A stretch of 64,000 nucleotides of DNA from NCBI RefSeq assembly GCF_016735595.1, contig NZ_JAERRB010000012.1, positions 1 through 64,000 of the forward strand. The letters are read 5' to 3'. Position 1 is the stretch's first letter. Each line of letters starts with the position of its first letter. The position numbers and the translations under genes are program-made. Shown here piece after piece: positions 1-64,000 of the stretch. Under the pieces are notes generated by a model. It made no database searches, was not told the DNA's origin, and was given only the letters and a program-made list of their open reading frames with translations. The DNA comes from Chryseolinea lacunae. GTDB lineage: Bacteria > Bacteroidota > Bacteroidia > Cytophagales > Cyclobacteriaceae.

Positions 1-59
1 AATCCATGAGAAAGAAAAGAACTATCTTAACGGAAGATTTAACTGAAAACCAAAACTAA
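1..59 (+). pseudogene. C-terminal tail of an IS21-type IstB ATPase (cut by window start)
   Basis: From base 3 one frame runs to a TAA at 57-59 and gives a basic tail beginning SMRKKR, which resembles the end of IstB helper ATPases of IS21 elements (usually ...GESMRKKR). The short length alone would be weak, but element-like terminal repeats follow within 65 bases. Whether the rest of the element is intact cannot be seen because it lies outside the window. Confidence 0.5.
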
Positions 60-122
60 AACGCGGCTATTACTAACCGAAAAATCGATACCGATCAAAC
101 CTCAATTTTCCAATTAACTTTG

Positions 123-172
123 GGTGGTCACTTTGCCTCGGAAATTGGTGGTCAGCTTGCTCGGAATTTCCA
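123..172 (+). repeat. Tandem terminal repeats of an IS21-type element
   Basis: Two imperfect copies of GGTGGTCA(C/G)(T/C)TTGCnTCGGAA start at 123 and 148, a 25-bp period. IS21 elements carry such multiple short repeats at their ends as transposase binding sites, and the position just after an IstB-like tail fits a right end. A run of ten G follows at 177-186 and marks the junction with unrelated sequence. Confidence 0.5.
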
Positions 173-249
173 CTCTGGGGGGGGGGTGATCGGGATTCAT
201 CAAAAGCACCTGACCCTAAAGATCAGGGCGATTTAGTACTAACCGGAGC

Positions 250-352
250 ATTTCCGAAGTTGCTTTCACTTGGATTTGAATATCCCTGTCACTTCAACTC
301 ATTCTTCAAAAAGAATATTGGTGGAAGTCCTTCCGCTATGCGCAACTCGTGA
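250..352 (+). pseudogene. Fragment of an AraC-family regulator (C-terminal helix-turn-helix)
   Basis: The frame ending at TGA 350-352 encodes LGFEYPCHFNSFFKK followed by a GGSPSAMRN-like end, the signature of the second helix-turn-helix of AraC proteins. Upstream the similarity stops at about 250, and no start or first helix-turn-helix can be found before the G10 tract and IS end. I read it as a leftover of a gene disrupted by the neighbouring insertion. Confidence 0.6.
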
Positions 353-542
353 TTGATGATTTGCTTGACTTTATCTACCTTTTTTCCTACGCCTAAAAAT
401 CTTTTCGGGATGTTTGGTTTTTTCTAGCGATGATTAGATAAATTATAATTGAAAAAGCGCCACTATCTTTGGAGACTTACAGTATGGATAGACAATGTAA
501 TTTAGACACACATTTTGATGATCTAAAAATAGCGGACAGACA
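353..542. other. Spacer without a recognisable gene
   Basis: A 20-codon open frame starts at an ATG at 484, but nothing in it is recognisable. The segment is AT-rich and lies between the AraC fragment and the 3' end of the minus-strand esterase; no clear terminator was seen. Confidence 0.4.
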
Positions 543-1271
543 CTAACGCTTTGGATATATTTCCAGTAAGAGCCAATCAGTAAACCTGTCCAGGTAATTA
601 TCCGCTGGAAGATTCTGTTTCTTCATGACAAAGCCGTGCCCGCCCTTCTGGTACATATGCAATTCAGCAGGTTGTTTAGCTTCAATCCATTTGGAGTAGG
701 TTTGTACACTATAGGATGCAAACCCAAATTCATCGTCACTGGCAGTGGCAATAAAGATGGGCGTGTCAACAGTTGGAACCTTAGAACCAATGACAGCTGA
801 TCCATAAGCGTAAAGTGACGCTACAAAATTGGGTCGGTTCTCTTCAGTGGCATTGTAGGCCAATGACATTGCCACCGTACCTCCTGCGGAAGATCCCATA
901 AAGCCCAATTTATTTGGATCGATATTGTAGTCTCTTGCATTTTGCCGTACATATTTCATTGCAGTTAACGCGTCCTGTAGGGCAAGCCTGACAACTGGAG
1001 CATTAACTGAATCTAGAAACTTAAGATTTTTCTCCTTCATGATTTGGCTGTAGTAAGGATGAGCGGGATCCTCATGAACCAGGCGATATTTCAAAACAAA
1101 AGCTGTTATTCCCCTTTCGTTCAATTTTTTGGCAACGGCCGTCCCTTCCAACTCATATACCAGGAAGTGAAAACCACCCCCAGGTGCAATGATTACACCG
1201 ATGCCATTGGGATTGTCTGGGATGAATGCGGTTAAAGTAGGTTCAGTGACATCTTTAAGATAACCGCCCAA
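543..1271 (-). CDS. Alpha/beta-hydrolase esterase (BD-FAE / acetyl-xylan-esterase-like), start codon apparently lost
   Basis: Alpha/beta-hydrolase core with the oxyanion segment IIAPGGGFHFL, nucleophile elbow GFMGSSAGG and catalytic His in GGHGF; the acid is probably in the ATASDDEF segment. Relatives act as carbohydrate or small-ester esterases and are usually exported. The only listed start is a TTG at 1271, which removes the expected N-terminus. The same frame stays open to 1373 and encodes what looks like a signal peptide (LIGLAINCCLAQ) and the conserved lead-in PLYPGKAPGSESW, but it is closed by TGA at 1374-1376 and holds no ATG, GTG or TTG before 1271. The gene is thus either start-defective or uses an unusual codon. 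It follows glnS on the same strand. It is a distant paralogue of the esterase at 14077-15030. Confidence 0.75.
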   Translation of the reverse strand: MGGYLKDVTEPTLTAFIPDNPNGIGVIIAPGGGFHFLVYELEGTAVAKKLNERGITAFVLKYRLVHEDPAHPYYSQIMKEKNLKFLDSVNAPVVRLALQDALTAMKYVRQNARDYNIDPNKLGFMGSSAGGTVAMSLAYNATEENRPNFVASLYAYGSAVIGSKVPTVDTPIFIATASDDEFGFASYSVQTYSKWIEAKQPAELHMYQKGGHGFVMKKQNLPADNYLDRFTDWLLLEIYPKR

Positions 1272-1404
1272 GTTCTGCTCCTTCCACAGCCATGATTCGG
1301 ATCCTGGTGCCTTGCCCGGATATAAGGGGATAATCTTTTGCGCTAAGCAACAATTGATGGCCAGACCTATAAGTCACCCGATGATCTATTCTATAACGTT
1401 ACAA

Positions 1405-3060
1405 TTACTTCCCCGCCTCCTTCGTCCATGTATCCCTCAATGTCACAGTACGGTTAAAGATCAACTTATTCGGCGTAGCATCAGGGTCGAGGCAGAAATA
1501 TCCCATGCGCAGGAACTGGAATTGCTCACCTGTTTTTGAATTGGCAAGCGCCGGTTCGGCATAAACAGTTTTCAGAACCTGCAGTGAGTTAGGATTAAGG
1601 TGATTGGTGAAATCGTCTTCGATGGCATTCATGTCCTCTGTTACAAAAAGGCGATCATACAAGCGAATTTCTGCGGGCACTGCGTGCTGTGCGCTCACCC
1701 AATGAATGACGCCCTTCACATTAATTCCCGATGTATCGGAACCGCTACGGCTTTCGGGCACGTAAGTACACCGTAGCTCTGTTACCGTTCCGTTCGCGTC
1801 TTTGATGAACTCTTCGCACTTGATGATGAATGCGCTCTTCAAACGCACCATTTGACCTGGCGCAAGACGGAAATATTTCTTGGCTGGCACTTCCATAAAG
1901 TCGTCACGTTCAATCCAGAGTTCTCTCCCAAAGGGGACCTCGCGGGTAGAATCTCCTTCGGGCAAATTCTCGCCCCGGAGCACTTCAGATTTCCCTTCGG
2001 GATAATTGGTGATTACCACTTTCAATGGATCGAACACCACCATTCGTCGCTCGGCGATCTTGTTCAGGTGTTCTCGCAAGCAGAACTCAAGCAAACCGAT
2101 ATCGATCAGATTGTCGCGCTTCGCCACACCAATTCGATCGCAAAATTCGCGGATAGCCTCGGGCGTGTAGCCTCTCCTTCGCGCACCACTTAACGTGGGC
2201 ATGCGAGGATCGTCCCAACCGTTTACATGCTTCTCATTTACCAATTGCAAAAGCTTGCGCTTACTCATCATGGTATAGGTCATGTTGAGTCTGGCGAACT
2301 CATATTGACGTGAGGGATATATGTCGAGTTGGGCTATAAACCAGTCATACAATTCGCGATGCGGAACAAACTCAAGCGTGCAAATGCTGTGCGTAATCTG
2401 CTCGATGGAGTCACTTTGGCCGTGCGCAAAATCGTACATGGGATAAATGCACCACGTGTCGCCTGTCCGGTGATGATGGGCATGTTTGACGCGGTAGATC
2501 ACCGGGTCGCGCATGAGCATGTTGGTGTGCGACATGTCTATTTTGGCGCGCAGGACTTTTGACCCATCCGGGTACTTACCGTCCTTCATCTCTGTGAAAA
2601 GTCGCTTGTTTTCTTCGATAGATCGGCGGCGATGAGGGCTGTCTGTGCCGGCCTGGGTAGGCGTTCCTTTCTGCGATGCCATCTCTTCGCTTGTGCTGTC
2701 GTCTACATACGCCAGCCCCTTATCGATCAAAATGTGCGCATAGGTATACAGCTGGCCGAAGTAATCGGAAGCATATAGTTCTTCAGACCAATGAAATCCC
2801 AACCATTTAACGTCCCCTTTGATGCTCTCCACATACTCGGTTTCTTCGGTTACAGGGTTAGTGTCGTCAAAACGCAGGTTTGTTTTTCCGCCATATTTCG
2901 AGGCCAGCCCAAAGTTCAGGCAAATGCTCTTGGCGTGCCCCAAATGCAGGTAGCCGTTGGGTTCGGGCGGAAATCGCGTCGAAATATTCTTGTACTTTCC
3001 ACCCTTCAGGTCAGACTCTACGATCTCTTCCAGGAAGTTCAGACTCTTTTCTTCGGCCAT
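1405..3060 (-). CDS. glnS: Glutaminyl-tRNA synthetase
   Basis: Class I aminoacyl-tRNA synthetase charging tRNA-Gln in the cytoplasm. The HIGH motif appears as HLGH at about residues 39-42 within PPEPNGYLHLGHAKS, and the KMSKS loop as MMSKRKL near residue 265. The length of 551 residues matches bacterial GlnRS (about 550), with the catalytic core followed by the two-beta-barrel anticodon-binding region that ends in LRDTWTKEAGK. The ATG at 3060 is preceded by an AT-rich leader and begins just ahead of the conserved core. The adjacent downstream gene is the esterase at 543-1271. Confidence 0.97.
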   Translation of the reverse strand: MAEEKSLNFLEEIVESDLKGGKYKNISTRFPPEPNGYLHLGHAKSICLNFGLASKYGGKTNLRFDDTNPVTEETEYVESIKGDVKWLGFHWSEELYASDYFGQLYTYAHILIDKGLAYVDDSTSEEMASQKGTPTQAGTDSPHRRRSIEENKRLFTEMKDGKYPDGSKVLRAKIDMSHTNMLMRDPVIYRVKHAHHHRTGDTWCIYPMYDFAHGQSDSIEQITHSICTLEFVPHRELYDWFIAQLDIYPSRQYEFARLNMTYTMMSKRKLLQLVNEKHVNGWDDPRMPTLSGARRRGYTPEAIREFCDRIGVAKRDNLIDIGLLEFCLREHLNKIAERRMVVFDPLKVVITNYPEGKSEVLRGENLPEGDSTREVPFGRELWIERDDFMEVPAKKYFRLAPGQMVRLKSAFIIKCEEFIKDANGTVTELRCTYVPESRSGSDTSGINVKGVIHWVSAQHAVPAEIRLYDRLFVTEDMNAIEDDFTNHLNPNSLQVLKTVYAEPALANSKTGEQFQFLRMGYFCLDPDATPNKLIFNRTVTLRDTWTKEAGK

Positions 3061-3191
3061 ATTGAATTCTTAAAGGGCGTAAAGATAAATATTCTGCCTT
3101 TATTTAAATACACAGGGCGCAACTAAAGAGCCAGTGCCTTTTCGACGGCATTTTGAAGAGACAATTGACCCACGTGCATTCGGCATTGTAA

Positions 3192-3258
3192 TTTTACATT
3201 TCATTAACATTCTTTTACAAGCCTTTAACTCATTGACGCTTAGGAGGCTTTAGCTTTG
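3192..3258 (+). promoter_or_regulatory. Promoter of the first BNR-like gene, conserved with its paralogue
   Basis: A block at 3192-3230 matches, with few changes, a block at 31702-31740 on the other strand in front of the paralogous gene. In both, TTAACT is followed after 20 bases by a TAnnTTTG -7 box, here TAGCTTTG at 3251-3258. The distance from -7 box to ATG is also alike (about 105 bases). The rest of the 300-bp gap between glnS and this gene shows nothing else recognisable. Confidence 0.6.
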
Positions 3259-3362
3259 GGTACTTCACCAATAAAAAACAACGCACGATATCGCGCGACG
3301 AGCGTGCGCCGTAGTGAAGGCCAATATTCTTACGCTATTGTTTCACCAATCCAGTTAAAGTC

Positions 3363-4367
3363 ATGAAAACATACAGCCTTGTTTTTTTCGCATTCTTTCT
3401 CCTGGTCCTAAATCAGGCATCAGATCTTATGTCATCCGATTCAGTCATTCGTGTCAAACCGCGTTCAACCGGCATTAAGCCGGTGACCACAAAAATCGTT
3501 TTCAAATCGGTTGATGGCGGCCGGACATGGCAGGACATTACCGAAGGACTACCCAATTATTCGGGTGAAAAAGGCTTCGTGATCGGCGGTGGCTTTGCTA
3601 CTAACAATGGCTTCTATTTACGCACTGGAGATGGGTTGTTCTTCGACAAACAAAACTCCACAGTTCCTGACTGGACCAAAAAGATTCTTTCGGGCAATCA
3701 CGTCGGTATATTCCCTGGCAAGACGGGGCTATTGGCTTTCAATTATGATGATGGGCAAATTTTGCAGGCGACAAACGAAAAAAAAGATTGGTTGCCGGTA
3801 TATCGGAATTTTCAGCCTAAAGACGTACTTACGTTTTTTGAAGCTGACAAAGGCACAGTTTTCATCGGGACAAACACAGGCTTGTTTAAACTCGTTGACG
3901 CTGGCAAAGCCTGGAAGCAGGTCTTTTCTGCATCCAAGGGGGTCAGGAAATTGGCAGAATCAGGTGGTGTACTTATGGGGTTAACTCAGAAAGGCATAAT
4001 ACGGTCTACGGATAATGGGGACCACTGGAACCTGGTGACAACTGAAGGTGACCACGGCATCGATATACAACGAATCAATGGCGGGTTTGCCGCTATAACA
4101 GAGTCTACAGAAAGAAGATTTCGGGTACGAACATCGCATGACGACGGAATCACCTGGCAAACTATTGATGCCGGACTTCCTATTCACGTTTTTAATATTG
4201 TTGAGGTTGGTGGAAATTTATTTTGCAGCCACTCGAAGGGCATCTCTGGTTCATCAGACAACGGAAAGACATGGAAGCTCTTGCTTCCGCTGATTGACCG
4301 CTCCATTTTTACCTTATCGGTTTCCGGCAATGTGATTTATGCGACGCGTAATCTAGGTGGGTGCTAA
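3363..4367 (+). CDS. Secreted BNR/sortilin-like beta-propeller protein, paralogue 1
   Basis: A signal peptide (MKTYSLVFFAFFLLVL) precedes repeated blades with Asp-box-like motifs such as SVDGGRTWQD, STDNGDHWN and SSDNGKTWKL. These occur in sialidase, Vps10/sortilin and photosystem-stability-factor-like propellers, where they hold the fold and do not by themselves indicate sialidase activity; no catalytic Arg triad is evident. Function is unknown. A clear paralogue lies in inverted orientation at 30544-31566, and both end in GGC at the C-terminus. It is convergent with the large type IX-secreted protein, with only 35 bases between. Confidence 0.75.
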   Translation: MKTYSLVFFAFFLLVLNQASDLMSSDSVIRVKPRSTGIKPVTTKIVFKSVDGGRTWQDITEGLPNYSGEKGFVIGGGFATNNGFYLRTGDGLFFDKQNSTVPDWTKKILSGNHVGIFPGKTGLLAFNYDDGQILQATNEKKDWLPVYRNFQPKDVLTFFEADKGTVFIGTNTGLFKLVDAGKAWKQVFSASKGVRKLAESGGVLMGLTQKGIIRSTDNGDHWNLVTTEGDHGIDIQRINGGFAAITESTERRFRVRTSHDDGITWQTIDAGLPIHVFNIVEVGGNLFCSHSKGISGSSDNGKTWKLLLPLIDRSIFTLSVSGNVIYATRNLGGC

Positions 4368-4402
4368 AGGTTACTGTCGAATTGCGGACGGACAATGCAG
4401 CG

Positions 4403-7400
4403 TCATCGAATCAGATGCACCCAGCCTTTCATTTCTTTTTCGCTATTGCATCCTTCATAGAGCAGGCGCCAGTAGTACACTCCTGAAGGGGCGTCGCCTC
4501 CATCCCATTGCCCGGTGGAAGTCAGGAACATTTGGTCGCCGTAGCGATTGTAGATGGCGAGTGAGTTAATGGTTGCTGTTGTCTCAACCTTGAACACAGG
4601 ATTTTTATCGTCTCCATTCGGTGTAAAAATATTGGGGACGAATAGGGTGTCGCGCGAGAACTGCAGGAGAACCGGTGGTGAATCGAACGAGCAAAAGCCG
4701 TATTCACCCTTCACTTTATAATAGCCGTCTTCGTTAACGGTTAGTTGGTTTGATGTTTGTCCGTCGAGCACCTGGTAGCCATCTCCATCAATCGCCTTGT
4801 GTTGCCAGGTGTATGTTGTTCCTTCTCTCGCCGACGCAACGATGGTGAATTCTTTGGCATCACAGATTGGTTTCAACACCTCTGGAAGCTCGTACGCCAG
4901 ATTGGTGCCAAACCCGACTTCAACACTATTGCTTGTCGTTGAACATTCGCCGTTGGTAGCCACGGTTTGATAGTATCCCTGCACGTACACCGAGACATCG
5001 CCTGCCAGCATACTGTTAACTAACGCGAATGTCCCGCTAGGCTTTTCTTTATAATACCAGGTATAGCCCAACGCCGTGTCGAAGGGTGACGAGTGGAGGA
5101 ACACCGAACCCGATTCACAAAAATCATTCTCCTGCTGCGTGACGGTGACCGGGGCTACGACGCTTATCTTTACGCTGTCTTTTAATGCCACGCGGCATCC
5201 CAACGACGTGGTGATGCGGTATGTCAGCGAGTGAAATCCATTGGCGAGTCCCGACGGGTTGAATTGATTGTTGCTGACACCGGTTCCCTCCCACACGCCG
5301 GTGTTGTTCGAGGCCACAAGTGAAACTGCATTTGCGGAGGAACAGATGATTGGCTGTGGTCCGACGGTGACGGGGAAGTTTTCAATGCTGATCCTGAACA
5401 CGGGAGACTCCATCGAGCATTCGGACGACACGACGGCTTTGTATTCGCCGGGGTTGGTTACCGACAGTTTTTCCGTTCCAGAGGTTAACAACACAAACGT
5501 AGTCGCTCCCTCCGGCTTGTAATACCAGGTGAAAATTGCTCCCGCTACCTTTTCAAGCTCAAGTTCAACACTTCCTTCCGAACACATCTTTACGTCTGCA
5601 GGCGAAAGTTGTTGAACGATAACAGGTGGCTTTACTTCAATTTGGACAGTGCCGTGATTATTGCAGTTGGGTGTTGTGTAGGTCAACGTGAAGACACCGA
5701 TACCCACTGTCGCAGGATCAAACTTTCCCGACTGGTCGACGCCCTGACCTGACCATTTCCCACCAAATGGATATGCCTGCAACGCGATTGGGCCTGATTG
5801 CACACACACCGGCGGCTGAAGAAAAATGACGGGTGGTGTAGGGACATAATATACAGCGCCGGAGAAATTTCCTGTATCAGTGTTCTCGTTTCTTGCGCCG
5901 ATATAAAAATATTCCTGATCGAGGGCAACACACGAACCGAAATGATCCCGCTCATTGCTGGCATAACGATCGCCCTGAAGATTGAGGTATTGGACAGTAT
6001 TCACCCAGAAGTAGTCGCTGGTCTGGATGACATACGTATTACCCGGAATTGTACGCACCTTGCTGTCGAAGGTGAGAAACATTCCCGGTGCTCCCACAAC
6101 AAGTGTATTTCCGACGGCGTCGAGTGATGATCCGAAGAATGCTCCTTCAATCGGTATGTCAGGAGCAATCACTGCCGACGGCTGCATACCAGACCTCCAT
6201 GATTCTCCCGGGAGCTTTGTAAATACCAGCACTTCGCCAGACCGGTAAACGTTGTTGTGACTATTTCCAGGCGCACCAACGAAAAGATGATCACCGAGAA
6301 GTTTTACGCCGCCACCCATGCCCGAGAAAACGTCGCCGGAAAACGATGTACTGGCCTCCCACTGTGCTGTTCCAACGTTCCGGCTGAAAATCGAAACGCC
6401 GCCGTCGATTGTGAAAAATTCTCCCACGGCAAGCAGTTCGTTCTCCAGACTGAGATTCACGGAAGGCCATGATTTATCAATCGGCTTTCCTAAGGTTATC
6501 ACCTGTTGATACGTCCATTTGCCACCCACCTTCTCAAACACCACCACGGCGTTGGTATGTGCACCGCCAAGATTATTGTAGGCCGATGCGAACAGTTGAT
6601 GATCGTTCATAGCGACCGTCGCGCCGACATGGTTCAGATCAAGCTCGACGGGTACAACCAAGGAGTCGTAGAGCGTTGCCGTTTTCCAGCTCGACGATGT
6701 TCGTCTATATAAAAAGATCTTTCCATAGTGCCCGGGTGCGTAGAGAAAAGACGGGGCACCGACCGCGATCTCGTTGCCGTGTGCCGCGATGCTATACCCG
6801 AAGGCCGCATCCGACCCACCGGTTGATCTTCGTGTCCGCGGCGACGGATAAAGGGTATGCATCTTCACATAGTCTCCGCCACTCCGCTCATAAATATACA
6901 CTGCGCCGGCGCCACGCCCGGCAGTTCCGTCGTACGGCGCTCCTGCGAACATCACCTCCGGTGTTTTTACAATACTCGTTCCGAAATACATGTTGCTGCT
7001 CGAGTTACGCGGCAGCGAAACACGTTGAAGGCTTCCCCAAATTCCCGCGCTCTTCGTCAGGCTGAGTATGGAATTACGATTTCCGAACACGGCACTCTTC
7101 TCTACGGCCGCCATCACAAGCTCTGAACCATTCCACACAAGATCATTGCTAAACTCTGAAGGCGTCCAGAGGCCTTTTTCTTCGAACAGTGTGGCCACTG
7201 AAAGATCCTGCCACGATCCGTCGGTCGTTGTTGCTTCCACCACCTTGCCGGTATAATATTCGCCTTCTTTGATCAGCACCGCTGCCGCGATCGTCTTCGG
7301 AGAGGTAAGTGCAATCGAATAGGGAAACTTGTCCGACGCCGGCCCGGGGAGCTGGAACTGCGCCGTCTCATTCATGTCTGTCCATTCTCCCGACTTCTGA

Positions 7401-8311
7401 AAAACGAAGAATCGCTGACTGATCAAGCCGGAGACGTAGGCAAGTCCGGTGGCGACAACGGTGTTGCCCAGCAGCGTAATATGCTCTCCGAAATAACCGA
7501 GCTCGGAGGCCTGTAGCGATGTTGCCAATTGTGCGATCTTTGAATAGTCGCCAGCCACTTTTTTATATACAAAAACGGAAGGATTCCCGTCGTTGTTGGT
7601 GGTCGCATAAATGTAGTCATCCTGAATCGTCACGTCTGTCCCGATCCAGATACCCTGTTGTGCCTGGCGTTGTTCCAAAGCGCGAGGCTGTTGTGAACTT
7701 GACCAGCCGGTGACGGGTTTCTCAAGCACAAACAGCATAGCATGGTTTGTCATGGGATTAGACACCGCGATGGTTGAGCCATCGTCGCTGATGTCAAGCG
7801 CCGAATTAAATTCAAGATATTCCGGAAACTTGATGTTCGCCGTTTCATGCATCGTTTGCCATCCCGAAGCCGGCTTTTCAAAGATGTATGCGCCACCTTT
7901 GTTGTAGTTCCGGTTGATGACCACGATGGTATTTCCCGTTGCATCAATGGCTACCCGGTTTCCAAAGAAGTCATATTCATCGGGGTCCGACGCCGTCAGC
8001 ATGGCACGGTATGACCAACCCGCAACGGTCTTTTCATAGACGAAAACTGCCCCGGCGTAAAGTATGCCAAGGGTGTCGCTGCTCTCGGCAGCGACAACCA
8101 TATATTGTCCGTTAGCGGCGAGTGCACTTCCGAGTCTGTCGTCGTTATTGACCGAAGGGTCAGGAAGGAGTTTATTTAGCGTGGTGTTGCATTGCCCACG
8201 GACGTTGAAGCAGGACGTTACTAAAATCAGCAGGATGCAAGGGATAAATAACCTTAGGATAGAGAAAAGGTTAACGGAGGTTTGAGGATGCGGGGGCATT
8301 TGGTCAGACAA
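4403..8311 (-). CDS. Large type IX-secreted cell-surface protein (beta-propeller, Ig-like domains, gliding-type C-terminal domain)
   Basis: 1302 residues. After a hydrophobic N-terminal segment (about residues 17-38, ending in CFNVRGQ) come many repeats of the FG-GAP/integrin-like kind (AANGQYMVVAA, GNTVVATG, HGNEIAVGAPSF), together spanning roughly residues 40-830. About residues 840-1220 hold PKD/Ig-like modules with paired cysteines (Y-C-SxS type). The end, from about 1222, is a type B T9SS domain: LFVPNIFTPNGDDKN, then IYNRYGDQMF and PSGVYYWRL. This domain directs export through the type IX system and surface attachment. The role is probably adhesion or substrate contact. A second Met (M5) is an alternative start. 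Confidence 0.88.
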   Translation of the reverse strand: MSDQMPPHPQTSVNLFSILRLFIPCILLILVTSCFNVRGQCNTTLNKLLPDPSVNNDDRLGSALAANGQYMVVAAESSDTLGILYAGAVFVYEKTVAGWSYRAMLTASDPDEYDFFGNRVAIDATGNTIVVINRNYNKGGAYIFEKPASGWQTMHETANIKFPEYLEFNSALDISDDGSTIAVSNPMTNHAMLFVLEKPVTGWSSSQQPRALEQRQAQQGIWIGTDVTIQDDYIYATTNNDGNPSVFVYKKVAGDYSKIAQLATSLQASELGYFGEHITLLGNTVVATGLAYVSGLISQRFFVFQKSGEWTDMNETAQFQLPGPASDKFPYSIALTSPKTIAAAVLIKEGEYYTGKVVEATTTDGSWQDLSVATLFEEKGLWTPSEFSNDLVWNGSELVMAAVEKSAVFGNRNSILSLTKSAGIWGSLQRVSLPRNSSSNMYFGTSIVKTPEVMFAGAPYDGTAGRGAGAVYIYERSGGDYVKMHTLYPSPRTRRSTGGSDAAFGYSIAAHGNEIAVGAPSFLYAPGHYGKIFLYRRTSSSWKTATLYDSLVVPVELDLNHVGATVAMNDHQLFASAYNNLGGAHTNAVVVFEKVGGKWTYQQVITLGKPIDKSWPSVNLSLENELLAVGEFFTIDGGVSIFSRNVGTAQWEASTSFSGDVFSGMGGGVKLLGDHLFVGAPGNSHNNVYRSGEVLVFTKLPGESWRSGMQPSAVIAPDIPIEGAFFGSSLDAVGNTLVVGAPGMFLTFDSKVRTIPGNTYVIQTSDYFWVNTVQYLNLQGDRYASNERDHFGSCVALDQEYFYIGARNENTDTGNFSGAVYYVPTPPVIFLQPPVCVQSGPIALQAYPFGGKWSGQGVDQSGKFDPATVGIGVFTLTYTTPNCNNHGTVQIEVKPPVIVQQLSPADVKMCSEGSVELELEKVAGAIFTWYYKPEGATTFVLLTSGTEKLSVTNPGEYKAVVSSECSMESPVFRISIENFPVTVGPQPIICSSANAVSLVASNNTGVWEGTGVSNNQFNPSGLANGFHSLTYRITTSLGCRVALKDSVKISVVAPVTVTQQENDFCESGSVFLHSSPFDTALGYTWYYKEKPSGTFALVNSMLAGDVSVYVQGYYQTVATNGECSTTSNSVEVGFGTNLAYELPEVLKPICDAKEFTIVASAREGTTYTWQHKAIDGDGYQVLDGQTSNQLTVNEDGYYKVKGEYGFCSFDSPPVLLQFSRDTLFVPNIFTPNGDDKNPVFKVETTATINSLAIYNRYGDQMFLTSTGQWDGGDAPSGVYYWRLLYEGCNSEKEMKGWVHLIR

Positions 8312-8472
8312 CTTTGATAACAGGTCGGGTTACGTTCAAAGATATGAAATTTCAAGATTTCAAAATCGCAAAATTTTCAAATTAGAAAGAGTTCAAAAAT
8401 CACGCTTAGTTGATCCGGCCCCAGAATCCTTGATTGGCGGTTCGTTGCATCGGCCCAAATTTCTTTACAGAA

Positions 8473-8835
8473 TCACCATTGCTGAATGATGATGCATACC
8501 TGGTTATCCCTCAATGCAAACTCTTTTGCACCCCAGGGACGAAGCGTGACTTTACTGAGATTGGGATGCAGAAAATCGGGATGCGATGAGCTTATTTTTT
8601 TGTATGCTTCATCGATGTTATTCGTCACGAGCCTGAATTCAGGGTTATGTTCCTTTGCCAGTGCTTTATTTTCGAAAAGGTACAGTTGCAAGTCGTTCTT
8701 TTCGAGTACGCAAAACGGCTCTTTTGATTTCAATTCTTCATGTCCGATATTAAATTCAAGACACTCCACAAATAGCGTTAACCCATCTTTAATGTCTGCA
8801 TAATAGACGTTGGGAACTAACTTGGCAAAGTTCAT
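8473..8835 (-). CDS. VOC-superfamily (glyoxalase/bleomycin-resistance-like) protein
   Basis: A 120-residue single VOC module: beta-alpha-beta-beta-beta pattern with the opening LVPNVYYADIKDGLTLFVECLEF, and the closing LRPWGAKEFALRDNQVCIIIQQW, where the E in AKEF is the usual metal-ligand position of the second half. The family includes glyoxalases, dioxygenases and drug-binding proteins; substrate cannot be inferred. It stands alone, divergent from the lipoprotein at 8945. Confidence 0.75.
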   Translation of the reverse strand: MNFAKLVPNVYYADIKDGLTLFVECLEFNIGHEELKSKEPFCVLEKNDLQLYLFENKALAKEHNPEFRLVTNNIDEAYKKISSSHPDFLHPNLSKVTLRPWGAKEFALRDNQVCIIIQQW

Positions 8836-8944
8836 AGCTGATTTCAGTTAGACTAATTTAAGCGATTTTTATTTCACCGCTCCACCAAAAAACTATTTAA
8901 CTTCAAGATACATTTAAAAACAATTCCATTTAATATGTAGCAAG

Positions 8945-9874
8945 ATGAAAACCTTCAAAAACCCTCTCCTCTCGGGCAGTCTGATGATCTGCCTTGCGTT
9001 ATGTTCCATTATCTTCTCCGGGTGCCAAGACAACACGCCCTGCAAAAGATGCGATGCCGCGTTCGCGCTCCAGCGAAAGGTCAGGCAGATCGTCCACACC
9101 GACGCATCGCTTGTTGTAAAGGAACGGTTCAGATTCTATTACCAGAGCAATCTGATCGACAGCATTGTCAAAGTGAGCTATCCCGGCACGATGGCGCGCG
9201 GCGATAGCACGGTTACCCGCCTCAAGGTTTACTACGGTGGCGACTGCGTGCCGTCGTCCTATGTGGCGAAGACCTATGCCACCGGCGTTCCTGTGTCGGT
9301 GGAGAAAGCCTTCTTCACCTACGGTGCATCGGGCATCGTCAACAAGCACCTCGCGTTCTATGCCGATGAGAATTCCCCCGTGATAGACAAGACTGCTGAC
9401 ATCGACTATACGAACAATGCTTCAGGGCGCGTGCTTACCCGCAAAGGCAACGACTATGGCATTGCCATATATCCGAATCCGTACGGGAACGAAAACTCGT
9501 ATACGTATACCGGCAGCAATATCACCAAAGTGGTGACGTGGAAGGAACAGGCCGGCTACAACCTTAGCAACGTTTTTGACGCGCGTAACAACTCGTTCAA
9601 TATCCAGGGTGGTGTCCTGTATTACCTGTCGCTTACCTCGTATCCGGACGAAGAATTTTACGAGACGATCTGCAGAGATCAGAACAATCCCACGTCCATG
9701 GTGTATAAGGGAACGGATACGTCCAACAGCTTTGTGACGATCACGTCCACGTTTACTTACACGTATGATCTGCTGAGCTATCCCACCAAGGTTGGTATCG
9801 TTCAGGCTACACTTGACGAGGTGCATGGCAACAGCCAACTGAACCTGGGGACGTATCAGTTTTCGTATTATTAA
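8945..9874 (+). CDS. Hypothetical lipoprotein
   Basis: 309 residues with a lipoprotein signal peptide: hydrophobic stretch and lipobox FSGC with Cys at about residue 26, followed by acidic QDN. The mature part is beta-rich, with many Tyr/Thr residues (SYTYTGSNITKVVTW, TITSTFTYTYDLLSYP), like the DUF4595-type or other RHS-like lipoproteins seen in Bacteroidota, but I cannot assign a family. It ends with a strong terminator at 9919-9958. GC content looks higher than in its upstream flank. Confidence 0.7.
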   Translation: MKTFKNPLLSGSLMICLALCSIIFSGCQDNTPCKRCDAAFALQRKVRQIVHTDASLVVKERFRFYYQSNLIDSIVKVSYPGTMARGDSTVTRLKVYYGGDCVPSSYVAKTYATGVPVSVEKAFFTYGASGIVNKHLAFYADENSPVIDKTADIDYTNNASGRVLTRKGNDYGIAIYPNPYGNENSYTYTGSNITKVVTWKEQAGYNLSNVFDARNNSFNIQGGVLYYLSLTSYPDEEFYETICRDQNNPTSMVYKGTDTSNSFVTITSTFTYTYDLLSYPTKVGIVQATLDEVHGNSQLNLGTYQFSYY

Positions 9875-9918
9875 CGGATTGAGCGGCCGGTAACGATCGG
9901 CCGAAGCCACACCGAACC

Positions 9919-9958
9919 TAAAAAGTAAAAGGGCCTATAGAGGCCTTTTTACTTTTTT
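9919..9958. terminator. Bidirectional intrinsic terminator
   Basis: A near-perfect stem: AAAAAGTAAAAGGGCCT, loop ATAG, then AGGCCTTTTTACTTTTTT. It has A-tract and T-tract on both sides, so it can stop the plus-strand lipoprotein transcript and the minus-strand sigma-like gene. The stop codon of the latter (9935-9937) lies inside the hairpin. Confidence 0.85.
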
Positions 9959-10471
9959 CTTTACACTGAACGTGTGCCGGTTGAAATATTCCAGCGATTC
10001 ATCTAACCACCGTGAAACTACTTTAGACCTGACACCCATTATGGCTGCAACCTCACCATTCTTAAAGCCACATTTAAGCTTCAGGAAAAGTGCCTCCTGG
10101 TGAAGAGGTGTTGGGCACCCCACGCCCTGGTGAGTGCACGGTTTAAACGTTTGCTCCTTGTGCGGCCAACCTGATCCTGAAGGTTGACGAAGTTTTTTCC
10201 GGAACTCCCTGAAAAGAAACACCTGAACAGGTCTTGCTGCATAAAATCTACCCCGATCAATCTGAATAAACAACCGCAGCAAAACCTCCATAACAGATTC
10301 CCGATCGTTCGAAAATTCCATACCATAACAGAAGAGTGGCTGCACAAACCGATCATAGACCTGCCACGACGACATGGCTTCGTGTCTGGCAAATAGTTTC
10401 TTTTGAACTTCGAGAAAGGTATCCACAATGGATAGCCCGCGACCAGAAAGAAATTCCAATGAAGATGCCAT
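9935..10471 (-). CDS. Divergent ECF sigma-factor-like protein
   Basis: 178 residues. The middle part NDRESVMEVLLRLFIQI recalls sigma region 2 (helix leading to ...DVFLRLW), and KCGFKNGEVAAIMGVRSKVVSRWLDESLEYF recalls region 4 with its helix-turn-helix (NxEIAxxLGxSxxTVKxxL). Spacing of these two parts suits an ECF sigma factor, but the region 2 motif is weak. It follows the GH9 gene by 80 bases on the same strand, with no anti-sigma gene nearby. It could instead be an unrelated helix-turn-helix protein. Confidence 0.45.
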   Translation of the reverse strand: MASSLEFLSGRGLSIVDTFLEVQKKLFARHEAMSSWQVYDRFVQPLFCYGMEFSNDRESVMEVLLRLFIQIDRGRFYAARPVQVFLFREFRKKLRQPSGSGWPHKEQTFKPCTHQGVGCPTPLHQEALFLKLKCGFKNGEVAAIMGVRSKVVSRWLDESLEYFNRHTFSVKKKVKRPL

Positions 10472-10551
10472 AGGGAAACTCTGTTTGTTGCGCTAGTCAA
10501 AATCCATGACCGGTGTCTCTGCATGCTCATCCATACATCCCGAGCCAGGTA

Positions 10552-13101
10552 TTACTTCACCAGATTTTTAAACGCTGATCCAAAAATCAAATAATTCGTA
10601 TTGCCGGCGATGGTGCCCTCGTTTTGTCCCCAAAGGAATGGCCAGTCGTCGTAGTTTTCGAAGTGGTCGGGCTTTCTGAATAAAATACCGGGGGCCACGT
10701 TGCCGGGAATAAACGAGAAGTCGGCCCGATTGTTACCATAGAAAACTGCCTTAGGACGTGTAGCGCCCACCGTTGCTACCAGTGAATAGTTGTGATAGGG
10801 ATGACAACCAAACAACCAATTCGTAGCCTTGAACGCTTCACCGGGGGCAACAACGTCAGGAAAATACTGGCTTGCAAAACAGATCGTGGTGCCGAAACTT
10901 AATATCGCGCCACTGCCAGCCCAGTTGGTCAGCACAATCGGTACGCCATAGGGATTTTCCTTTTCCAATCCCTTCATATAGTCAGCATACTTCACAACAT
11001 ATGGGCGAAGCTTTTCCTTGAAGGATGCATCCATATGCGGGACAGCATTCAGCGCCGTGAGCAGTGTGAAATTAACGTTGCGATCAAGTGCCGGCCAGAT
11101 GAGCTCCTGAAATTTATCGCGATATTGTTTTTCGCCGGTCGCAACATAGAGTTGAAGATTGGTGCTCACATTAGCGGACGCTCCCCAGGGCGAATTGTCT
11201 TCCGGCTTTGTCGCAAGAAGGTCGGTTGCTTCTTTCAAAAGTCTCTTAGACTGTACCAATGCTCTGGCCGAAAGATCATCGTTGTAACCCTTCAAAGCCC
11301 TGCTCGCTGCAGCAAACATTGTAGCGGCATAGAGATCGATTCGAGGATTGCGACTTGTAAAAGCCCACATGTCATCTTTGACTCCGCTTGACCTGCCATC
11401 CTTTGCTATTTCATAAGGACCAAGATTCGGATTGTAAGGAAGCCCATCGGTTAATGAAGCTGCGTCTCCCAGGTGATGATAGTTGTCGAGCACGGCGTTG
11501 GAAAGGGTTTGCGTCATGTGGCCAACAATCTCTGCCTGTGCCACAAGGTTCAATGTTCCATGTTCGATAAATTGCAATACATCCGGTGTCCCATCGGGCC
11601 GATGGAGGTCGACGTAGCGTTGCTTCTGGTCAACAAACGTCTGATCACGTAAGGGTTTAAAATGTTCCCACGTCTGAACGAAGTTTTGTACCACATTTAT
11701 GTTCGCACCTGTTTCGATATCAAAATCTCCGGCGTCGAAAAAGCCACCGACGTTTAGTCCCGGGATCGGTTCGAGGGCTTTATACTTTGTGTCCGTTGTC
11801 GGTCCCTGAGCATGCATATCGAAATGATCTGTGTTTGGCGGAGCTTGCAGATAACCTTCCTTGAACGGTTCTCCATGCCACACTCTGTACGCTTCATTTA
11901 CAGACATGTGATCCATGTGGATGGGAATCCATATGTCGCTCGTGGCGTCCGTGATTTTATCATATACGCTACTTTCAATCAGGAAGTCGTTCGTTTTGAA
12001 ATTGCCGTATTGGATGTAGTATATGCCCGGGGTAGTGACCGAGGTGAAATCAAATTTCACATAGTGATATTTATAGTAGTCGCCCCATGAAACTACATTT
12101 CCGCTGAACACTTTACTGACACTGCCATCGTTGCCCATTTTGAATAGCGAGGCCGTGGCCAATGGCTTGTCCTTCTTGTCAAGTTCAATAACTGCCACTT
12201 TCTGTTGTTTGGGGATGTAGCCGACTTGAGAGAAACCTATGTTGGGCTCTCTCACCCATCCTTTAATTGCGTTTGGCTCAACCGTCCAGGTTAACACTTT
12301 TCCGGTTTTTCCCGTAGGAAGAATGCTGCGAACAACAAACCAACCATTTTGCGCCAGCACACGTCCATCGAAGAGCATGATGTCGACATCCGGCGACGTG
12401 ATTTTCACAAGGCGCGAAGGTTCATCGGGTGCCAGAAGAAAAGTGCGACCTCTTTCAAGCGGAAGCGGATCAACGAATTTTCCGGTGCCCCTGTCGTCGT
12501 ATGTTTTGTAGCCCTTAAATTGTTTTGGTTTTTCATTGTTCGGTCTTGCCACGCTGTTACCCACCACGTAACGCGGAAATCGATTGTAACGTCCGTCTAC
12601 CAGATACGCTTTGTTCCAATACTGTGAAGGCAGAAATTCGAGGTTAAAGCCTGCGCTTCCCTCCAATTCTTTGGGAATTGGCTTGTCCAGGTAGACTGCT
12701 ATTTCAAGACCATTGCCCTTCGCTGTAACAATCACGCGCGAATCGAAATCGTAGTCTTTATACCGCAAGGTGCTCTCTATACTTTTCGACGCCCGGTCCA
12801 CCTTTCGGGTTGGTATTTCCGGAACCAGATCCCACTGTTCTGGTGTGTTGGAAAGTCTTACGGCTCCACCTTGGGCAGTCCTCACGCCATGATGAATCAG
12901 TTCAATGCCGGCGTTCTTCTCGTCGTTAAATCCCCCGGTAAAAAGGTTGTTGTAAACGAGGACATTAACACCCTGCGTCTCAAAATACTCAAGATCATTA
13001 ATCTTTAGTTCCTGTGCGTATGCGTGACTTAACAAAAAAAGCAAGGCCGTTAACGTTGTTATCGATTTCAGGGGCTTGAAAAAAAAATCTCTTACGATCA
13101 T
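10552..13101 (-). CDS. Glycoside hydrolase family 9 protein with extra N-terminal beta domain
   Basis: 849 residues with signal peptide (cleavage near SHAYAQ). Residues about 30-285 form a beta-rich domain of unknown family. Then GFSQVGYIPKQQKVAVIEL (about 290) opens the CelD-type Ig domain common before GH9 modules. The (alpha/alpha)6 catalytic part contains GGFFDAGDFD near residue 450, the GH9 motif with catalytic Asp, and the C-terminal QNEGTIAGN near 827, matching the general-acid Glu region. GH9 enzymes are endo-glucanases or act on related beta-glucans; the exact substrate is unknown. It closes the carbohydrate locus. Confidence 0.85.
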   Translation of the reverse strand: MIVRDFFFKPLKSITTLTALLFLLSHAYAQELKINDLEYFETQGVNVLVYNNLFTGGFNDEKNAGIELIHHGVRTAQGGAVRLSNTPEQWDLVPEIPTRKVDRASKSIESTLRYKDYDFDSRVIVTAKGNGLEIAVYLDKPIPKELEGSAGFNLEFLPSQYWNKAYLVDGRYNRFPRYVVGNSVARPNNEKPKQFKGYKTYDDRGTGKFVDPLPLERGRTFLLAPDEPSRLVKITSPDVDIMLFDGRVLAQNGWFVVRSILPTGKTGKVLTWTVEPNAIKGWVREPNIGFSQVGYIPKQQKVAVIELDKKDKPLATASLFKMGNDGSVSKVFSGNVVSWGDYYKYHYVKFDFTSVTTPGIYYIQYGNFKTNDFLIESSVYDKITDATSDIWIPIHMDHMSVNEAYRVWHGEPFKEGYLQAPPNTDHFDMHAQGPTTDTKYKALEPIPGLNVGGFFDAGDFDIETGANINVVQNFVQTWEHFKPLRDQTFVDQKQRYVDLHRPDGTPDVLQFIEHGTLNLVAQAEIVGHMTQTLSNAVLDNYHHLGDAASLTDGLPYNPNLGPYEIAKDGRSSGVKDDMWAFTSRNPRIDLYAATMFAAASRALKGYNDDLSARALVQSKRLLKEATDLLATKPEDNSPWGASANVSTNLQLYVATGEKQYRDKFQELIWPALDRNVNFTLLTALNAVPHMDASFKEKLRPYVVKYADYMKGLEKENPYGVPIVLTNWAGSGAILSFGTTICFASQYFPDVVAPGEAFKATNWLFGCHPYHNYSLVATVGATRPKAVFYGNNRADFSFIPGNVAPGILFRKPDHFENYDDWPFLWGQNEGTIAGNTNYLIFGSAFKNLVK

Positions 13102-13188
13102 TGGAATAAGTTTATGGGTGTTGTTTTATTAATCTATTGAAACAGAATTTCCGACATAGGCTGCAAAAAGTGTGTTGTGTGCGATCCC

Positions 13189-13878
13189 TCAAACAATTTT
13201 CTTAATGCCCTTATCAACGTTTTTATAATTCTGACTATTGAATTCATAATAGTATGCGCCTTTCTTTGATGAACCTCGCTCCTTTTCATTCAGTTTATTC
13301 AGTATTCCAAGTGACCGCATTTTCTTATTGAAATTGCGTGGATCAAATGGTGTTTCATAGATGGCTTCATACAGAAGTTGCAATCGCGGCAACGTGAACT
13401 TTGGAGGAAGGAGCTCAAAACCAATGGGATTACAGGCTACCTTTTCGCGTAGTCGTTCCTTCGCCTTCAGTAACAATTTCTGATGGTCGAATATAAGCTC
13501 CGGAATTTCCGAGAGCGGAAACCACTTCGCTTCGTGTTCAAGCTGAAGTTGTTTGTTATAGTCCGTACTGTTGATCAGGGCAAAATAGGCAATAGAGATA
13601 ACCCTGCCTGCCGAATCGCGATTCACATCGCCAAATGCGCAGAGCTGTTCCATGTAGATACTTTTCATTCCGGTAAGTTGATGCAGTACTCTGTTCGCTG
13701 CTTCATCAATCCCTTCGCCTTCACGGACAAAACCTCCCATCAGCGACCATTTTCCTTTTTCAGGCTCAAAGCCTCTTTTGATCAATAGGGCCTTCAACTG
13801 TGTTCCATAGAAACCGAAGATTATACAGTCGACCGCTACGAGAATTCGGTAATGATTGTTGTAGCTACTTAAATCCAT
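13189..13878 (-). CDS. NrtR-like Nudix-domain transcriptional regulator
   Basis: About 229 residues. The N-terminal Nudix fold (AVDCIIFGF ... GKWSLMGGFVREGEGIDEAA) keeps the Gly and first Glu of the Nudix box but has NRVLHQLTG where the catalytic RExxEExG should be. The C-terminal half is the winged helix typical of NrtR/AraR regulators (LPRLQLLYEAIYETPFDPRNFNKKM). Proteins of this type in Bacteroidota sense sugar or nucleotide-sugar metabolites and repress catabolic genes. I take the ATG at 13878, which has AAGAAGG just upstream, over the longer frame to 13917. It sits between GH9 and esterase genes of the locus, so sugar-responsive control is plausible. Confidence 0.82.
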   Translation of the reverse strand: MDLSSYNNHYRILVAVDCIIFGFYGTQLKALLIKRGFEPEKGKWSLMGGFVREGEGIDEAANRVLHQLTGMKSIYMEQLCAFGDVNRDSAGRVISIAYFALINSTDYNKQLQLEHEAKWFPLSEIPELIFDHQKLLLKAKERLREKVACNPIGFELLPPKFTLPRLQLLYEAIYETPFDPRNFNKKMRSLGILNKLNEKERGSSKKGAYYYEFNSQNYKNVDKGIKKIV

Positions 13879-14076
13879 TCCCTTCTTTTTTAAATTCACA
13901 TTGAACAATAGCAACACAAAAAAGGACGTGAGCCATCGGGTAAAAATGTACTCACGATCCTTTTAACCAAATCCCAAACTAAGGGTTCTTCTTTTGTTCT
14001 GATCAACGATCTCGGCTGTGAGACCGCTGTCATACATAATTTCTTTTTTCGTTCATCAAATCGAAACGAATCCCTC

Positions 14077-15030
14077 TCATTTCTTTGCGGTCTTTGCAAC
14101 CAGGAACCCGTTAACGTCAAGCCAGTGCATGAAGGCGTCGAACCATTTGTTGCTGGTTCGATTGGGATTGCCCAGACCGAAGCCGTGGCCACCATTTTGA
14201 TAAAGATGAAACTCTACAGGCTTGCCTGCTTTAAACCACGACTCGATCACACCGAACTGGCCGCGAAACAGAAAATCGTCCGTGGCGATCACGTTAAACA
14301 TTGGCGGAGCGTTCTTCGGTACCTCGACCGGACCCATGCCGCCATATATTGGACCAATGAAGTCGAGTTGCATGACTTTTGAGTGAAGTGTGGAGTGCAT
14401 CGTGAGACCGGCACCGGCGGAGAAGCCAATCATGCCCATCCGACTTGTATCAACGCCCCATTCCTTTGCTCGCGTCACAATCATTGTATAAGCAGCTTCC
14501 GCATCTGCAAGTTGGTTGGACAGGTCCATGCGAGGTGGACTTGGCGGAGGTGTATCTTTCTTACCATCAGCGGGAGGTGTTGCCGCTGCGAAAGTTCTGT
14601 TCATTGACTCCTTGAAACCATCGAGTGACTCTGGCGTAGGAAAGAGACGATATTTAAGTACAAAGGCAGCGATGCCCTGATCGGCAAGCGCTTGCGCAAC
14701 TTCCCATCCTTCATTCCCCAAAGACAACCATCGGAAACCTCCGCCGGGCGCCACAATTACCGCTGCGCCATTTGCCTTACCTGGCTTGGGCAAGAATGGT
14801 GTAAGCGTCGCCTTTGAAATATTGCGTGCCATCGGATCGCCCCACTGCCTGAACCAGGTTTCAGGAGCAGGTTGCGCTTCCACACCGCCAGTGCCAAGCG
14901 GGATGGCATTCGGTTCCGCAGGGTTTGCGAGTGGATAGATTGTTCCGTCTTGCGCTGTTGCCAGGGTCACGTCAAAAAGTAACATGGCGAGCACGAAGAT
15001 TTTTACCAGTTTGGTTAAAGATTTCAGCAT
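14077..15030 (-). CDS. Secreted alpha/beta-hydrolase esterase (BD-FAE / acetyl-xylan-esterase-like)
   Basis: 317 residues, signal peptide ending TLATAQ. The motifs are VIVAPGGGFRWLSL (oxyanion hole), MIGFSAGAG with nucleophile Ser near residue 200, an acid in NVIATDDFLF and GGHGFGLGN with His near 283. This is the group of carbohydrate de-esterifying enzymes found in hemicellulose loci. An insertion rich in Pro (about residues 155-170) extends it over the usual core. It is 100 bases downstream of the double esterase on the same strand and resembles the gene at 543-1271. Confidence 0.85.
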   Translation of the reverse strand: MLKSLTKLVKIFVLAMLLFDVTLATAQDGTIYPLANPAEPNAIPLGTGGVEAQPAPETWFRQWGDPMARNISKATLTPFLPKPGKANGAAVIVAPGGGFRWLSLGNEGWEVAQALADQGIAAFVLKYRLFPTPESLDGFKESMNRTFAAATPPADGKKDTPPPSPPRMDLSNQLADAEAAYTMIVTRAKEWGVDTSRMGMIGFSAGAGLTMHSTLHSKVMQLDFIGPIYGGMGPVEVPKNAPPMFNVIATDDFLFRGQFGVIESWFKAGKPVEFHLYQNGGHGFGLGNPNRTSNKWFDAFMHWLDVNGFLVAKTAKK

Positions 15031-15131
15031 CGTAGTCTTGTTTTATAAGTGGTTATAATTTATTGATCATCGTATTCTTTGATTTTAGATTCTTTCATTG
15101 AAAGAACCTTCGTTCATATTCACAAGCAGGT

Positions 15132-17078
<1,947 letters not shown>

Positions 17079-17175
17079 TCAGTTTAATTGCGATTCATTG
17101 CCTTCGTCATATTCTATTCAAGTCATAAATTCGATTGAGTCCACACTTTATAAACTCAATCGCTCCCAGCCTAAT

Positions 17176-20100
17176 TCAATGTTTTTGAGGAGACAACGCT
17201 AATTGTTTCACGCTGTCCTGCTTGGCATCGCCGAACCAAATCAACGGCGCCTGGTTAGAGGTGACGATCCATTTGCGCTTGTTGCCAACTTTTATCTCCT
17301 CTATCGCCTTGGCATCCGTCATCACACAAAAACCGCTTTGACTGGGAGGAATAATTTGAAACGTTCCATCACCATTACCCAAAGCATACACGCCGATTCC
17401 GGCGTCGAGATAGCCCGACAACGTTTCCTCGGCAAACGAATTTCCGACGGCGAGAAAATCGAGATAAGGATCGTCATTGAGGTGGCCCACGGCGATGCTA
17501 TTCATGGGACTAACCTGAATACTCAGCGGCAGCGCATGCAGTGAAAAATTGCCCTTCCCCTGGTTCTCCAGGTATGATGACTCAAAACATGTTGCACGCT
17601 TCACGATCATGTCCTGTTCGCCCAGGTATTTAAGTATCTCACCCATCTCCATCTTTCCGTATTTCGAATACGTCCGGAGGATGCGGCGCAATGCCGGAAT
17701 TTGTTCGGTCATCGTTTCCCGATAGTGTACCGGATGTTCCTTTCCCTGTATATAGCGCGAAATGAAGGGGTCCAACGAGCCATTTGCGTCAAAGTCTTTT
17801 GCGTATATCGACACCGGTTCCTGCTCGCTTGCGCGGAGCACTGAATTTTTTCCAAGATTCCCCAAGATGTAATCGGTGTCTCCATCGTTATCAAAGTCAC
17901 CTGCTGCTATGCTACTCCACCACCCTGTCTTAAGCTCTGTAGTTTTTTTAAAGACACCCTTGTCATTGCCAAATACGGTAACCGGCATCCACTCACCAAC
18001 GACGATCAGATCCTGCCATCCATCGTTGTTAAAATCAGTGAACAAGGCGTCGGTCACCATACCCACTGAATCCAGCCCACTCGCCAGGCTACTCGTCACA
18101 TCCTCAAATTTCCCTTGGCCGGTGTTTCGCAGGAGGTAACTCCTGGGCGTGGACGGATATGCAGCTGGCACAACACGTCCTCCAACAAACAAGTCGAGGT
18201 CGCCATCATGATCTACGTCTGCCGTCGTCACACAACTTCCACTGCTTTCTATTTTTGGCAAAGCTTCTTTATCCAACTGGAACTTGCCTTTACCGTTGTT
18301 CTTGTATAGCCTGTCCTGGTACTTGGATGTATCTTTACCGAACTCGCTGCTCCCGCTCACACAATATAAATCCAGATCGCCATCCTTATCGGCATCAAAT
18401 AGTAAGATGCCAACATCTTCCGACGTTTTAACGGCAAGCGAATCGACATGAAACTTCCCATCGGCCTGCTGTTGATATATCATGGCGCTATGGTAAGCGG
18501 TGCCACCTACGACAAAATCATCAAGACCGTCGCCGTTAATATCTCCCACGGCAAGTCGCGGACCTTGTTGAGAGAATTTGTGAGGTAACGTAGCCTGACC
18601 AAATTTGTAGTCTGCGTAGGCCTCTTCAGGCATTACCGTGGCGATCGTCGATTCTTCTTTTTCCAACCACGCTGAAAGAGGCTTTGGAGGTTGGTAGGTC
18701 AACACAGCGTGATCGTGGAAGGCCGTGATGCGTGTATTGACACTTACATCTCGCATCACCTGCATTTTGCCACCAGGCCACACGATGACAAGCGAGTCAA
18801 CTTCCTTCGATCCTAAACCAAAATGCATGACAGGATCAACGCTGGAGAGATAGCCCCGTTGCAGCTGTTGTTCACCGTAGCTGAGTTGTCCATCCCCATA
18901 CACCCATATCCTGGTGCCGATTCCCTGAGGATTCCCCTTGTCTCCTCTCAGTTGCAGTTGCAGGAATTTTGTGTCCGCTTGATTATTGTCGGTAATCGTG
19001 TTCTGGTATAAGCGGGCCACGCCGTTAAGGTTGTTCAGAATCAGGTCAAGGTCTCCATCATTGTCAAAGTCTGCGTAGGCTGCCCCGTTGGAATAGGTGG
19101 GTTCGGAAAGACCCCACGAGTTTCCCACGCTTTCAAATTGAAAGTCACCTTTGTTCTGAAATAGAAAATCAGGTTTAAACACCCCGCCAAGTTCCTTCAG
19201 TACTTTAGCAGCATTTTTCGCCTTTAAAGAATCTGTCCCAAACATGGTTACATCCTGATTGTACGTTACAAAATCGAGGTCCGTAATATCTTTCAGATAG
19301 CCATTGGAGATAAAAATATCGCGAAGGCCATCGTTGTCAAAATCGGCTATGAGCGGAGACCAACTCCAATCGGTAGCATAAATTCCGCTTTGATATCCGA
19401 TGTCGCTAAACGTGTTATTTCCATTATTGCGCTGCAGCACATTTCGAATATACTGAGGGCGATAATTCAATTTCAGACTCTTCATAAAGCGCTCATACCC
19501 CATCCAGGAGAACATCGTCTTTTGCCTGAGGTTATCGTCAGGCATCATGTCTACCACCACCAAGTCATTCAGCGCGTCGTTGTTAAGGTCGGCCATATCC
19601 GTACCCATCCCATTAAACTCCTGATGATTCATCCAGGCCGAAATTTCATTTTTGAATGTTCCATCGTGCTGATTCATGTACAATTGATCTGACGACAGAA
19701 AATCATTTGCACAATAGACGTCGGGCCAACCGTCCTGATTAAAATCGTTTACGACAACCCCCAGACCCCACCCCTCTTCCAGAATTCCCGCGCTTGCCGA
19801 TACATCGGTAAAGTGAACAGTTCCATCTTCATGTGTATCTTGCCGGTAGAGCTTATCAACACTTTTGCCACTTCCATCGGTGTGCTGTCCAAAGGGTGTG
19901 TTACGATGGTAAGACTCAAGGGAATTCGTCAGCAGAAACATATCCAGATCGCTGTCCAGGTCGTAGTCAAAAAAAACCGCCTGCGTTGAATAGCTTGAAT
20001 CAGCAAGTCCAAGCGGTACGGCTAAATCTTTAAACCGAGGAATACCGTTTTCATCCAGGCCTTGGTTGACAAAAAAGATATTGGGCACTTTTTTGTCTTT

Positions 20101-20502
20101 GTTGGGATGCGCTGTGGAAACATAAATGTCCAGTAGCCCGTCCTTGTTAATATCAACGATGGAGACGCCTGCGCACCAACGGTTTGTCTTTACTCCGGCA
20201 GCATCGGATATATCCTCGAAAGTTAAACTGCCCTTATTGAGATAGAGTGCCGAACTATTGATGTTCCCGGCAAAGAAGATATCTGACAGGCCATCGTTGT
20301 TAAAGTCTGCCACACCTAAACCTGCACCATTATACAGGTATTCAAATTTCAGCGCGTTCAATGTATCATTCTCCAGCAATACATTTGAAAAGTGTATACC
20401 TGAATCATCCTGTTCGACCAATTGAAAAAGTTTACGATCCTGCCTGCATCCATTCAATAAAAATAAAAGCGCGACAACCGTGGTAAGTACGAAGATTTTC
20501 AT
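17176..20502 (-). CDS. CRTAC1-like FG-GAP/VCBS lipoprotein with ASPIC/UnbV domain
   Basis: 1108 residues, lipoprotein signal LLFLLNGC (Cys about residue 19). There are numerous FG-GAP repeats with calcium-binding DxNxDGxxD loops (DFNNDGLSDIFF, DINKDGLLDIYV, DFDNDGDLDLIL). An ASPIC/UnbV module near residues 520-590 (GIGTRIWVYGDG, HFGLGSKEVDSLVIVWPGG) splits two propellers. Such proteins are often encoded beside SusC/SusD in soil Bacteroidota and are thought to bind glycans at the cell surface; no activity is proven. The gene is separated from susD by a perfect hairpin. Confidence 0.85.
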   Translation of the reverse strand: MKIFVLTTVVALLFLLNGCRQDRKLFQLVEQDDSGIHFSNVLLENDTLNALKFEYLYNGAGLGVADFNNDGLSDIFFAGNINSSALYLNKGSLTFEDISDAAGVKTNRWCAGVSIVDINKDGLLDIYVSTAHPNKDKKVPNIFFVNQGLDENGIPRFKDLAVPLGLADSSYSTQAVFFDYDLDSDLDMFLLTNSLESYHRNTPFGQHTDGSGKSVDKLYRQDTHEDGTVHFTDVSASAGILEEGWGLGVVVNDFNQDGWPDVYCANDFLSSDQLYMNQHDGTFKNEISAWMNHQEFNGMGTDMADLNNDALNDLVVVDMMPDDNLRQKTMFSWMGYERFMKSLKLNYRPQYIRNVLQRNNGNNTFSDIGYQSGIYATDWSWSPLIADFDNDGLRDIFISNGYLKDITDLDFVTYNQDVTMFGTDSLKAKNAAKVLKELGGVFKPDFLFQNKGDFQFESVGNSWGLSEPTYSNGAAYADFDNDGDLDLILNNLNGVARLYQNTITDNNQADTKFLQLQLRGDKGNPQGIGTRIWVYGDGQLSYGEQQLQRGYLSSVDPVMHFGLGSKEVDSLVIVWPGGKMQVMRDVSVNTRITAFHDHAVLTYQPPKPLSAWLEKEESTIATVMPEEAYADYKFGQATLPHKFSQQGPRLAVGDINGDGLDDFVVGGTAYHSAMIYQQQADGKFHVDSLAVKTSEDVGILLFDADKDGDLDLYCVSGSSEFGKDTSKYQDRLYKNNGKGKFQLDKEALPKIESSGSCVTTADVDHDGDLDLFVGGRVVPAAYPSTPRSYLLRNTGQGKFEDVTSSLASGLDSVGMVTDALFTDFNNDGWQDLIVVGEWMPVTVFGNDKGVFKKTTELKTGWWSSIAAGDFDNDGDTDYILGNLGKNSVLRASEQEPVSIYAKDFDANGSLDPFISRYIQGKEHPVHYRETMTEQIPALRRILRTYSKYGKMEMGEILKYLGEQDMIVKRATCFESSYLENQGKGNFSLHALPLSIQVSPMNSIAVGHLNDDPYLDFLAVGNSFAEETLSGYLDAGIGVYALGNGDGTFQIIPPSQSGFCVMTDAKAIEEIKVGNKRKWIVTSNQAPLIWFGDAKQDSVKQLALSPQKH

Positions 20503-20529
20503 TTATGAGAACATGTTTATCAAAATAAG

Positions 20530-20558
20530 TAATCCCGGAATTGAACATTCCGGGATTA
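20530..20558 (-). terminator. Perfect hairpin between susD and downstream locus genes
   Basis: TAATCCCGGAAT and ATTCCGGGATTA form a 12-bp stem with a 5-base loop in the 82-base gap after susD. On the minus strand it is followed by CTTATTTTG, a poor U tract. It may act as a partial terminator or an RNA-stability element that lets SusC/SusD be made in excess over the enzymes. Confidence 0.6.
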
Positions 20559-20584
20559 TCAAATTTGATGGGGACTATCCTAAG

Positions 20585-22159
20585 TTAATTAGTATATCCA
20601 GGGTTTTGAGATGCTGGAGTAAACTTGGCATTCGTGTTGAACTCGTCTTGAGGAATTGGGAGCAGCTCATATTTGTTTGGCTGGAAATAGCTGATCGGGT
20701 CTGGTCCCGTAAGCTTTCCATTTGCTCTCCAACGCAGAATATCAATATTTCTGATCTCTTCTCCTGCCAACTCTATGAATCTTTCGTGCTGAATGGCCTT
20801 CAGGATTTCAGCTTTGCTCGACACCGGAAATCCGGCATTGTCCATAGCAGCTGTTCCATAATTTGGCATGCTCACGCTGGCACGGTTTCTAATCTGGTTC
20901 AGGTAGCCGATAGCATTTGCGGCTGTACCAACTTCGTTCTCGCACTCCGCAAGCAACATCAACACATCGGCATATCTCCAGAGTCTGTAGTTAATGCCAA
21001 CGTTTACGTTGAACCCACCGGGATCAGTCTTGTACATTATGGAATACTTTTTCCACCTGATCTTCTCATTGCTTCCTTTGAACGATGTGCTATTGTCACC
21101 CGCGATGTTGATGATGGTCTTGCCATCACCGCCACTGGTTACCAACGTCCTGGTTCCATTGGCAAACTTATCTCCCGGGAACCAGAAAGAGTCGGTGAGT
21201 CGCGGATCATCATCTTCATATTCGGCGATCAGCTTGTCTGATGGAATCAGGTTTGCCCAGCCAACCGCAGAATATTCCTGGGAACGAACCCAACTGTCGG
21301 CCGACGTTCCGTTACCTGATGCATCCCAGCCATAGCCTGTATCCAAAAATCCAACTTCAAAGACCGACTCGCTGTTATATTCTGCTTCCTCGGTGAAGTT
21401 GTTAAAGTAATTGCCAACAAGGCTATAAACACCCAGGTTCTTCACTGCCTCAAGAGCAGTTTTTGCTGCTGCATAGTCTCCTATGCAAAGATTGATTTTC
21501 CCGGCCAATGTGAGTGCGGCACCTTTCGATGCGCGTCCCAAGTCAGCAGCTCCGTAAGTGGTCGGCAAAACAGCGCTTGCGGCATTTGCGTCTGCAAGGG
21601 CAAACGCGAATGTTTCAGCCTGAGTTGACCTTGGCTTGGCATCACTGAAATCTGCTCCAGAACGGTCGTAAAGAGGAACGCCACCCCACAAAGCACCCAA
21701 CGTATAGTACGCAAAGCCTCTTAGAAATTTAGCCTCGGCAATGTACCTGTCTAACAACGGTTGATCAGCTGCCGACACTTTCAGCGCCCCGCCACCTACG
21801 ATAACAGCATTCGCCCGATGAACCATGGTGAACAGACCTTTATAGACATCAGAACTTACGGAATTTGTATAGGTGTGAGAGCCATTCAACAACTGAGCTC
21901 TTGGGACCTCCAATTGCCCGCCGCCAGCTTTCATTTCATCTGATCTGAGATCGTGAATAAAGAAGTATTCTCTTCCCACCAGGCGGTTGCCTTGAAACAC
22001 CGCATATATCGCATTCACGGACGTCCCTATCTGATCTAATGTAGTATAGAAAGCATCACTCGTTATCACATTCGGATTTTTAGTGTCTAACAATGTCTCA
22101 TTACATGAAACAATAATTGTCGACACTAAAACAATGGTCAATAATAAAACCTTTTTCAT
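20585..22159 (-). CDS. SusD/RagB-family glycan-binding outer-membrane lipoprotein
   Basis: 524 residues, lipoprotein signal with SCNET at about residue 18. The SusD superfamily features are present: tetratricopeptide-like helices (YIAEAKFLRGFAYYTLGALWGGVPLYDR), the NYRLWRYADVLMLLAECENEVG segment and the C-terminal ERFIELAGEEIRNIDILRW. It sits on the outer face over the SusC pore and captures the oligosaccharide. The start is 13 bases after the susC stop, so the two are co-transcribed. Confidence 0.95.
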   Translation of the reverse strand: MKKVLLLTIVLVSTIIVSCNETLLDTKNPNVITSDAFYTTLDQIGTSVNAIYAVFQGNRLVGREYFFIHDLRSDEMKAGGGQLEVPRAQLLNGSHTYTNSVSSDVYKGLFTMVHRANAVIVGGGALKVSAADQPLLDRYIAEAKFLRGFAYYTLGALWGGVPLYDRSGADFSDAKPRSTQAETFAFALADANAASAVLPTTYGAADLGRASKGAALTLAGKINLCIGDYAAAKTALEAVKNLGVYSLVGNYFNNFTEEAEYNSESVFEVGFLDTGYGWDASGNGTSADSWVRSQEYSAVGWANLIPSDKLIAEYEDDDPRLTDSFWFPGDKFANGTRTLVTSGGDGKTIINIAGDNSTSFKGSNEKIRWKKYSIMYKTDPGGFNVNVGINYRLWRYADVLMLLAECENEVGTAANAIGYLNQIRNRASVSMPNYGTAAMDNAGFPVSSKAEILKAIQHERFIELAGEEIRNIDILRWRANGKLTGPDPISYFQPNKYELLPIPQDEFNTNAKFTPASQNPGYTN

Positions 22160-22172
22160 ATTTTAATAGGGA

Positions 22173-25100
22173 TTAAAATCCTAATTGTACACCACCTATG
22201 AACGTTCTAGGCTGAGGAAACTGCCCATAGTCTATGCCATTAACCAGGAAGCGGTTGTTGTCAGCCGAATTGTTGATGTTTCGATTACCCACTTCAGGAT
22301 CGTAGCCTTTATACTTCGTTACCGTCAGCAAATTCTGCGCTGTGAAGTAAATCCTGAACTTCTTGATGGTTCCGTTCGTGAAACTTAAAAGCGAAGAAGG
22401 TATCGTATAACCAATGTTCAGGTTCTTTATGCGGAGGTATGAACCGTCTTCCAGGAATCGATCGCTAGGTCTGGCATTTGAATTTGGATCACCGCTTACG
22501 GCCCGTGGAACATCGGTGTTGGTATTGCTGGGTGTCCAGGCATTTGTTACTTCAATGCCCGAATTGAATAACCTTTGCATGCCCTCCGTTATTACTCTTG
22601 TGCCATTGTAGATTTTGTTACCCTGAACACCTTGGATAAACATCGTCAAATCAAAGCCTTTGAATGTTGCGGACAGATTTAATCCGTAGGTAAACTTCGG
22701 TAAGAAGCTTCCCATCTCCTTCATATTACCGGTGAAACGGACATCTCCAGGGCGCGTATATTTACCCGAGTTGGCCGGATCTTGCCACTTCGCGAGATCA
22801 ACCGTGCCATCGGGATTTAGCGGCAGGACCAAGCCCGCTTGCGTTGGTTTGCCTTCGCCGTTGACGATCTCGCCCTCATTTTGGAATATGCCATTTGTTT
22901 CAGAAAGGTAGAATTGCTGGATGCTGGATCCTGCCACAGTTCTCGTGATATTACCGGCTCCATAGTCCTGGCTGCCTCCCGCGAAGTACGCAGCATTTTC
23001 GCCATCCAGTGCTTTTATCTCATTTTTAATGATAGACACATTTCCGGAAGCGTTAAAGGTGAAATCCTTTCCTACCACGGAGTAACCGGCTGTGAATTCA
23101 ATTCCCGAGTTTTTCATTTTTGCGATGTTCAACGCAGTAGGTTCGTCAAGGCCTAATGAAGTCGCCGGCAGGGTGCCCAAAATCAGCTGATCCGTATCCT
23201 TTATGAAATAGTCGGCCGAAAATGTGATCTTGTTGCTAAATAATCCCAGATCAAGCCCGATGTTTTTCATCGTTGAAACTTCCCATCCAAATTTAAAGTT
23301 GGGAAGTTTTTGATAGTATGATCCCTGGGCGAGCACATTGTTAAACGGATAAAACGAATTTGTTAATGTCGATGAAAGGTAGCTGTATGCATCGGTGGGT
23401 CTTGCGCCAACCTTGCCGTAGCTTGCTCTCACCTTCAGATCGCTGATCTGGCTCACACCACGCATGAAATTTTCTTCGTTCACCTTCCAGCCCAACGATG
23501 CTCCGGGGAAGTTGCCCCATTTGTGATCGGGCGCAAATCCTGAAAAACCATCCCTGCGCAATGAAACACTCAACAGATATTTTTCTTTGAACGCATAATT
23601 CACACGACCCAGGAAGGAAAGTAAAAACATTTCCGAGGTTTGATTGTCGACCGTCAGGTTCGTTCCACCTGTCAAATTATTGATCTCATTTGTGGTTAGT
23701 CGTCCACTGGTATTTAAGAAGTTGTTCTTCTCATCCTGTCTCTCCGCAACAACAACCGCATTTATATCGTGGCCACCAAACGTTTTATCATACGTCAACT
23801 GGTTAGAGTAATAGAGCGAATAATAGCTGTTTCTATTGTCTGTTAAGTTGTGTGTAGTTCTGCCCTGATAACCGCCGTCGCTGAAAATCGGATCATTTTG
23901 CAAAGCATGGTCTTGCGAAGAGTTCACACCAAACGTGAACTTGTATTTAAGCGCATCCGTAATCTTAACCTGCAGGAATGTATTGCTGAGAATGTAAAGA
24001 TTATGATTCTTTCTTATATCCATCAATGCCAACCGAACCGGGTTTTCAGGGTCGGAACCGTCAACTGATTGAGTACCATTGAAACCACCCGGAGTATTCG
24101 GATTGTAGACCGCGATATAGGGAACAGAGCGGAGCATGTGCATGACCATCGTTCTTCCACCGCTCTCCAACTGGTTTTGGTTGTTGCTTTGCGTCACCTG
24201 CAAGTTCTCGCCAATCGTAAACCGTTTGCCGATCTTTGTCTCCACACTAAGTCTTCCGTTGTATCGGTCAAAGGAAGTCCCTAACATGATGCCGTCTTGT
24301 TTGAACCGGCCGAACGACATGTACATTTTCGTTTTTTCGGTTGAACCCGAAACAGAACCCTGAACTTGTGAAATGGGTGCAGCACGAAACATCTCATCTT
24401 GCCAGTCGGTTTCGGTTTGAGCAAACGTTTGGGATGTGCCTGCATAAATGGGCTGATTCATGTTTGCGAATCGCGAAGGCGGGGTGCCACCTGCATTGGT
24501 TGCCAGCGCCGTGCCATAGGCCAGGTATTGATCGCGTTTTAGCAAATCCAGTTTCTTCCAGGCACTTTGCGTTCCGGTGTAGGCTTCGATATCTACGTGA
24601 ACTTTCTGATCCTTCGATCCGCTTTTGGTGGTAATAATAACGACACCATTGGCAGCACGCGATCCATAGACTGCCGTCGCAGCCGCATCCTTTAAGATTT
24701 CGACCGACTCAATATCTTTTGTGTCTACACTATTCAGGTTGAAGTTTGGCGCAGGAAAACCATCCACAACGTAGAGAGGATCCGCATTTTGCGTGATCGA
24801 ACCAATGCCGCGTATCCGCACGATTGCGCTTGAACCTGGACCTCCGTTATTGGTAACCAAAACTCCTGGAACACGTCCTTGCAAGGCCGCCGAAACGCTG
24901 GGAACAGGCAATGCTGAAATCTCTTTCGAAGTGACTGAAGAAACCGCACCCGTCACCGAAGACTTCGTCTGCGTACCGTAGCCCACAACAACAACTTCTG
25001 CCAGCGTCGCCACGTCTGCTGCCAGGGAAACGTTTATGGAGGTCTGGTTTCCAACAGTGACCTCCTGCGTAACATACCCAATAAAGCTGAAGATCAGTGT

Positions 25101-25385
25101 GGCATTGCTGCCTGACAAGGAAATGCGGTAGTTACCGCTGGCGTCGGTGGTCGTTCCATTCGTGGTGCCCTTCACCACGATATTTACGCCCGGTATAGGA
25201 GCACTTGCTTCGTCAACTACCTGTCCTGATACAGTCGTTTCCTGAAATACTGAGGAAGACTTTGCTTCAACTGTGTTTATGTTACCATAACACAGTATTA
25301 GTGCCGCGGATAAAAACGGCAAGAGCTTAAACTTTAGCCATTGCAGTCGCCTGAGGCTTAAAAACTTCGAGTAGATTTCACTCAT
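22173..25385 (-). CDS. SusC/RagA-family TonB-dependent outer-membrane transporter
   Basis: About 1070 residues. Signal segment (LLPFLSAALILCYG), then a carboxypeptidase-regulatory-like domain (TVSGQVVDEASAPIPGVNIV, about 50-130), the TonB plug with AEVVVVGYGTQTKSSVTGAV and ESVEILKDAAATAVYGSRAANGVV, and a barrel ending in FPQPRTFIGGVQLGF. The final Phe is usual for outer-membrane insertion. It imports oligosaccharides with SusD, energised by TonB. I use the ATG at 25385 because AAAGAAG lies just upstream and the signal segment follows directly; a frame start at 25436 also exists. Confidence 0.95.
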   Translation of the reverse strand: MSEIYSKFLSLRRLQWLKFKLLPFLSAALILCYGNINTVEAKSSSVFQETTVSGQVVDEASAPIPGVNIVVKGTTNGTTTDASGNYRISLSGSNATLIFSFIGYVTQEVTVGNQTSINVSLAADVATLAEVVVVGYGTQTKSSVTGAVSSVTSKEISALPVPSVSAALQGRVPGVLVTNNGGPGSSAIVRIRGIGSITQNADPLYVVDGFPAPNFNLNSVDTKDIESVEILKDAAATAVYGSRAANGVVIITTKSGSKDQKVHVDIEAYTGTQSAWKKLDLLKRDQYLAYGTALATNAGGTPPSRFANMNQPIYAGTSQTFAQTETDWQDEMFRAAPISQVQGSVSGSTEKTKMYMSFGRFKQDGIMLGTSFDRYNGRLSVETKIGKRFTIGENLQVTQSNNQNQLESGGRTMVMHMLRSVPYIAVYNPNTPGGFNGTQSVDGSDPENPVRLALMDIRKNHNLYILSNTFLQVKITDALKYKFTFGVNSSQDHALQNDPIFSDGGYQGRTTHNLTDNRNSYYSLYYSNQLTYDKTFGGHDINAVVVAERQDEKNNFLNTSGRLTTNEINNLTGGTNLTVDNQTSEMFLLSFLGRVNYAFKEKYLLSVSLRRDGFSGFAPDHKWGNFPGASLGWKVNEENFMRGVSQISDLKVRASYGKVGARPTDAYSYLSSTLTNSFYPFNNVLAQGSYYQKLPNFKFGWEVSTMKNIGLDLGLFSNKITFSADYFIKDTDQLILGTLPATSLGLDEPTALNIAKMKNSGIEFTAGYSVVGKDFTFNASGNVSIIKNEIKALDGENAAYFAGGSQDYGAGNITRTVAGSSIQQFYLSETNGIFQNEGEIVNGEGKPTQAGLVLPLNPDGTVDLAKWQDPANSGKYTRPGDVRFTGNMKEMGSFLPKFTYGLNLSATFKGFDLTMFIQGVQGNKIYNGTRVITEGMQRLFNSGIEVTNAWTPSNTNTDVPRAVSGDPNSNARPSDRFLEDGSYLRIKNLNIGYTIPSSLLSFTNGTIKKFRIYFTAQNLLTVTKYKGYDPEVGNRNINNSADNNRFLVNGIDYGQFPQPRTFIGGVQLGF

Positions 25386-25928
25386 AAACTTCTTTGGGGT
25401 TGATTGAGAATAGATTTTCGCTGAACGCTCATACAATAACTGTTACCGCATGAGTTTTGAACCGGGAAGTATGTCCTCGATTCCGTACTACATGGATCTT
25501 CCGTCTGGCTTTTAGGTTTGGGGTTAATTTTCACATTCTTGTTGTGTGATTGGGAATTTGAATCCTGTTGCAGGCTGAACGCTACGGAGCAGGCTTCAAG
25601 ATTCACCGCACACGTTTGCTAAAGTCCGATTTGAGCCCCACTAATACGTATCAAAAAATGAACATTCGCTTGAAATTTTGAAACGGAGCTGGTTTTTGAG
25701 GCGATAATGGCCGATTAAGGAGGATTTTCTGCGCAAGCGCATTATCCACGAAAGCGAGTGCGTGGACCTACCTTAAAAAATATGAATTCGGTTGTGCCGA
25801 GAGGAGACGTCGTGATGCGTTACGCTTCACCGGATATATCACCGGGCCGCAATCAACAAGCGATAAAAAGTCTGACGCGACAATGTGTGCGCAAACAGCG
25901 ATACAAACTGGCGGTAGAGATTTGTACT
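25386..25928. other. Intergenic region between the hybrid sensor and susC
   Basis: About 540 bases with no convincing gene. Its position makes it the likely promoter and binding region for the AraC domain of the upstream hybrid sensor. I found no TAnnTTTG box with a well-placed TTTG and no clear repeat or palindrome that I could defend as the operator. Confidence 0.4.
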
Positions 25929-28900
25929 CTACGCGTGATCGAGATATTCTGACGGCGTCTTGCCGTATTCCTCCTTGAAACAACGCGTGAAATACGACGC
26001 TGAATTGAATCCCACTTCGAAAGCAATTTCCGATAACGTGAGTTTATGTCCATCCATCAGTTTGATGGCCTGTTTCATTCGTACCATTTTGATGAATTCA
26101 ACGATTGACTTTCCGGTCAGCGCTTTGATTTTCCGGTAAACCTGCATCCTGCTCAGGTTTAAAACGGCGGCCATAGAATCGACGCTGAGTTGCGAATCCT
26201 GCAAGTTACCGGCGACGTAGTCAATCGCTTTTTGAAGAAATGCCTGGTCTAAAGAATTCGTCGTCGCTTTTCCCGGGGTCAAATAAACGTCGTGACTGAA
26301 TCGTGCATACAACTTTCGCCGGGAGTTGATCATCTGGCGAACGTGTTCGATCAGGCATCGCATGTTGAATGGCTTTGTCAAGTATAAATCAGCCCCGTTC
26401 TTTATGCCGTTGATCTGGTCTTCTATGGTTGCTTTGGCGGTCAGAAGCACAAACGGAATATGACTGGTGTTCAAATCGGACTTAATGGTATTGCAAAACT
26501 CGATTCCATCTTTTTTCGGCATCATAATGTCGCTGATAATCAGATCCGGGTTTTTACTCAACGCGACTTCCAGGCCCTCCTCTCCATCTCTTGCCTCAAG
26601 CACTGAAAATTCCCTTTGCAACTCGGCAACGAGGTAGGCTCTTAACTCGAAATTATCTTCCACAACCAGTATTTCCGGCTTGTCAACACCGTTGCTACCG
26701 TCTTGATCTCCCTCCGAAGTTGGTGAGCTCGTCACTTCTTCGTGGTCTTTACTGTAGATCACATCCGGGAGCGCTACCACGTTCTCATCCAACTCGTAAG
26801 CATTCGAGCTGATGGGGAGTAAAATGGTAAAGATCGTTGCCTGATCGGGCGTGCTCTCTACCGTGATGGTTCCGCGGTGAAGTTCAACGAGTGCTTTGGT
26901 CAATGATAGCCCGATTCCCGTTCCCGGACTTGAAATTTTAGCGGACGACTTTGCCTGATAGAATTTTTCAAAAATGCGGGGAAGTTCCTCCGGCAATATT
27001 CCAATGCCGTTGTCTTCTATCATCAACTCGATGCATCGACAAAGTGTGCCATCGGAAATAACCGAATGGTTAGTCTTTATCTGCAACTTGATCTCACCGC
27101 CATCCGCGGTAAATTTGAACGCATTTGAAAGAATGTTAAAGATAACGCTCTCCAATTTATCACGGTCAAACCAACCCATAATGACGGGTTCATCGCAGCT
27201 TACAGAAAAGAGTATTCTCCGCTTGGTCGCCATTTCATTGAAGGCCGAACAGGATTCTGTGATGAACTGAACCAACTCACTGTGCTGAACTTTCAATTTA
27301 AGATTTCCAACCTCCAGCTTGTTAAAATCCAGAAATTCGTTGACCAGTCTCTTCATCCGGTCGGCGTTCTTATAGGCCGTGAAAATCCTTTCCCGAAACA
27401 CAGACGGAACTTCGTTGGATTCCATTAAACTTTCGATCGGAATTAAAACCAAACTTAACGGCGTTCTGAACTCGTGCGCAATGTTTGTAAAAAATTGTGT
27501 CTTCGACTCGCTCAATTCATGTTCCTGCTCGCGTTTGAGTTTCTCAATGGTGATCTCGTTTCTCATCTTCAATCTCTCCACCCTGATTTTGATCAGCGCA
27601 TAAATAAATAACAATCCAATCGAAATGTAGATGCAAAACGCCCACCACGTTTTCCAGAAAACGGGACGAATGGTTATCTCCAGTTCCAATGGCTTATCAA
27701 GCCAGACACCTTCCCGATTTGCGGCCTTGACGACAAACACATAGGTGTCCGGATCGAGGTTGGTGTATGTGGCACTATGGCTAAGTCTCGTGCAATTCCA
27801 GTCTTTATCAAATCCCTCCAGCTTATAGTAGTACGTATAGTTTGCCGACGGGCTGTAACCGAGCGCAACAAAGTCGATCACGAACGACCTCTGATCGTAG
27901 GACAGTTCCAGTTTTGAAGTCAGGCTGATGTGTTTTTTCAGCGGCGAATCGGCAGCGCCAGGTTTGATCGATTGATTATTGATTTTCAGGTCAGCTAAAA
28001 CAACTTTTCCGGAGACGGATGTTGTGCGAATGCTGTCGGGAAAGAAACTGTCGAAGCCATTGCTGCTTCCAAATAGAAATTTTCCGGATGATGTTTGCAG
28101 TGCCGCCTTGCGCAGGAAATTATTCGACTTCAATCCATCGTCACGTGTGTAGTTTATGAACGTGTTTGTTTTTGTATCAAATTTAGAAAGCCCCATGTTG
28201 CCGCCTGACCAGACATTTCCATGTTTGTCGGTCAGAATAGACCGGATGGCATTGACGGTCGCTCCCGTCGCCATCTCATAGGACAAAAATTGTGTGCTGT
28301 TCTTTTTCTTAAGGTTTAACCCTTCTGTTGTTCCAATCCATAAATCGTGGCTATTCTTATCTTCCACGATGGCCTGAATCTGCGATCCCTTTATGCTTCC
28401 TTCCCGGTTTTCCGGAATGTGTAGCCGGTATGTAAATGAGTTTCCGGATTTCCGCTTCAGCTCATATAACCCGTATAACGTCCCGACCCAGAATGTTCCT
28501 TCCGAGTCTTCAACAATATCCGAAACATAAGCCGTGTTCGGAATATGCGTAGGCTGATTGTATTCTGTAGCACTGACAAACTTGTTATTTTTTCTATCGT
28601 AGAAGAAAAGCCCGCTTCCCCACGTTCCGGCCCAAACCGTTCCCGTCTTGTCCTCGTACAGGCAAAGAACCTGATCATTACCGAATCCTTTTGACCGAAG
28701 AGAATAATAAACCAATTGATTGGTCTGCGGATTTATCCGGATAACTCCCTTACCGGCCGTGCCGAGCCACAATTCATTGTCTCTGCCCGAAATCACCGAT
28801 GTCACATCCTTATTTGTCAATTGGCGATTGATCTGAACGGCAGCTTCAAACTTGTTACTCTTAACATCAATTTTTCCAAGACCAAGACCATAGAAGGCTA

Positions 28901-30050
28901 TCCAGATGTTTCCATGGCTGTCTTCGGCAAAACTCCTTACCTCGTTATTTTCGAAAGGGTTTCTTCCAGATGACTTTTCTCTTGTATAAAACTTCTTCTG
29001 ATTATTGTCAAGCACAAATACGCCATCACTGAAGGTGCCGATCCAGATCAAGCCGAGATCATCAGCATAGATAGAGTGAATCGAATTGGTGGGCAAGCGT
29101 TTGGGATCACCTTCTTCGCCAAGCAAATGATGAACTTTGTTGGTCTTCTGGTCAATCCGATTAAAACCCGAACTCTCACCACCCACCAGGATATTTCCGT
29201 TGTGATCGATACTTAAGGCAAGGATGGCATTGAGACTATTACCCAGTGCGTCGCGTGACAAGAGTTCCTCGAAAGAGTAACGCCCGCCCGCCGAGATCAA
29301 ACGGGTGATCTGTCCCGTTGTGGTTGCGATCAACATGTTGCCCGACTTTTCCGGCACGATCGTACTGATCTGAGCATTCGAAAACCGCTGAAGTGCCCCC
29401 AGAGGAAGACGCTTTCCCGTTCGCACATCATATAGCAATAGTCCTCCCCTGCTACCGCACCATATTGTATCGCCGCGGTTCACCAGTACCGTTATGAAAT
29501 TGGTCGACGGCAATACACCTTCCCGGGGAGGATCGGCGAGGTAGGAGAACTCCATTCTTGCAGGATCATATATGTTGATACCTCCCTCATGCGTGCCGAT
29601 CCAAAGCCGGCCCTGCGAATCGAATTCGAGATCCGTAATATATCTGTTGTTCAAATAATTGTGATTCGCTTTTATGGAATCGACCGTTATGAAATTATTC
29701 AATTCGCGATTGTAAATGCACAACCCCTGCGCCGTCCCTACCCATAGACGTTTGTCGTCTCCTTCCAAAATGGTGTTGATCGTACTATTCGCAATAGAAG
29801 TCCGGTCGTTCGGGTCGTGAACATATCGATAGGCATTGCTGCCATCGTAGCGGATCAACGCATCCTCCGTTCCAAACCACATGTAGCCTTCGCTATCTTT
29901 ATAGACACACCGGATAGAAGAATTGGACAATGCCTCTGGAGCAACGGGGATGAACGAAGGCGATAGCTCCTGACCAGACGCTGAAAGCGTAAAGATTAGA
30001 AGGGTTATCACCAATAGAAACAACGACATGGTGATTCTCACCACCTTCAT
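25929..30050 (-). CDS. Hybrid two-component sensor/regulator (HTCS) of the carbohydrate locus
   Basis: About 1373 residues. A signal/transmembrane segment (MSLFLLVITLLIFTLSASGQ) is followed by about 14 Reg_prop blades in a double propeller (YKDSEGYMWFGTEDALIRYD, DLGLIWIGTFSDGVF), a Y_Y_Y domain (YTYYYKLEGFDKDW), and a transmembrane helix near 800. Next are HisKA with phospho-His in NIAHEFRTPLSL (about 858), HATPase (IEDNGIGI, GTGIGLSLTK), a receiver with LIISDIMMPKKDG (Asp about 1172) and the AraC domain at the end (VGFNSASYFTRCFKEEYGKTP). Such proteins bind a degradation product in the periplasm and activate the neighbouring susCD. An upstream in-frame ATG at 30191 exists; I prefer the one just before the hydrophobic segment. 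Confidence 0.93.
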   Translation of the reverse strand: MKVVRITMSLFLLVITLLIFTLSASGQELSPSFIPVAPEALSNSSIRCVYKDSEGYMWFGTEDALIRYDGSNAYRYVHDPNDRTSIANSTINTILEGDDKRLWVGTAQGLCIYNRELNNFITVDSIKANHNYLNNRYITDLEFDSQGRLWIGTHEGGINIYDPARMEFSYLADPPREGVLPSTNFITVLVNRGDTIWCGSRGGLLLYDVRTGKRLPLGALQRFSNAQISTIVPEKSGNMLIATTTGQITRLISAGGRYSFEELLSRDALGNSLNAILALSIDHNGNILVGGESSGFNRIDQKTNKVHHLLGEEGDPKRLPTNSIHSIYADDLGLIWIGTFSDGVFVLDNNQKKFYTREKSSGRNPFENNEVRSFAEDSHGNIWIAFYGLGLGKIDVKSNKFEAAVQINRQLTNKDVTSVISGRDNELWLGTAGKGVIRINPQTNQLVYYSLRSKGFGNDQVLCLYEDKTGTVWAGTWGSGLFFYDRKNNKFVSATEYNQPTHIPNTAYVSDIVEDSEGTFWVGTLYGLYELKRKSGNSFTYRLHIPENREGSIKGSQIQAIVEDKNSHDLWIGTTEGLNLKKKNSTQFLSYEMATGATVNAIRSILTDKHGNVWSGGNMGLSKFDTKTNTFINYTRDDGLKSNNFLRKAALQTSSGKFLFGSSNGFDSFFPDSIRTTSVSGKVVLADLKINNQSIKPGAADSPLKKHISLTSKLELSYDQRSFVIDFVALGYSPSANYTYYYKLEGFDKDWNCTRLSHSATYTNLDPDTYVFVVKAANREGVWLDKPLELEITIRPVFWKTWWAFCIYISIGLLFIYALIKIRVERLKMRNEITIEKLKREQEHELSESKTQFFTNIAHEFRTPLSLVLIPIESLMESNEVPSVFRERIFTAYKNADRMKRLVNEFLDFNKLEVGNLKLKVQHSELVQFITESCSAFNEMATKRRILFSVSCDEPVIMGWFDRDKLESVIFNILSNAFKFTADGGEIKLQIKTNHSVISDGTLCRCIELMIEDNGIGILPEELPRIFEKFYQAKSSAKISSPGTGIGLSLTKALVELHRGTITVESTPDQATIFTILLPISSNAYELDENVVALPDVIYSKDHEEVTSSPTSEGDQDGSNGVDKPEILVVEDNFELRAYLVAELQREFSVLEARDGEEGLEVALSKNPDLIISDIMMPKKDGIEFCNTIKSDLNTSHIPFVLLTAKATIEDQINGIKNGADLYLTKPFNMRCLIEHVRQMINSRRKLYARFSHDVYLTPGKATTNSLDQAFLQKAIDYVAGNLQDSQLSVDSMAAVLNLSRMQVYRKIKALTGKSIVEFIKMVRMKQAIKLMDGHKLTLSEIAFEVGFNSASYFTRCFKEEYGKTPSEYLDHA

Positions 30051-30225
30051 GAAAGAGATGCATTTCTGAAATTCCCTGCTGCTCTTTTTTACCATTAGAA
30101 AACTCTTTTTGGCTACATCAATGAACCACGCCAGGCACAAAATAATACGTGTACAATATACAATTCTACTGATTTCAATCGAATGAAACAAGCCATTTTC
30201 AAATTTTGGCCGTTTTCACGCAAAA

Positions 30226-30459
30226 ATGGGGAAAGCGGTCCTCGCGGCGGTGAAGACGGTTTTGGACATCCCGAACCAGCCACAGCTATTACTGGAAGCA
30301 GGCCTGGTCGACGAACTTAAACTACTAATCAATCCAGCATTTGCCGGAAAGGGAGAACGACCTTTCAAAGAAGATATAAATTATGAACTGGAGCTGTTGG
30401 AGTTACTGCCCTTTGAAAAAAATGTTGTGCTGCTAAATTATAAGCCGACGATCAAGTAA
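30226..30459 (+). pseudogene. 5'-truncated RibD/DHFR-like fragment
   Basis: From about 30280 the frame reads LLLEAGLVDELKLLINPAFA then GKGERPF, the C-terminal half of the RibD_C/dihydrofolate-reductase-like family. The catalytic N-terminal half is missing, and the preceding bases are the leader of the divergent hybrid sensor. The 77-codon frame starting at ATG 30226 is probably not a working gene. A full-length relative is present at 46167-46739. Confidence 0.65.
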
Positions 30460-30543
30460 ACCCAAATACGCTTCCAAAAAACAATCCCAATGGAATTTCC
30501 ACAATAAAACTTTTGCGCAGCGCATGAACGTTAGCTGAATTTC

Positions 30544-31566
30544 TCAACATCCGCCAGCCCGGGGTATGGCATAAATTACGTTGCCTGAAACACGTAAATT
30601 GAAGACCTTGTTTTCTATGGACGGGAGCAACAGTTTCCATGTTTTTCCCTTGTCCGATGATCTAAAAATGCCCGTAGGGTGACCACAAAAAAGATATTCA
30701 TCAACCTGAACAATGGAGGCAATGGAGAGGCTCGGCGGAAGGCCGGCATCAATGGGGTTCCAGCTCTTTCCTCCGTCGTAGGATGTTCGCACCCTTCTTG
30801 TCTCCGACACGGTGTTGAACGTGATGGCTGCGAATCCACCTTTGACGTTTTCTATCGCAATGCCTACACCTCCCTCACTAATCACCAACTCCCAGTTTTC
30901 GCCATCATCGGTAGACCGTATTATTCCCTTCGCGCTAGTCGCCATGAGTACGCCGTTTGACTCTACAAATTTCATCACCCAGCCACCGCCATGAACAGGT
31001 TTCCAACTTTTGCCACCGTTCGTGGATTTAAGAATGCCGTTGTTGGTGCCGACGAAAACTGTGCCTCCGGCAGTTTCAAAAACAGTGCGCACTTCTTTTG
31101 CTTGCAAATTTGTGTACGCCGATGTCCATACACTCGTTCCGTTTATACTTCGCACAAATTGACCTTCATTGTAATTGTATGCGAATATCCCAGTCTTGCC
31201 GGCGGGTGCAATGCTTCTATGCTCGTCAAGGGAAATCTCTTTGCTCCAAAAAGGGGCTTTGGAATTTGGTTTATTGTGATAGATCCAATCTCCAGCACTT
31301 AAGAAAAGCCCCCGCTCGTCTGCAAAAAAAACATCTCTGTAAATACCATCTTCTTCCTGCCCTGCCTCGGGCAACCCTTCGCTGATGTCCTGCCATGTTT
31401 GTCCGCCATCGGTAGATTTAAAAACGATGTTCATTGCCCCAGGCCTATTTATGTCTAGTTTTTGCAGACTCTCTGTGATGGGAGATGACGTAGTAACTTT
31501 CAATGCCTCCTGGCAGACAAACGAAAATTGAAAAAGACAAAAAAAGGCAAGGCTGTAGATTTTCAT
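30544..31566 (-). CDS. Secreted BNR/sortilin-like beta-propeller protein, paralogue 2
   Basis: 340 residues with signal peptide MKIYSLAFFCLFQFSF. Blades carry STDGGQTWQD, STNGGKSWKP, STDDGENWEL and SSDKGKTWKL. It aligns along its whole length with the protein at 3363-4367, including the motif KGIIRSTDxGxxW and the last residues GGC. There are no catalytic residues that would allow an enzymatic call. The two paralogues lie at opposite sides of the carbohydrate locus in inverted orientation and have matching promoters. Confidence 0.75.
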   Translation of the reverse strand: MKIYSLAFFCLFQFSFVCQEALKVTTSSPITESLQKLDINRPGAMNIVFKSTDGGQTWQDISEGLPEAGQEEDGIYRDVFFADERGLFLSAGDWIYHNKPNSKAPFWSKEISLDEHRSIAPAGKTGIFAYNYNEGQFVRSINGTSVWTSAYTNLQAKEVRTVFETAGGTVFVGTNNGILKSTNGGKSWKPVHGGGWVMKFVESNGVLMATSAKGIIRSTDDGENWELVISEGGVGIAIENVKGGFAAITFNTVSETRRVRTSYDGGKSWNPIDAGLPPSLSIASIVQVDEYLFCGHPTGIFRSSDKGKTWKLLLPSIENKVFNLRVSGNVIYAIPRAGGC

Positions 31567-31946
31567 GGCTGTTTGGTTGGTTGAAACAATGTTTTAGACA
31601 TAATGACCGTCACCCGTGTCGTTTGTCAGGGCTGCCATGTCTTGTCTTTTCTATTCAGTTATCCGGTGTTCAGCAAACCTATAGCCTTTGTGTTGGGTTT
31701 TAGTTAAGGGCTTGCAAAAAGATGTTAACGAAATGTAAAAGTTTGTTTGGCACCAACCTGAACCTTGATAATTTGGAGATGCTTAGTTGGATTTAGGCGA
31801 TATCTGTTACTATTTTGTTATCCGGACCAGCAAAACCTATGGCGACCACATTGAGGGACAATTTTCATGGGCGAGAAATCGCTGCGAAGTTCCATATGCA
31901 AGTCACACTCTAAAATAATCAATAGCTCCACTTAAATCAGTTATCC
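31567..31946. other. Divergent intergenic region with promoter and imperfect repeats
   Basis: 380 bases between the BNR gene and the DUF5703 gene. It contains the conserved BNR promoter (31674-31740) and two imperfect direct copies of GTTATCCGG...CAGCAAAACCTATxGC at 31658-31686 and 31817-31843. The second copy has lost the proper TAnnTTTG -7 box on the minus strand, so it looks like a decayed duplicate. No gene is seen. Confidence 0.5.
31674..31740 (-). promoter_or_regulatory. Promoter of the second BNR-like gene
   Basis: On the minus strand TTAACT is followed after 20 bases by TAGGTTTG (31674-31681), the -7 box. The upstream block 31702-31740 matches 3192-3230. The -7 box to ATG distance is 108 bases, close to that of the paralogue, which supports a shared regulator. 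Confidence 0.6.
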
Positions 31947-34259
31947 ATGCGTGGGTTTAAAATTTTATTAGCGCTCATTCTTCTTTGCCATCACCAGCTA
32001 CTTCATTCTCAATCAATTTCCAAGTATAACATAATCTGGGATAGTCAGAGCAAAAACTCTGGAGAGTCGATGCCCGTTGGGGGGCATGATGTTGGGTGCA
32101 ACGTGTGGGTTGAAAATGGTTCTGTCTACCTGTATTTCGGTCGCAGCAACAACTTCGATGAAAACAATGCGCTACTGAAATCCGGGCGCATCAAGCTCGA
32201 CTTCTCCCCTAACCCTTTCCATGATGTGCGGCAGGAATTAAAACTGGAAAATGGTTTAATTGATATCACCGGATCCAATCATGAACTCAGCGCAAGTCTG
32301 AGGATCTGGGTTGAGGTTGACCGGCCTGCCATTCACATAGAGCTTACGTCTAACAAACCCATTTCAGGCCAAGCAGAATATCAGTATTGGCGATTTGAAA
32401 AGAAGCCTGTTATAACACGGTGGGTTGTGCCGAGCTTCATTGATTATCCGGGCAACGACATCTACTGGTACGCCGATTCAGTAAAAAATTCGCAAAACAA
32501 GATCATATTCTATCATCAGAACAATAACGATGATCTTGTTATCGACAAAGAAATCATTCAACAGGACATTCTACATCTAAAAGATTCTCTTTGGAATCCT
32601 CTGAAAGACTTTGTTTTTGGAGGAATGATGTCTGGTAAAAATTTGATCACCGGCAAGAAGGGAGACGGGAGCTACATCGGAACCCACTATAAAAGCAGCG
32701 CTCTTGTCACTAAAAATCCTTCTACAATTTTTAACCTGGACATTCTCATGCACTCGGGATATTACAAATCCAGTAAAGAATGGGAAAAGTCAGCTACCAA
32801 AATAGCAAGTGCCAAGACCGACACAAAATCTCTTTTCAAAACACATCAGAATTTCTGGAAGCATTTCTGGGAACAGAGCTACATCTTTATCAACAACGAC
32901 AAAGCAAATCCCTCCGATTCAATATGGCAGGTCGGGCGCAACTACACTATTTTCCGATACCAGATGGCGTGCAATGCGCAAGGCGAGTATCCCACAAAAT
33001 TTAACGGAGGTCTGTTCACATACGATCCGGCTTTAATCAACAATGCGTTTGCGTCCGACAACCCGGATTTCAGAGCATGGGGTGGCGGCGTGATGACAGC
33101 GCAAAATCAACGCCTGCTGTACTGGCCATTGCTCAAAACGGGGGATTTCAAAACCATGCCCCAACAATTTGATTTCTATCGACGATCGTTGAAAAATGCA
33201 GAGCTGCGCACGAAAGACTATTGGGGTCATGGCGGTGCCTGCTTTACAGATCAGATGAACCAGGCCGGCATTGTTTCCGGCAGGGAGTTTGGATGGAACA
33301 GACCGAAAGATTACGAACGCGGCCTGCAATACACGCCTTATCATGAATATTATTTTACCTCCCAGTTGGAATTCTCCTTCATGATTTTAGAGTATTATCG
33401 GTATTCAGGAAACGACATTGGCCCCTATATTCCATTCATCAAGTCGGCCATAAAGTTCTTTGACGAACACTACAGGTTTCGCGCTAAACAGAATTTTGGT
33501 ACTGAGTTTTCAAGCGACGGCAAGTACATCTTCTATCCGTGCATGGCGCTTGAAACGTATACGGGTCACGTAAAAAATCCTTCTGATGTGATCACAGCTT
33601 TAAATGTATTGACCAAAAGGTTACAACAACTTCCTCTGAAATATATTTCATCCAAAGAGAAAGAATACTATTCGGCCATGGCTTCGCGGTTACCAGAAAT
33701 TCCACTTCGTGAACGAAACGGACATAAAACAATTGCACCGGCAGAGCAATGGGATAAAATTATTAATATGGAGATACCCCAACTCTATCCTGTGTTTCCG
33801 TGGTCGGTTTACGGACTCGGCAAACCGAACTTGCAGCTCGCTATCGACACCTGGAACTATGGCGTTGACAATGCAAACCAAAAAGACTATATCAGCTGGC
33901 ACCAGGATGCCATATTTTGCGCGCGCATGGGACTCACAGACGAAGCCGCGACAATCACCGTGAAGAAACTAAAAAATGCCGGCCGAAGATTTCCTACGTT
34001 CTGGGGACCTGGTCACGATTGGGTTCCGGATCACAACTGGGGAGGAAGTGGTTCAATCGGCCTGCAGGAAATGCTGATTCAAACTACGGATGATCGAATT
34101 TTTCTATTTCCATCCTGGCCAAAAGCGTGGGATGTTTCCTTTAAACTTATGGCTCCAAATAACACAATCGTAGAGGCCACCTACAAGAATGGAAAAGTTG
34201 AAAAGCTTAGTGTGCTGCCGGCAGAACGCATGAAAGATGTTGTATTGATGAATCAATAA
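31947..34259 (+). CDS. DUF5703-type secreted glycoside-hydrolase-like protein
   Basis: 770 residues, signal peptide ending LLHSQS. The N-terminal part with YNIIWDSQSKNSGESMPVGG and VGCNVWVENGSVYLYFGRS is the DUF5703 beta-sandwich; a long helical domain follows (about 290-680; NFWKHFWEQSYIFIN, WGGGVMTAQNQRLLYWPLL), like the (alpha/alpha)6 toroid of GH95 and related families. The end WAPKAWDVSFKL-type region (WPKAWDVSFKLMAPN) resembles the C-terminal beta module of such enzymes. It is likely an exo-acting glycosidase, but substrate and mechanism are not known. It stands alone. Confidence 0.8.
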   Translation: MRGFKILLALILLCHHQLLHSQSISKYNIIWDSQSKNSGESMPVGGHDVGCNVWVENGSVYLYFGRSNNFDENNALLKSGRIKLDFSPNPFHDVRQELKLENGLIDITGSNHELSASLRIWVEVDRPAIHIELTSNKPISGQAEYQYWRFEKKPVITRWVVPSFIDYPGNDIYWYADSVKNSQNKIIFYHQNNNDDLVIDKEIIQQDILHLKDSLWNPLKDFVFGGMMSGKNLITGKKGDGSYIGTHYKSSALVTKNPSTIFNLDILMHSGYYKSSKEWEKSATKIASAKTDTKSLFKTHQNFWKHFWEQSYIFINNDKANPSDSIWQVGRNYTIFRYQMACNAQGEYPTKFNGGLFTYDPALINNAFASDNPDFRAWGGGVMTAQNQRLLYWPLLKTGDFKTMPQQFDFYRRSLKNAELRTKDYWGHGGACFTDQMNQAGIVSGREFGWNRPKDYERGLQYTPYHEYYFTSQLEFSFMILEYYRYSGNDIGPYIPFIKSAIKFFDEHYRFRAKQNFGTEFSSDGKYIFYPCMALETYTGHVKNPSDVITALNVLTKRLQQLPLKYISSKEKEYYSAMASRLPEIPLRERNGHKTIAPAEQWDKIINMEIPQLYPVFPWSVYGLGKPNLQLAIDTWNYGVDNANQKDYISWHQDAIFCARMGLTDEAATITVKKLKNAGRRFPTFWGPGHDWVPDHNWGGSGSIGLQEMLIQTTDDRIFLFPSWPKAWDVSFKLMAPNNTIVEATYKNGKVEKLSVLPAERMKDVVLMNQ

Positions 34260-34270
34260 ACACCTTCCAA

Positions 34271-35932
34271 TCACTTTCTGTATTGGTGGATCGCAGATTG
34301 AAGAAAGTTATAATAACTTTTCGGTTCGTACTCTGCCCCGATTGGTTTCGCCAGTAGTGCTTCATCACCAGGGTTCAGAAGAACATAAAACGGTTGCGAA
34401 TTTGAATTGAATTTGTTCGCCTGAAAATCGCTCCACTTGTTGCCAATGGTTTTGATTTTTTTTCCGCTGAAGGATGACACAAACTGTTCTTCTTCCGGCA
34501 GCGCCGTCTTGTCATCAACATACAGTTGTATGATGACGAGCTCGTCCTTTAATAGCCTGTATACGTCTTTGTCTGGCCATACCGACGCTTCCATCTTCCG
34601 GCAATTCACACAGGCGTGGCCGGTAAAATCCAGCATAACCGGCTTGCCTGCCATCTTCGCGAATGCGATACCTTCTTCATAGTCATAAGAAACATCAAGG
34701 TTTAGTGGCGCATGAAATATATCCGAATACCTGCGGGCTTTGTCTGCCTTGCCATCGTGTGCGCGATTTGCGCCGAATGAAGACGTATACAAATCAAAAT
34801 CCTGCGTTGCCTGTGGCGGTAGAAATGCCGAAATGGATTTCAAAGGCGCGCCCCATAAACCAGGAATCATATACAAGGTGAACGACAGCACGATCATGGA
34901 AAGCACCACCCTCGGCAGGCTTAGCGTTTGCAGCGGACTGTCGCCTGGGAAACGTATTTTTCCAAGCAGGTAAAATCCCAGGAATCCGAATATGACAATC
35001 CAAAGTGACAGAAAGACTTCCCTGTCGAACAGGTTCCAGTGATAGGCAAGGTCTACGTTGCTAAGAAATTTCAGTGCAAGAGCCAGTTCCAAAAAACCGA
35101 GTGTAACTTTCACGCTGTGAAGCCAGCCTCCGGACGAGGGCAGACTTTTTAGAAGGCTTGGAAACGTAGCAAAAAGTGAGAACGGTATTGCCAACGCCAA
35201 TGCAAAACCCAACATGCCAATGGCAGGTCCTAAAAGTTGTCCCATTGACGCCGCCTGCACCAGCAAGGTTCCTATTATTGGCCCCGTACACGAAAATGAT
35301 ACCACGGCAAGTGTAGCCGCCATAAAGAACAATCCCAGCAGGCCGCCCCGGTCTGCTTTACGGTCCAGCATGTTGGCAAGCGAAGACGGCAACGAAAGCT
35401 CAAAGGCACCAAAAAAGGAAAATGCGAATAGTACCAAAAGAGCAAAAAATGCAAAATTAAAAATCCCGTTGGTCGATAAACTATTGAGGGCATCGGCACC
35501 GAAAACAACCGTGATCAGGATACCCAGCAATACATATATTACTACAATGGAAAGTCCGTAGATGGATGCATGTATGACAGCCTTGCTTTTGTTGTGGCTA
35601 CTCTTTGTGAAATAGCTGACGGTGAAGGGCAACATCGGAAAGATGCAGGGCATCAAAAGCGCCGCAAAACCGCCGACGAAGCCGGCCATAAAGATTGCCC
35701 ATAACGAACTTTTATCGTTTGTGTTGCCAGCGTCATTTGACGCACTGATCGGCGCCCCGGCGTGTGTTGTGTCCTGAGAATTGGAGTGGACAGTGGCCTG
35801 CTCCTGAATCGGTTCTTCAACTATTTCCGTGAATTCCAGGTCCTCATATTGGAGGCTGTCCTGCGCATCCGCAGTGGCAGACATCAACCCGAAGATAAAT
35901 AGTATTGTTACTACTCTTGAAATGAATCTCAT
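34271..35932 (-). CDS. dsbD: Thiol:disulfide interchange protein DsbD lacking the alpha domain
   Basis: 553 residues. A signal peptide and acidic linker are followed by eight transmembrane helices with the paired redox cysteines in LLMPCIFPMLPF (about 97) and FSCTGPIIG (about 216). The C-terminal thioredoxin domain has HACVNCRK with CxxC near 442. It passes electrons from cytoplasmic thioredoxin to the periplasm. The usual N-terminal alpha domain is absent from this chain and is encoded separately just upstream (35943-36389), 10 bases away. Confidence 0.93.
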   Translation of the reverse strand: MRFISRVVTILFIFGLMSATADAQDSLQYEDLEFTEIVEEPIQEQATVHSNSQDTTHAGAPISASNDAGNTNDKSSLWAIFMAGFVGGFAALLMPCIFPMLPFTVSYFTKSSHNKSKAVIHASIYGLSIVVIYVLLGILITVVFGADALNSLSTNGIFNFAFFALLVLFAFSFFGAFELSLPSSLANMLDRKADRGGLLGLFFMAATLAVVSFSCTGPIIGTLLVQAASMGQLLGPAIGMLGFALALAIPFSLFATFPSLLKSLPSSGGWLHSVKVTLGFLELALALKFLSNVDLAYHWNLFDREVFLSLWIVIFGFLGFYLLGKIRFPGDSPLQTLSLPRVVLSMIVLSFTLYMIPGLWGAPLKSISAFLPPQATQDFDLYTSSFGANRAHDGKADKARRYSDIFHAPLNLDVSYDYEEGIAFAKMAGKPVMLDFTGHACVNCRKMEASVWPDKDVYRLLKDELVIIQLYVDDKTALPEEEQFVSSFSGKKIKTIGNKWSDFQANKFNSNSQPFYVLLNPGDEALLAKPIGAEYEPKSYYNFLQSAIHQYRK

Positions 35933-35942
35933 CGTAAACCTG

Positions 35943-36389
35943 CTACTTTACCGGAAGGCTGAACTCCACCTCATCGGGCGCCAAACATTGTATGTCGTTA
36001 CAAACCATGTAGGCAACTTTGCCTTTCACTGTTGGAGAACCGCCTAATTGGTTGATCCGCTGCTGGAACACAACGGAATTTTCGAAAAAGCTTAGCTTCA
36101 TCTTAAAGGCAGTCACAAACCTGGTGATGGGTTCGGGCTCGCTTGTCTTTCCGCTTAGTTTATAGTCGTTGGAGGTATTGAATGAGAAACTCGTTGGCTC
36201 GGGACCGCCATCCGGAACCGTTTGAGAATAGATGTGCCATCCCTTTTCCATCGTTGCCTTTATGAACACGATCGCTTCAGTGTTATTGATCCGTTTGGAG
36301 GCATAAGACCATTTTACGGGTTTCAAAATTTGTGCGAATGAAGTAGCGCATATTAGGAACATGGCTGCAATCAAGATTATCTTTTTCAT
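35943..36389 (-). CDS. Separate DsbD alpha (N-terminal) domain protein
   Basis: 148 residues, signal peptide ending CATSFAQ. The Ig-like fold of the DsbD alpha domain is visible (PVKWSYASKRINNTEAIVFI, GWHIYSQTVPDGGP), and the redox pair sits in YMVCNDIQCLAP as C-x4-C, near residues 128 and 133. It probably takes electrons from the membrane partner at 34271-35932 and reduces periplasmic thioredoxin-like proteins. Being in the same operon with a 10-base gap supports this. Confidence 0.88.
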   Translation of the reverse strand: MKKIILIAAMFLICATSFAQILKPVKWSYASKRINNTEAIVFIKATMEKGWHIYSQTVPDGGPEPTSFSFNTSNDYKLSGKTSEPEPITRFVTAFKMKLSFFENSVVFQQRINQLGGSPTVKGKVAYMVCNDIQCLAPDEVEFSLPVK

Positions 36390-36556
36390 GTTGGCTAAAT
36401 TCGTTTTGTTGTTAATTGTTCATCCGGAAATTGCTTCACAAGTCACCAAGTTTTTTACTGAGATCTTTAAATAATTACCAAATTTAAAAGGAAGTTAAAT
36501 AATACCTGCTTGAGAACAAACCGGCATTAAGCGTCTGGACATTCCGTATTTATGTC

Positions 36557-36637
36557 TCAAATGAAAGTACGATAACCATTTGGTGTCTGTCCAACTTTCT
36601 GCTTAAAATCGTGTGAAATGTCGGAGATGTCAATCTT
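36557..36637 (-). pseudogene. Fragment of an AraC-family regulator C-terminus
   Basis: The minus strand reads DISHDFKQKVGQTPNGYR and ends at TGA 36557-36559. This is the last helix of an AraC helix-turn-helix (SHFSRxFKKxxGxTPxxYR). A TAA closes the frame 27 codons upstream, and no more of the gene is present. It lies in the 309-base gap between the DsbD alpha gene and the Ig-like lipoprotein, which otherwise shows nothing. Confidence 0.65.
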
Positions 36638-36698
36638 TTAATAATCTCGATGGAATGCCTACCTTGCCGCGTTTATTTTAACTATCCCAATTAAAAAA

Positions 36699-38225
36699 AT
36701 GAAGAGCATCTTCCTGAAAGCACAGTTCGTGTTAGCCATTTCAACAATTTTTGTCCTTTCTTCGTGCAGTGATCAAAACGAGCCGTCACCAAACGTTATT
36801 CCGCCTGAGGTAATTTTATCTACGTCAACCCATTCCACGACCCTATGGAACACAGTGAAGCTTACTGTAACGTCCACAAGTGACAAAGGAATCGACAAAG
36901 TAGAGCTCAAAATTGATGGTGTAGCAGTCGGTGTGTCTACCACCTCACCCTATGAGTTTAGCTGGGATACACGCAATGCGACGGACGGGCTACACACCGC
37001 CACCGTCACTGTCACCGATAAATCCGGTGACGAAAAGATAACTGAATTTAAGCTGACGGTGCAAAATACGTTACTAGAGACCAAGATAGATGCAGGCATG
37101 CTGCGTAAAAAGCCAGATTGGGGATACGATGAGCGTGGTTTCATCTTCCTGTCTGATGAGCAGGGTAAAGTGATTATAGCGCAGGAGTTCAAAAACGGCG
37201 ACGTTATTTCCGTCAAGGTACCCTCTTTCGAAGGCGCCGAATTCACAATCAACGAAGTCATCGCCACGCCGTGGAACGCCGCTTATACTCTTACCACCAT
37301 CACCAGCACCACGCACGTAGGCCGAGGCAAATGGATACTGAAAAAGTCGACTCCCGGCAGCTCCTCCGGATCCGCCAATGTATCTTTTATCAATCGCGAC
37401 GCCAACCTCGACTATCTCCTCCATACAAATTATCTCACTTCCTATTTCCTCAACGGCACTACGGCCAGTGCCCTTAATTTGCTGACAAGTCCCAGCCTAC
37501 TTTATGTTACCAGCAAACCGAAAGATGGCAGCGGTATGACCAAGTACCATATATTCAGTTCGATTGTTGCGGGCGCCAATCCTAACGCCCTTGACCTCGC
37601 CCTGGTCAACAAGGACCTAACGCAAGAAACCATTAGTTTGCCTGAAGGTCGAACCAAAGGTTCACTCAATATTTATGGCCTGCACACCGCCAACAACACG
37701 AGCCAAATCTATGACATCGGCGCCCGGTATTCCGATGATACCAAAGGGAAACTAACCTTTCAATATCCTGCCGAAGGGTTTACCGGTTTCTTCGCAATGA
37801 TGAGGCTAACGGGACCAGAGTACAGCTCCTACAACGCTTCCAACTCCAAGAAGCCCTATGATCTCGTGCCGTTGGAGGGCACGCTCAATGCGTCGCTCGC
37901 CGGTCGCAAAGCAACGGTGTCTGCTACGGGTGCCATGGATCTGATTAATCTCAATTTGAGCCACAACCATCTCAACTGGACAATTTTCGCCGAAAAGAGC
38001 GCGACTACTATTGTTGTTCCCGAGATTCCGGCCATCCTCAACGATGTCGTCAACCTCAACGTTGATATTACCGATGCCGGGCTGACGATCACAGGTGAAG
38101 ACTTTCCACAAATCCAGGACTATAAAAGTTATCTCGACTTTGTTCGCGCGTCTACCCAAGGTTATAATGATCTTGGCGCTAACTACGAGGGGTTCAAACA
38201 ACTGTACAAAGACATCGACAACTAG
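36699..38225 (+). CDS. Lipoprotein with Ig-like domain, function unknown
   Basis: 508 residues. Lipobox LSSC with Cys near residue 24. Residues 38-125 form a bacterial Ig-like (Big_17-type) domain: KLTVTSTSDKGIDKVELKID and PYEFSWDTRNATDGLHTATV. The remainder, about 130-508, is beta-rich with no family that I recognise. The segment SFEGAEFTINEVIATP looks like a second sandwich. It is followed directly by a clear terminator and seems monocistronic. Confidence 0.75.
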   Translation: MKSIFLKAQFVLAISTIFVLSSCSDQNEPSPNVIPPEVILSTSTHSTTLWNTVKLTVTSTSDKGIDKVELKIDGVAVGVSTTSPYEFSWDTRNATDGLHTATVTVTDKSGDEKITEFKLTVQNTLLETKIDAGMLRKKPDWGYDERGFIFLSDEQGKVIIAQEFKNGDVISVKVPSFEGAEFTINEVIATPWNAAYTLTTITSTTHVGRGKWILKKSTPGSSSGSANVSFINRDANLDYLLHTNYLTSYFLNGTTASALNLLTSPSLLYVTSKPKDGSGMTKYHIFSSIVAGANPNALDLALVNKDLTQETISLPEGRTKGSLNIYGLHTANNTSQIYDIGARYSDDTKGKLTFQYPAEGFTGFFAMMRLTGPEYSSYNASNSKKPYDLVPLEGTLNASLAGRKATVSATGAMDLINLNLSHNHLNWTIFAEKSATTIVVPEIPAILNDVVNLNVDITDAGLTITGEDFPQIQDYKSYLDFVRASTQGYNDLGANYEGFKQLYKDIDN

Positions 38226-38232
38226 CAATTAA

Positions 38233-38272
38233 TATCCCGCCGACAAGGAACGTTCCCGGCGGGATTTTTTTT
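38233..38272 (+). terminator. Intrinsic terminator
   Basis: ATCCCGCC pairs with GGCGGGAT across a 16-base loop, followed by a run of eight T. It lies 8 bases after the stop of the Ig-like lipoprotein. Confidence 0.9.
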
Positions 38273-38280
38273 GCAACGAT

Positions 38281-38298
38281 AAACTACACTTGTAGTTT
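38281..38298. promoter_or_regulatory. Perfect 18-bp palindrome of BlaI/CopY-operator form
   Basis: AAACTACACTTGTAGTTT is fully self-complementary and contains TACAnnTGTA, the core recognised by BlaI/CopY-type repressors. It stands between the terminator and the 3' end of the broken gene at 38314-38597, so it controls no obvious start. It is part of a longer 23-bp match to 59584-59606. Confidence 0.4.
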
Positions 38299-38313
38299 GT
38301 TAGTTAAATACTA

Positions 38314-38597
38314 TTATCGTTGTACAACGGGCATGATAAACTCATTGTAAAAATGACTCGTCAATGTCTTGTATCCAGGAAGCGAACTGAAGCGATCGTT
38401 GTTCGTGATTTCTTTTTTTACGTCTTCCAGTGTGGCAGATGTATTTCCTGTGCTCAACAACACGAAAACAATGACACGATATTTCCTTTCACCGATGCCG
38501 TGGCGCTATTCTTCGTGCTGAAGTTCGTGAGGTCTGCTTTTGCCTGTGCCTGAAGTGTGCCCAACGAAAGGAATGTGAAGAGAATGCTATATCGCAT
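38314..38597 (-). pseudogene. Frameshifted small secreted-protein gene
   Basis: From ATG 38597 the minus strand encodes a signal peptide (MRYSILFTFLSLGTLQAQA), then KADLTNFSTKNSATASVKGN, and stops early at TGA near 38465. In the neighbouring frame the coding sense continues (VLLSTGNTSATLEDVKKEIT ... FIMPVVQR) to a TAA at 38314-38316. A one-base shift near 38475-38485 would join them into a protein of about 94 residues. No family was recognised. Confidence 0.55.
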
Positions 38598-38858
38598 AAG
38601 ATTTACGAGTCAAGGTTTAGTGAATTACCTGCAAAATAAGATTAATGAATTCGAGACGAAGATATTTCTGACCGTAAACATCGCGTCATTGATAACGTGC
38701 CTGCCACTCCAGACACCCTCGAACTAATCTTTGACGATCTGCTTATCTCTACTTACCTTTGCCACATACAGATACCTAAATATCTTTCTGCGTAGTTAGG
38801 TTTGACCTATGGTATTTTTTTGATGGTCCGTCTGTCTTAAGCACACTTTACATTGGGA
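38598..38858. other. Intergenic spacer
   Basis: About 260 bases between the broken gene and the S4-domain gene. No gene, terminator or convincing promoter seen. Confidence 0.35.
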
Positions 38859-39074
38859 ATGATGGAGAATTTTAAACTGAAGGAAGGCGAAGAGTTTATC
38901 GAACTCAAAAACCTGATTAAATTATTAGGTTGGGTAAACACCGGCGGCGAAGCCATGGCCCGCATCGACAACAAAGAGATCAAATTGAATGGCGAAGTCG
39001 AAACGCAAAGAAGGAAAAAAGTAAGAAGAGGAGATGTAGTGACGGCCGGCAGCAATCAGGCGCGCGTAGAGTAG
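38859..39074 (+). CDS. Small S4-domain RNA-binding protein (YbcJ-like)
   Basis: About 71 residues, a single S4 fold: EFIELKNLIKLLGWVNTGGEAM, then RIDNKEIKLNGEVETQRRKKV and RRGDVV, the exact order of the YbcJ/RlbA group. These bind structured RNA, probably in ribosome assembly or rRNA handling. The ATG at 38859 is chosen; the next codon but none between is also ATG (38862). Confidence 0.85.
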   Translation: MMENFKLKEGEEFIELKNLIKLLGWVNTGGEAMARIDNKEIKLNGEVETQRRKKVRRGDVVTAGSNQARVE

Positions 39075-39277
39075 CCATACTCAAAAAACGCGCAACGGCA
39101 ATGAAGGCTAAAGAAATAAAGACATTGTTTTTTGCTTTCCACCCATAAGTTAAAAGTCATCTACTTTCACCATCTCTATTAGGCGTTGTGTTTGATTTCG
39201 TTTAGAACAACTTAAAGCCAAGCTTATATCATTCTCTTAAATTATTTGCATAAACTATTATGTGAATTAAAACCTTT

Positions 39278-39293
39278 ATCGTAATTTTACGAT
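39278..39293 (+). promoter_or_regulatory. ArsR operator 1
   Basis: ATCGTAATTTTACGAT is a perfect 16-bp palindrome ending 9 bases before the arsR start, followed by an extra half-site ATTACGAT. A near-identical site occurs before the next gene at 39652-39667, which makes an ArsR operator the likely reading. Confidence 0.75.
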
Positions 39294-39302
39294 CATTACG
39301 AT

Positions 39303-39629
39303 ATGGGACTTACAAAAACAGAAGAATTCACCAAAACGCAGAATGAATTGGCGCTTCTGGCCAAGGCGCTTGGTCATCCTGCGCGGATTGCCATTCTTCA
39401 ATTTCTGATCAAGACCAAATCTTGCGTTTGTGGGGATATCGTGGACGAACTTCCGCTTTCACAATCAACGGTTTCCCAGCATCTGAAGGAGTTAAAAAAT
39501 GCGGGCCTCATCAAGGGTGACATTGATGGTCCAAGCGTTTGCTATTGTATAGACGAGAAAGCCTGGAACAAAGCGAAGAAGGCCATTGGCGACCTGTTCG
39601 AAACCTACAAAGGAGGCGACTGCTGCTAG
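39303..39629 (+). CDS. arsR: ArsR-family arsenic-responsive repressor
   Basis: 108 residues. Winged helix with LGHPARIAILQFL, the recognition helix LPLSQSTVSQHLKELKNAG, and a wing GPSVCYCID. Cysteines at 41 and 43 in KSCVCGDI are at the classic metalloid-sensing place (ELCVCDL in plasmid ArsR), and another pair ends the protein (GGDCC). Binding of As(III) or Sb(III) releases DNA. It heads the cluster arsR, arsenate reductase, acr3, monooxygenase, sigZ. Confidence 0.92.
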   Translation: MGLTKTEEFTKTQNELALLAKALGHPARIAILQFLIKTKSCVCGDIVDELPLSQSTVSQHLKELKNAGLIKGDIDGPSVCYCIDEKAWNKAKKAIGDLFETYKGGDCC

Positions 39630-39651
39630 CGCTATTTTTTTGGACCATTTG

Positions 39652-39667
39652 ATCGCAATATTACGAT
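39652..39667 (+). promoter_or_regulatory. ArsR operator 2
   Basis: ATCGCAATATTACGAT repeats the operator found before arsR with only two changes. It lies in the 59-base gap ahead of the arsenate reductase and suggests that the structural genes have their own ArsR-controlled promoter. Confidence 0.7.
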
Positions 39668-39688
39668 AACACTACAACCAATCAACCA

Positions 39689-40336
39689 ATGTCTACTACT
39701 ACAGAATCACGCGTGGCGTTTTATCAACCGCTTCGGGAAACCATCGAAGCGCTTGTAAAAAATTTCAACACAATTCCCGATAGCCGAAAAGCAATACTCA
39801 AACAGTTAACCGACTTCGTTGGGGATAAATTGAAAAAAAACGAGCCCATAGCGCTAATCTTCATTTGCACGCACAACTCGCGCAGAAGTCACATCTCACA
39901 GATCTGGGCACAAACTGCGGCGGCCTACTATGGCATTGGGAATGTTGTTAGTTATTCGGGGGGCACAGAAGCAACGGCATTCAACCCTCGCGCCGTGAAG
40001 GCCATGAAGGACACGGGCTTCAAGATCATTGCCACGTCGGAAGGAACGAATCCAGTATACGAAGTTTCGTTCTCGGACGAAGCAACTAAAATTGTCGCGT
40101 TCTCAAAGAAATATGATTCAAAAACAAATCCTCAGAAAGGATTTGCAGCCGTCATGACCTGTTCACATGCAGATGAAAATTGTCCGGTTGTCTTTGGGAT
40201 GGAAAAAAGGATCTCCCTCCCCTACAACGATCCAAAAGACTTTGATGACACACCTCAGGAGGCAGCGAAATATGCAGAAAGAGTGAGGGAAATCGGGACC
40301 GAGATGTTGTATGCGTTTTCACAAGTAAAACCTTAA
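39689..40336 (+). CDS. Arsenate reductase, low-molecular-weight phosphatase type
   Basis: 215 residues. The P-loop CTHNSRRSH (Cys about residue 60) has the CxxxxxR/S pattern of LMW protein-tyrosine phosphatases and thioredoxin-linked ArsC. Further cysteines in VMTCSHADENCP could be the resolving pair. An N-terminal extension of about 50 residues precedes the core and is common in the Bacteroidota form. It reduces As(V) to As(III) for export by the next gene, four bases downstream. Confidence 0.88.
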   Translation: MSTTTESRVAFYQPLRETIEALVKNFNTIPDSRKAILKQLTDFVGDKLKKNEPIALIFICTHNSRRSHISQIWAQTAAAYYGIGNVVSYSGGTEATAFNPRAVKAMKDTGFKIIATSEGTNPVYEVSFSDEATKIVAFSKKYDSKTNPQKGFAAVMTCSHADENCPVVFGMEKRISLPYNDPKDFDDTPQEAAKYAERVREIGTEMLYAFSQVKP

Positions 40337-40339
40337 CCG

Positions 40340-41392
40340 ATGTCTCCAGAAAAGAAATTGAGCTTCCTCGACCGCTATCTCACGCTTTGGATATTCATGG
40401 CCATGATCGTTGGTGTGGGACTGGGAAGGTTGGTTCCCGGTGTTGAAGGCTTTTTAGACAACTTCAGCGCAGGCACAACGAATGTCCCCATAGCAGTAGG
40501 CCTTATCGTGATGATGTTTCCACCGCTTGCAAAAGTACGGTATGAACATCTGGGAAAGGTCTTCAAAAATGTTAAAGTCATTTCATTGTCGCTTCTTCTC
40601 AATTGGATTGTTGGGCCCATTCTCATGTTTGCGCTTGCGTTGGTGTTCCTGCACGACAAGCCCGAATATATGATTGGATTGATCCTGATCGGCATTGCGC
40701 GGTGCATTGCTATGGTGTTGGTTTGGAACGACCTTGCTAAGGGCGACAAAGAATATGCTGCTGGTCTTGTGGCTTTAAACAGCATCTTCCAGGTAGTATT
40801 CTATAGCCTGTTTGCCTGGCTGTTCATAACCGTGCTTCCTCCATACTTCGGAATCGAAGGGTCCGTAGTGAACATCCGTATGAGCGATGTTGCTAAAAGT
40901 GTGTTCCTATACTTAGGCGTACCCTTCATGGCGGGCTTCCTAACACGATACTTTTTCAAAAAGGCAAAAGGCGAAGATTGGTATGTGCAACAAGTGATAC
41001 CGAAAATTAGCCCGCTCACGTTGATTGCCCTCCTGTTCACCATTGTGGTAATGTTCAGTTTGAAAGGGAAAATGATTCTGGATATCCCCCTGGATGTTAT
41101 CCGGATTGCCATTCCGCTGGTGATTTATTTTCTGGTCATCTTTACACTCAGCTTTCTCCTTTCAAAAAAGCTTGGGGCAAATTACGAAGAGAATACTTCG
41201 GTATCTTTCACCGCCACGGGCAATAACTTTGAACTCGCGATTGCCGTTGCAGTGGGTGTGTATGGGATCAACTCCGGGCAGGCATTTGCAGGCGTCGTTG
41301 GGCCGCTGATCGAAGTTCCCGCCCTGATTCTGTTGGTCAACTTAGCGTTCTGGTTTAAGAACAAACTATATCCTTCAACAGCAAAACCGTAG
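40340..41392 (+). CDS. acr3: ACR3-family arsenite efflux permease
   Basis: 350 residues with ten hydrophobic helices. Family marks include [16 protein letters not shown], the Cys in [20 protein letters not shown], which is the essential residue for As(III) transport, and [15 protein letters not shown]. It pumps arsenite out of the cytoplasm using the proton gradient. The start lies 3 bases after the reductase stop, so the genes form one unit. Confidence 0.96.
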
Positions 41393-41397
41393 AGCCT

Positions 41398-42465
41398 TTG
41401 GAAAAATATGATGTCATAGTGATTGGTGGCGGACAAAGTGGTTTAGCGATGGGATATTATCTCAGGCGATCTGCGCTGTCCTATGTCATCCTCGACAATC
41501 AAACGGAAGCCGGGGGTGCGTGGCTTCATGCCTGGAAGTCGTTGCGTCTCTTCTCTCCTGCCCAATGGAGTTCATTGCCCGGCATGATCATGACCGGCGG
41601 CAGCGACTACTATCCCACCCGAGACGTTGCCATTGAATATCTTAAATCCTATGAAACCAAATACAATCTCCCGGTTAAGAGGCAAGTCGAGGTGTTTAAT
41701 GTGCTTAAGGTCGATGATGAATTCCACCTTCAAACTTCCCAAGGATTGTTTATTTCAAAGGTGGTGGTCAGTGCGACTGGCTCTTTCAACAATCCATTTG
41801 TTCCTGATTTTAAAGGCATAGAAATTTTTAAGGGTCAAATTCTCCATTCAAGTCAATACGACTCCGATGGACAATTCGAAAACAAAAGAGTTGCCATTGT
41901 TGGTGAAGGAAACTCTGGTGCGCAGATTCTTGCCGAGGTGTCGAAGGTGACAGGCACGCTCTGGGTAACCCAAAAAGAACCACGGTTCCTACCCGATCAT
42001 ATCGACGGACGTTTTCTGTTTGATGCGGCCTCACAACTATATGCAGCACAAAAGGAAGGTAAACCATTCAAGCCGCCATCGTTGGGTGACATTGTTATGG
42101 TGGATTCGGTGAAAGATGCCCGTGCACGAAAAGTTTTCAAAAGCATCAGGCCGTTTGACCACTTTACAGAAGATTCCATAGTGTGGGCCGATGGTCATGA
42201 GGAAAAGATCGACATCGTTATCTTCTGCACCGGGTTCAAGCCCGGACTATCACATCTAAAGTCCCTCAACATGGTTAACGAAGATGGGAAAGCCGACACA
42301 AGCGGAACAAAATCGACGAAGGTGGAAGGGCTTTGGCTTGTTGGGTATGGCAACTGGACCGGCTTTGCTTCGGCTACGCTTATTGGTGTGGGCCGGAGTG
42401 CAAAGAAAACCGTTGAAGAGATTGTGGACTACTTGGCCATAAAAACAAAATCAGTCAACGCATAA
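41398..42465 (+). CDS. ArsO-like NAD(P)/FAD-dependent monooxygenase
   Basis: 355 residues. N-terminal FAD site VIVIGGGQSGLAMGYYLR; second nucleotide site VAIVGEGNSGAQILAEV; flavin-monooxygenase marks FSPAQWSSLPG and VIFCTGFKPGL near the end. Flavin monooxygenases in this position of arsenic operons are called ArsO, and some oxidise As(III) or organoarsenicals; the substrate here is not shown. The start is TTG at 41398, five bases after acr3, with no usable ATG before the FAD motif. Confidence 0.85.
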   Translation: MEKYDVIVIGGGQSGLAMGYYLRRSALSYVILDNQTEAGGAWLHAWKSLRLFSPAQWSSLPGMIMTGGSDYYPTRDVAIEYLKSYETKYNLPVKRQVEVFNVLKVDDEFHLQTSQGLFISKVVVSATGSFNNPFVPDFKGIEIFKGQILHSSQYDSDGQFENKRVAIVGEGNSGAQILAEVSKVTGTLWVTQKEPRFLPDHIDGRFLFDAASQLYAAQKEGKPFKPPSLGDIVMVDSVKDARARKVFKSIRPFDHFTEDSIVWADGHEEKIDIVIFCTGFKPGLSHLKSLNMVNEDGKADTSGTKSTKVEGLWLVGYGNWTGFASATLIGVGRSAKKTVEEIVDYLAIKTKSVNA

Positions 42466-42485
42466 GACACATCAAAAGACGGGCT

Positions 42486-43025
42486 ATGAACTCTATCGCT
42501 ATTTCTGACTGGCTAAAAACTCAAAACGAACTACGGGCTTTCGTTTACAAAAAAGTGCGAGACAAAGCCCTTGCCGAAGACATTGTTCAAGACGTTTATC
42601 TAAAGGTGTATACGCACATTTCGTCCCTGAAAGAATCGGATAGCATAACCGCCTGGATCTATCGGATCACCCGCAATGTGATTTCAGATCATTTCCGGAA
42701 GCAATCAAAAACGCTTCATAGTTTTGAGTTGGATTGGGAGAACCAAGACGTCAACTATAACGAATGTGTTTCGTCCTGCTTAAAAGACATGCTCCACCAA
42801 TTGCCTTCAAAATATCGCGAGGCCATTGAACTTACCGAGTTTCATAATTTATCACAACTACAGCTGGCCGAACGACTTCAAATCTCATATTCCGGTGCAA
42901 AGTCAAGGGTGCAACGCGCCCGGCAAATACTGCGCGAAAAAATGGACATCGCCTACCACATTCAACATGATGCCTACGGCAATGCCATTGCTTGTCAGAG
43001 CAGGCTCGCATGCGGTTGTGAGTAA
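42486..43025 (+). CDS. sigZ: SigZ-family ECF sigma factor with Cys-rich C-terminus
   Basis: 179 residues. Region 2 has DKALAEDIVQDVYLKVYTHI and WIYRITRNVISDHFR; region 4 has LPSKYREAIELTEF and LQLAERLQISYSGAKSRVQRAR. After region 4 a tail of about 30 residues carries three cysteines (CQSRLACGC), typical of SigZ and able to bind a thiophilic metal. No anti-sigma gene is adjacent, so the tail may be the sensor (inference). It lies 20 bases after the monooxygenase and so belongs to the arsenic cluster. Confidence 0.88.
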   Translation: MNSIAISDWLKTQNELRAFVYKKVRDKALAEDIVQDVYLKVYTHISSLKESDSITAWIYRITRNVISDHFRKQSKTLHSFELDWENQDVNYNECVSSCLKDMLHQLPSKYREAIELTEFHNLSQLQLAERLQISYSGAKSRVQRARQILREKMDIAYHIQHDAYGNAIACQSRLACGCE

Positions 43026-43027
43026 AA

Positions 43028-43060
43028 AAAGGAAGGCAGAGACCAGCTCCGCCTTCAATT
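43028..43060. terminator. Terminator between sigZ and the Cys-rich peptide gene
   Basis: AAGGCAGAG and CTCCGCCTT pair across a short loop with one mismatch; A7 before and a T-rich end after allow action on both strands. It separates convergent genes whose stops are only 37 bases apart. Confidence 0.65.
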
Positions 43061-43062
43061 TG

Positions 43063-43134
43063 CTAGCAGCATCCGGTTGTGATGCCACCGCAGCAGTCGT
43101 CGCCACAACAACTGCCTGGATCTTCGTTCTTCAT
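43063..43134 (-). CDS. 23-residue Cys-rich peptide beside the arsenic operon
   Basis: An ATG at 43134 opens a 23-codon frame ending at TAG 43063. Six of the 23 residues are cysteine, placed as three CC pairs at 9-10, 14-15 and 22-23, with Gly and Asp between (SCCGDDCCGG, GCC end). It is too regular to be a chance frame and resembles a minimal metal-thiolate ligand. The frame is open further upstream to 43266, but the extra 44 residues lack cysteine and look non-coding. It faces sigZ across a shared terminator. A metalloid-binding or storage role is inference. Confidence 0.55.
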   Translation of the reverse strand: MKNEDPGSCCGDDCCGGITTGCC

Positions 43135-43268
43135 AGTCGTAAATTTTAGTTTGAACTGACCTGGCCGCTTTGGCCATTCAGTTTCTATGACGCACAGGCT
43201 TGAGGAAAGACTCAAACTATTTTCTTGCGTCTTTTTTGCAGATACTTCGTCTTTAGATAAAAGCATTT

Positions 43269-44156
43269 ATGAAAAACACTTTCTCCGTTTCACTTATTGC
43301 GAGTTTGATAGCCTTTTCGGCTTTTGGGCAAAAGAATTCCACGAAGCCATTAACCCCTGCACGAGGCCACTACAGGCAACTTCAAACGTATAGCACAAAG
43401 TCTCAAGATGCTGAGCTTGACAAACAAAAGTTTGAAACTGACGCAGCAACAATAGAAAGACGGATGAGTCTCAAACCTCAGTACTTAACCGGCGTTACGT
43501 TGAAGGATTTTCAAATTCCGGAAGTTCCGGCCAACAGTTCAGAGCTAACCCGGGCTGAGATTAACTATCTTCTCGAACTTCAAAAACAACGAACTCCCGA
43601 AGACATCAGATCAAGTCTGTACATGGCCAACATTTGGTATAGCTTACGCGTGACACCCGCAGACTCCACGTATAGAGGGTTTCGAAAAAACTTGTTTCAC
43701 ATTGGTCGTTCAATAGGAACATGGTTCAATCCAGATGATTTACCGCTCACCGCCGATCTGATGGCGAAGGTATGGCGTGACGCAAGTTTTTTTATTTGGT
43801 CGTTGAAATTCAAATATGCCCGCATTCGCCCTTATGTTATTGACAAGAACGTAAAGAACCTGGAGGACACCGACTGGGCTGCCTATCCAAGCGGCCATGC
43901 CGCAAACTCTTACATTAATGCTTACCTCTACCAGGAGCTGGCACCCGAATTTACCGACATCTTTATCAAGGACGCATACGATATGGCGCACTCGCGCGAG
44001 ATCATCGGTGTCCACTACCCTTCCGATTCTGAAGCATCCAGAATTTTCGCGAGGCAGTTTGTCAACAAGCTTTTTGAGAATGAGCAATTCAAGAAAGACT
44101 TCCTGAAAGTGAAAGAAGAATGGGCGTTGAAAGCAAAAGAGAAATTCCAGCGATAA
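43269..44156 (+). CDS. PAP2-family acid phosphatase (class A type), secreted
   Basis: 295 residues, signal peptide ending SAFGQ. The three PAP2 motifs are present: KYARIRP (about 179), YPSGHAANSY (about 206) and SREIIGVHYPSDSEAS (about 240), with catalytic His in PSGH and GVHYPSD. Such enzymes hydrolyse phosphomonoesters in the periplasm. It is monocistronic and ends at a strong terminator. Confidence 0.92.
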   Translation: MKNTFSVSLIASLIAFSAFGQKNSTKPLTPARGHYRQLQTYSTKSQDAELDKQKFETDAATIERRMSLKPQYLTGVTLKDFQIPEVPANSSELTRAEINYLLELQKQRTPEDIRSSLYMANIWYSLRVTPADSTYRGFRKNLFHIGRSIGTWFNPDDLPLTADLMAKVWRDASFFIWSLKFKYARIRPYVIDKNVKNLEDTDWAAYPSGHAANSYINAYLYQELAPEFTDIFIKDAYDMAHSREIIGVHYPSDSEASRIFARQFVNKLFENEQFKKDFLKVKEEWALKAKEKFQR

Positions 44157-44159
44157 GGT

Positions 44160-44197
44160 TTAGCCCGGCGTTAAGGGCCCTCCCACGCCGGGCTATC
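44160..44197 (+). terminator. Intrinsic terminator after the PAP2 phosphatase
   Basis: TAGCCCGGCGT pairs perfectly with ACGCCGGGCTA across a 13-base loop; a short T-containing stretch follows. Confidence 0.8.
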
Positions 44198-44260
44198 ATT
44201 CTACACGAATGTGCATCCAACTATCTTAAGCAAGCCAAAAGAGACCGGCGCTTCTCAAAA

Positions 44261-45283
44261 TCACCGCCACCCCAATCCAGGCGCGACATATTTTAAAATA
44301 GAAGACAGCACATGCACATTGTATTCAACACCCAATGTATTGGGCACCGTTAAAAGAACTGTGTCTGCTTCCTTGATCGCTTCGTCTTCGCTCAATTCCT
44401 TTATTAGCTGATCCGGTTCTGCCGCATAGCTTCTTCCAAAAATGGCGCGTTTGTCGCTTTCTATGTACCCGATTTGATCGGTGCGGTTGGTTTCCTGGCC
44501 AAAGAAATACTTGTCCTGATCGTTTACCAAGGCAAAAATTGACCGGCTTACCGAAACCCTGGGTTCGCGCTTATGGCCTGCCTTCTTCCATGCTTCTTTG
44601 TATAATCTGATTTGCTCTGCCTGCTGTATGTGAAACGGTTTGCCGCTTTCGTCAAATTTCAGGGTAGAGCTTTGCAGGTGCATTCCGTTTTCGGCGGCCC
44701 ACACAGCCGTGGCGTTGGAAGCCGCGCCCCACCAGATGCGGTCACGCAATCCTTCGGCATGGGGTTCTAGCCTCAACAAACCCGGCGGGTTGGGGAACAT
44801 CGGGTATGGGTTAGGTTGGGCAAACCCAACACCTTTTAGTTTTTCCAAAAATTCCATTGCTTTTCGCCGGCCCATGTCTGCATCGGTTTCGCCTGCTGCG
44901 GGTTCATAGCCAAAATAGCGCCACCCATCAACAACCTGTTCTGGCGAACCTCTGCTGATGCCCAACTGTAGCCTGCCTGCCGATATCAGGTCGGCTGCGC
45001 CGGCATCTTCCACCATATACATCGGGTTTTCATAGCGCATGTCGATCACGCCGGTTCCTATCTCTATCTTTTTTGTCTTGGCACCTATTGCCGACAACAA
45101 TGGAAATGGCGATCCCAGCTGGGCCGCGAAATGATGCACACGGAAATAGGCACCGTCTAACCCAATTTCTTCTGCGGCAACCGCCAGATCAATAGACTGA
45201 AGCAACGTGTCGCTTGCTGTACGGGCTTTGTAGCCCTGTCGATTGGCCCAATGGCCGAATGATAAAAATCCTATTTTCTTCAT
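44261..45283 (-). CDS. Luciferase-like (LLM class) flavin-dependent oxidoreductase
   Basis: 340 residues with the TIM-barrel marks of bacterial luciferase-like proteins: LGLDGAYFRVHHFAAQLGSPFPLL split as EIGLDGAYFRVHHFA, GTGVIDMRYENPMYMVEDA, and LQLGISRGSPEQVVDGW. The C-terminal YNVHVLSSILKYVAPGLGW is usual. The enzymes use FMNH2 and O2 on aldehydes or ketones; the substrate is unknown. It stands alone on this strand. Confidence 0.9.
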   Translation of the reverse strand: MKKIGFLSFGHWANRQGYKARTASDTLLQSIDLAVAAEEIGLDGAYFRVHHFAAQLGSPFPLLSAIGAKTKKIEIGTGVIDMRYENPMYMVEDAGAADLISAGRLQLGISRGSPEQVVDGWRYFGYEPAAGETDADMGRRKAMEFLEKLKGVGFAQPNPYPMFPNPPGLLRLEPHAEGLRDRIWWGAASNATAVWAAENGMHLQSSTLKFDESGKPFHIQQAEQIRLYKEAWKKAGHKREPRVSVSRSIFALVNDQDKYFFGQETNRTDQIGYIESDKRAIFGRSYAAEPDQLIKELSEDEAIKEADTVLLTVPNTLGVEYNVHVLSSILKYVAPGLGWR

Positions 45284-45512
45284 AACTTCTTTCCCGGCTT
45301 AAAATAGCCCTGCAAAGATAAAAATTAAGGGCATAAAGGAAGGACTCTCAAACATTTTGCTGCGTTGTTTACGGTTGCCCCGGAATAGTGCTATCTTCAT
45401 TTCCCTGACATCTGAACCCACAAACGCCATGCGGATCGAGCGAATAAAAACCTCACGCCGTTATTTTCTCCACCCCCTAAAGACCTTTCAGGGCAAGGAT
45501 AACACACTCAAG

Positions 45513-46040
45513 ATGAGTGACTTTTTATCCTTGTTTATCTCCATAGCAGCATTTGGTTTTTCTGCATACACATTTTTAGACACCTATGTTCTCGCGAGGC
45601 ATGAGTTAAAGGCGACCATGGTTAGCATCGACACAAAGGGTGACTCACTCATCTGCACTATTCTTCTGATTAACCCAGGGAAATCCTATGAAACACTTTA
45701 CTCCGGCCGATTTATTTTTTCGGACAATTTGAACAAAGGTGGTGGACTGCTAAGCCATGAGAAGATTGGTCCGATTGTCATCCCTCCTGCTCAGGCCGTT
45801 GTCACGAAATTAAAAACCACCATGCCTGACATAAACGCGATGAAAGAAGATGGCACCCTCAGCCGAACTGCAACGCGCGTTCACATGGGTGTCCTATTCG
45901 ATGCCATTGACGCCGAAGGGAAATTGCCGGAAGGCGGCACAATCTACAGATTCACCCAACTGGAATTTGATGCCGCTGGAAAGCACGTTGGTTCCGCTCC
46001 CATGAATAATGACCATAGCAGCTTAATAGATCTTCTATGA
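45513..46040 (+). CDS. Hypothetical membrane-anchored protein
   Basis: About 175 residues. One N-terminal helix (LSLFISIAAFGFSAYTFLDTYVLA) and a soluble beta-rich part (SLICTILLINPGKSYETLY, VIPPAQAVVTKLKTTMP). I do not recognise the family. I choose the ATG at 45513 because the membrane helix follows directly; the frame is open to an ATG-like start at 45357, but that extension is basic and unlike a leader. Confidence 0.6.
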   Translation: MSDFLSLFISIAAFGFSAYTFLDTYVLARHELKATMVSIDTKGDSLICTILLINPGKSYETLYSGRFIFSDNLNKGGGLLSHEKIGPIVIPPAQAVVTKLKTTMPDINAMKEDGTLSRTATRVHMGVLFDAIDAEGKLPEGGTIYRFTQLEFDAAGKHVGSAPMNNDHSSLIDLL

Positions 46041-46123
46041 GTTCTCCCATTGCTCTGTAAAATCCGAACTGTCTAACGCCGATATAGGTCCATAAAAACG
46101 TCTAGAAAAAATTTCACATCTGA

Positions 46124-46154
46124 TTTTGTTCAGCGTGCTAAATTCCTACCTTCG
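46124..46154 (+). promoter_or_regulatory. Bacteroidota-type promoter of the DHFR-like gene
   Basis: TTTTG at 46124-46128, 18 bases, then TACCTTCG at 46147-46154, one change from TAnnTTTG. The ATG is 12 bases further, giving a very short leader. Confidence 0.4.
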
Positions 46155-46166
46155 TTTCCAAAAAAA

Positions 46167-46739
46167 ATGAGAAAAATACTCGCGTTCATGCACGTGTCGT
46201 TGGACGGCTTTGCTGCCGGGCCTCAGGGAGAAATGGATTGGATTCACGTGGACGATGAGATCTTTGACTATGTGGGTGATCGCACCAGCCTATCCGATGC
46301 CGCGCTCTATGGCCGCGTTACCTGGGAAATGATGGAAGGCTACTGGCCCACCGCGGCCGATCAACCGAATGCTTCAAAACATGATATCGAACATGCTCGG
46401 TGGTACAACAGCGTCCAAAAAGTTGTGATCTCGAAAAGCATGCAAGGCCAACAGAAGCCCAACACAAAATTTATTGGCAATGATCTTGAAAGGGAGATTG
46501 CTGAGTTTAAACGCTCCGGCGAAAAAGATGTTTTGATTTTTGGAAGTCCTTCGGCCAGTCATTCGCTGATGAAACTTGATGCCATCGACGAGTACTGGTT
46601 GTTTGTGAATCCCATTTTAGTGGGGGCGGGAACTTCTTTTTTTAGTGAGATTAACGGACGTGTTAAGTTGAAACTGATCAAGACACATGCGTTCAAATCC
46701 GGTGTGGTGTGTATGCACTACGGGCGCGACCGGTCATAG
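46167..46739 (+). CDS. Dihydrofolate-reductase-like (RibD C-terminal domain) protein
   Basis: 190 residues with the full RibD_C fold: ILAFMHVSLDGFAAGPQGEMDW at the start (shown as HVSLDGFAAGP), AALYGRVTWEMMEGYWP, VVISKSMQG and IFGSPSASHSLMKLDAIDEYWL followed by VNPILVGAGTSFF. The family reduces pterins, pyrimidine intermediates or unknown substrates with NADPH. It overlaps by 22 bases the end of the AraC remnant on the other strand. Confidence 0.88.
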   Translation: MRKILAFMHVSLDGFAAGPQGEMDWIHVDDEIFDYVGDRTSLSDAALYGRVTWEMMEGYWPTAADQPNASKHDIEHARWYNSVQKVVISKSMQGQQKPNTKFIGNDLEREIAEFKRSGEKDVLIFGSPSASHSLMKLDAIDEYWLFVNPILVGAGTSFFSEINGRVKLKLIKTHAFKSGVVCMHYGRDRS

Positions 46740-47014
46740 CATCTACTGCCTTGCCAAATCGGATCCGTAGAATGAATACGGATCTTCTTTCTTGTTTTTG
46801 TCCCGGAAATGAAACGTGTTGGATCCTTAACACATGTAAACATGGAACTTCTATACTTCTTTGGGGTAACGCCCACATGCTGTTTAAAAAGCCGTGTGAA
46901 ATGTTGGGGATATCTAAATCCCAGCTCATAGGCAATTTCACTCACTGACTTGTTCGCTTCACTGATCTTCGATTTTGTTACATCAATAAGTTTCAGGTGA
47001 ATGTATTCGCTAGC
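46718..47014 (-). pseudogene. AraC-family regulator remnant (C-terminal domain only)
   Basis: The minus strand encodes EYIHLKLIDVTKSKI then VSEIAYELGFRYPQHFTRLF and GVTPKKYR, both helix-turn-helices of the AraC domain partly or wholly. The sensor half is gone, and upstream the sequence joins at about 47014 to a fragment of another gene. The tail after KKYR is out of family and runs into the DHFR-like gene. Confidence 0.75.
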
Positions 47015-47015
47015 C

Positions 47016-47229
47016 GACTTTCAGGTTCCTGTTCCGAAGGATGTGCCGCTGAAGAAGCTCAGCGCATTGAACATTATCGGAACGTCGCAAAAAAAATGTC
47101 GAAGGTAAAAATCTTGTAACGGGTAAGCCCTTGTTTGGTATGGATCACAAACAAGATGGAATGCTGATTGCCATGATCACACATGCCCCCGCCATTGGGT
47201 TGTCCATAAAATCTGTTGATGACACTTGA
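47016..47229 (+). pseudogene. Frameshifted fragment of a molybdopterin-binding aldehyde/xanthine dehydrogenase subunit
   Basis: The frame starting at 47016 gives FQVPVPKDVPLKKLSALNII, and after an A8 tract (47089-47096) the sense continues in the next frame as KNVEGKNLVTGKPLFGMDHK then DGMLIAMITHAPAIG and KSVDDT, ending at TGA. This is a stretch near the start of the mature large subunit of isoquinoline-1-oxidoreductase-type enzymes (VTGKPLFGxDxxxxGMLYAMI). One A too many in the tract explains the shift. The rest of the roughly 700-residue protein is missing. Confidence 0.7.
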
Positions 47230-47325
47230 ATGCACCTAAAAGATAGGAATCCCATAACCTGGCTCGCGGTCCCGGAACGTCCCTTTGCGTCGGGCAAAAG
47301 TTTGTTGAGTACGGATGCGTTTCCC

Positions 47326-49704
47326 TCACTCCGTGCGAATGTAATCTGCGGGGTTAGTGTGAGCGGCTCTTATAGTCTGCATGCCTATGGTTATCCATGC
47401 GATCACCAACGCTGCCACACCGGCTCCCGCAAAAAACCACCACTCCAGGGCGATGCGGTAGGCAAAACGTTCCAGCCACTTCAACGCTGTGAAATAGCTG
47501 ACGGGAAGGGCAATGGCAATCGCGATCAATATCATTTTTGTGAAGTCTGCCGATAGAAGACTCACAATACCGGCTTGCGTCGCACCGAGGATTTTTCGGA
47601 TACCAATCTCCTTCTGTCTTTTTTGGGCCGTAAACGCAGCAAGGCCGAACAGACCCAGGCATGAAATGATGATCGCGATAACAGCAAAGTATTTTGAGAG
47701 GACAGCAACTCTCTTTTCTGAATCATAGAGTCGTTGATAGTCCGCATCCAGAAACGTGAATTCAAAAGGATATCCCGGATGAAATTTTTCATAGACTTCT
47801 CCAAGCCTTTCGATGGTGTTTGCCTCCGACCCCGGCTGCACCTTCACCATCACATCGCTTCCCCTTGAAGAGTATCTGAAAAACACAGGGCTTATCTGAT
47901 GATGAAGTGAACCATACTGAAAATCCTTGACCACACCAACGATCTGTTTTTCATGCTGTCCATCGCGAATCATTCTGCCTATGGGATCGGGGAATCCCAT
48001 CATCTTAACCGCGGCTTCGTTCACAACGATCTTCGATTCCTCGCCGTAGGCATCTGAAAATGTACGTCCCTCCTTAATTCTTATATTTAATGTCTCTATA
48101 AAATCATGACTGACCGTGGGACTTGGAAAAAGTATTTCCTTTGCCCCCGGTGGCTGCCCTTCCCACGAAAAGCCACCGTGCAGCGAAAGGTCTTTCTCCA
48201 GGATACTTCCAAACATACATGATGCATTCACCACGCCGGGTATATCCCTAAGCGCAGACATAAACGTTTCATGAGCATCCCAACTGATCCTTCCCTGCCT
48301 TGAGAACATCAGAACATTTTCCTTTTCGTAACCCAGGCTTTTTGTCTGCGTAAATTCAATTTGTCTGTTGACAATCAAAAAGGCAACCATAAAAACAATG
48401 GAAAGTACAAATTGTGTGACGACCAATCCTTTTCGTATCCACACATCACCAAACGTGGTTGCCAACTTTCCTTTCAAGACCCTTGCCGGCTCAAACCCCG
48501 ATAGATAAAACGCAGGATATCCGCCGGAAACAATTCCCGTAAACAACACCATGCCCCCGATGACGAGGAAAGGTTTGATGCCCGGAGTGAAATGCAGCTG
48601 CTTATTGGTAAGCTCATTAAACTGGGGGAGCAACACAAAAACCAGCAACGTAGCAATGGCCAGCGACAAAAAAGCCATCAGGATTGATTCGCCAAGAAAC
48701 TGGAAAATCAATACCTTCCGGTTCACGCCCATCGTCTTTTTGATGCCCACCTCTTTCATTTTCCGGGAGGCCTGGGCCGTAGACAGGTTCATGAAATTGA
48801 TACACGCAATGGCCAGGATGAACACGGCGATCATCGAAAACAACCACACATATTCTATTCTTCCTCCGGATTGCACGCCGCTTTCAAAACGGCCGTGCAG
48901 ATACTTGTCTGAATAGCGGCTAACAAACAGCGTTGCTTTATTGTCCGGAACTTTTGAAAACAGGTGCCGCGAGATCTTCTTGTTGAATTCAACAATGGAA
49001 GTTCCATCTTTCAGCACCAAATACGTTTCTGCCGGTCCCGCATTCCATTGCTCCGCATTCCGGTCGCCTTCGAGTAGTTTTTTGAAGTTGAAAACAATAT
49101 CAAACTGGCAGGTGGAATTGGCGGGGACGTCTTTAAAAATACCCGATACATAAAGCGGTCCTTCAAAACGCACGCGGTGGTTCCAGACGAACGTTTTGCC
49201 AACAATATTGTCAGTAGTATTAAACACTTTTTTCGCCAACGTTTCGGATATCAAAACACCATTCTTATCGGCCAGCACCCGATCCTTGTTTCCTTGAATA
49301 AGATCATACGAAAACACGTTGAAATAATCTTCGCTTGCAAATATTCCCTTTGCCTTCAGGTGTTTATCCTCGTAGACGATGATCCCTTCGCCACTATATT
49401 CTCCCGATGAATTGACAGACACCGCGTATTCAACTTCGGGCATTTCCGCCAATAACGACTCGCCCAGTCTTGCTGGTGTAGATTCGCCGGTTCGAATGCC
49501 GTCGGGACGTTGAACATTTCTCAACACTTGATAAAGTCGATCAGCTTTCTGATGAAATCTGTCTGCCGACAATTCATCGGCTACCCACAGGTAAATCAAC
49601 AACGTGCAGGCAAGGCCGCTGGAAAGTCCCACCAGGTTGATGAAGAACGAACTTTTATAGCGCAAAAAATTCCGGTACGTGATAAGAATAGTGTGACGAA
49701 ACAT
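47326..49704 (-). CDS. ABC-transporter permease of the MacB/FtsX family
   Basis: About 792 residues with the duplicated layout seen in Bacteroidota: transmembrane helix (SSFFINLVGLSSGLACTLLIYLW), periplasmic MacB-type domain, FtsX core (IACINFMNLSTAQASRKMKEVG, GVNRKVLIFQFLGESI), then a second copy with LVVTQFVLSIVFM and the end FTAQKRQKEIGIRKILGAT. It works with an unlinked ATPase, probably in lipoprotein, peptide or drug handling. I choose ATG 49704 (MFRHTILITYRNFLRYK), the usual family beginning. Confidence 0.9.
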   Translation of the reverse strand: MFRHTILITYRNFLRYKSSFFINLVGLSSGLACTLLIYLWVADELSADRFHQKADRLYQVLRNVQRPDGIRTGESTPARLGESLLAEMPEVEYAVSVNSSGEYSGEGIIVYEDKHLKAKGIFASEDYFNVFSYDLIQGNKDRVLADKNGVLISETLAKKVFNTTDNIVGKTFVWNHRVRFEGPLYVSGIFKDVPANSTCQFDIVFNFKKLLEGDRNAEQWNAGPAETYLVLKDGTSIVEFNKKISRHLFSKVPDNKATLFVSRYSDKYLHGRFESGVQSGGRIEYVWLFSMIAVFILAIACINFMNLSTAQASRKMKEVGIKKTMGVNRKVLIFQFLGESILMAFLSLAIATLLVFVLLPQFNELTNKQLHFTPGIKPFLVIGGMVLFTGIVSGGYPAFYLSGFEPARVLKGKLATTFGDVWIRKGLVVTQFVLSIVFMVAFLIVNRQIEFTQTKSLGYEKENVLMFSRQGRISWDAHETFMSALRDIPGVVNASCMFGSILEKDLSLHGGFSWEGQPPGAKEILFPSPTVSHDFIETLNIRIKEGRTFSDAYGEESKIVVNEAAVKMMGFPDPIGRMIRDGQHEKQIVGVVKDFQYGSLHHQISPVFFRYSSRGSDVMVKVQPGSEANTIERLGEVYEKFHPGYPFEFTFLDADYQRLYDSEKRVAVLSKYFAVIAIIISCLGLFGLAAFTAQKRQKEIGIRKILGATQAGIVSLLSADFTKMILIAIAIALPVSYFTALKWLERFAYRIALEWWFFAGAGVAALVIAWITIGMQTIRAAHTNPADYIRTE

Positions 49705-49893
49705 AGCGGAGGGGTTTTGTGTGATGTGAAACGAACGTAGAAACTCCCGTCTGCGGCATTGGTTACACAAGGATCAATCTTTTAATTTTTCTAACGCAGG
49801 AGACGGTTCAGTTGTTTCTGAATTCACCAATGACTCTCTCACGTAAAGTGATGCCTGCGAATATCTGACCCCTTAATTTACAGAACGATTCGC

Positions 49894-51822
49894 TCAGGGA
49901 AGCGGTTTCATTTTATCGAAACCCATCTCCGACGCCATCTGCTTAAAGGCAGGCTCGTTGTGAAGGTTGTAGAACTGGGGCTCGGTTAGCAGCCATGGCA
50001 TTTCCATGTCGTGGTTGGTGTAGGCTTTGTTGAGCCACGCCAGCGCTTCTTGTTTTTCGCCCAGGGCCGAATAGATCACGGCGGTAAAGAATGAGATGGA
50101 GCCTCCTTTGTCTACCGGCAGTCGGCGTTCGAATTCGCGAATGATTTCCATGGCTTGTTCGCGCTCACCCATTTTTGCATAGGCTGCTCCCATCCACCCG
50201 AGCATTCGCGGGTAACGAATTCCTTCCAGGGCCATGGCCTTTTTGAAATATTCGATCGACTCTTTGTAGTGGCCGGTGTTGAGCAACAGGAAGCCATGCG
50301 AATCGAGCGTATAGTAGTTGTTGAATATCTGGATGCGCCGTGCCGAGAATTCGTTTGCTTCCGTCAGCTTCTTGTTGTAGAAGTAAGACAGGATCATGCG
50401 GCTGTTGGGATAGTAGGGATCAATTGCATTAAGGCGTTCGGCCAGCGTCAGGGCTTCCTTGTGTCGGCCTATAAAATTGAGATAGTCGACATACAACGCC
50501 AGAGCATCGGGGTGTCCGTATTTTACGGAGCGCTCATATTCGCCAGCGGCGCCTTGCAGGTCCCAGTCGTAATACAGTCTATAGAATCCCATGAGCATGC
50601 GCGCCTGGTCCAGGTCGAGGGCCAGGGCCTTGTCGATGTAAGGCTTTCCTTTTTGCAACGCGTCGGTGGCGCTGAGTTCGGCGCCCCAGATGGAGGCCAG
50701 CGAGATGTAGCTGTTGGCAAGCCAGGCATAGGCTTTGGCGTAGTTCGGGTCCAACGCAATGGCTTTGGTGAGCAGGTCGGTAGCGTTGTGTGCTCCCTTG
50801 TTGGTGTAGGTTCTGTATTGATAAACAGCTTTCAGGTACAGGTCGTACGCTTCCGGATTTTTGGTGTCGCTTTTCGAGAGGTTGCTGCGTTCTTCAGCCG
50901 TGAGCTTGGCGTGGAGTTCGTTTGCCACGCGATAGGCAATTTCATGTTGTATGGCAAACACATCCTGCAACTCGCGGTCGAAGCTCTCAGCCCAAACCTG
51001 CGTTTCGCTTGCGCCATCCACCAGTCGCACATCGATCCTCACTTTGTTGTTGCTTCGCTGCACGCTGCCTTCCAGCAAGGTCGAAACCCCCAATTCGTTT
51101 GCAATGGTTCTCGCCGGTTTGTCGGTGTCGCGATACTGTTCCACAGACGTGCGTGAGATGACCCGAAGCTCGCCCACCTCCGACAGGCTGGTGCGGATGG
51201 CTTCGATCACACCTTCGCTAAAATATTCATTGCCCTTGTCGGCACTCAGGTTTTTGAAAGGGAGAATGGCGATAGACTTGTCATGTCGTGCTGCGCCACG
51301 CGGCTCGCGCACGAACAAAAACCAGACGGCTGCCATACTAATAAGGACTGCCACCAGGACTGCCGCCCACACCTTTTTTCGAATGGGCGTTTGCGACTTC
51401 TGTGCCGCAGCGGGCGATGCATCAGGTTCGTCTGTCACACTTTTTTTTGCGGCAGCCACGGCTTGCTCCAGGGTGCCGCTCACGAGCTTGGCTTTTACTT
51501 CGCCCGGCGGGAAGTTATAATATTCATTGAAACATTTGCTGAAGTATGTAGCGCTCCCAAAGCCGACCCGGTCGGATACTTCGGCGGCCGTTAACTTTCC
51601 TTCGCGAAGCAACGCCATGCCAAGCTGCAACCTGTATTCGCGAATGAACTGGCTTACGGACTGACCCGTGGCACTGTTGAGCTTGCGGTGAAGCTGTGAC
51701 CGGCTCATGCCGATGTTACGCGCCAGCTCTTCCACACTGAACTGATCGTTGGTCAGGTTAAGGTCAACTTCTTTCCGGAGCTGTTCGAGGAACATGGTGT
51801 CAACGTGATTCGTGGTTTCCAT
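49894..51822 (-). CDS. Membrane-bound AraC-TolB-TPR regulator
   Basis: 642 residues. The N-terminal AraC domain (about 10-110) has VEELARNIGMSRSQLHRKL and VGFGSATYFSKCFNEYYNFPP. A transmembrane helix follows near 150-170 (VWAAVLVAVLISMAAVWFLF), then a TolB/FlgO-like module (SIAILPFKNLSADKGNEYFS, about 183-300) and TPR units to the end (DPNYAKAYAWLANSY, GHYKESIEYFKKAM). The DNA-binding part is cytoplasmic and the rest periplasmic, a one-component sensor. It is divergent from the outer-membrane barrel gene at 52136, a likely target. Confidence 0.88.
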   Translation of the reverse strand: METTNHVDTMFLEQLRKEVDLNLTNDQFSVEELARNIGMSRSQLHRKLNSATGQSVSQFIREYRLQLGMALLREGKLTAAEVSDRVGFGSATYFSKCFNEYYNFPPGEVKAKLVSGTLEQAVAAAKKSVTDEPDASPAAAQKSQTPIRKKVWAAVLVAVLISMAAVWFLFVREPRGAARHDKSIAILPFKNLSADKGNEYFSEGVIEAIRTSLSEVGELRVISRTSVEQYRDTDKPARTIANELGVSTLLEGSVQRSNNKVRIDVRLVDGASETQVWAESFDRELQDVFAIQHEIAYRVANELHAKLTAEERSNLSKSDTKNPEAYDLYLKAVYQYRTYTNKGAHNATDLLTKAIALDPNYAKAYAWLANSYISLASIWGAELSATDALQKGKPYIDKALALDLDQARMLMGFYRLYYDWDLQGAAGEYERSVKYGHPDALALYVDYLNFIGRHKEALTLAERLNAIDPYYPNSRMILSYFYNKKLTEANEFSARRIQIFNNYYTLDSHGFLLLNTGHYKESIEYFKKAMALEGIRYPRMLGWMGAAYAKMGEREQAMEIIREFERRLPVDKGGSISFFTAVIYSALGEKQEALAWLNKAYTNHDMEMPWLLTEPQFYNLHNEPAFKQMASEMGFDKMKPLP

Positions 51823-52135
51823 ACGACGAGAAATTTCCGACTGCTTTGCCGGCTGCCAAAATACCGTAAATCATAAACGAAGGATCATCCTTTTGGTGTG
51901 TCACAAAATGGGTTACGTGGATCCCCGAATACCACGATCGGTTTGCACAAAGAATCGCATGCACTGGCCCCGTGATTTGTGCGCTACCTGGAATTCGGTA
52001 TCATTAAGATAATCATTTTAACCAATCCGATGCTTTAAAAAAAAGTTTAAAGGAGTTGACACAATTTTTCAATCGTGATGAGGCGCTCCCGGGCAATTTT
52101 TGCCGTACCAATCCCAACCCTAAAAAAGACGCCTC
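51823..52135. other. Divergent intergenic region
   Basis: 313 bases between the AraC-TolB-TPR gene and the barrel gene. TGAGGCG at 52078-52084 and CGCCTCA at 52131-52137 are complementary and enclose the leader, including the barrel start codon, so a leader hairpin is possible. No clear Bacteroidota promoter box was found. Confidence 0.35.
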
Positions 52136-54592
52136 ATGAAAACCCTATTCATCCTCTTGTTGAAACACAACCCTGTTGATCACCTGGCCTGGGGCAAGCT
52201 GTTGTCTTTGCTCCTGGCGCTCCTCGTAACTACAGGTTACAGCCTGGCCCAAGGCACCCTGCGCGGCACCGTAACCAACGGTGTTGAGGCCGTGCCTGGC
52301 GCGACAACCTCGCTGCTCCGAACGGACTCAACGCTTGTGGCTGGCGTGGCCACCGGCAAGGATGGGGCATACACGTTCACCCGCATAAAATCCGGGCTCT
52401 ACCTGGTCCGGATTTCGATGGTGGGCTACGAAACTTTTGTGTCGAGACCGGTAGTGGTCGAAGACAAGCATGTTGCGTTGCCTGAAATTATTCTGCAGGA
52501 ATCCACCACCACCCTTAACGCTATTGACGTGACCGGCCAGAAGATTGTCTTCGATCAGCAACCCGACAAGCTTGTGCTGAATGTTGCATCGAGCGTTACG
52601 TCAACCGGAAGCACGGTGCTGGATGTGCTTCAAAAATCTCCCGGTGTGGTGGTGAATCGACAGAACAGCAACATAACCATCAATGGACGTACGGGTGTGC
52701 GCCTCATGATAGACGGGAAGATGTTGCAAATCCCGGCCGACGCCGCCATGCAGATGCTGGACGGTATGAACGCCGGGGGAATTGAAACGATCGAGCTCAT
52801 CACATCACCCTCGTCGCAGTATGACGCAGAAGGTGGTGCAGGGATCGTTCATATCCGTACCAAAACGCGTGATCAGGCGGGCACCAATATTCTGGCAGGA
52901 CTAACGGTTGGTTCACGCTGGGCCGAAAACGTCGGTGCGACCCTGAACGCCAGTCATCGCTCAAAACAGCTCAACGTGGCGTTAGACTATTCTTTTCTTC
53001 GAAATCACAACCTTCACACCCTCGACATGCAGCGCGAAACATTCGTGAACGATTTCAATCAATTTCAGGAAGTGCATAGCCGGCGCGAGAACATCACGAC
53101 ACAACAAAACCTCAGCCTGGGTGCCGAATGGTCGCCTTCGAAAAACACCTCGTTCAATTTTCTATTCACTGCCTACGAGCGCGACTGGAAGCTGGACGCA
53201 AACTCGCAGGAACGTTACATCCTTTCGGCCGACTCCACCATGACGGGCAGCACATTAATCTATGAGTCGAATGTGTGGCGAAGTGCTACGGGTTCTGCCG
53301 GTGTTACGCATCGCTTCAACACAACCCATAGCCTGACCTTTGGCGTTGACGCTTTGTTCTACCGAAACGAAAACCCATCGCACTATCAAACCGCGGTCCC
53401 TGGAAACGATCTGTCAGACGAGAATCGTATTGCCCTGACAAAGACCACGCCGATTCGTGTGTTGGTGGCACATGCCGACTATACTTTCACACCCTCTCCG
53501 GCCTGGCGATGGGACGCCGGTGTGAAGGCCAGCGTTACCCATCTCAACAACAATGTGTCGACGATGCGGTATGCCGACGGGGCCTGGCTTGCAGACCCTG
53601 CATTCACATCGTATGCGGACCTGGATGAGAAAATCGCAGCGGCCTATGTCAGCGGCCAATGGAATCCTGAGGTTGCGTGGCAGATCAATGCGGGTGTACG
53701 CTATGAGTATACGCAAACCCATATCGCTACACCAATAAACGCCGCCCTGGTAGATCGCCGTTATGGAAACTTCTTTCCGAATGTTTCTATTCGCAAGAAC
53801 ATCGGAACCGAACAGGACCTCCAGGTGTCTTATGCGCGGCGCATTACGCGTCCCACCTACAACGACATCGCTCCCTACGTGTTCTTCTGGGCGTCGAACA
53901 CATTTTCGTCGGGGAACACGGCATTGTATCCTTCGCTGTCTGACCAGTTCACGATTTCCTACAGGGTTAAGCAGTGGAACATTTCCCTGCAGGGCACACG
54001 TGCCCTCCGTGCTATTGCCTATCTCCAGCCCGAGCGTGTGGGACAATCTGCAGACTTGATCTACCGGTCGCAAAACACCGACTACTCCAACACACTGGCA
54101 TTGGTGAGCTCTACTGCCCTTGCTATCGCACCCTGGTAGGAAGTGACCTGTGCGTTGACGCTCCAATATCAGCGCGTGCAAACGTCGCACCTGGAGCACA
54201 ACGTGGTGGTGGATCAACCCGGGCTTAATGCCAACGTGGTGAGTCAGATCAAACTTCCGAAAGGGTTTTCGTTCGAGGTTTCAGGAATGTATCAGTCAGC
54301 ATCGCTGAGTGGCGTGGTGCGGTATCGTGCGCTGGGATCGCTCAACGCGGGCGTGCAAAAAACCTTCCGCAAAAATGGAACACTCCGGCTTGCCATGGAC
54401 GACATCCTGGCCACCAATGTGTGGGTGCTCGATGCAGATTTGCCTGAGGATAAATTTTCGTCATCGTTTCGCTACGACTGGCACAACCAGTACATCCGGC
54501 TAACCTATTCCTTCACCATCGGCAACAAGATGTTGAAGACCGTAACCGTGAAGCGTGGCGCCGAAGAAGAACGCGGCCGGGTGACGGATTGA
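52136..54592 (+). pseudogene. TonB-receptor-like outer-membrane barrel gene interrupted by in-frame amber codon
   Basis: Signal peptide (LLSLLLALLVTTGYSLAQ), CarboxypepD-like domain (GTVTNGVEAVPGATTSLLRT), plug (VLDVLQKSPGVVVNRQNSNI, ITSPSSQYDAEGGAGIVHI) and the barrel of the OMP_b-brl_3 family. TAG at 54137-54139 follows APW, and the same frame continues with EVTCALTLQYQ for another 150 codons to TGA 54592, including LPKGFSFEVSGMYQS, normal for the barrel end. In relatives this point is usually WW, so TGG to TAG fits. The first part is 667 residues and would lack the last strands. The TPR regulator is divergent upstream. Confidence 0.85.
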
Positions 54593-54599
54593 TCTTACG

Positions 54600-55814
54600 C
54601 TATTTTTTTCCTAGTAATAAACGTACCTGCGATCCCCATCCACCAATCATCAAATCCAATACACCATCACCGTTCACATCTCCTACGGCAATGCCCCAGC
54701 CGCGACATACCGTAGTGGCCGGAATTACTTTGCTGGTTACGTTGGTGAACACACCTTTGCCATCATTCTGCAAGACTTGCATCTGCGCGGCTTCAAAGGG
54801 GGGTGTGTTAATAGCACTTAAGATAACGTCCGCGAAGCCATCGTGGTTAAAATCTACTATAGTGCCCGAATAGCTGGACAGTTTCTGTGCAGGAATTCTT
54901 TTTGCTGTTTCATCTTTAAAACTTCCCTTGCCGTCGTTTATGAGCAAACGGGCTGTCGGGTCTTTGTCCCATGGACCGCCGTTGCTGGTAAGGTTGACGA
55001 ATAAAATATCTGGATGTCCGTCTCGGTTGGCATCAAACACCAACACGTCGCGGGTGTGTAAGGGCACCAACAGTTCAAGCTTTTCGGGATGTTCTGTGAA
55101 CTTTCCTTTTCCGTCGTTAAAAAGCAAACGATTTGGTGGTGCTTCGTTGCCAACAACCACATCCAGGGTGCCGTCGCCATTTAGATCTGCCAGTTTCACG
55201 GCCTGGGTTTGATCTTCAATAGCGGGCAGCCAATCCGTTGTGTGGTCAATAAAGTAACCCGGTTTCGCGGGGATGTTGATCCATAAAAAATCCTGTGCCT
55301 TGGAACCGGAATTGCCGACGATGATATCGGGCAGTCCATCGCCGTTCACATCGCCCACGTCCAGGCCGTTGGCCTCACTTTTTGCGGGAAGACGGTCGCT
55401 TACGTCCACAAAAGTGCCGTCGCCTTTGCCCAGGTAATACTCGTGTGTCTGGTCGTCTTCGGCCACAAAAATGATGTCGGCTTTGCCATCCTTGTTAAAG
55501 TCGGCTATGCGCACATGTTCTGAATCGTGATTGCGTTCTGCAAATGCTCCTTTTTTCCAGGTGAACTTTCCTTTGCCATCATTCAGGTATAAGCGGTTGG
55601 GTTCCGACTCCAGTGCCAGTATGGCGTCCAGGTCGCGATCGCCGTCCACATCCAGGAAAACAACATCCAACGCATGTTCTCTACCGTCAACGGGTATGTG
55701 TGTGGTCGTAACATCCTTGAACCAGGCCGTTTCATTTTGTTGTGCCTGCAAGACCAACGGTGCTGCACACAGCAGGCAACCCTTCAACCCCGAGAATAAA
55801 AGATTTCTAAACAT
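54600..55814 (-). CDS. Secreted FG-GAP/VCBS repeat protein
   Basis: About 404 residues, signal peptide MFRNLLFSGLKGCLLCAAPL ending near LQAQ. Seven or so FG-GAP repeats with calcium loops DxDxDRDLD, DFNKDGKADIIF, DVNGDGLPDIIV, DFNHDGFADVIL, forming one propeller. Probably exported and substrate binding; no enzyme motif. The ATG at 55814 is taken over the one at 55871, which would put 19 polar residues before the signal. It lies directly downstream of the MocR gene in the same direction. Confidence 0.8.
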   Translation of the reverse strand: MFRNLLFSGLKGCLLCAAPLVLQAQQNETAWFKDVTTTHIPVDGREHALDVVFLDVDGDRDLDAILALESEPNRLYLNDGKGKFTWKKGAFAERNHDSEHVRIADFNKDGKADIIFVAEDDQTHEYYLGKGDGTFVDVSDRLPAKSEANGLDVGDVNGDGLPDIIVGNSGSKAQDFLWINIPAKPGYFIDHTTDWLPAIEDQTQAVKLADLNGDGTLDVVVGNEAPPNRLLFNDGKGKFTEHPEKLELLVPLHTRDVLVFDANRDGHPDILFVNLTSNGGPWDKDPTARLLINDGKGSFKDETAKRIPAQKLSSYSGTIVDFNHDGFADVILSAINTPPFEAAQMQVLQNDGKGVFTNVTSKVIPATTVCRGWGIAVGDVNGDGVLDLMIGGWGSQVRLLLGKK

Positions 55815-55872
55815 TTTCAAGTGACGATTTAAGTGACACGCATAAAAGTCGTGGAAAAAATTCTGATCCATG

Positions 55873-57372
55873 CTATTGGAGAGTCACTTTGTGACCGGTG
55901 GAAAAAATGCCTTTCAATGTGGCAACAAATCTCGCCATTTCATTCTCGTTTAGCGATGCAAACCCTATCCGCACTGCCTTGAACTTCTTTAGGAAATCAG
56001 GGTCCACATCCAGCAGATAACCTTTCGCGGAAAGTTTCTCCAGCAAGGTTTTGGCGACATTGGCTCTTTTAAAAACCATCCACACCGACATACCGCCCTC
56101 GGGTTTAATGAAGTTTACATACCCAGAAAGATGCTCTTCGACCAACTCACAAAAACGATCTCTCCGTTGCTGGTACACATTTACAGATTTTTTCAGGTGC
56201 CGTTGCAGGTCGCCACATTTAATGAACTCGCTCATGGCCCTTTCGAGCAACGGGTCCCCTTGCCTATCCATGATCCGTCTCAACTTGTTTGCCGACTCCA
56301 TCACGTTGCGTGGTGCAACAAAATATCCAATCCTGACGGATGGCGAAAGACATTTGCTGAAGGAGCCGATATAGATCACATGACCGCTCGTATTCAAACT
56401 GGCCAGCGGAAGCACGGGACTATTGTCGTATTGAAAATCGTAGGCATAGTCGTCTTCGAGAATGTAGAAGTTATACTTGATGGCGAGTTGCAACAATTGA
56501 ATCCGCCGCGAGGGTGTTAGTGTGACGGTAGTTGGATAGTGGTGGTGTGGCGTTGTGTAAATCAATTTGATCTTCTTGCGCCGGCAAAGCCGTTCCAGTT
56601 CTCCTGTATCTATGCCTTCGTCGTCAACCGGAATGTGCTCTACTCTCCCGCCGAGGTGATTGATCATGTCGTCCACAATGGGATAGCCCGGAAAACTGGT
56701 GACGCAGGTTTCGCCCGGCTTTAACAACGCAGCAATGACAAGGTGAATTCCCATCTGACTGCCGCGCGTTATAAATATGTTATTCGCTTCCGATGTGATG
56801 CCTCTTGTTTGCTGGAGATACGATGCCAACGTTACCTGCAAATCGCGATCGCCCTCAACATGATTATATTTTAACAAGCTGGCAAAAGCCTTCTTTGAAA
56901 GAATGGATCTTTGGTGTGCAAAAAGTAGTTTGATAGGCGCCAGCCTGACGTCGGGCACACCGTCGTCTATCAATATTTTGCCGGATGTGTCTAAATGCAG
57001 AGACGCCAGGCGCGGAAGGTCGTTCACCCCGGCCGTTGCACGTGCTTTTTTATGCAATGGCTTCTGATAGCGCAGGGGCTTGTATTCCACCTTGGGAAAC
57101 TTTTTTGATATGAATGTCCCCTTATGTTCAAAACTTTCGATCCATCCCTGGCTTTGCAATTCGGTGATTGCCGCCGTGATGGTTTTACGGTTAAGGGTGA
57201 GCAGGCTCCCCAACACTCTTTCCCCTGGAATTTTTTGCCCCGGCAACAAGTGGCCTTCATTGATCTCGCGGATGATCGCATTGGCCACCTGAAGATAAAC
57301 GGGTTTTCCCGATCCTTTTTCTACTTGTATAGCGGCGCGCCAAGGAAACATGGTGACAAGATTTTTAGCCAT
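55873..57372 (-). CDS. MocR-type regulator (GntR helix-turn-helix fused to aminotransferase fold)
   Basis: 499 residues. The GntR winged helix (about 20-95) has LYLQVANAII-like KPVYLQVANAIIREINEG, LLPGQKIPGERVLGSLLTLN and NRKTITAAITELQSQGWIE. The class I aminotransferase domain has YTTPHHHYPTTVTLT, EDDYAYDFQYD and the PLP-lysine in YIGSFSKCLSPSVRIGYF (about residue 339). MocR proteins use PLP as cofactor or signal and control PLP, GABA or taurine genes. Two direct repeats around its own -7 box suggest autorepression. Confidence 0.92.
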   Translation of the reverse strand: MAKNLVTMFPWRAAIQVEKGSGKPVYLQVANAIIREINEGHLLPGQKIPGERVLGSLLTLNRKTITAAITELQSQGWIESFEHKGTFISKKFPKVEYKPLRYQKPLHKKARATAGVNDLPRLASLHLDTSGKILIDDGVPDVRLAPIKLLFAHQRSILSKKAFASLLKYNHVEGDRDLQVTLASYLQQTRGITSEANNIFITRGSQMGIHLVIAALLKPGETCVTSFPGYPIVDDMINHLGGRVEHIPVDDEGIDTGELERLCRRKKIKLIYTTPHHHYPTTVTLTPSRRIQLLQLAIKYNFYILEDDYAYDFQYDNSPVLPLASLNTSGHVIYIGSFSKCLSPSVRIGYFVAPRNVMESANKLRRIMDRQGDPLLERAMSEFIKCGDLQRHLKKSVNVYQQRRDRFCELVEEHLSGYVNFIKPEGGMSVWMVFKRANVAKTLLEKLSAKGYLLDVDPDFLKKFKAVRIGFASLNENEMARFVATLKGIFSTGHKVTLQ

Positions 57373-57374
57373 TT

Positions 57375-57407
57375 AAACTGGCCCAGTACAAATATAAAAA
57401 CTGGCCC
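57375..57407 (-). promoter_or_regulatory. MocR promoter with two direct-repeat operators
   Basis: AAACTGGCCC occurs at 57375-57384 and again at 57398-57407, 23 bp apart (about two helical turns). The first also reads ACTGGCCCAGT, a palindrome. On the minus strand the -7 box TATATTTG (57389-57396) lies exactly between the repeats, and the start codon is 17 bases further. MocR dimers are known to bind two direct repeats. Confidence 0.65.
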
Positions 57408-57470
57408 CCTCAAGTAAGCCACTGTCCGCATATTTTTGATCCAGTCCCATTCCACAAAAATCTATGACGC

Positions 57471-58667
57471 ATGATGACTAAATCGAACTTCATCTTAATA
57501 ATTTCCTTTTACGTTGGCCTGACATCAACCCTTCAGGCGCAATCCGTTGTTACAAAAGAAAATCTAATCAATGCCAGCATCACTCCCGCAGGCAAACTGG
57601 TTGTTAGTCCTTCCAAAACGTCTTCTCAAAATGACTTCGATTTTTTTGAGGGCAACTGGAAACTTCGCAACAGGAGACTAAAAACCAGGCTCGACAAATG
57701 CACCGAATGGTTTGAGTACGACGGGACAAATACGGATAAAAAAATGTTGAACGGACTAGGCCACACAAACAACAACCTCGCGGTAATTGATGGAAAACCG
57801 CTCGAAGGTGTAGGGCTAACGCTCTTTAATCCAGAAACAAGACTTTGGAGTATCTATTGGGCCAGCAGCAGAAATGGCAAGTTGGATCATGAGAATCCCG
57901 TGGTCGGTTCTTTTGAAGGCAACATTGGATCTTTCTATTGCCTGGAAACCATGAACGGCAAACCCATTGTTGTGATGGCACGGTGGGACAAGACCGATCC
58001 CAATCATGCCGTCTGGAGCCAGGCCTTCTCGGACGACAACGGAAAAACCTGGGAATGGAATAGCTACAACTATGGAAGCAAGATAATCGAGGACGAAAAG
58101 GAACAACTGAAAAAGCTACTAACCTTCGATACGTCAATACCCATTCCTGATCTGCATTTTGACAATGCCGGTGCGTTGAAAATAGAAGCTTCCACAAACT
58201 CATCGCATGATGATTTTGATGGCCTGGCGGGCAAGTGGAAGATGTATCACAAAAGACTTAAATCACGATTGACCAATAGCAATGAATGGATCGACCTGGA
58301 ATCTATTGATGTGAACTATGGCGCAATACTAAATGGAATTGGCAACACAGATCTATACAAAGCTACGTTCGACGGCAAACCCTTTGAAGGTTTTACCATT
58401 CGTTTATTCAATCCGGAAACAAAATTATGGAGCCTGTATTGGGTAGCCAGCAATTCGGGTGTGTTAGATCCGCCCGTGGTCGGTTCGTTTGACAATGACA
58501 TCGGGCATTTCTTCTGTAAGGATATCTACAAGGGCAAGGATGTTATTGTATTGTTTCGTTGGGACATGCGCGACCGGGAACATCCCGTTTGGAGCCAGGC
58601 CTTTTCTCCTGACAACGGAAAAACATGGGAATGGAATTGGATTAACGTTTCCTATAGAATTGACTAG
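57471..58667 (+). CDS. Secreted protein made of two copies of an unnamed domain
   Basis: 398 residues, signal peptide ending TLQAQ. Two halves repeat the same order: DFDFFEGNWKLRNRRLKTRL / DDFDGLAGKWKMYHKRLKSRL, then LNGLGHTN / LNGIGNTD, TLFNPETRLWSIYWASS / RLFNPETKLWSLYWVAS, VVGSF..G, RWDKTDPNHAVWSQAFS / RWDMRDREHPVWSQAFS and NGKTWEWN. The single domain resembles DUF1579-like lipocalin folds, a tentative link. No enzyme motif. It is followed two bases later by the PD40 lipoprotein gene. Confidence 0.75.
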   Translation: MMTKSNFILIISFYVGLTSTLQAQSVVTKENLINASITPAGKLVVSPSKTSSQNDFDFFEGNWKLRNRRLKTRLDKCTEWFEYDGTNTDKKMLNGLGHTNNNLAVIDGKPLEGVGLTLFNPETRLWSIYWASSRNGKLDHENPVVGSFEGNIGSFYCLETMNGKPIVVMARWDKTDPNHAVWSQAFSDDNGKTWEWNSYNYGSKIIEDEKEQLKKLLTFDTSIPIPDLHFDNAGALKIEASTNSSHDDFDGLAGKWKMYHKRLKSRLTNSNEWIDLESIDVNYGAILNGIGNTDLYKATFDGKPFEGFTIRLFNPETKLWSLYWVASNSGVLDPPVVGSFDNDIGHFFCKDIYKGKDVIVLFRWDMRDREHPVWSQAFSPDNGKTWEWNWINVSYRID

Positions 58668-58669
58668 AG

Positions 58670-59584
58670 ATGAAAACCGTTGGTGAATTGTTGAAGATAC
58701 TCTGTCTGATAAGCCCTTTGTTTTTGCTGTCCTGCAATGTGGCAAAGGACAAACGTGACGTTAAAAATATTTCTTACCCGGAGCCTCTCCCCGATTCAAT
58801 TGCCCTGGTGTTTTTGCCAGGCATTGTGTCTTCCGATTCCATCGATTTTGGTTCGGCCTTTTCGCCCGACGCGAAGTCCTTTTACTTTTCGCGTAAAAAA
58901 AATAATCGCTCACAGCTATACGTATCTCAACATAACGGGAATACATGGACTGACCCCGCACCTGTGTCCTTCGCGGATGATCGGTATGCAGAAGCTGACC
59001 CTGCTTTTTCGCCGGACGGAAAACTTTATTTCATTTCGACCAGACCAAAAAACGAATCCGACACTGTGATGGACTACGATATTTGGTTTGTGACTCCCTT
59101 GCACGATGGCCGTTGGTCTGACCCTACAAATGCGGAGAACATAAATTCGGATAGTGCCGAGTATTACATTTCGTTCACCGAAAACGACAACCTTTATTTC
59201 GCTTCTTCCCGAGCAGGTGGTTATGGCGAAGAAGACTTATATGTCAGCAAATGGGTCGATGGAAACTATGGTGCACCTGACAACCTGGGAAGCGCTGTGA
59301 ATACCGGGTTTTCGGAATATGACCCGTTCATTTCACCAAAGGGAGATTTCATTATTTTCACGTCATCACACAGGGACGATAGCTTTGGCAGTGGAGATCT
59401 TTATTGTGCCACGATAGATTCCAATCTAAAGTGGGGCGAGGCGCATAACCTTGGAAAAGAAATTAACACGCCCACACGCGAGTATTGCCCTTACCTCACA
59501 CCCGATGGAGACTATTTCTTTTTTAGTAGTGCGGGAAATATTAAGTGGGTACGTTCAACGGTCTTAAAAGAAAAACTGAAGTAG
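58670..59584 (+). CDS. PD40/TolB-like beta-propeller lipoprotein
   Basis: 304 residues. Lipoprotein signal LFLLSC (Cys near residue 22). PD40 blades: FSPDAKSFYFSRKKNNRSQ, FSPDGKLYFISTRPKN, DNLYFASSRAGGYGEEDLYV, SPKGDFIIFTSSHRDDSFG and TPDGDYFFFSS. This surface or periplasmic propeller is common in Bacteroidota and has no known enzyme activity. It is translationally close to the two-copy domain protein. Confidence 0.8.
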   Translation: MKTVGELLKILCLISPLFLLSCNVAKDKRDVKNISYPEPLPDSIALVFLPGIVSSDSIDFGSAFSPDAKSFYFSRKKNNRSQLYVSQHNGNTWTDPAPVSFADDRYAEADPAFSPDGKLYFISTRPKNESDTVMDYDIWFVTPLHDGRWSDPTNAENINSDSAEYYISFTENDNLYFASSRAGGYGEEDLYVSKWVDGNYGAPDNLGSAVNTGFSEYDPFISPKGDFIIFTSSHRDDSFGSGDLYCATIDSNLKWGEAHNLGKEINTPTREYCPYLTPDGDYFFFSSAGNIKWVRSTVLKEKLK

Positions 59585-59606
59585 CAACGATAAACTATGC
59601 TTATAG
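59584..59606 (+). repeat. Copy of a 23-bp repeat also found at 38273
   Basis: The sequence matches 38273-38295 at 20 of 23 positions (begins GCAACGATAAACTA). Both copies come right after a gene end on the plus strand. The copy at 38273 extends into a perfect palindrome, this one does not. Confidence 0.45.
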
Positions 59607-59665
59607 AAACGGCGCTATCTTCAGCGAAGGAGAATACGCCATGGGCATTGTCACTCCATAGGAAC

Positions 59666-60139
59666 CTATTTCTGGTACTCAATTTTGGTGACACGCCACA
59701 CAAACTCACCCGCTCCTGTTTTCACAACCACCTCATCGCCCACTTCTTTTTTCATCAGGGCGATTGCCATCGGTGAGTCCATGGAGATGTAGTCTTTCCG
59801 ATCAAAAATCTCTTCGTATCCAACAATGCGGAAACGTATTTTGTGGCCCTTGGTATTTTCAATTTCCACCCACGCACCAAACAGCACTTTGCCTTCCTGA
59901 AAGGACGAATAGGTCACGACCTTCAAATCATCGATACACTTTCGCAGATAGAGCACACGCCGGTCTATTTCGCGCAGGCGCTTTTTATTGTAGTGATAGT
60001 CTGCGTTCTCGGAACGATCTCCAAGGCTAGCGGCCCACGATACCTTTTGCGTGGTGTCTGGCCGCTCAACACGCCACAAATGATCCAGCTCTGCCTTTAA
60101 CTTTTCTAAACCTTCTGGAGTAATTAAGAGCGTTTTCAT
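59666..60139 (-). CDS. greB: Transcription elongation factor GreB
   Basis: 157 residues. N-terminal coiled coil with ITPEGLEKLKAELDHLW, the GreB signature GDRSENADYHYNKKRLREID, and a C-terminal FKBP-like domain (GHKIRFRIVGYEEIF, GDEVVVKTGAGEFVWRV). The acidic tip residues D and E in the GDRSENAD loop are those that stimulate transcript cleavage by backtracked RNA polymerase. The gene is alone on its strand. Confidence 0.93.
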   Translation of the reverse strand: MKTLLITPEGLEKLKAELDHLWRVERPDTTQKVSWAASLGDRSENADYHYNKKRLREIDRRVLYLRKCIDDLKVVTYSSFQEGKVLFGAWVEIENTKGHKIRFRIVGYEEIFDRKDYISMDSPMAIALMKKEVGDEVVVKTGAGEFVWRVTKIEYQK

Positions 60140-60265
60140 GGTGACTTAATCGTGGAGCAATACAAACATACTTTTTTCAAAGCGGCCACAAAGGAACGGA
60201 TTTCCGGGCCAGAAAATGCGTAGGATCTTCTTTTTTACCGCGTTCAGGGCAGTTTTTTCAAAATA

Positions 60266-60283
60266 TTACGACAATTGTCGTAA
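60266..60283 (+). promoter_or_regulatory. BlaI-type operator 1
   Basis: TTACGACAATTGTCGTAA is a perfect 18-bp palindrome with core CGACAnnTGTCG, at the upstream edge of the blaI promoter (the -33 box lies 7 bases later). Confidence 0.7.
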
Positions 60284-60289
60284 ATATTC

Positions 60290-60321
60290 TTGCATCTACG
60301 ACAAGTGTCGTCGTACATTTG
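60290..60321 (+). promoter_or_regulatory. Promoter of the BlaI/BlaR1-type operon with operator 2
   Basis: TTG at 60290-60292 (-33), 21 bases, then TACATTTG at 60314-60321 (-7, full match to TAnnTTTG). The second operator ACGACAAGTGTCGT at 60298-60311 lies between the boxes, so a bound repressor would block the promoter. The start codon is 25 bases after the -7 box. Confidence 0.7.
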
Positions 60322-60346
60322 GTCTATCACCAAAAACAAAAAGTTT

Positions 60347-60736
60347 ATGGAAGCCGATGTCCCGAAACCTTCGGACGCAGAAGTGGAGATCCTTTGCATT
60401 CTATGGGATCATGAACCGGCCAGCGTGCGTTTTGTTCATGAAGAGCTCTGCAAAAAAAAGCAGGTTGGCTACACCACCACGCTGAAACAAATGCAGCGCA
60501 TGCAGGAAAAGGAAATGATCCGCCGCATAGACAGCGACGAAAAAACCCACGCGTATGAAGCGATTCTTCAGCGCGATGCCACGCGCAACTCGTTGTTTGA
60601 TCGCCTCGTGGATACGGCTTTCCGGGGTTCTGCTATGGACATGGTGCTCCACGCCATCGGGCGAAGCACAACGTCGCCGGAGGAGATCCAGGCATTGAAA
60701 GCATGGCTGGATAAAATGGAGGGCAAAACGTTATGA
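60347..60736 (+). CDS. BlaI/MecI/CopY-family repressor
   Basis: About 129 residues. The winged helix shows SDAEVEILCILWDHEPASVRF and KKKQVGYTTTLKQMQRMQEK, and the dimer tail SLFDRLVDTAFRGSAMDMVLHA. In the known system the repressor is cut after the partner BlaR1 is activated. I take ATG 60347, just after the promoter, instead of the frame start at 60290, which lies in the operators. The stop overlaps the next start (ATGA). Confidence 0.9.
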   Translation: MEADVPKPSDAEVEILCILWDHEPASVRFVHEELCKKKQVGYTTTLKQMQRMQEKEMIRRIDSDEKTHAYEAILQRDATRNSLFDRLVDTAFRGSAMDMVLHAIGRSTTSPEEIQALKAWLDKMEGKTL

Positions 60737-62196
60737 GCACGCTCGCCATCCGTATTTCCGAAATGATCGGGCTCACCATTTTGCATTCGCTGTGGCAGAT
60801 CACGTTGCTCTGGTTCGTTCTTGTGACGTTGCTCAAACTTTTTCCGAAGGCATCTTCAACCGTACGCTACACGCTGGCCATCTCAACCCTGATGCTGTGT
60901 GTTCTCACCACTGCCGCCACGGCAGTTTATGAATGGCAGTGGCACGCAACCTCCGAACAACTGTCTACGCTGCCAGATCGCACTACGCAGTCTGTGCAGA
61001 CCTTATCCCTCGTCGTTAGTCAAACACTTCTCTCCAAAATTGCCGATGCACTCAACGCCGCTGTTCCCATACTCGCATGGGGTTGGTGTGCCGGTCTTGT
61101 TGTGATGGGCACCCGTTTTGGCGGAAGTTTCTTTTACTTGAAAAAATTGCGCGCACCAGCGAACATCGAAGCGACAGCGCCTGTGTGGCAGCAGGAAGTG
61201 AAACGGCTTTCGGTAGCGCTCGGTTTGCGCTGTGAGGTTGTCCTTGCCACATCGGGGCGCATCTCATCACCGATCACGCTGGGCGACGTCTCTCCTATTA
61301 TTCTTCTTCCCGCTGCACTTCTTTCGGGAATGTCTACCGCGCAACTCGAAGCGATACTGGTTCATGAACTCTACCACATCAAACGGCGCGACTATCTCCT
61401 AAACATTTGCCAGGCATTGGTGGAAGTGCTGTTGTTCTACCACCCTGCCCTATGGCACATCAACACCATCATTCGCGAAGCGCGCGAGCACTGCTGCGAC
61501 GACCAAACCGTTGGGTTCTGTGGCGATGCCATGGTCTATGCCCGCGCGCTTACGGAACTACAGGAAATGAATACATTCACTAAACCCACTTTGGCTATGT
61601 CGGCAACCGGACCCAACGCGGAAAATTTCTCTCACCGCATCAAACGACTTTTTAATATTTATCCCAACCCGGCACAGGCCCGGTCTAAAGGAATCTTTGC
61701 CATCGGCTTTCTTATGGTTTACCTGGGCATCGTGCTTGTCAGCGCCAATATCTCTACAGCCCACCCTGCCGAACCGGAAAAAAATTCTACAAAAACAAAC
61801 ATCAACGATACGAACACCCACAGTCAAACTTTCCCGGATTCATTATCCGTTGGCAATCAACTTTATGTTGCCCAAAGAAAAAGGATTACACCCCGCCCTG
61901 TCGCCGTTGAGAAGATCCGTTCGGTAGGTATACAACATCCCGACACCACCGCGAGGCAACAGAGTCTTGAAGACTGCCTCCGAAAAAGCAGGCTTCTGTT
62001 AAAAATGGTCGGGATATATGGACCGGGTGACCAAAGCTTAAAATTCCCAACACGGAACGCCATCCAGGTACTTAATAGTCCAACCCGGATCTCCAGATCC
62101 CTGAATCAATCTTCGAGGACTGCGAAGTTGAATTTGACCGAGGCCAAAGACAACGAAGCGATTAAGGCCGATTCGATTATGATTGAAAACCGTTAA
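60733..62196 (+). CDS. BlaR1-like M56 membrane metallopeptidase
   Basis: 487 residues. Four membrane helices (LTILHSLWQITLLWFVLVTLL; ILAWGWCAGLVVMGTRF and others) around the zinc peptidase motif LVHELYHIKRRDY (HExxH near residue 212), with the downstream Glu in EAREHCCDDQ. After the last helix (about 320-340) there is only a polar, Ser/Thr-rich tail of about 150 residues with no penicillin-binding sensor domain, so the inducing signal is unlikely to be a beta-lactam as in staphylococci. It overlaps the repressor by four bases. Confidence 0.9.
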   Translation: MSTLAIRISEMIGLTILHSLWQITLLWFVLVTLLKLFPKASSTVRYTLAISTLMLCVLTTAATAVYEWQWHATSEQLSTLPDRTTQSVQTLSLVVSQTLLSKIADALNAAVPILAWGWCAGLVVMGTRFGGSFFYLKKLRAPANIEATAPVWQQEVKRLSVALGLRCEVVLATSGRISSPITLGDVSPIILLPAALLSGMSTAQLEAILVHELYHIKRRDYLLNICQALVEVLLFYHPALWHINTIIREAREHCCDDQTVGFCGDAMVYARALTELQEMNTFTKPTLAMSATGPNAENFSHRIKRLFNIYPNPAQARSKGIFAIGFLMVYLGIVLVSANISTAHPAEPEKNSTKTNINDTNTHSQTFPDSLSVGNQLYVAQRKRITPRPVAVEKIRSVGIQHPDTTARQQSLEDCLRKSRLLLKMVGIYGPGDQSLKFPTRNAIQVLNSPTRISRSLNQSSRTAKLNLTEAKDNEAIKADSIMIENR

Positions 62197-62384
62197 CGAC
62201 TCATCAAACTTGTTTCAGATGTGCAGGCGGACCTCCGTCTCTGGCCGCCTTCACTCTCACCATCGTCTTTCTAGCCGTTGAATCGACAGCCTCCAACTTA
62301 TCCCCCAGTTTGTGGGGATTTATTGTTATCCCGTTAACGTGATACCCTGATCTCCTTCCCATAAGCAAAATAATTTCATATTTA

Positions 62385-62417
62385 TTTTGCGAAACCTATC
62401 AGTTGCGCATATATTTG
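62385..62417 (+). promoter_or_regulatory. Bacteroidota-type promoter of the ArsR/AHSA1 operon
   Basis: TTTTG at 62385-62389, 20 bases, TATATTTG at 62410-62417: both boxes match the consensus. An inverted repeat GTTGC...GCAAC (62402-62421) overlaps the -7 box and could be the repressor site. The preceding 190 bases after the BlaR1 gene show nothing else. Confidence 0.65.
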
Positions 62418-62454
62418 CAACCGATTCGTTGCTCATTTAAACCAAACAGCTCCA

Positions 62455-62775
62455 ATGAGAAGAGATATTTTTCAGGCCATTGCAGACCCCACGCGACGGG
62501 CCATCATCACCTTGATTGCTTTGCAAGCCATGACACCAAATGCCATTGCCGAAAACTTTAACACGACACGGCAAGCGGTTTCCAAACACCTGCGCATACT
62601 CACCGAATGCGAACTGGTGAAACAGGAACAACACGGGAGAGAAATTTATTACTCCCTGGAAATTGAAAAAATGAAAGAGGTTGACATCTGGATGGACCAA
62701 CTGCGGAAAATTTGGGAAAGCCGTTTTGTTCAACTCGGTCAAGTATTATCAACCATGAGAAAACAAAAAAAATGA
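62455..62775 (+). CDS. ArsR-family helix-turn-helix regulator (AHSA1-associated type)
   Basis: 106 residues: [16 protein letters not shown], the recognition helix [20 protein letters not shown] and wing GREIYYSLE. There are no cysteines at metal positions (only one Cys), so it is not a metal sensor of the usual kind. Members of this subgroup are regularly coupled to an AHSA1/SRPBCC gene, as here, where stop and start overlap in ATGA. Confidence 0.9.
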
Positions 62776-63272
62776 AAAACACTTCGCTCTTCGATTTTAT
62801 TGTTGACAAACCAACAAAAACGGTATCCATAAACATGGAGTTTGATGCCGACCTTTCACTGGTGTGGGATGCTTTCACAAAACCAGAAATCCTCGATCAA
62901 TGGTATGCCCCCAAACCCTTTCTTTCGAAAACAAAACACATGGACTTCAAAGTTGGAGGCCGGAGGTTTTATGCGATGGTAAGTCCCGATGGACAAGAAA
63001 GTTGGGGCCTTCAAAAATATACTTCCATTACCCCAAAAACCAACTTCAAAATGCTCAACGCATTTGCTGACAAAGACGAGAACCCGCAGTTGCCCGGTTC
63101 TGATTGGGATTTGAATTTTAGTGAACAAGACGGAGCCACAACCGTCAACATCAACATTTATAATGAATCTGCAGAGCGTTTCGAAAGAGTACTTGCCGGC
63201 GGCTTCAAAGAAGGAATGACGGCGACACTTGAAAACCTGAGAGCCCTATTGGCCACGTTATCGAAGAAGTGA
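62772..63272 (+). CDS. SRPBCC/AHSA1-domain protein
   Basis: 166 residues. START-like fold with [45 protein letters not shown] and the long final helix [20 protein letters not shown]. The family binds hydrophobic ligands; its function in bacteria is not settled. The start ATG 62772 overlaps the regulator stop, so the two are translationally coupled. Confidence 0.88.
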
Positions 63273-63289
63273 AATGCTGAAGAGGCCTT

Positions 63290-63343
63290 CACTCCCGCAC
63301 ATTGCCTTGCCAATCGGCAATGGCAATGTGCAGATGGGGAGTG
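63290..63343 (+). terminator. Long inverted repeat after the AHSA1 gene
   Basis: CACTCCC...GGGAGTG outside, GCACATTGCC...GGCAATGTGC inside and TTGCC...GGCAA at the tip form a stem of over 20 pairs with small bulges. Only a short T stretch (ATGTTTTG) follows, so it may be a terminator or a palindromic repeat element. Confidence 0.5.
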
Positions 63344-63437
63344 ATGTTTTGAACCTGACCCCAAAAGTGTGTTGTTTGTTTCTATCAATAAATCTTAGTC
63401 TCTTTACGGCCGATTCCTTTCACCAGGAACCAGCACT

Positions 63438-64000
63438 ATGGATTTTTCATCAGTAAGACTTGTAGCCTCCGATATGGATGGCACCCTCCTCAATACCAAA
63501 CACGAACTAAGCCCCGATTTTTTTACCGTATTCAATCGAATGCGAGCGAAGGGCATCCTGTTCTCTGCGGCCAGTGGAAGACAATATCAGAACCTCTACA
63601 ACTGTTTCCCCGGCATACAGGACGACATCATTTTCATTGCCGAGAATGGCAGCTATGTGATGTATCAGGGCGAAGAGCTTCACCTGCAGCAAATGGATCG
63701 CGATCTTACCCACGACATTCTGAAGCACTTAAAAAAGATGCCGAATGTGCTCACCATTCTTTGCGGTAAAAAAAGTGCCTACATCGACAACGAAGATCCT
63801 GCGTTTGTTGCACGACTGTCGATGTACTACGATCAATACGCTATCGTAGACAACCTCGCAGACGTGGACGATGACGAATTTCTGAAAATCGCCATCTGCG
63901 ACTTATCCGGCGCCGAACAAAACAGCTATCCTCATTTTTTGCAATACCAGAATGACCTGCAGATAAAAGTGTCGGGCAACGTATGGCTGGACCTTTCGCA
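63438..64000 (+). CDS. HAD-family (Cof-type) phosphatase, cut by window end
   Basis: At least 187 residues from ATG 63438. Motif I is ASDMDGTLL with Asp 12 and 14, followed by LSPDFFTVFNRMRAKGI and the Ser/Gly motif II in FSAASGRQYQNLY. The C2B cap begins after FIAENGSYVMYQGEEL. Cof-type enzymes dephosphorylate sugar phosphates, FMN or PLP. The C-terminal part with motifs III and IV lies beyond the window. Confidence 0.88.
   Translation, partial: MDFSSVRLVASDMDGTLLNTKHELSPDFFTVFNRMRAKGILFSAASGRQYQNLYNCFPGIQDDIIFIAENGSYVMYQGEELHLQQMDRDLTHDILKHLKKMPNVLTILCGKKSAYIDNEDPAFVARLSMYYDQYAIVDNLADVDDDEFLKIAICDLSGAEQNSYPHFLQYQNDLQIKVSGNVWLDLS

Follow-up and report, generated by a model that had tools for sequence, protein, structure and literature searches.

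A conserved cysteine-pair peptide gene with a SigZ-type promoter beside an arsenic cluster of Chryseolinea lacunae

Small cysteine-rich ligands and cysteine-tailed regulators have been described in several settings. Metallothioneins carry their cysteines mainly as CxC rather than as vicinal CC pairs. Vicinal CC pairs bind As(III) in ArsD, a metallochaperone of about 120 residues that serves ArsA. At the C terminus of AfArsR, a short disordered stretch with adjacent cysteines and another cysteine (NCCHGTRDC) suffices for As(III); a ten-residue CC-x5-C peptide from this protein binds As(III) with a log K of 6.35 and holds Hg(II) far more tightly (PMC11212059). The FlAsH tag CCPGCC was engineered for biarsenical dyes (PMC3665623). 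Among ECF sigma factors, the activity of CorE depends on a Cys-rich C terminus (PMC3107203; PMC8999054). SigZ of Bacillus subtilis is entered without a function in the sigma factor table of a 2023 review (PMC10141391), and a review of arsenic in this species from 2025 is silent on it (PMC12607644). We found neither a SigZ–arsenic link nor the peptide described below in the open-licence PubMed Central literature, although a report in a subscription journal is possible. Here we analyse a 64,000-nucleotide stretch of the C. lacunae genome (the window) and propose that it probably holds a minigene of the SigZ regulon, which would encode a metallothionein-like thiol peptide for arsenite and presumably antimonite.

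The window carries the cluster arsR–arsC-like–ACR3–arsO–sigZ, and a short frame lies beyond it on the opposite strand (Table 1). A preliminary description of this DNA had drawn attention to a tiny frame facing sigZ, with 26% cysteine spaced CC-x3-CC-x6-CC, and to Cys-rich tails on ArsR (GGDCC) and SigZ (CQSRLACGC); all of these were confirmed, the full SigZ terminus being CQSRLACGCE. The peptide, MKNEDPGSCCGDDCCGGITTGCC, has six cysteines in 23 residues and neither aromatic residues nor histidine, its core consists of little besides Gly, Asp and the CC pairs, and no signal sequence is apparent by eye. The longest in-frame ORF (43063–43266, 67 aa) spans the promoter motif, and the 23-residue start is therefore the relevant one. 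No family in Pfam or NCBIfam covers the window peptide, and neither it nor its relatives match any Pfam profile, including those of described metallothioneins, in searches whose power is limited by the short length.

Table 1 Features of the peptide locus and the adjoining arsenic cluster
Feature	Position	Strand	Remarks
ArsR-box-like palindrome ahead of arsR	39278..39293	+	
ArsR	39303..39629	+	ends GGDCC
Second ArsR-box-like palindrome	39652..39667	+	ahead of arsC-like gene
ArsC-like protein	39689..40336	+	low-molecular-weight phosphatase fold
ACR3 arsenite efflux transporter	40340..41392	+	
ArsO flavin monooxygenase	41398..42465	+	
SigZ-family ECF sigma factor	42486..43025	+	last gene of ars operon; linker Cys94 and Cys tail
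Intrinsic terminator, peptide gene	43032..43056	-	between two convergent stop codons
23-aa CC peptide gene	43063..43134	-	MKNEDPGSCCGDDCCGGITTGCC, ATG to TAG; basis: homologues and synonymous excess
Leader with hairpin	43135..43188	-	54 nt; outer AACTGA/TCAGTT, inner TGGCC/GGCCA, about 43154–43183
SigZ-type promoter motif, peptide gene	43189..43215	-	TTGAGTCTTT-N13-CGTC, one mismatch
Divergent SigZ-type motif, PAP2 gene	43225..43251	+	exact
PAP2/class A acid-phosphatase-like protein	43269..44156	+	secreted; presumed SigZ target

The frame is a genuine bacterial gene and is conserved. Counterparts in related genomes had been set beforehand as a test, and they are present: in 16 Bacteroidota genomes, a Cys peptide of 17–24 residues occupies the same slot near sigZ, in all of them convergent with sigZ, and its gene usually stands back to back with one for a PAP2 phosphatase. 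Across 80 SigZ loci (1.02 Mb), we counted 22 Cys ORFs of the peptide type (15–26 aa, at least four cysteines, Cys-rich C terminus), compared with one in the same DNA reversed. The peptide pattern is kept while codons change, and coding constraint in the frame, the other point raised at the outset, is supported: of 19 changes in pooled close pairs, 11 are synonymous, where about 22% would be expected (p = 7e-4), a significance that resides in the pooled value only, as the tests are weak pair by pair.

Searching 196 genomes of the family with the peptide found it in two congeners, each time between sigZ and the PAP2 gene (MENQLDPGACCGDDCCGGLNSGCC in Chryseolinea serpens, genome G163, locus L100; MVNQHDPGDCCGDDCCGGLIGGCC in genome G136). 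Further relatives were found by tracking sigZ rather than the peptide; these are MECKTDPGCCDGGCCGEIIIGCC, MKNKKDPGCCTGNCCGSGCDSGCC, MENNKNSGCNCGGTCTCTCGSSCC, MKNVIIQKDGGCCGGLCDC and two near relatives, together with MEDLTISIEGGGCCGSGCC, MEDLIISIEGGGCCGGSGCC, MKNLSLTPGDGGCCGGSCC, MKNLTNDGGCCGGGGCC and MKTHSIDGDGCGGGGCC. There are two sub-types, DPG-xCCxxxCC...GCC and DGG-CCGGxxCC, and one member (L118) has just three cysteines and a motif spacer one base shorter. The neighbours that recur in 13 peptide loci are SigZ (13/13), PAP2 (11/13) and ars genes. The peptide is confined to a minority of SigZ-bearing genomes, and many SigZ loci have larger CC proteins or none in its stead. Weak tblastn matches in genomes G103, G131, G009 and others were rejected, because none of them, when read in frame, was a Cys peptide with the motif; a plasmid collection gave no match to the peptide. 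Short CC peptides also occur near sigZ outside the main family, at L161:7612-7692 (+), L120:5099-5164 (+) and L193 after 1617 (+) (MKNQESCCTTNTGCCNGCCGGGTACC, MNEKSGSQSCCGNANTGNCCG and MLNIFLGPLEVESCCNSGCCGDGGGCCGGGGGCC..., respectively).

The preliminary description had missed that the peptide gene stands outside the ArsR-box operon, with a SigZ-type promoter, a 5′ hairpin and a terminator of its own. In 15 relatives, the same motif lies at the same position ahead of the peptide gene, and the 14 peptide genes that we laid out share a constant order: the motif (TTGCGTCTTT-N13-CGTC, with no more than one mismatch), a leader of 44–62 nt (58 nt in L115, counted from an inner ATG), the peptide and a strong intrinsic terminator at most about 15 nt from the stop codon. 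The leaders open with a hairpin whose stem sequence varies by genus, and they fold much more strongly (mean z -2.10) than other leaders behind the same motif (0.22; p = 8e-8). The unit is closed, with no gene after the peptide, and is therefore not an attenuator leader. A scan for housekeeping-type promoters returned nothing for the peptide gene, and Rfam has no match for its transcript. ArsR-box-like palindromes are found only ahead of arsR and of the arsC-like gene, which means that ArsR does not target the peptide gene directly. No SigZ-type motif precedes the window sigZ, which begins 20 nt after arsO and is therefore probably transcribed from the ArsR-controlled promoter.

The promoter-like motif, TTGCGTC(T/C)TTT-N12-CGTC, is rare in genomes. 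It was first read off the window locus, and its association with SigZ was then tested genome-wide with a control pattern. Among the 196 family genomes, an exact site is present in 14 of the 35 that bear SigZ and in 7 of the 161 others (Fisher p = 1.4e-7), whereas the control, the pattern reversed, is not associated with SigZ (p = 0.7). Twenty of the 29 exact sites in these genomes are at most 1.1 kb from sigZ, and columns outside the site selection are also biased, with a T directly after CGTC in 83%. In many genomes, among them those of Bacteroidota and Paenibacillus, sigZ itself has the motif ahead of it. Given this genome-wide association, we infer that SigZ reads the motif. In the two congeners, the sole exact sites in the genome are the divergent pair of peptide and PAP2 genes; in the window, the PAP2 site is exact and the peptide site, at the fixed upstream spacing that marks the regulon, has a single mismatch. 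The remaining one-mismatch sites in the genome of the window offered no convincing target. Zero-mismatch searches of 395 phylum and 390 order genomes returned few sites, some of which adjoin unrelated genes and are probably background.

The window SigZ matches the families TIGR02959 (162 bits, cut-off 168.65) and PRK09637 (162.4 bits, cut-off 212) better than all other models, in both cases under the cut-off. These are the families of B. subtilis SigZ, for which the link to arsenic is new here, and the Bacillus members examined have a CC pair after region 4. At least two cysteines follow sigma region 4 in 81 of 82 SigZ copies; in the commonest tail, a CC pair lies a little ahead of a YGN-like motif, with further Cys at the end, and the clade of the window has YGN-x3-C-x5/6-C(x)C and an invariant linker Cys94. 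In its Cys-rich C-terminal extension and linker cysteine, SigZ resembles CorE-type ECF sigma factors (formerly ECF44), but its linker (NxCV..CL) lacks the CxC motif of that group, and its context is arsenic rather than copper or cadmium. From these cysteines, direct sensing of the metalloid by SigZ may be surmised.

The genes behind the motif, in other phyla too, point to arsenic. In 40 other ORFs so placed (omitting SigZ, PAP2 and short ORFs), hmmscan identified DUF2703 in 10, the arsenite methyltransferase ArsM in 9 and the permease ArsP in 7; DUF2703 is a thioredoxin-fold family that is present in a Rhodococcus arsenic cluster (PMC6514093). Further motif-bearing genes encode proteins that resemble ArsI lyases and metallothioneins, the latter of 46–51 aa (for example, MQNSETLQNCTCTNCNCPNCDCKDCKTENCTCEK...); both kinds were named by eye, not by profile. 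SigZ-type promoters together with ArsM, ArsP and DUF2703 were seen in Bacteroidota, Firmicutes, Chloroflexi and others (L092–L098, L099–L178), which suggests a general role for SigZ as a sigma factor of the arsenic response. It is the neighbouring genes that make arsenite the candidate signal and ligand. CxCxxC-rich metallothionein-like proteins of 46–65 aa are found beside sigZ, behind the motif or both (L094:6472-6669 (+); L197, L210 and L213 near 1550), and PhzF-like proteins follow a SigZ-type motif in two family genomes (L093:5214-6104 (-) and L095:4879-5772 (-)). PAP2 is the most constant SigZ companion in Cytophagales; if arsenic stress induces it, phosphate supply against arsenate might be the reason.

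Five family genomes have a CC-rich protein of 63–77 residues near sigZ, and all five lack the tiny peptide there. The larger protein is in turn missing, anywhere in the genome, from all ten peptide genomes. The two are thus mutually exclusive across 15 genomes, which suggests that they are interchangeable in role. The larger protein has four CC pairs (..SCCTPK..ACCEPS..GACCAQP.DG..CCDK; L105:8506-8703 (-)). It and a companion, MATGYEQVRSIAAAIDGD...CC, recur in SigZ loci without the tiny peptide (also in L082, L083, L085, L087, L090, L099, L109, L110 and L112), and neither has a Pfam match.

Like the metallothioneins (SmtA/BmtA, MymT and the fungal 25-residue copper type), the peptide is small, rich in cysteine (above a threshold of 15%) and free of aromatics, with presumed thiolate binding and metal-linked regulation; unlike them, it has 17–24 residues, vicinal CC pairs, no profile match and an arsenic context. 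Such pairs are shared with ArsD, a family (PF06953) that is absent from all 15 genomes in a search whose positive control matched in Lactococcus lactis. The As(III) site of AfArsR sits within a repressor, whereas the window peptide is free. A CC-x(2-4)-CC core is common to the peptides and the engineered FlAsH tag, which the natural peptides of the CCGGSCC type closely resemble.

On this sequence evidence, the peptide is most simply read as a free, arsenic-induced thiol buffer that takes up arsenite. Arsenite would free ArsR from the boxes before arsR and arsC and so switch on the ars operon, of which sigZ is the last gene. SigZ, with its conserved linker and tail cysteines, would bring RNA polymerase to its motif, and the divergent pair of peptide and PAP2 phosphatase genes would be transcribed. 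A stable, self-terminated transcript would yield much free peptide in the cytosol, where As(III) could be held by two or three thiols of adjacent Cys pairs and thereby buffered pending its export, methylation or oxidation. We lean, by a modest margin, towards a wider proposal: that in several phyla a metalloid-sensing SigZ heads a regulon for arsenic defence, and that in Bacteroidota it drives natural tetracysteine arsenite-buffer peptides of 17–24 residues, perhaps the smallest metallothionein-like proteins of bacteria.

Several other explanations have to be weighed against such a buffer. An improbable one makes the peptide a feedback regulator that strips the metalloid from SigZ, or binds its Cys region through shared metalloid, in place of an anti-sigma factor. 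The gene is convergent with sigZ in 16 of 16 loci and tracks it more strictly than any efflux gene, Cys motifs are common to both products, and the listed recurrent neighbours include no anti-sigma family; yet many SigZ loci manage without the peptide, and plain buffering would also yield feedback, so that the two are hard to tell apart. We also think it unlikely that what the peptide really binds is a different soft metal (Cu, Cd, Hg or Zn), or that the trigger is general thiol stress, with the arsenic genes mere neighbours. The promiscuity of CC motifs, illustrated by the Hg(II) preference of the AfArsR peptide (PMC11212059), speaks for this. Cys pairs bind many thiophilic ions (Hg, Cd, Cu and Zn), which counts against the arsenite buffer, and it is the neighbouring genes that suggest a specificity for arsenite. 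Across phyla, however, the motif leads to arsenic genes (ArsM, ArsP, ArsI-like and DUF2703), and the recurrent families listed include none for copper, mercury or cadmium.

Less credible still is a small regulatory RNA whose peptide would be incidental or a further function. The compact transcript of about 160 nt is sRNA-like, and its leader hairpin, which other SigZ leaders lack, is kept as structure although the sequences differ; against this, it is the peptide pattern that is held as codons vary, and Rfam recognises nothing. A precursor of a modified natural product is highly improbable: although a short Cys/Gly-rich peptide with its own promoter has the size of some precursors, the neighbours are only SigZ, PAP2 and ars genes, with no maturation enzyme among the 25 most frequent neighbour families listed for 13 loci. 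We give equally little credence to a metallochaperone for ACR3. The transporter gene shares the cluster in the window and some relatives, but G160, G122, G084 and G184, four of the ten genomes with the peptide, lack it, and in others it is unlinked; moreover, the peptide keeps company with sigZ and not with acr3, and its genes have no ArsR box ahead of them but a SigZ-type motif. With ArsD missing as well, from 15 of 15 genomes, serving ACR3 or ArsA is therefore not the general function. The preliminary proposal of a metalloid-binding peptide or ACR3 chaperone thus survives in its first half, a conserved, arsenic-tied peptide that is very likely a thiol ligand for metalloid, and is not supported in its second.

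In bacteria, few gene-encoded metal-binding peptides may be smaller than this one. If the proposal is right, SigZ would gain a promoter and a candidate signal, and a peptide under the usual annotation size would be a working arm of arsenic resistance. It would also be a natural counterpart to the arsenical-binding CCxxCC tags of chemists, and the SigZ promoter would be ready-made for arsenic biosensors.
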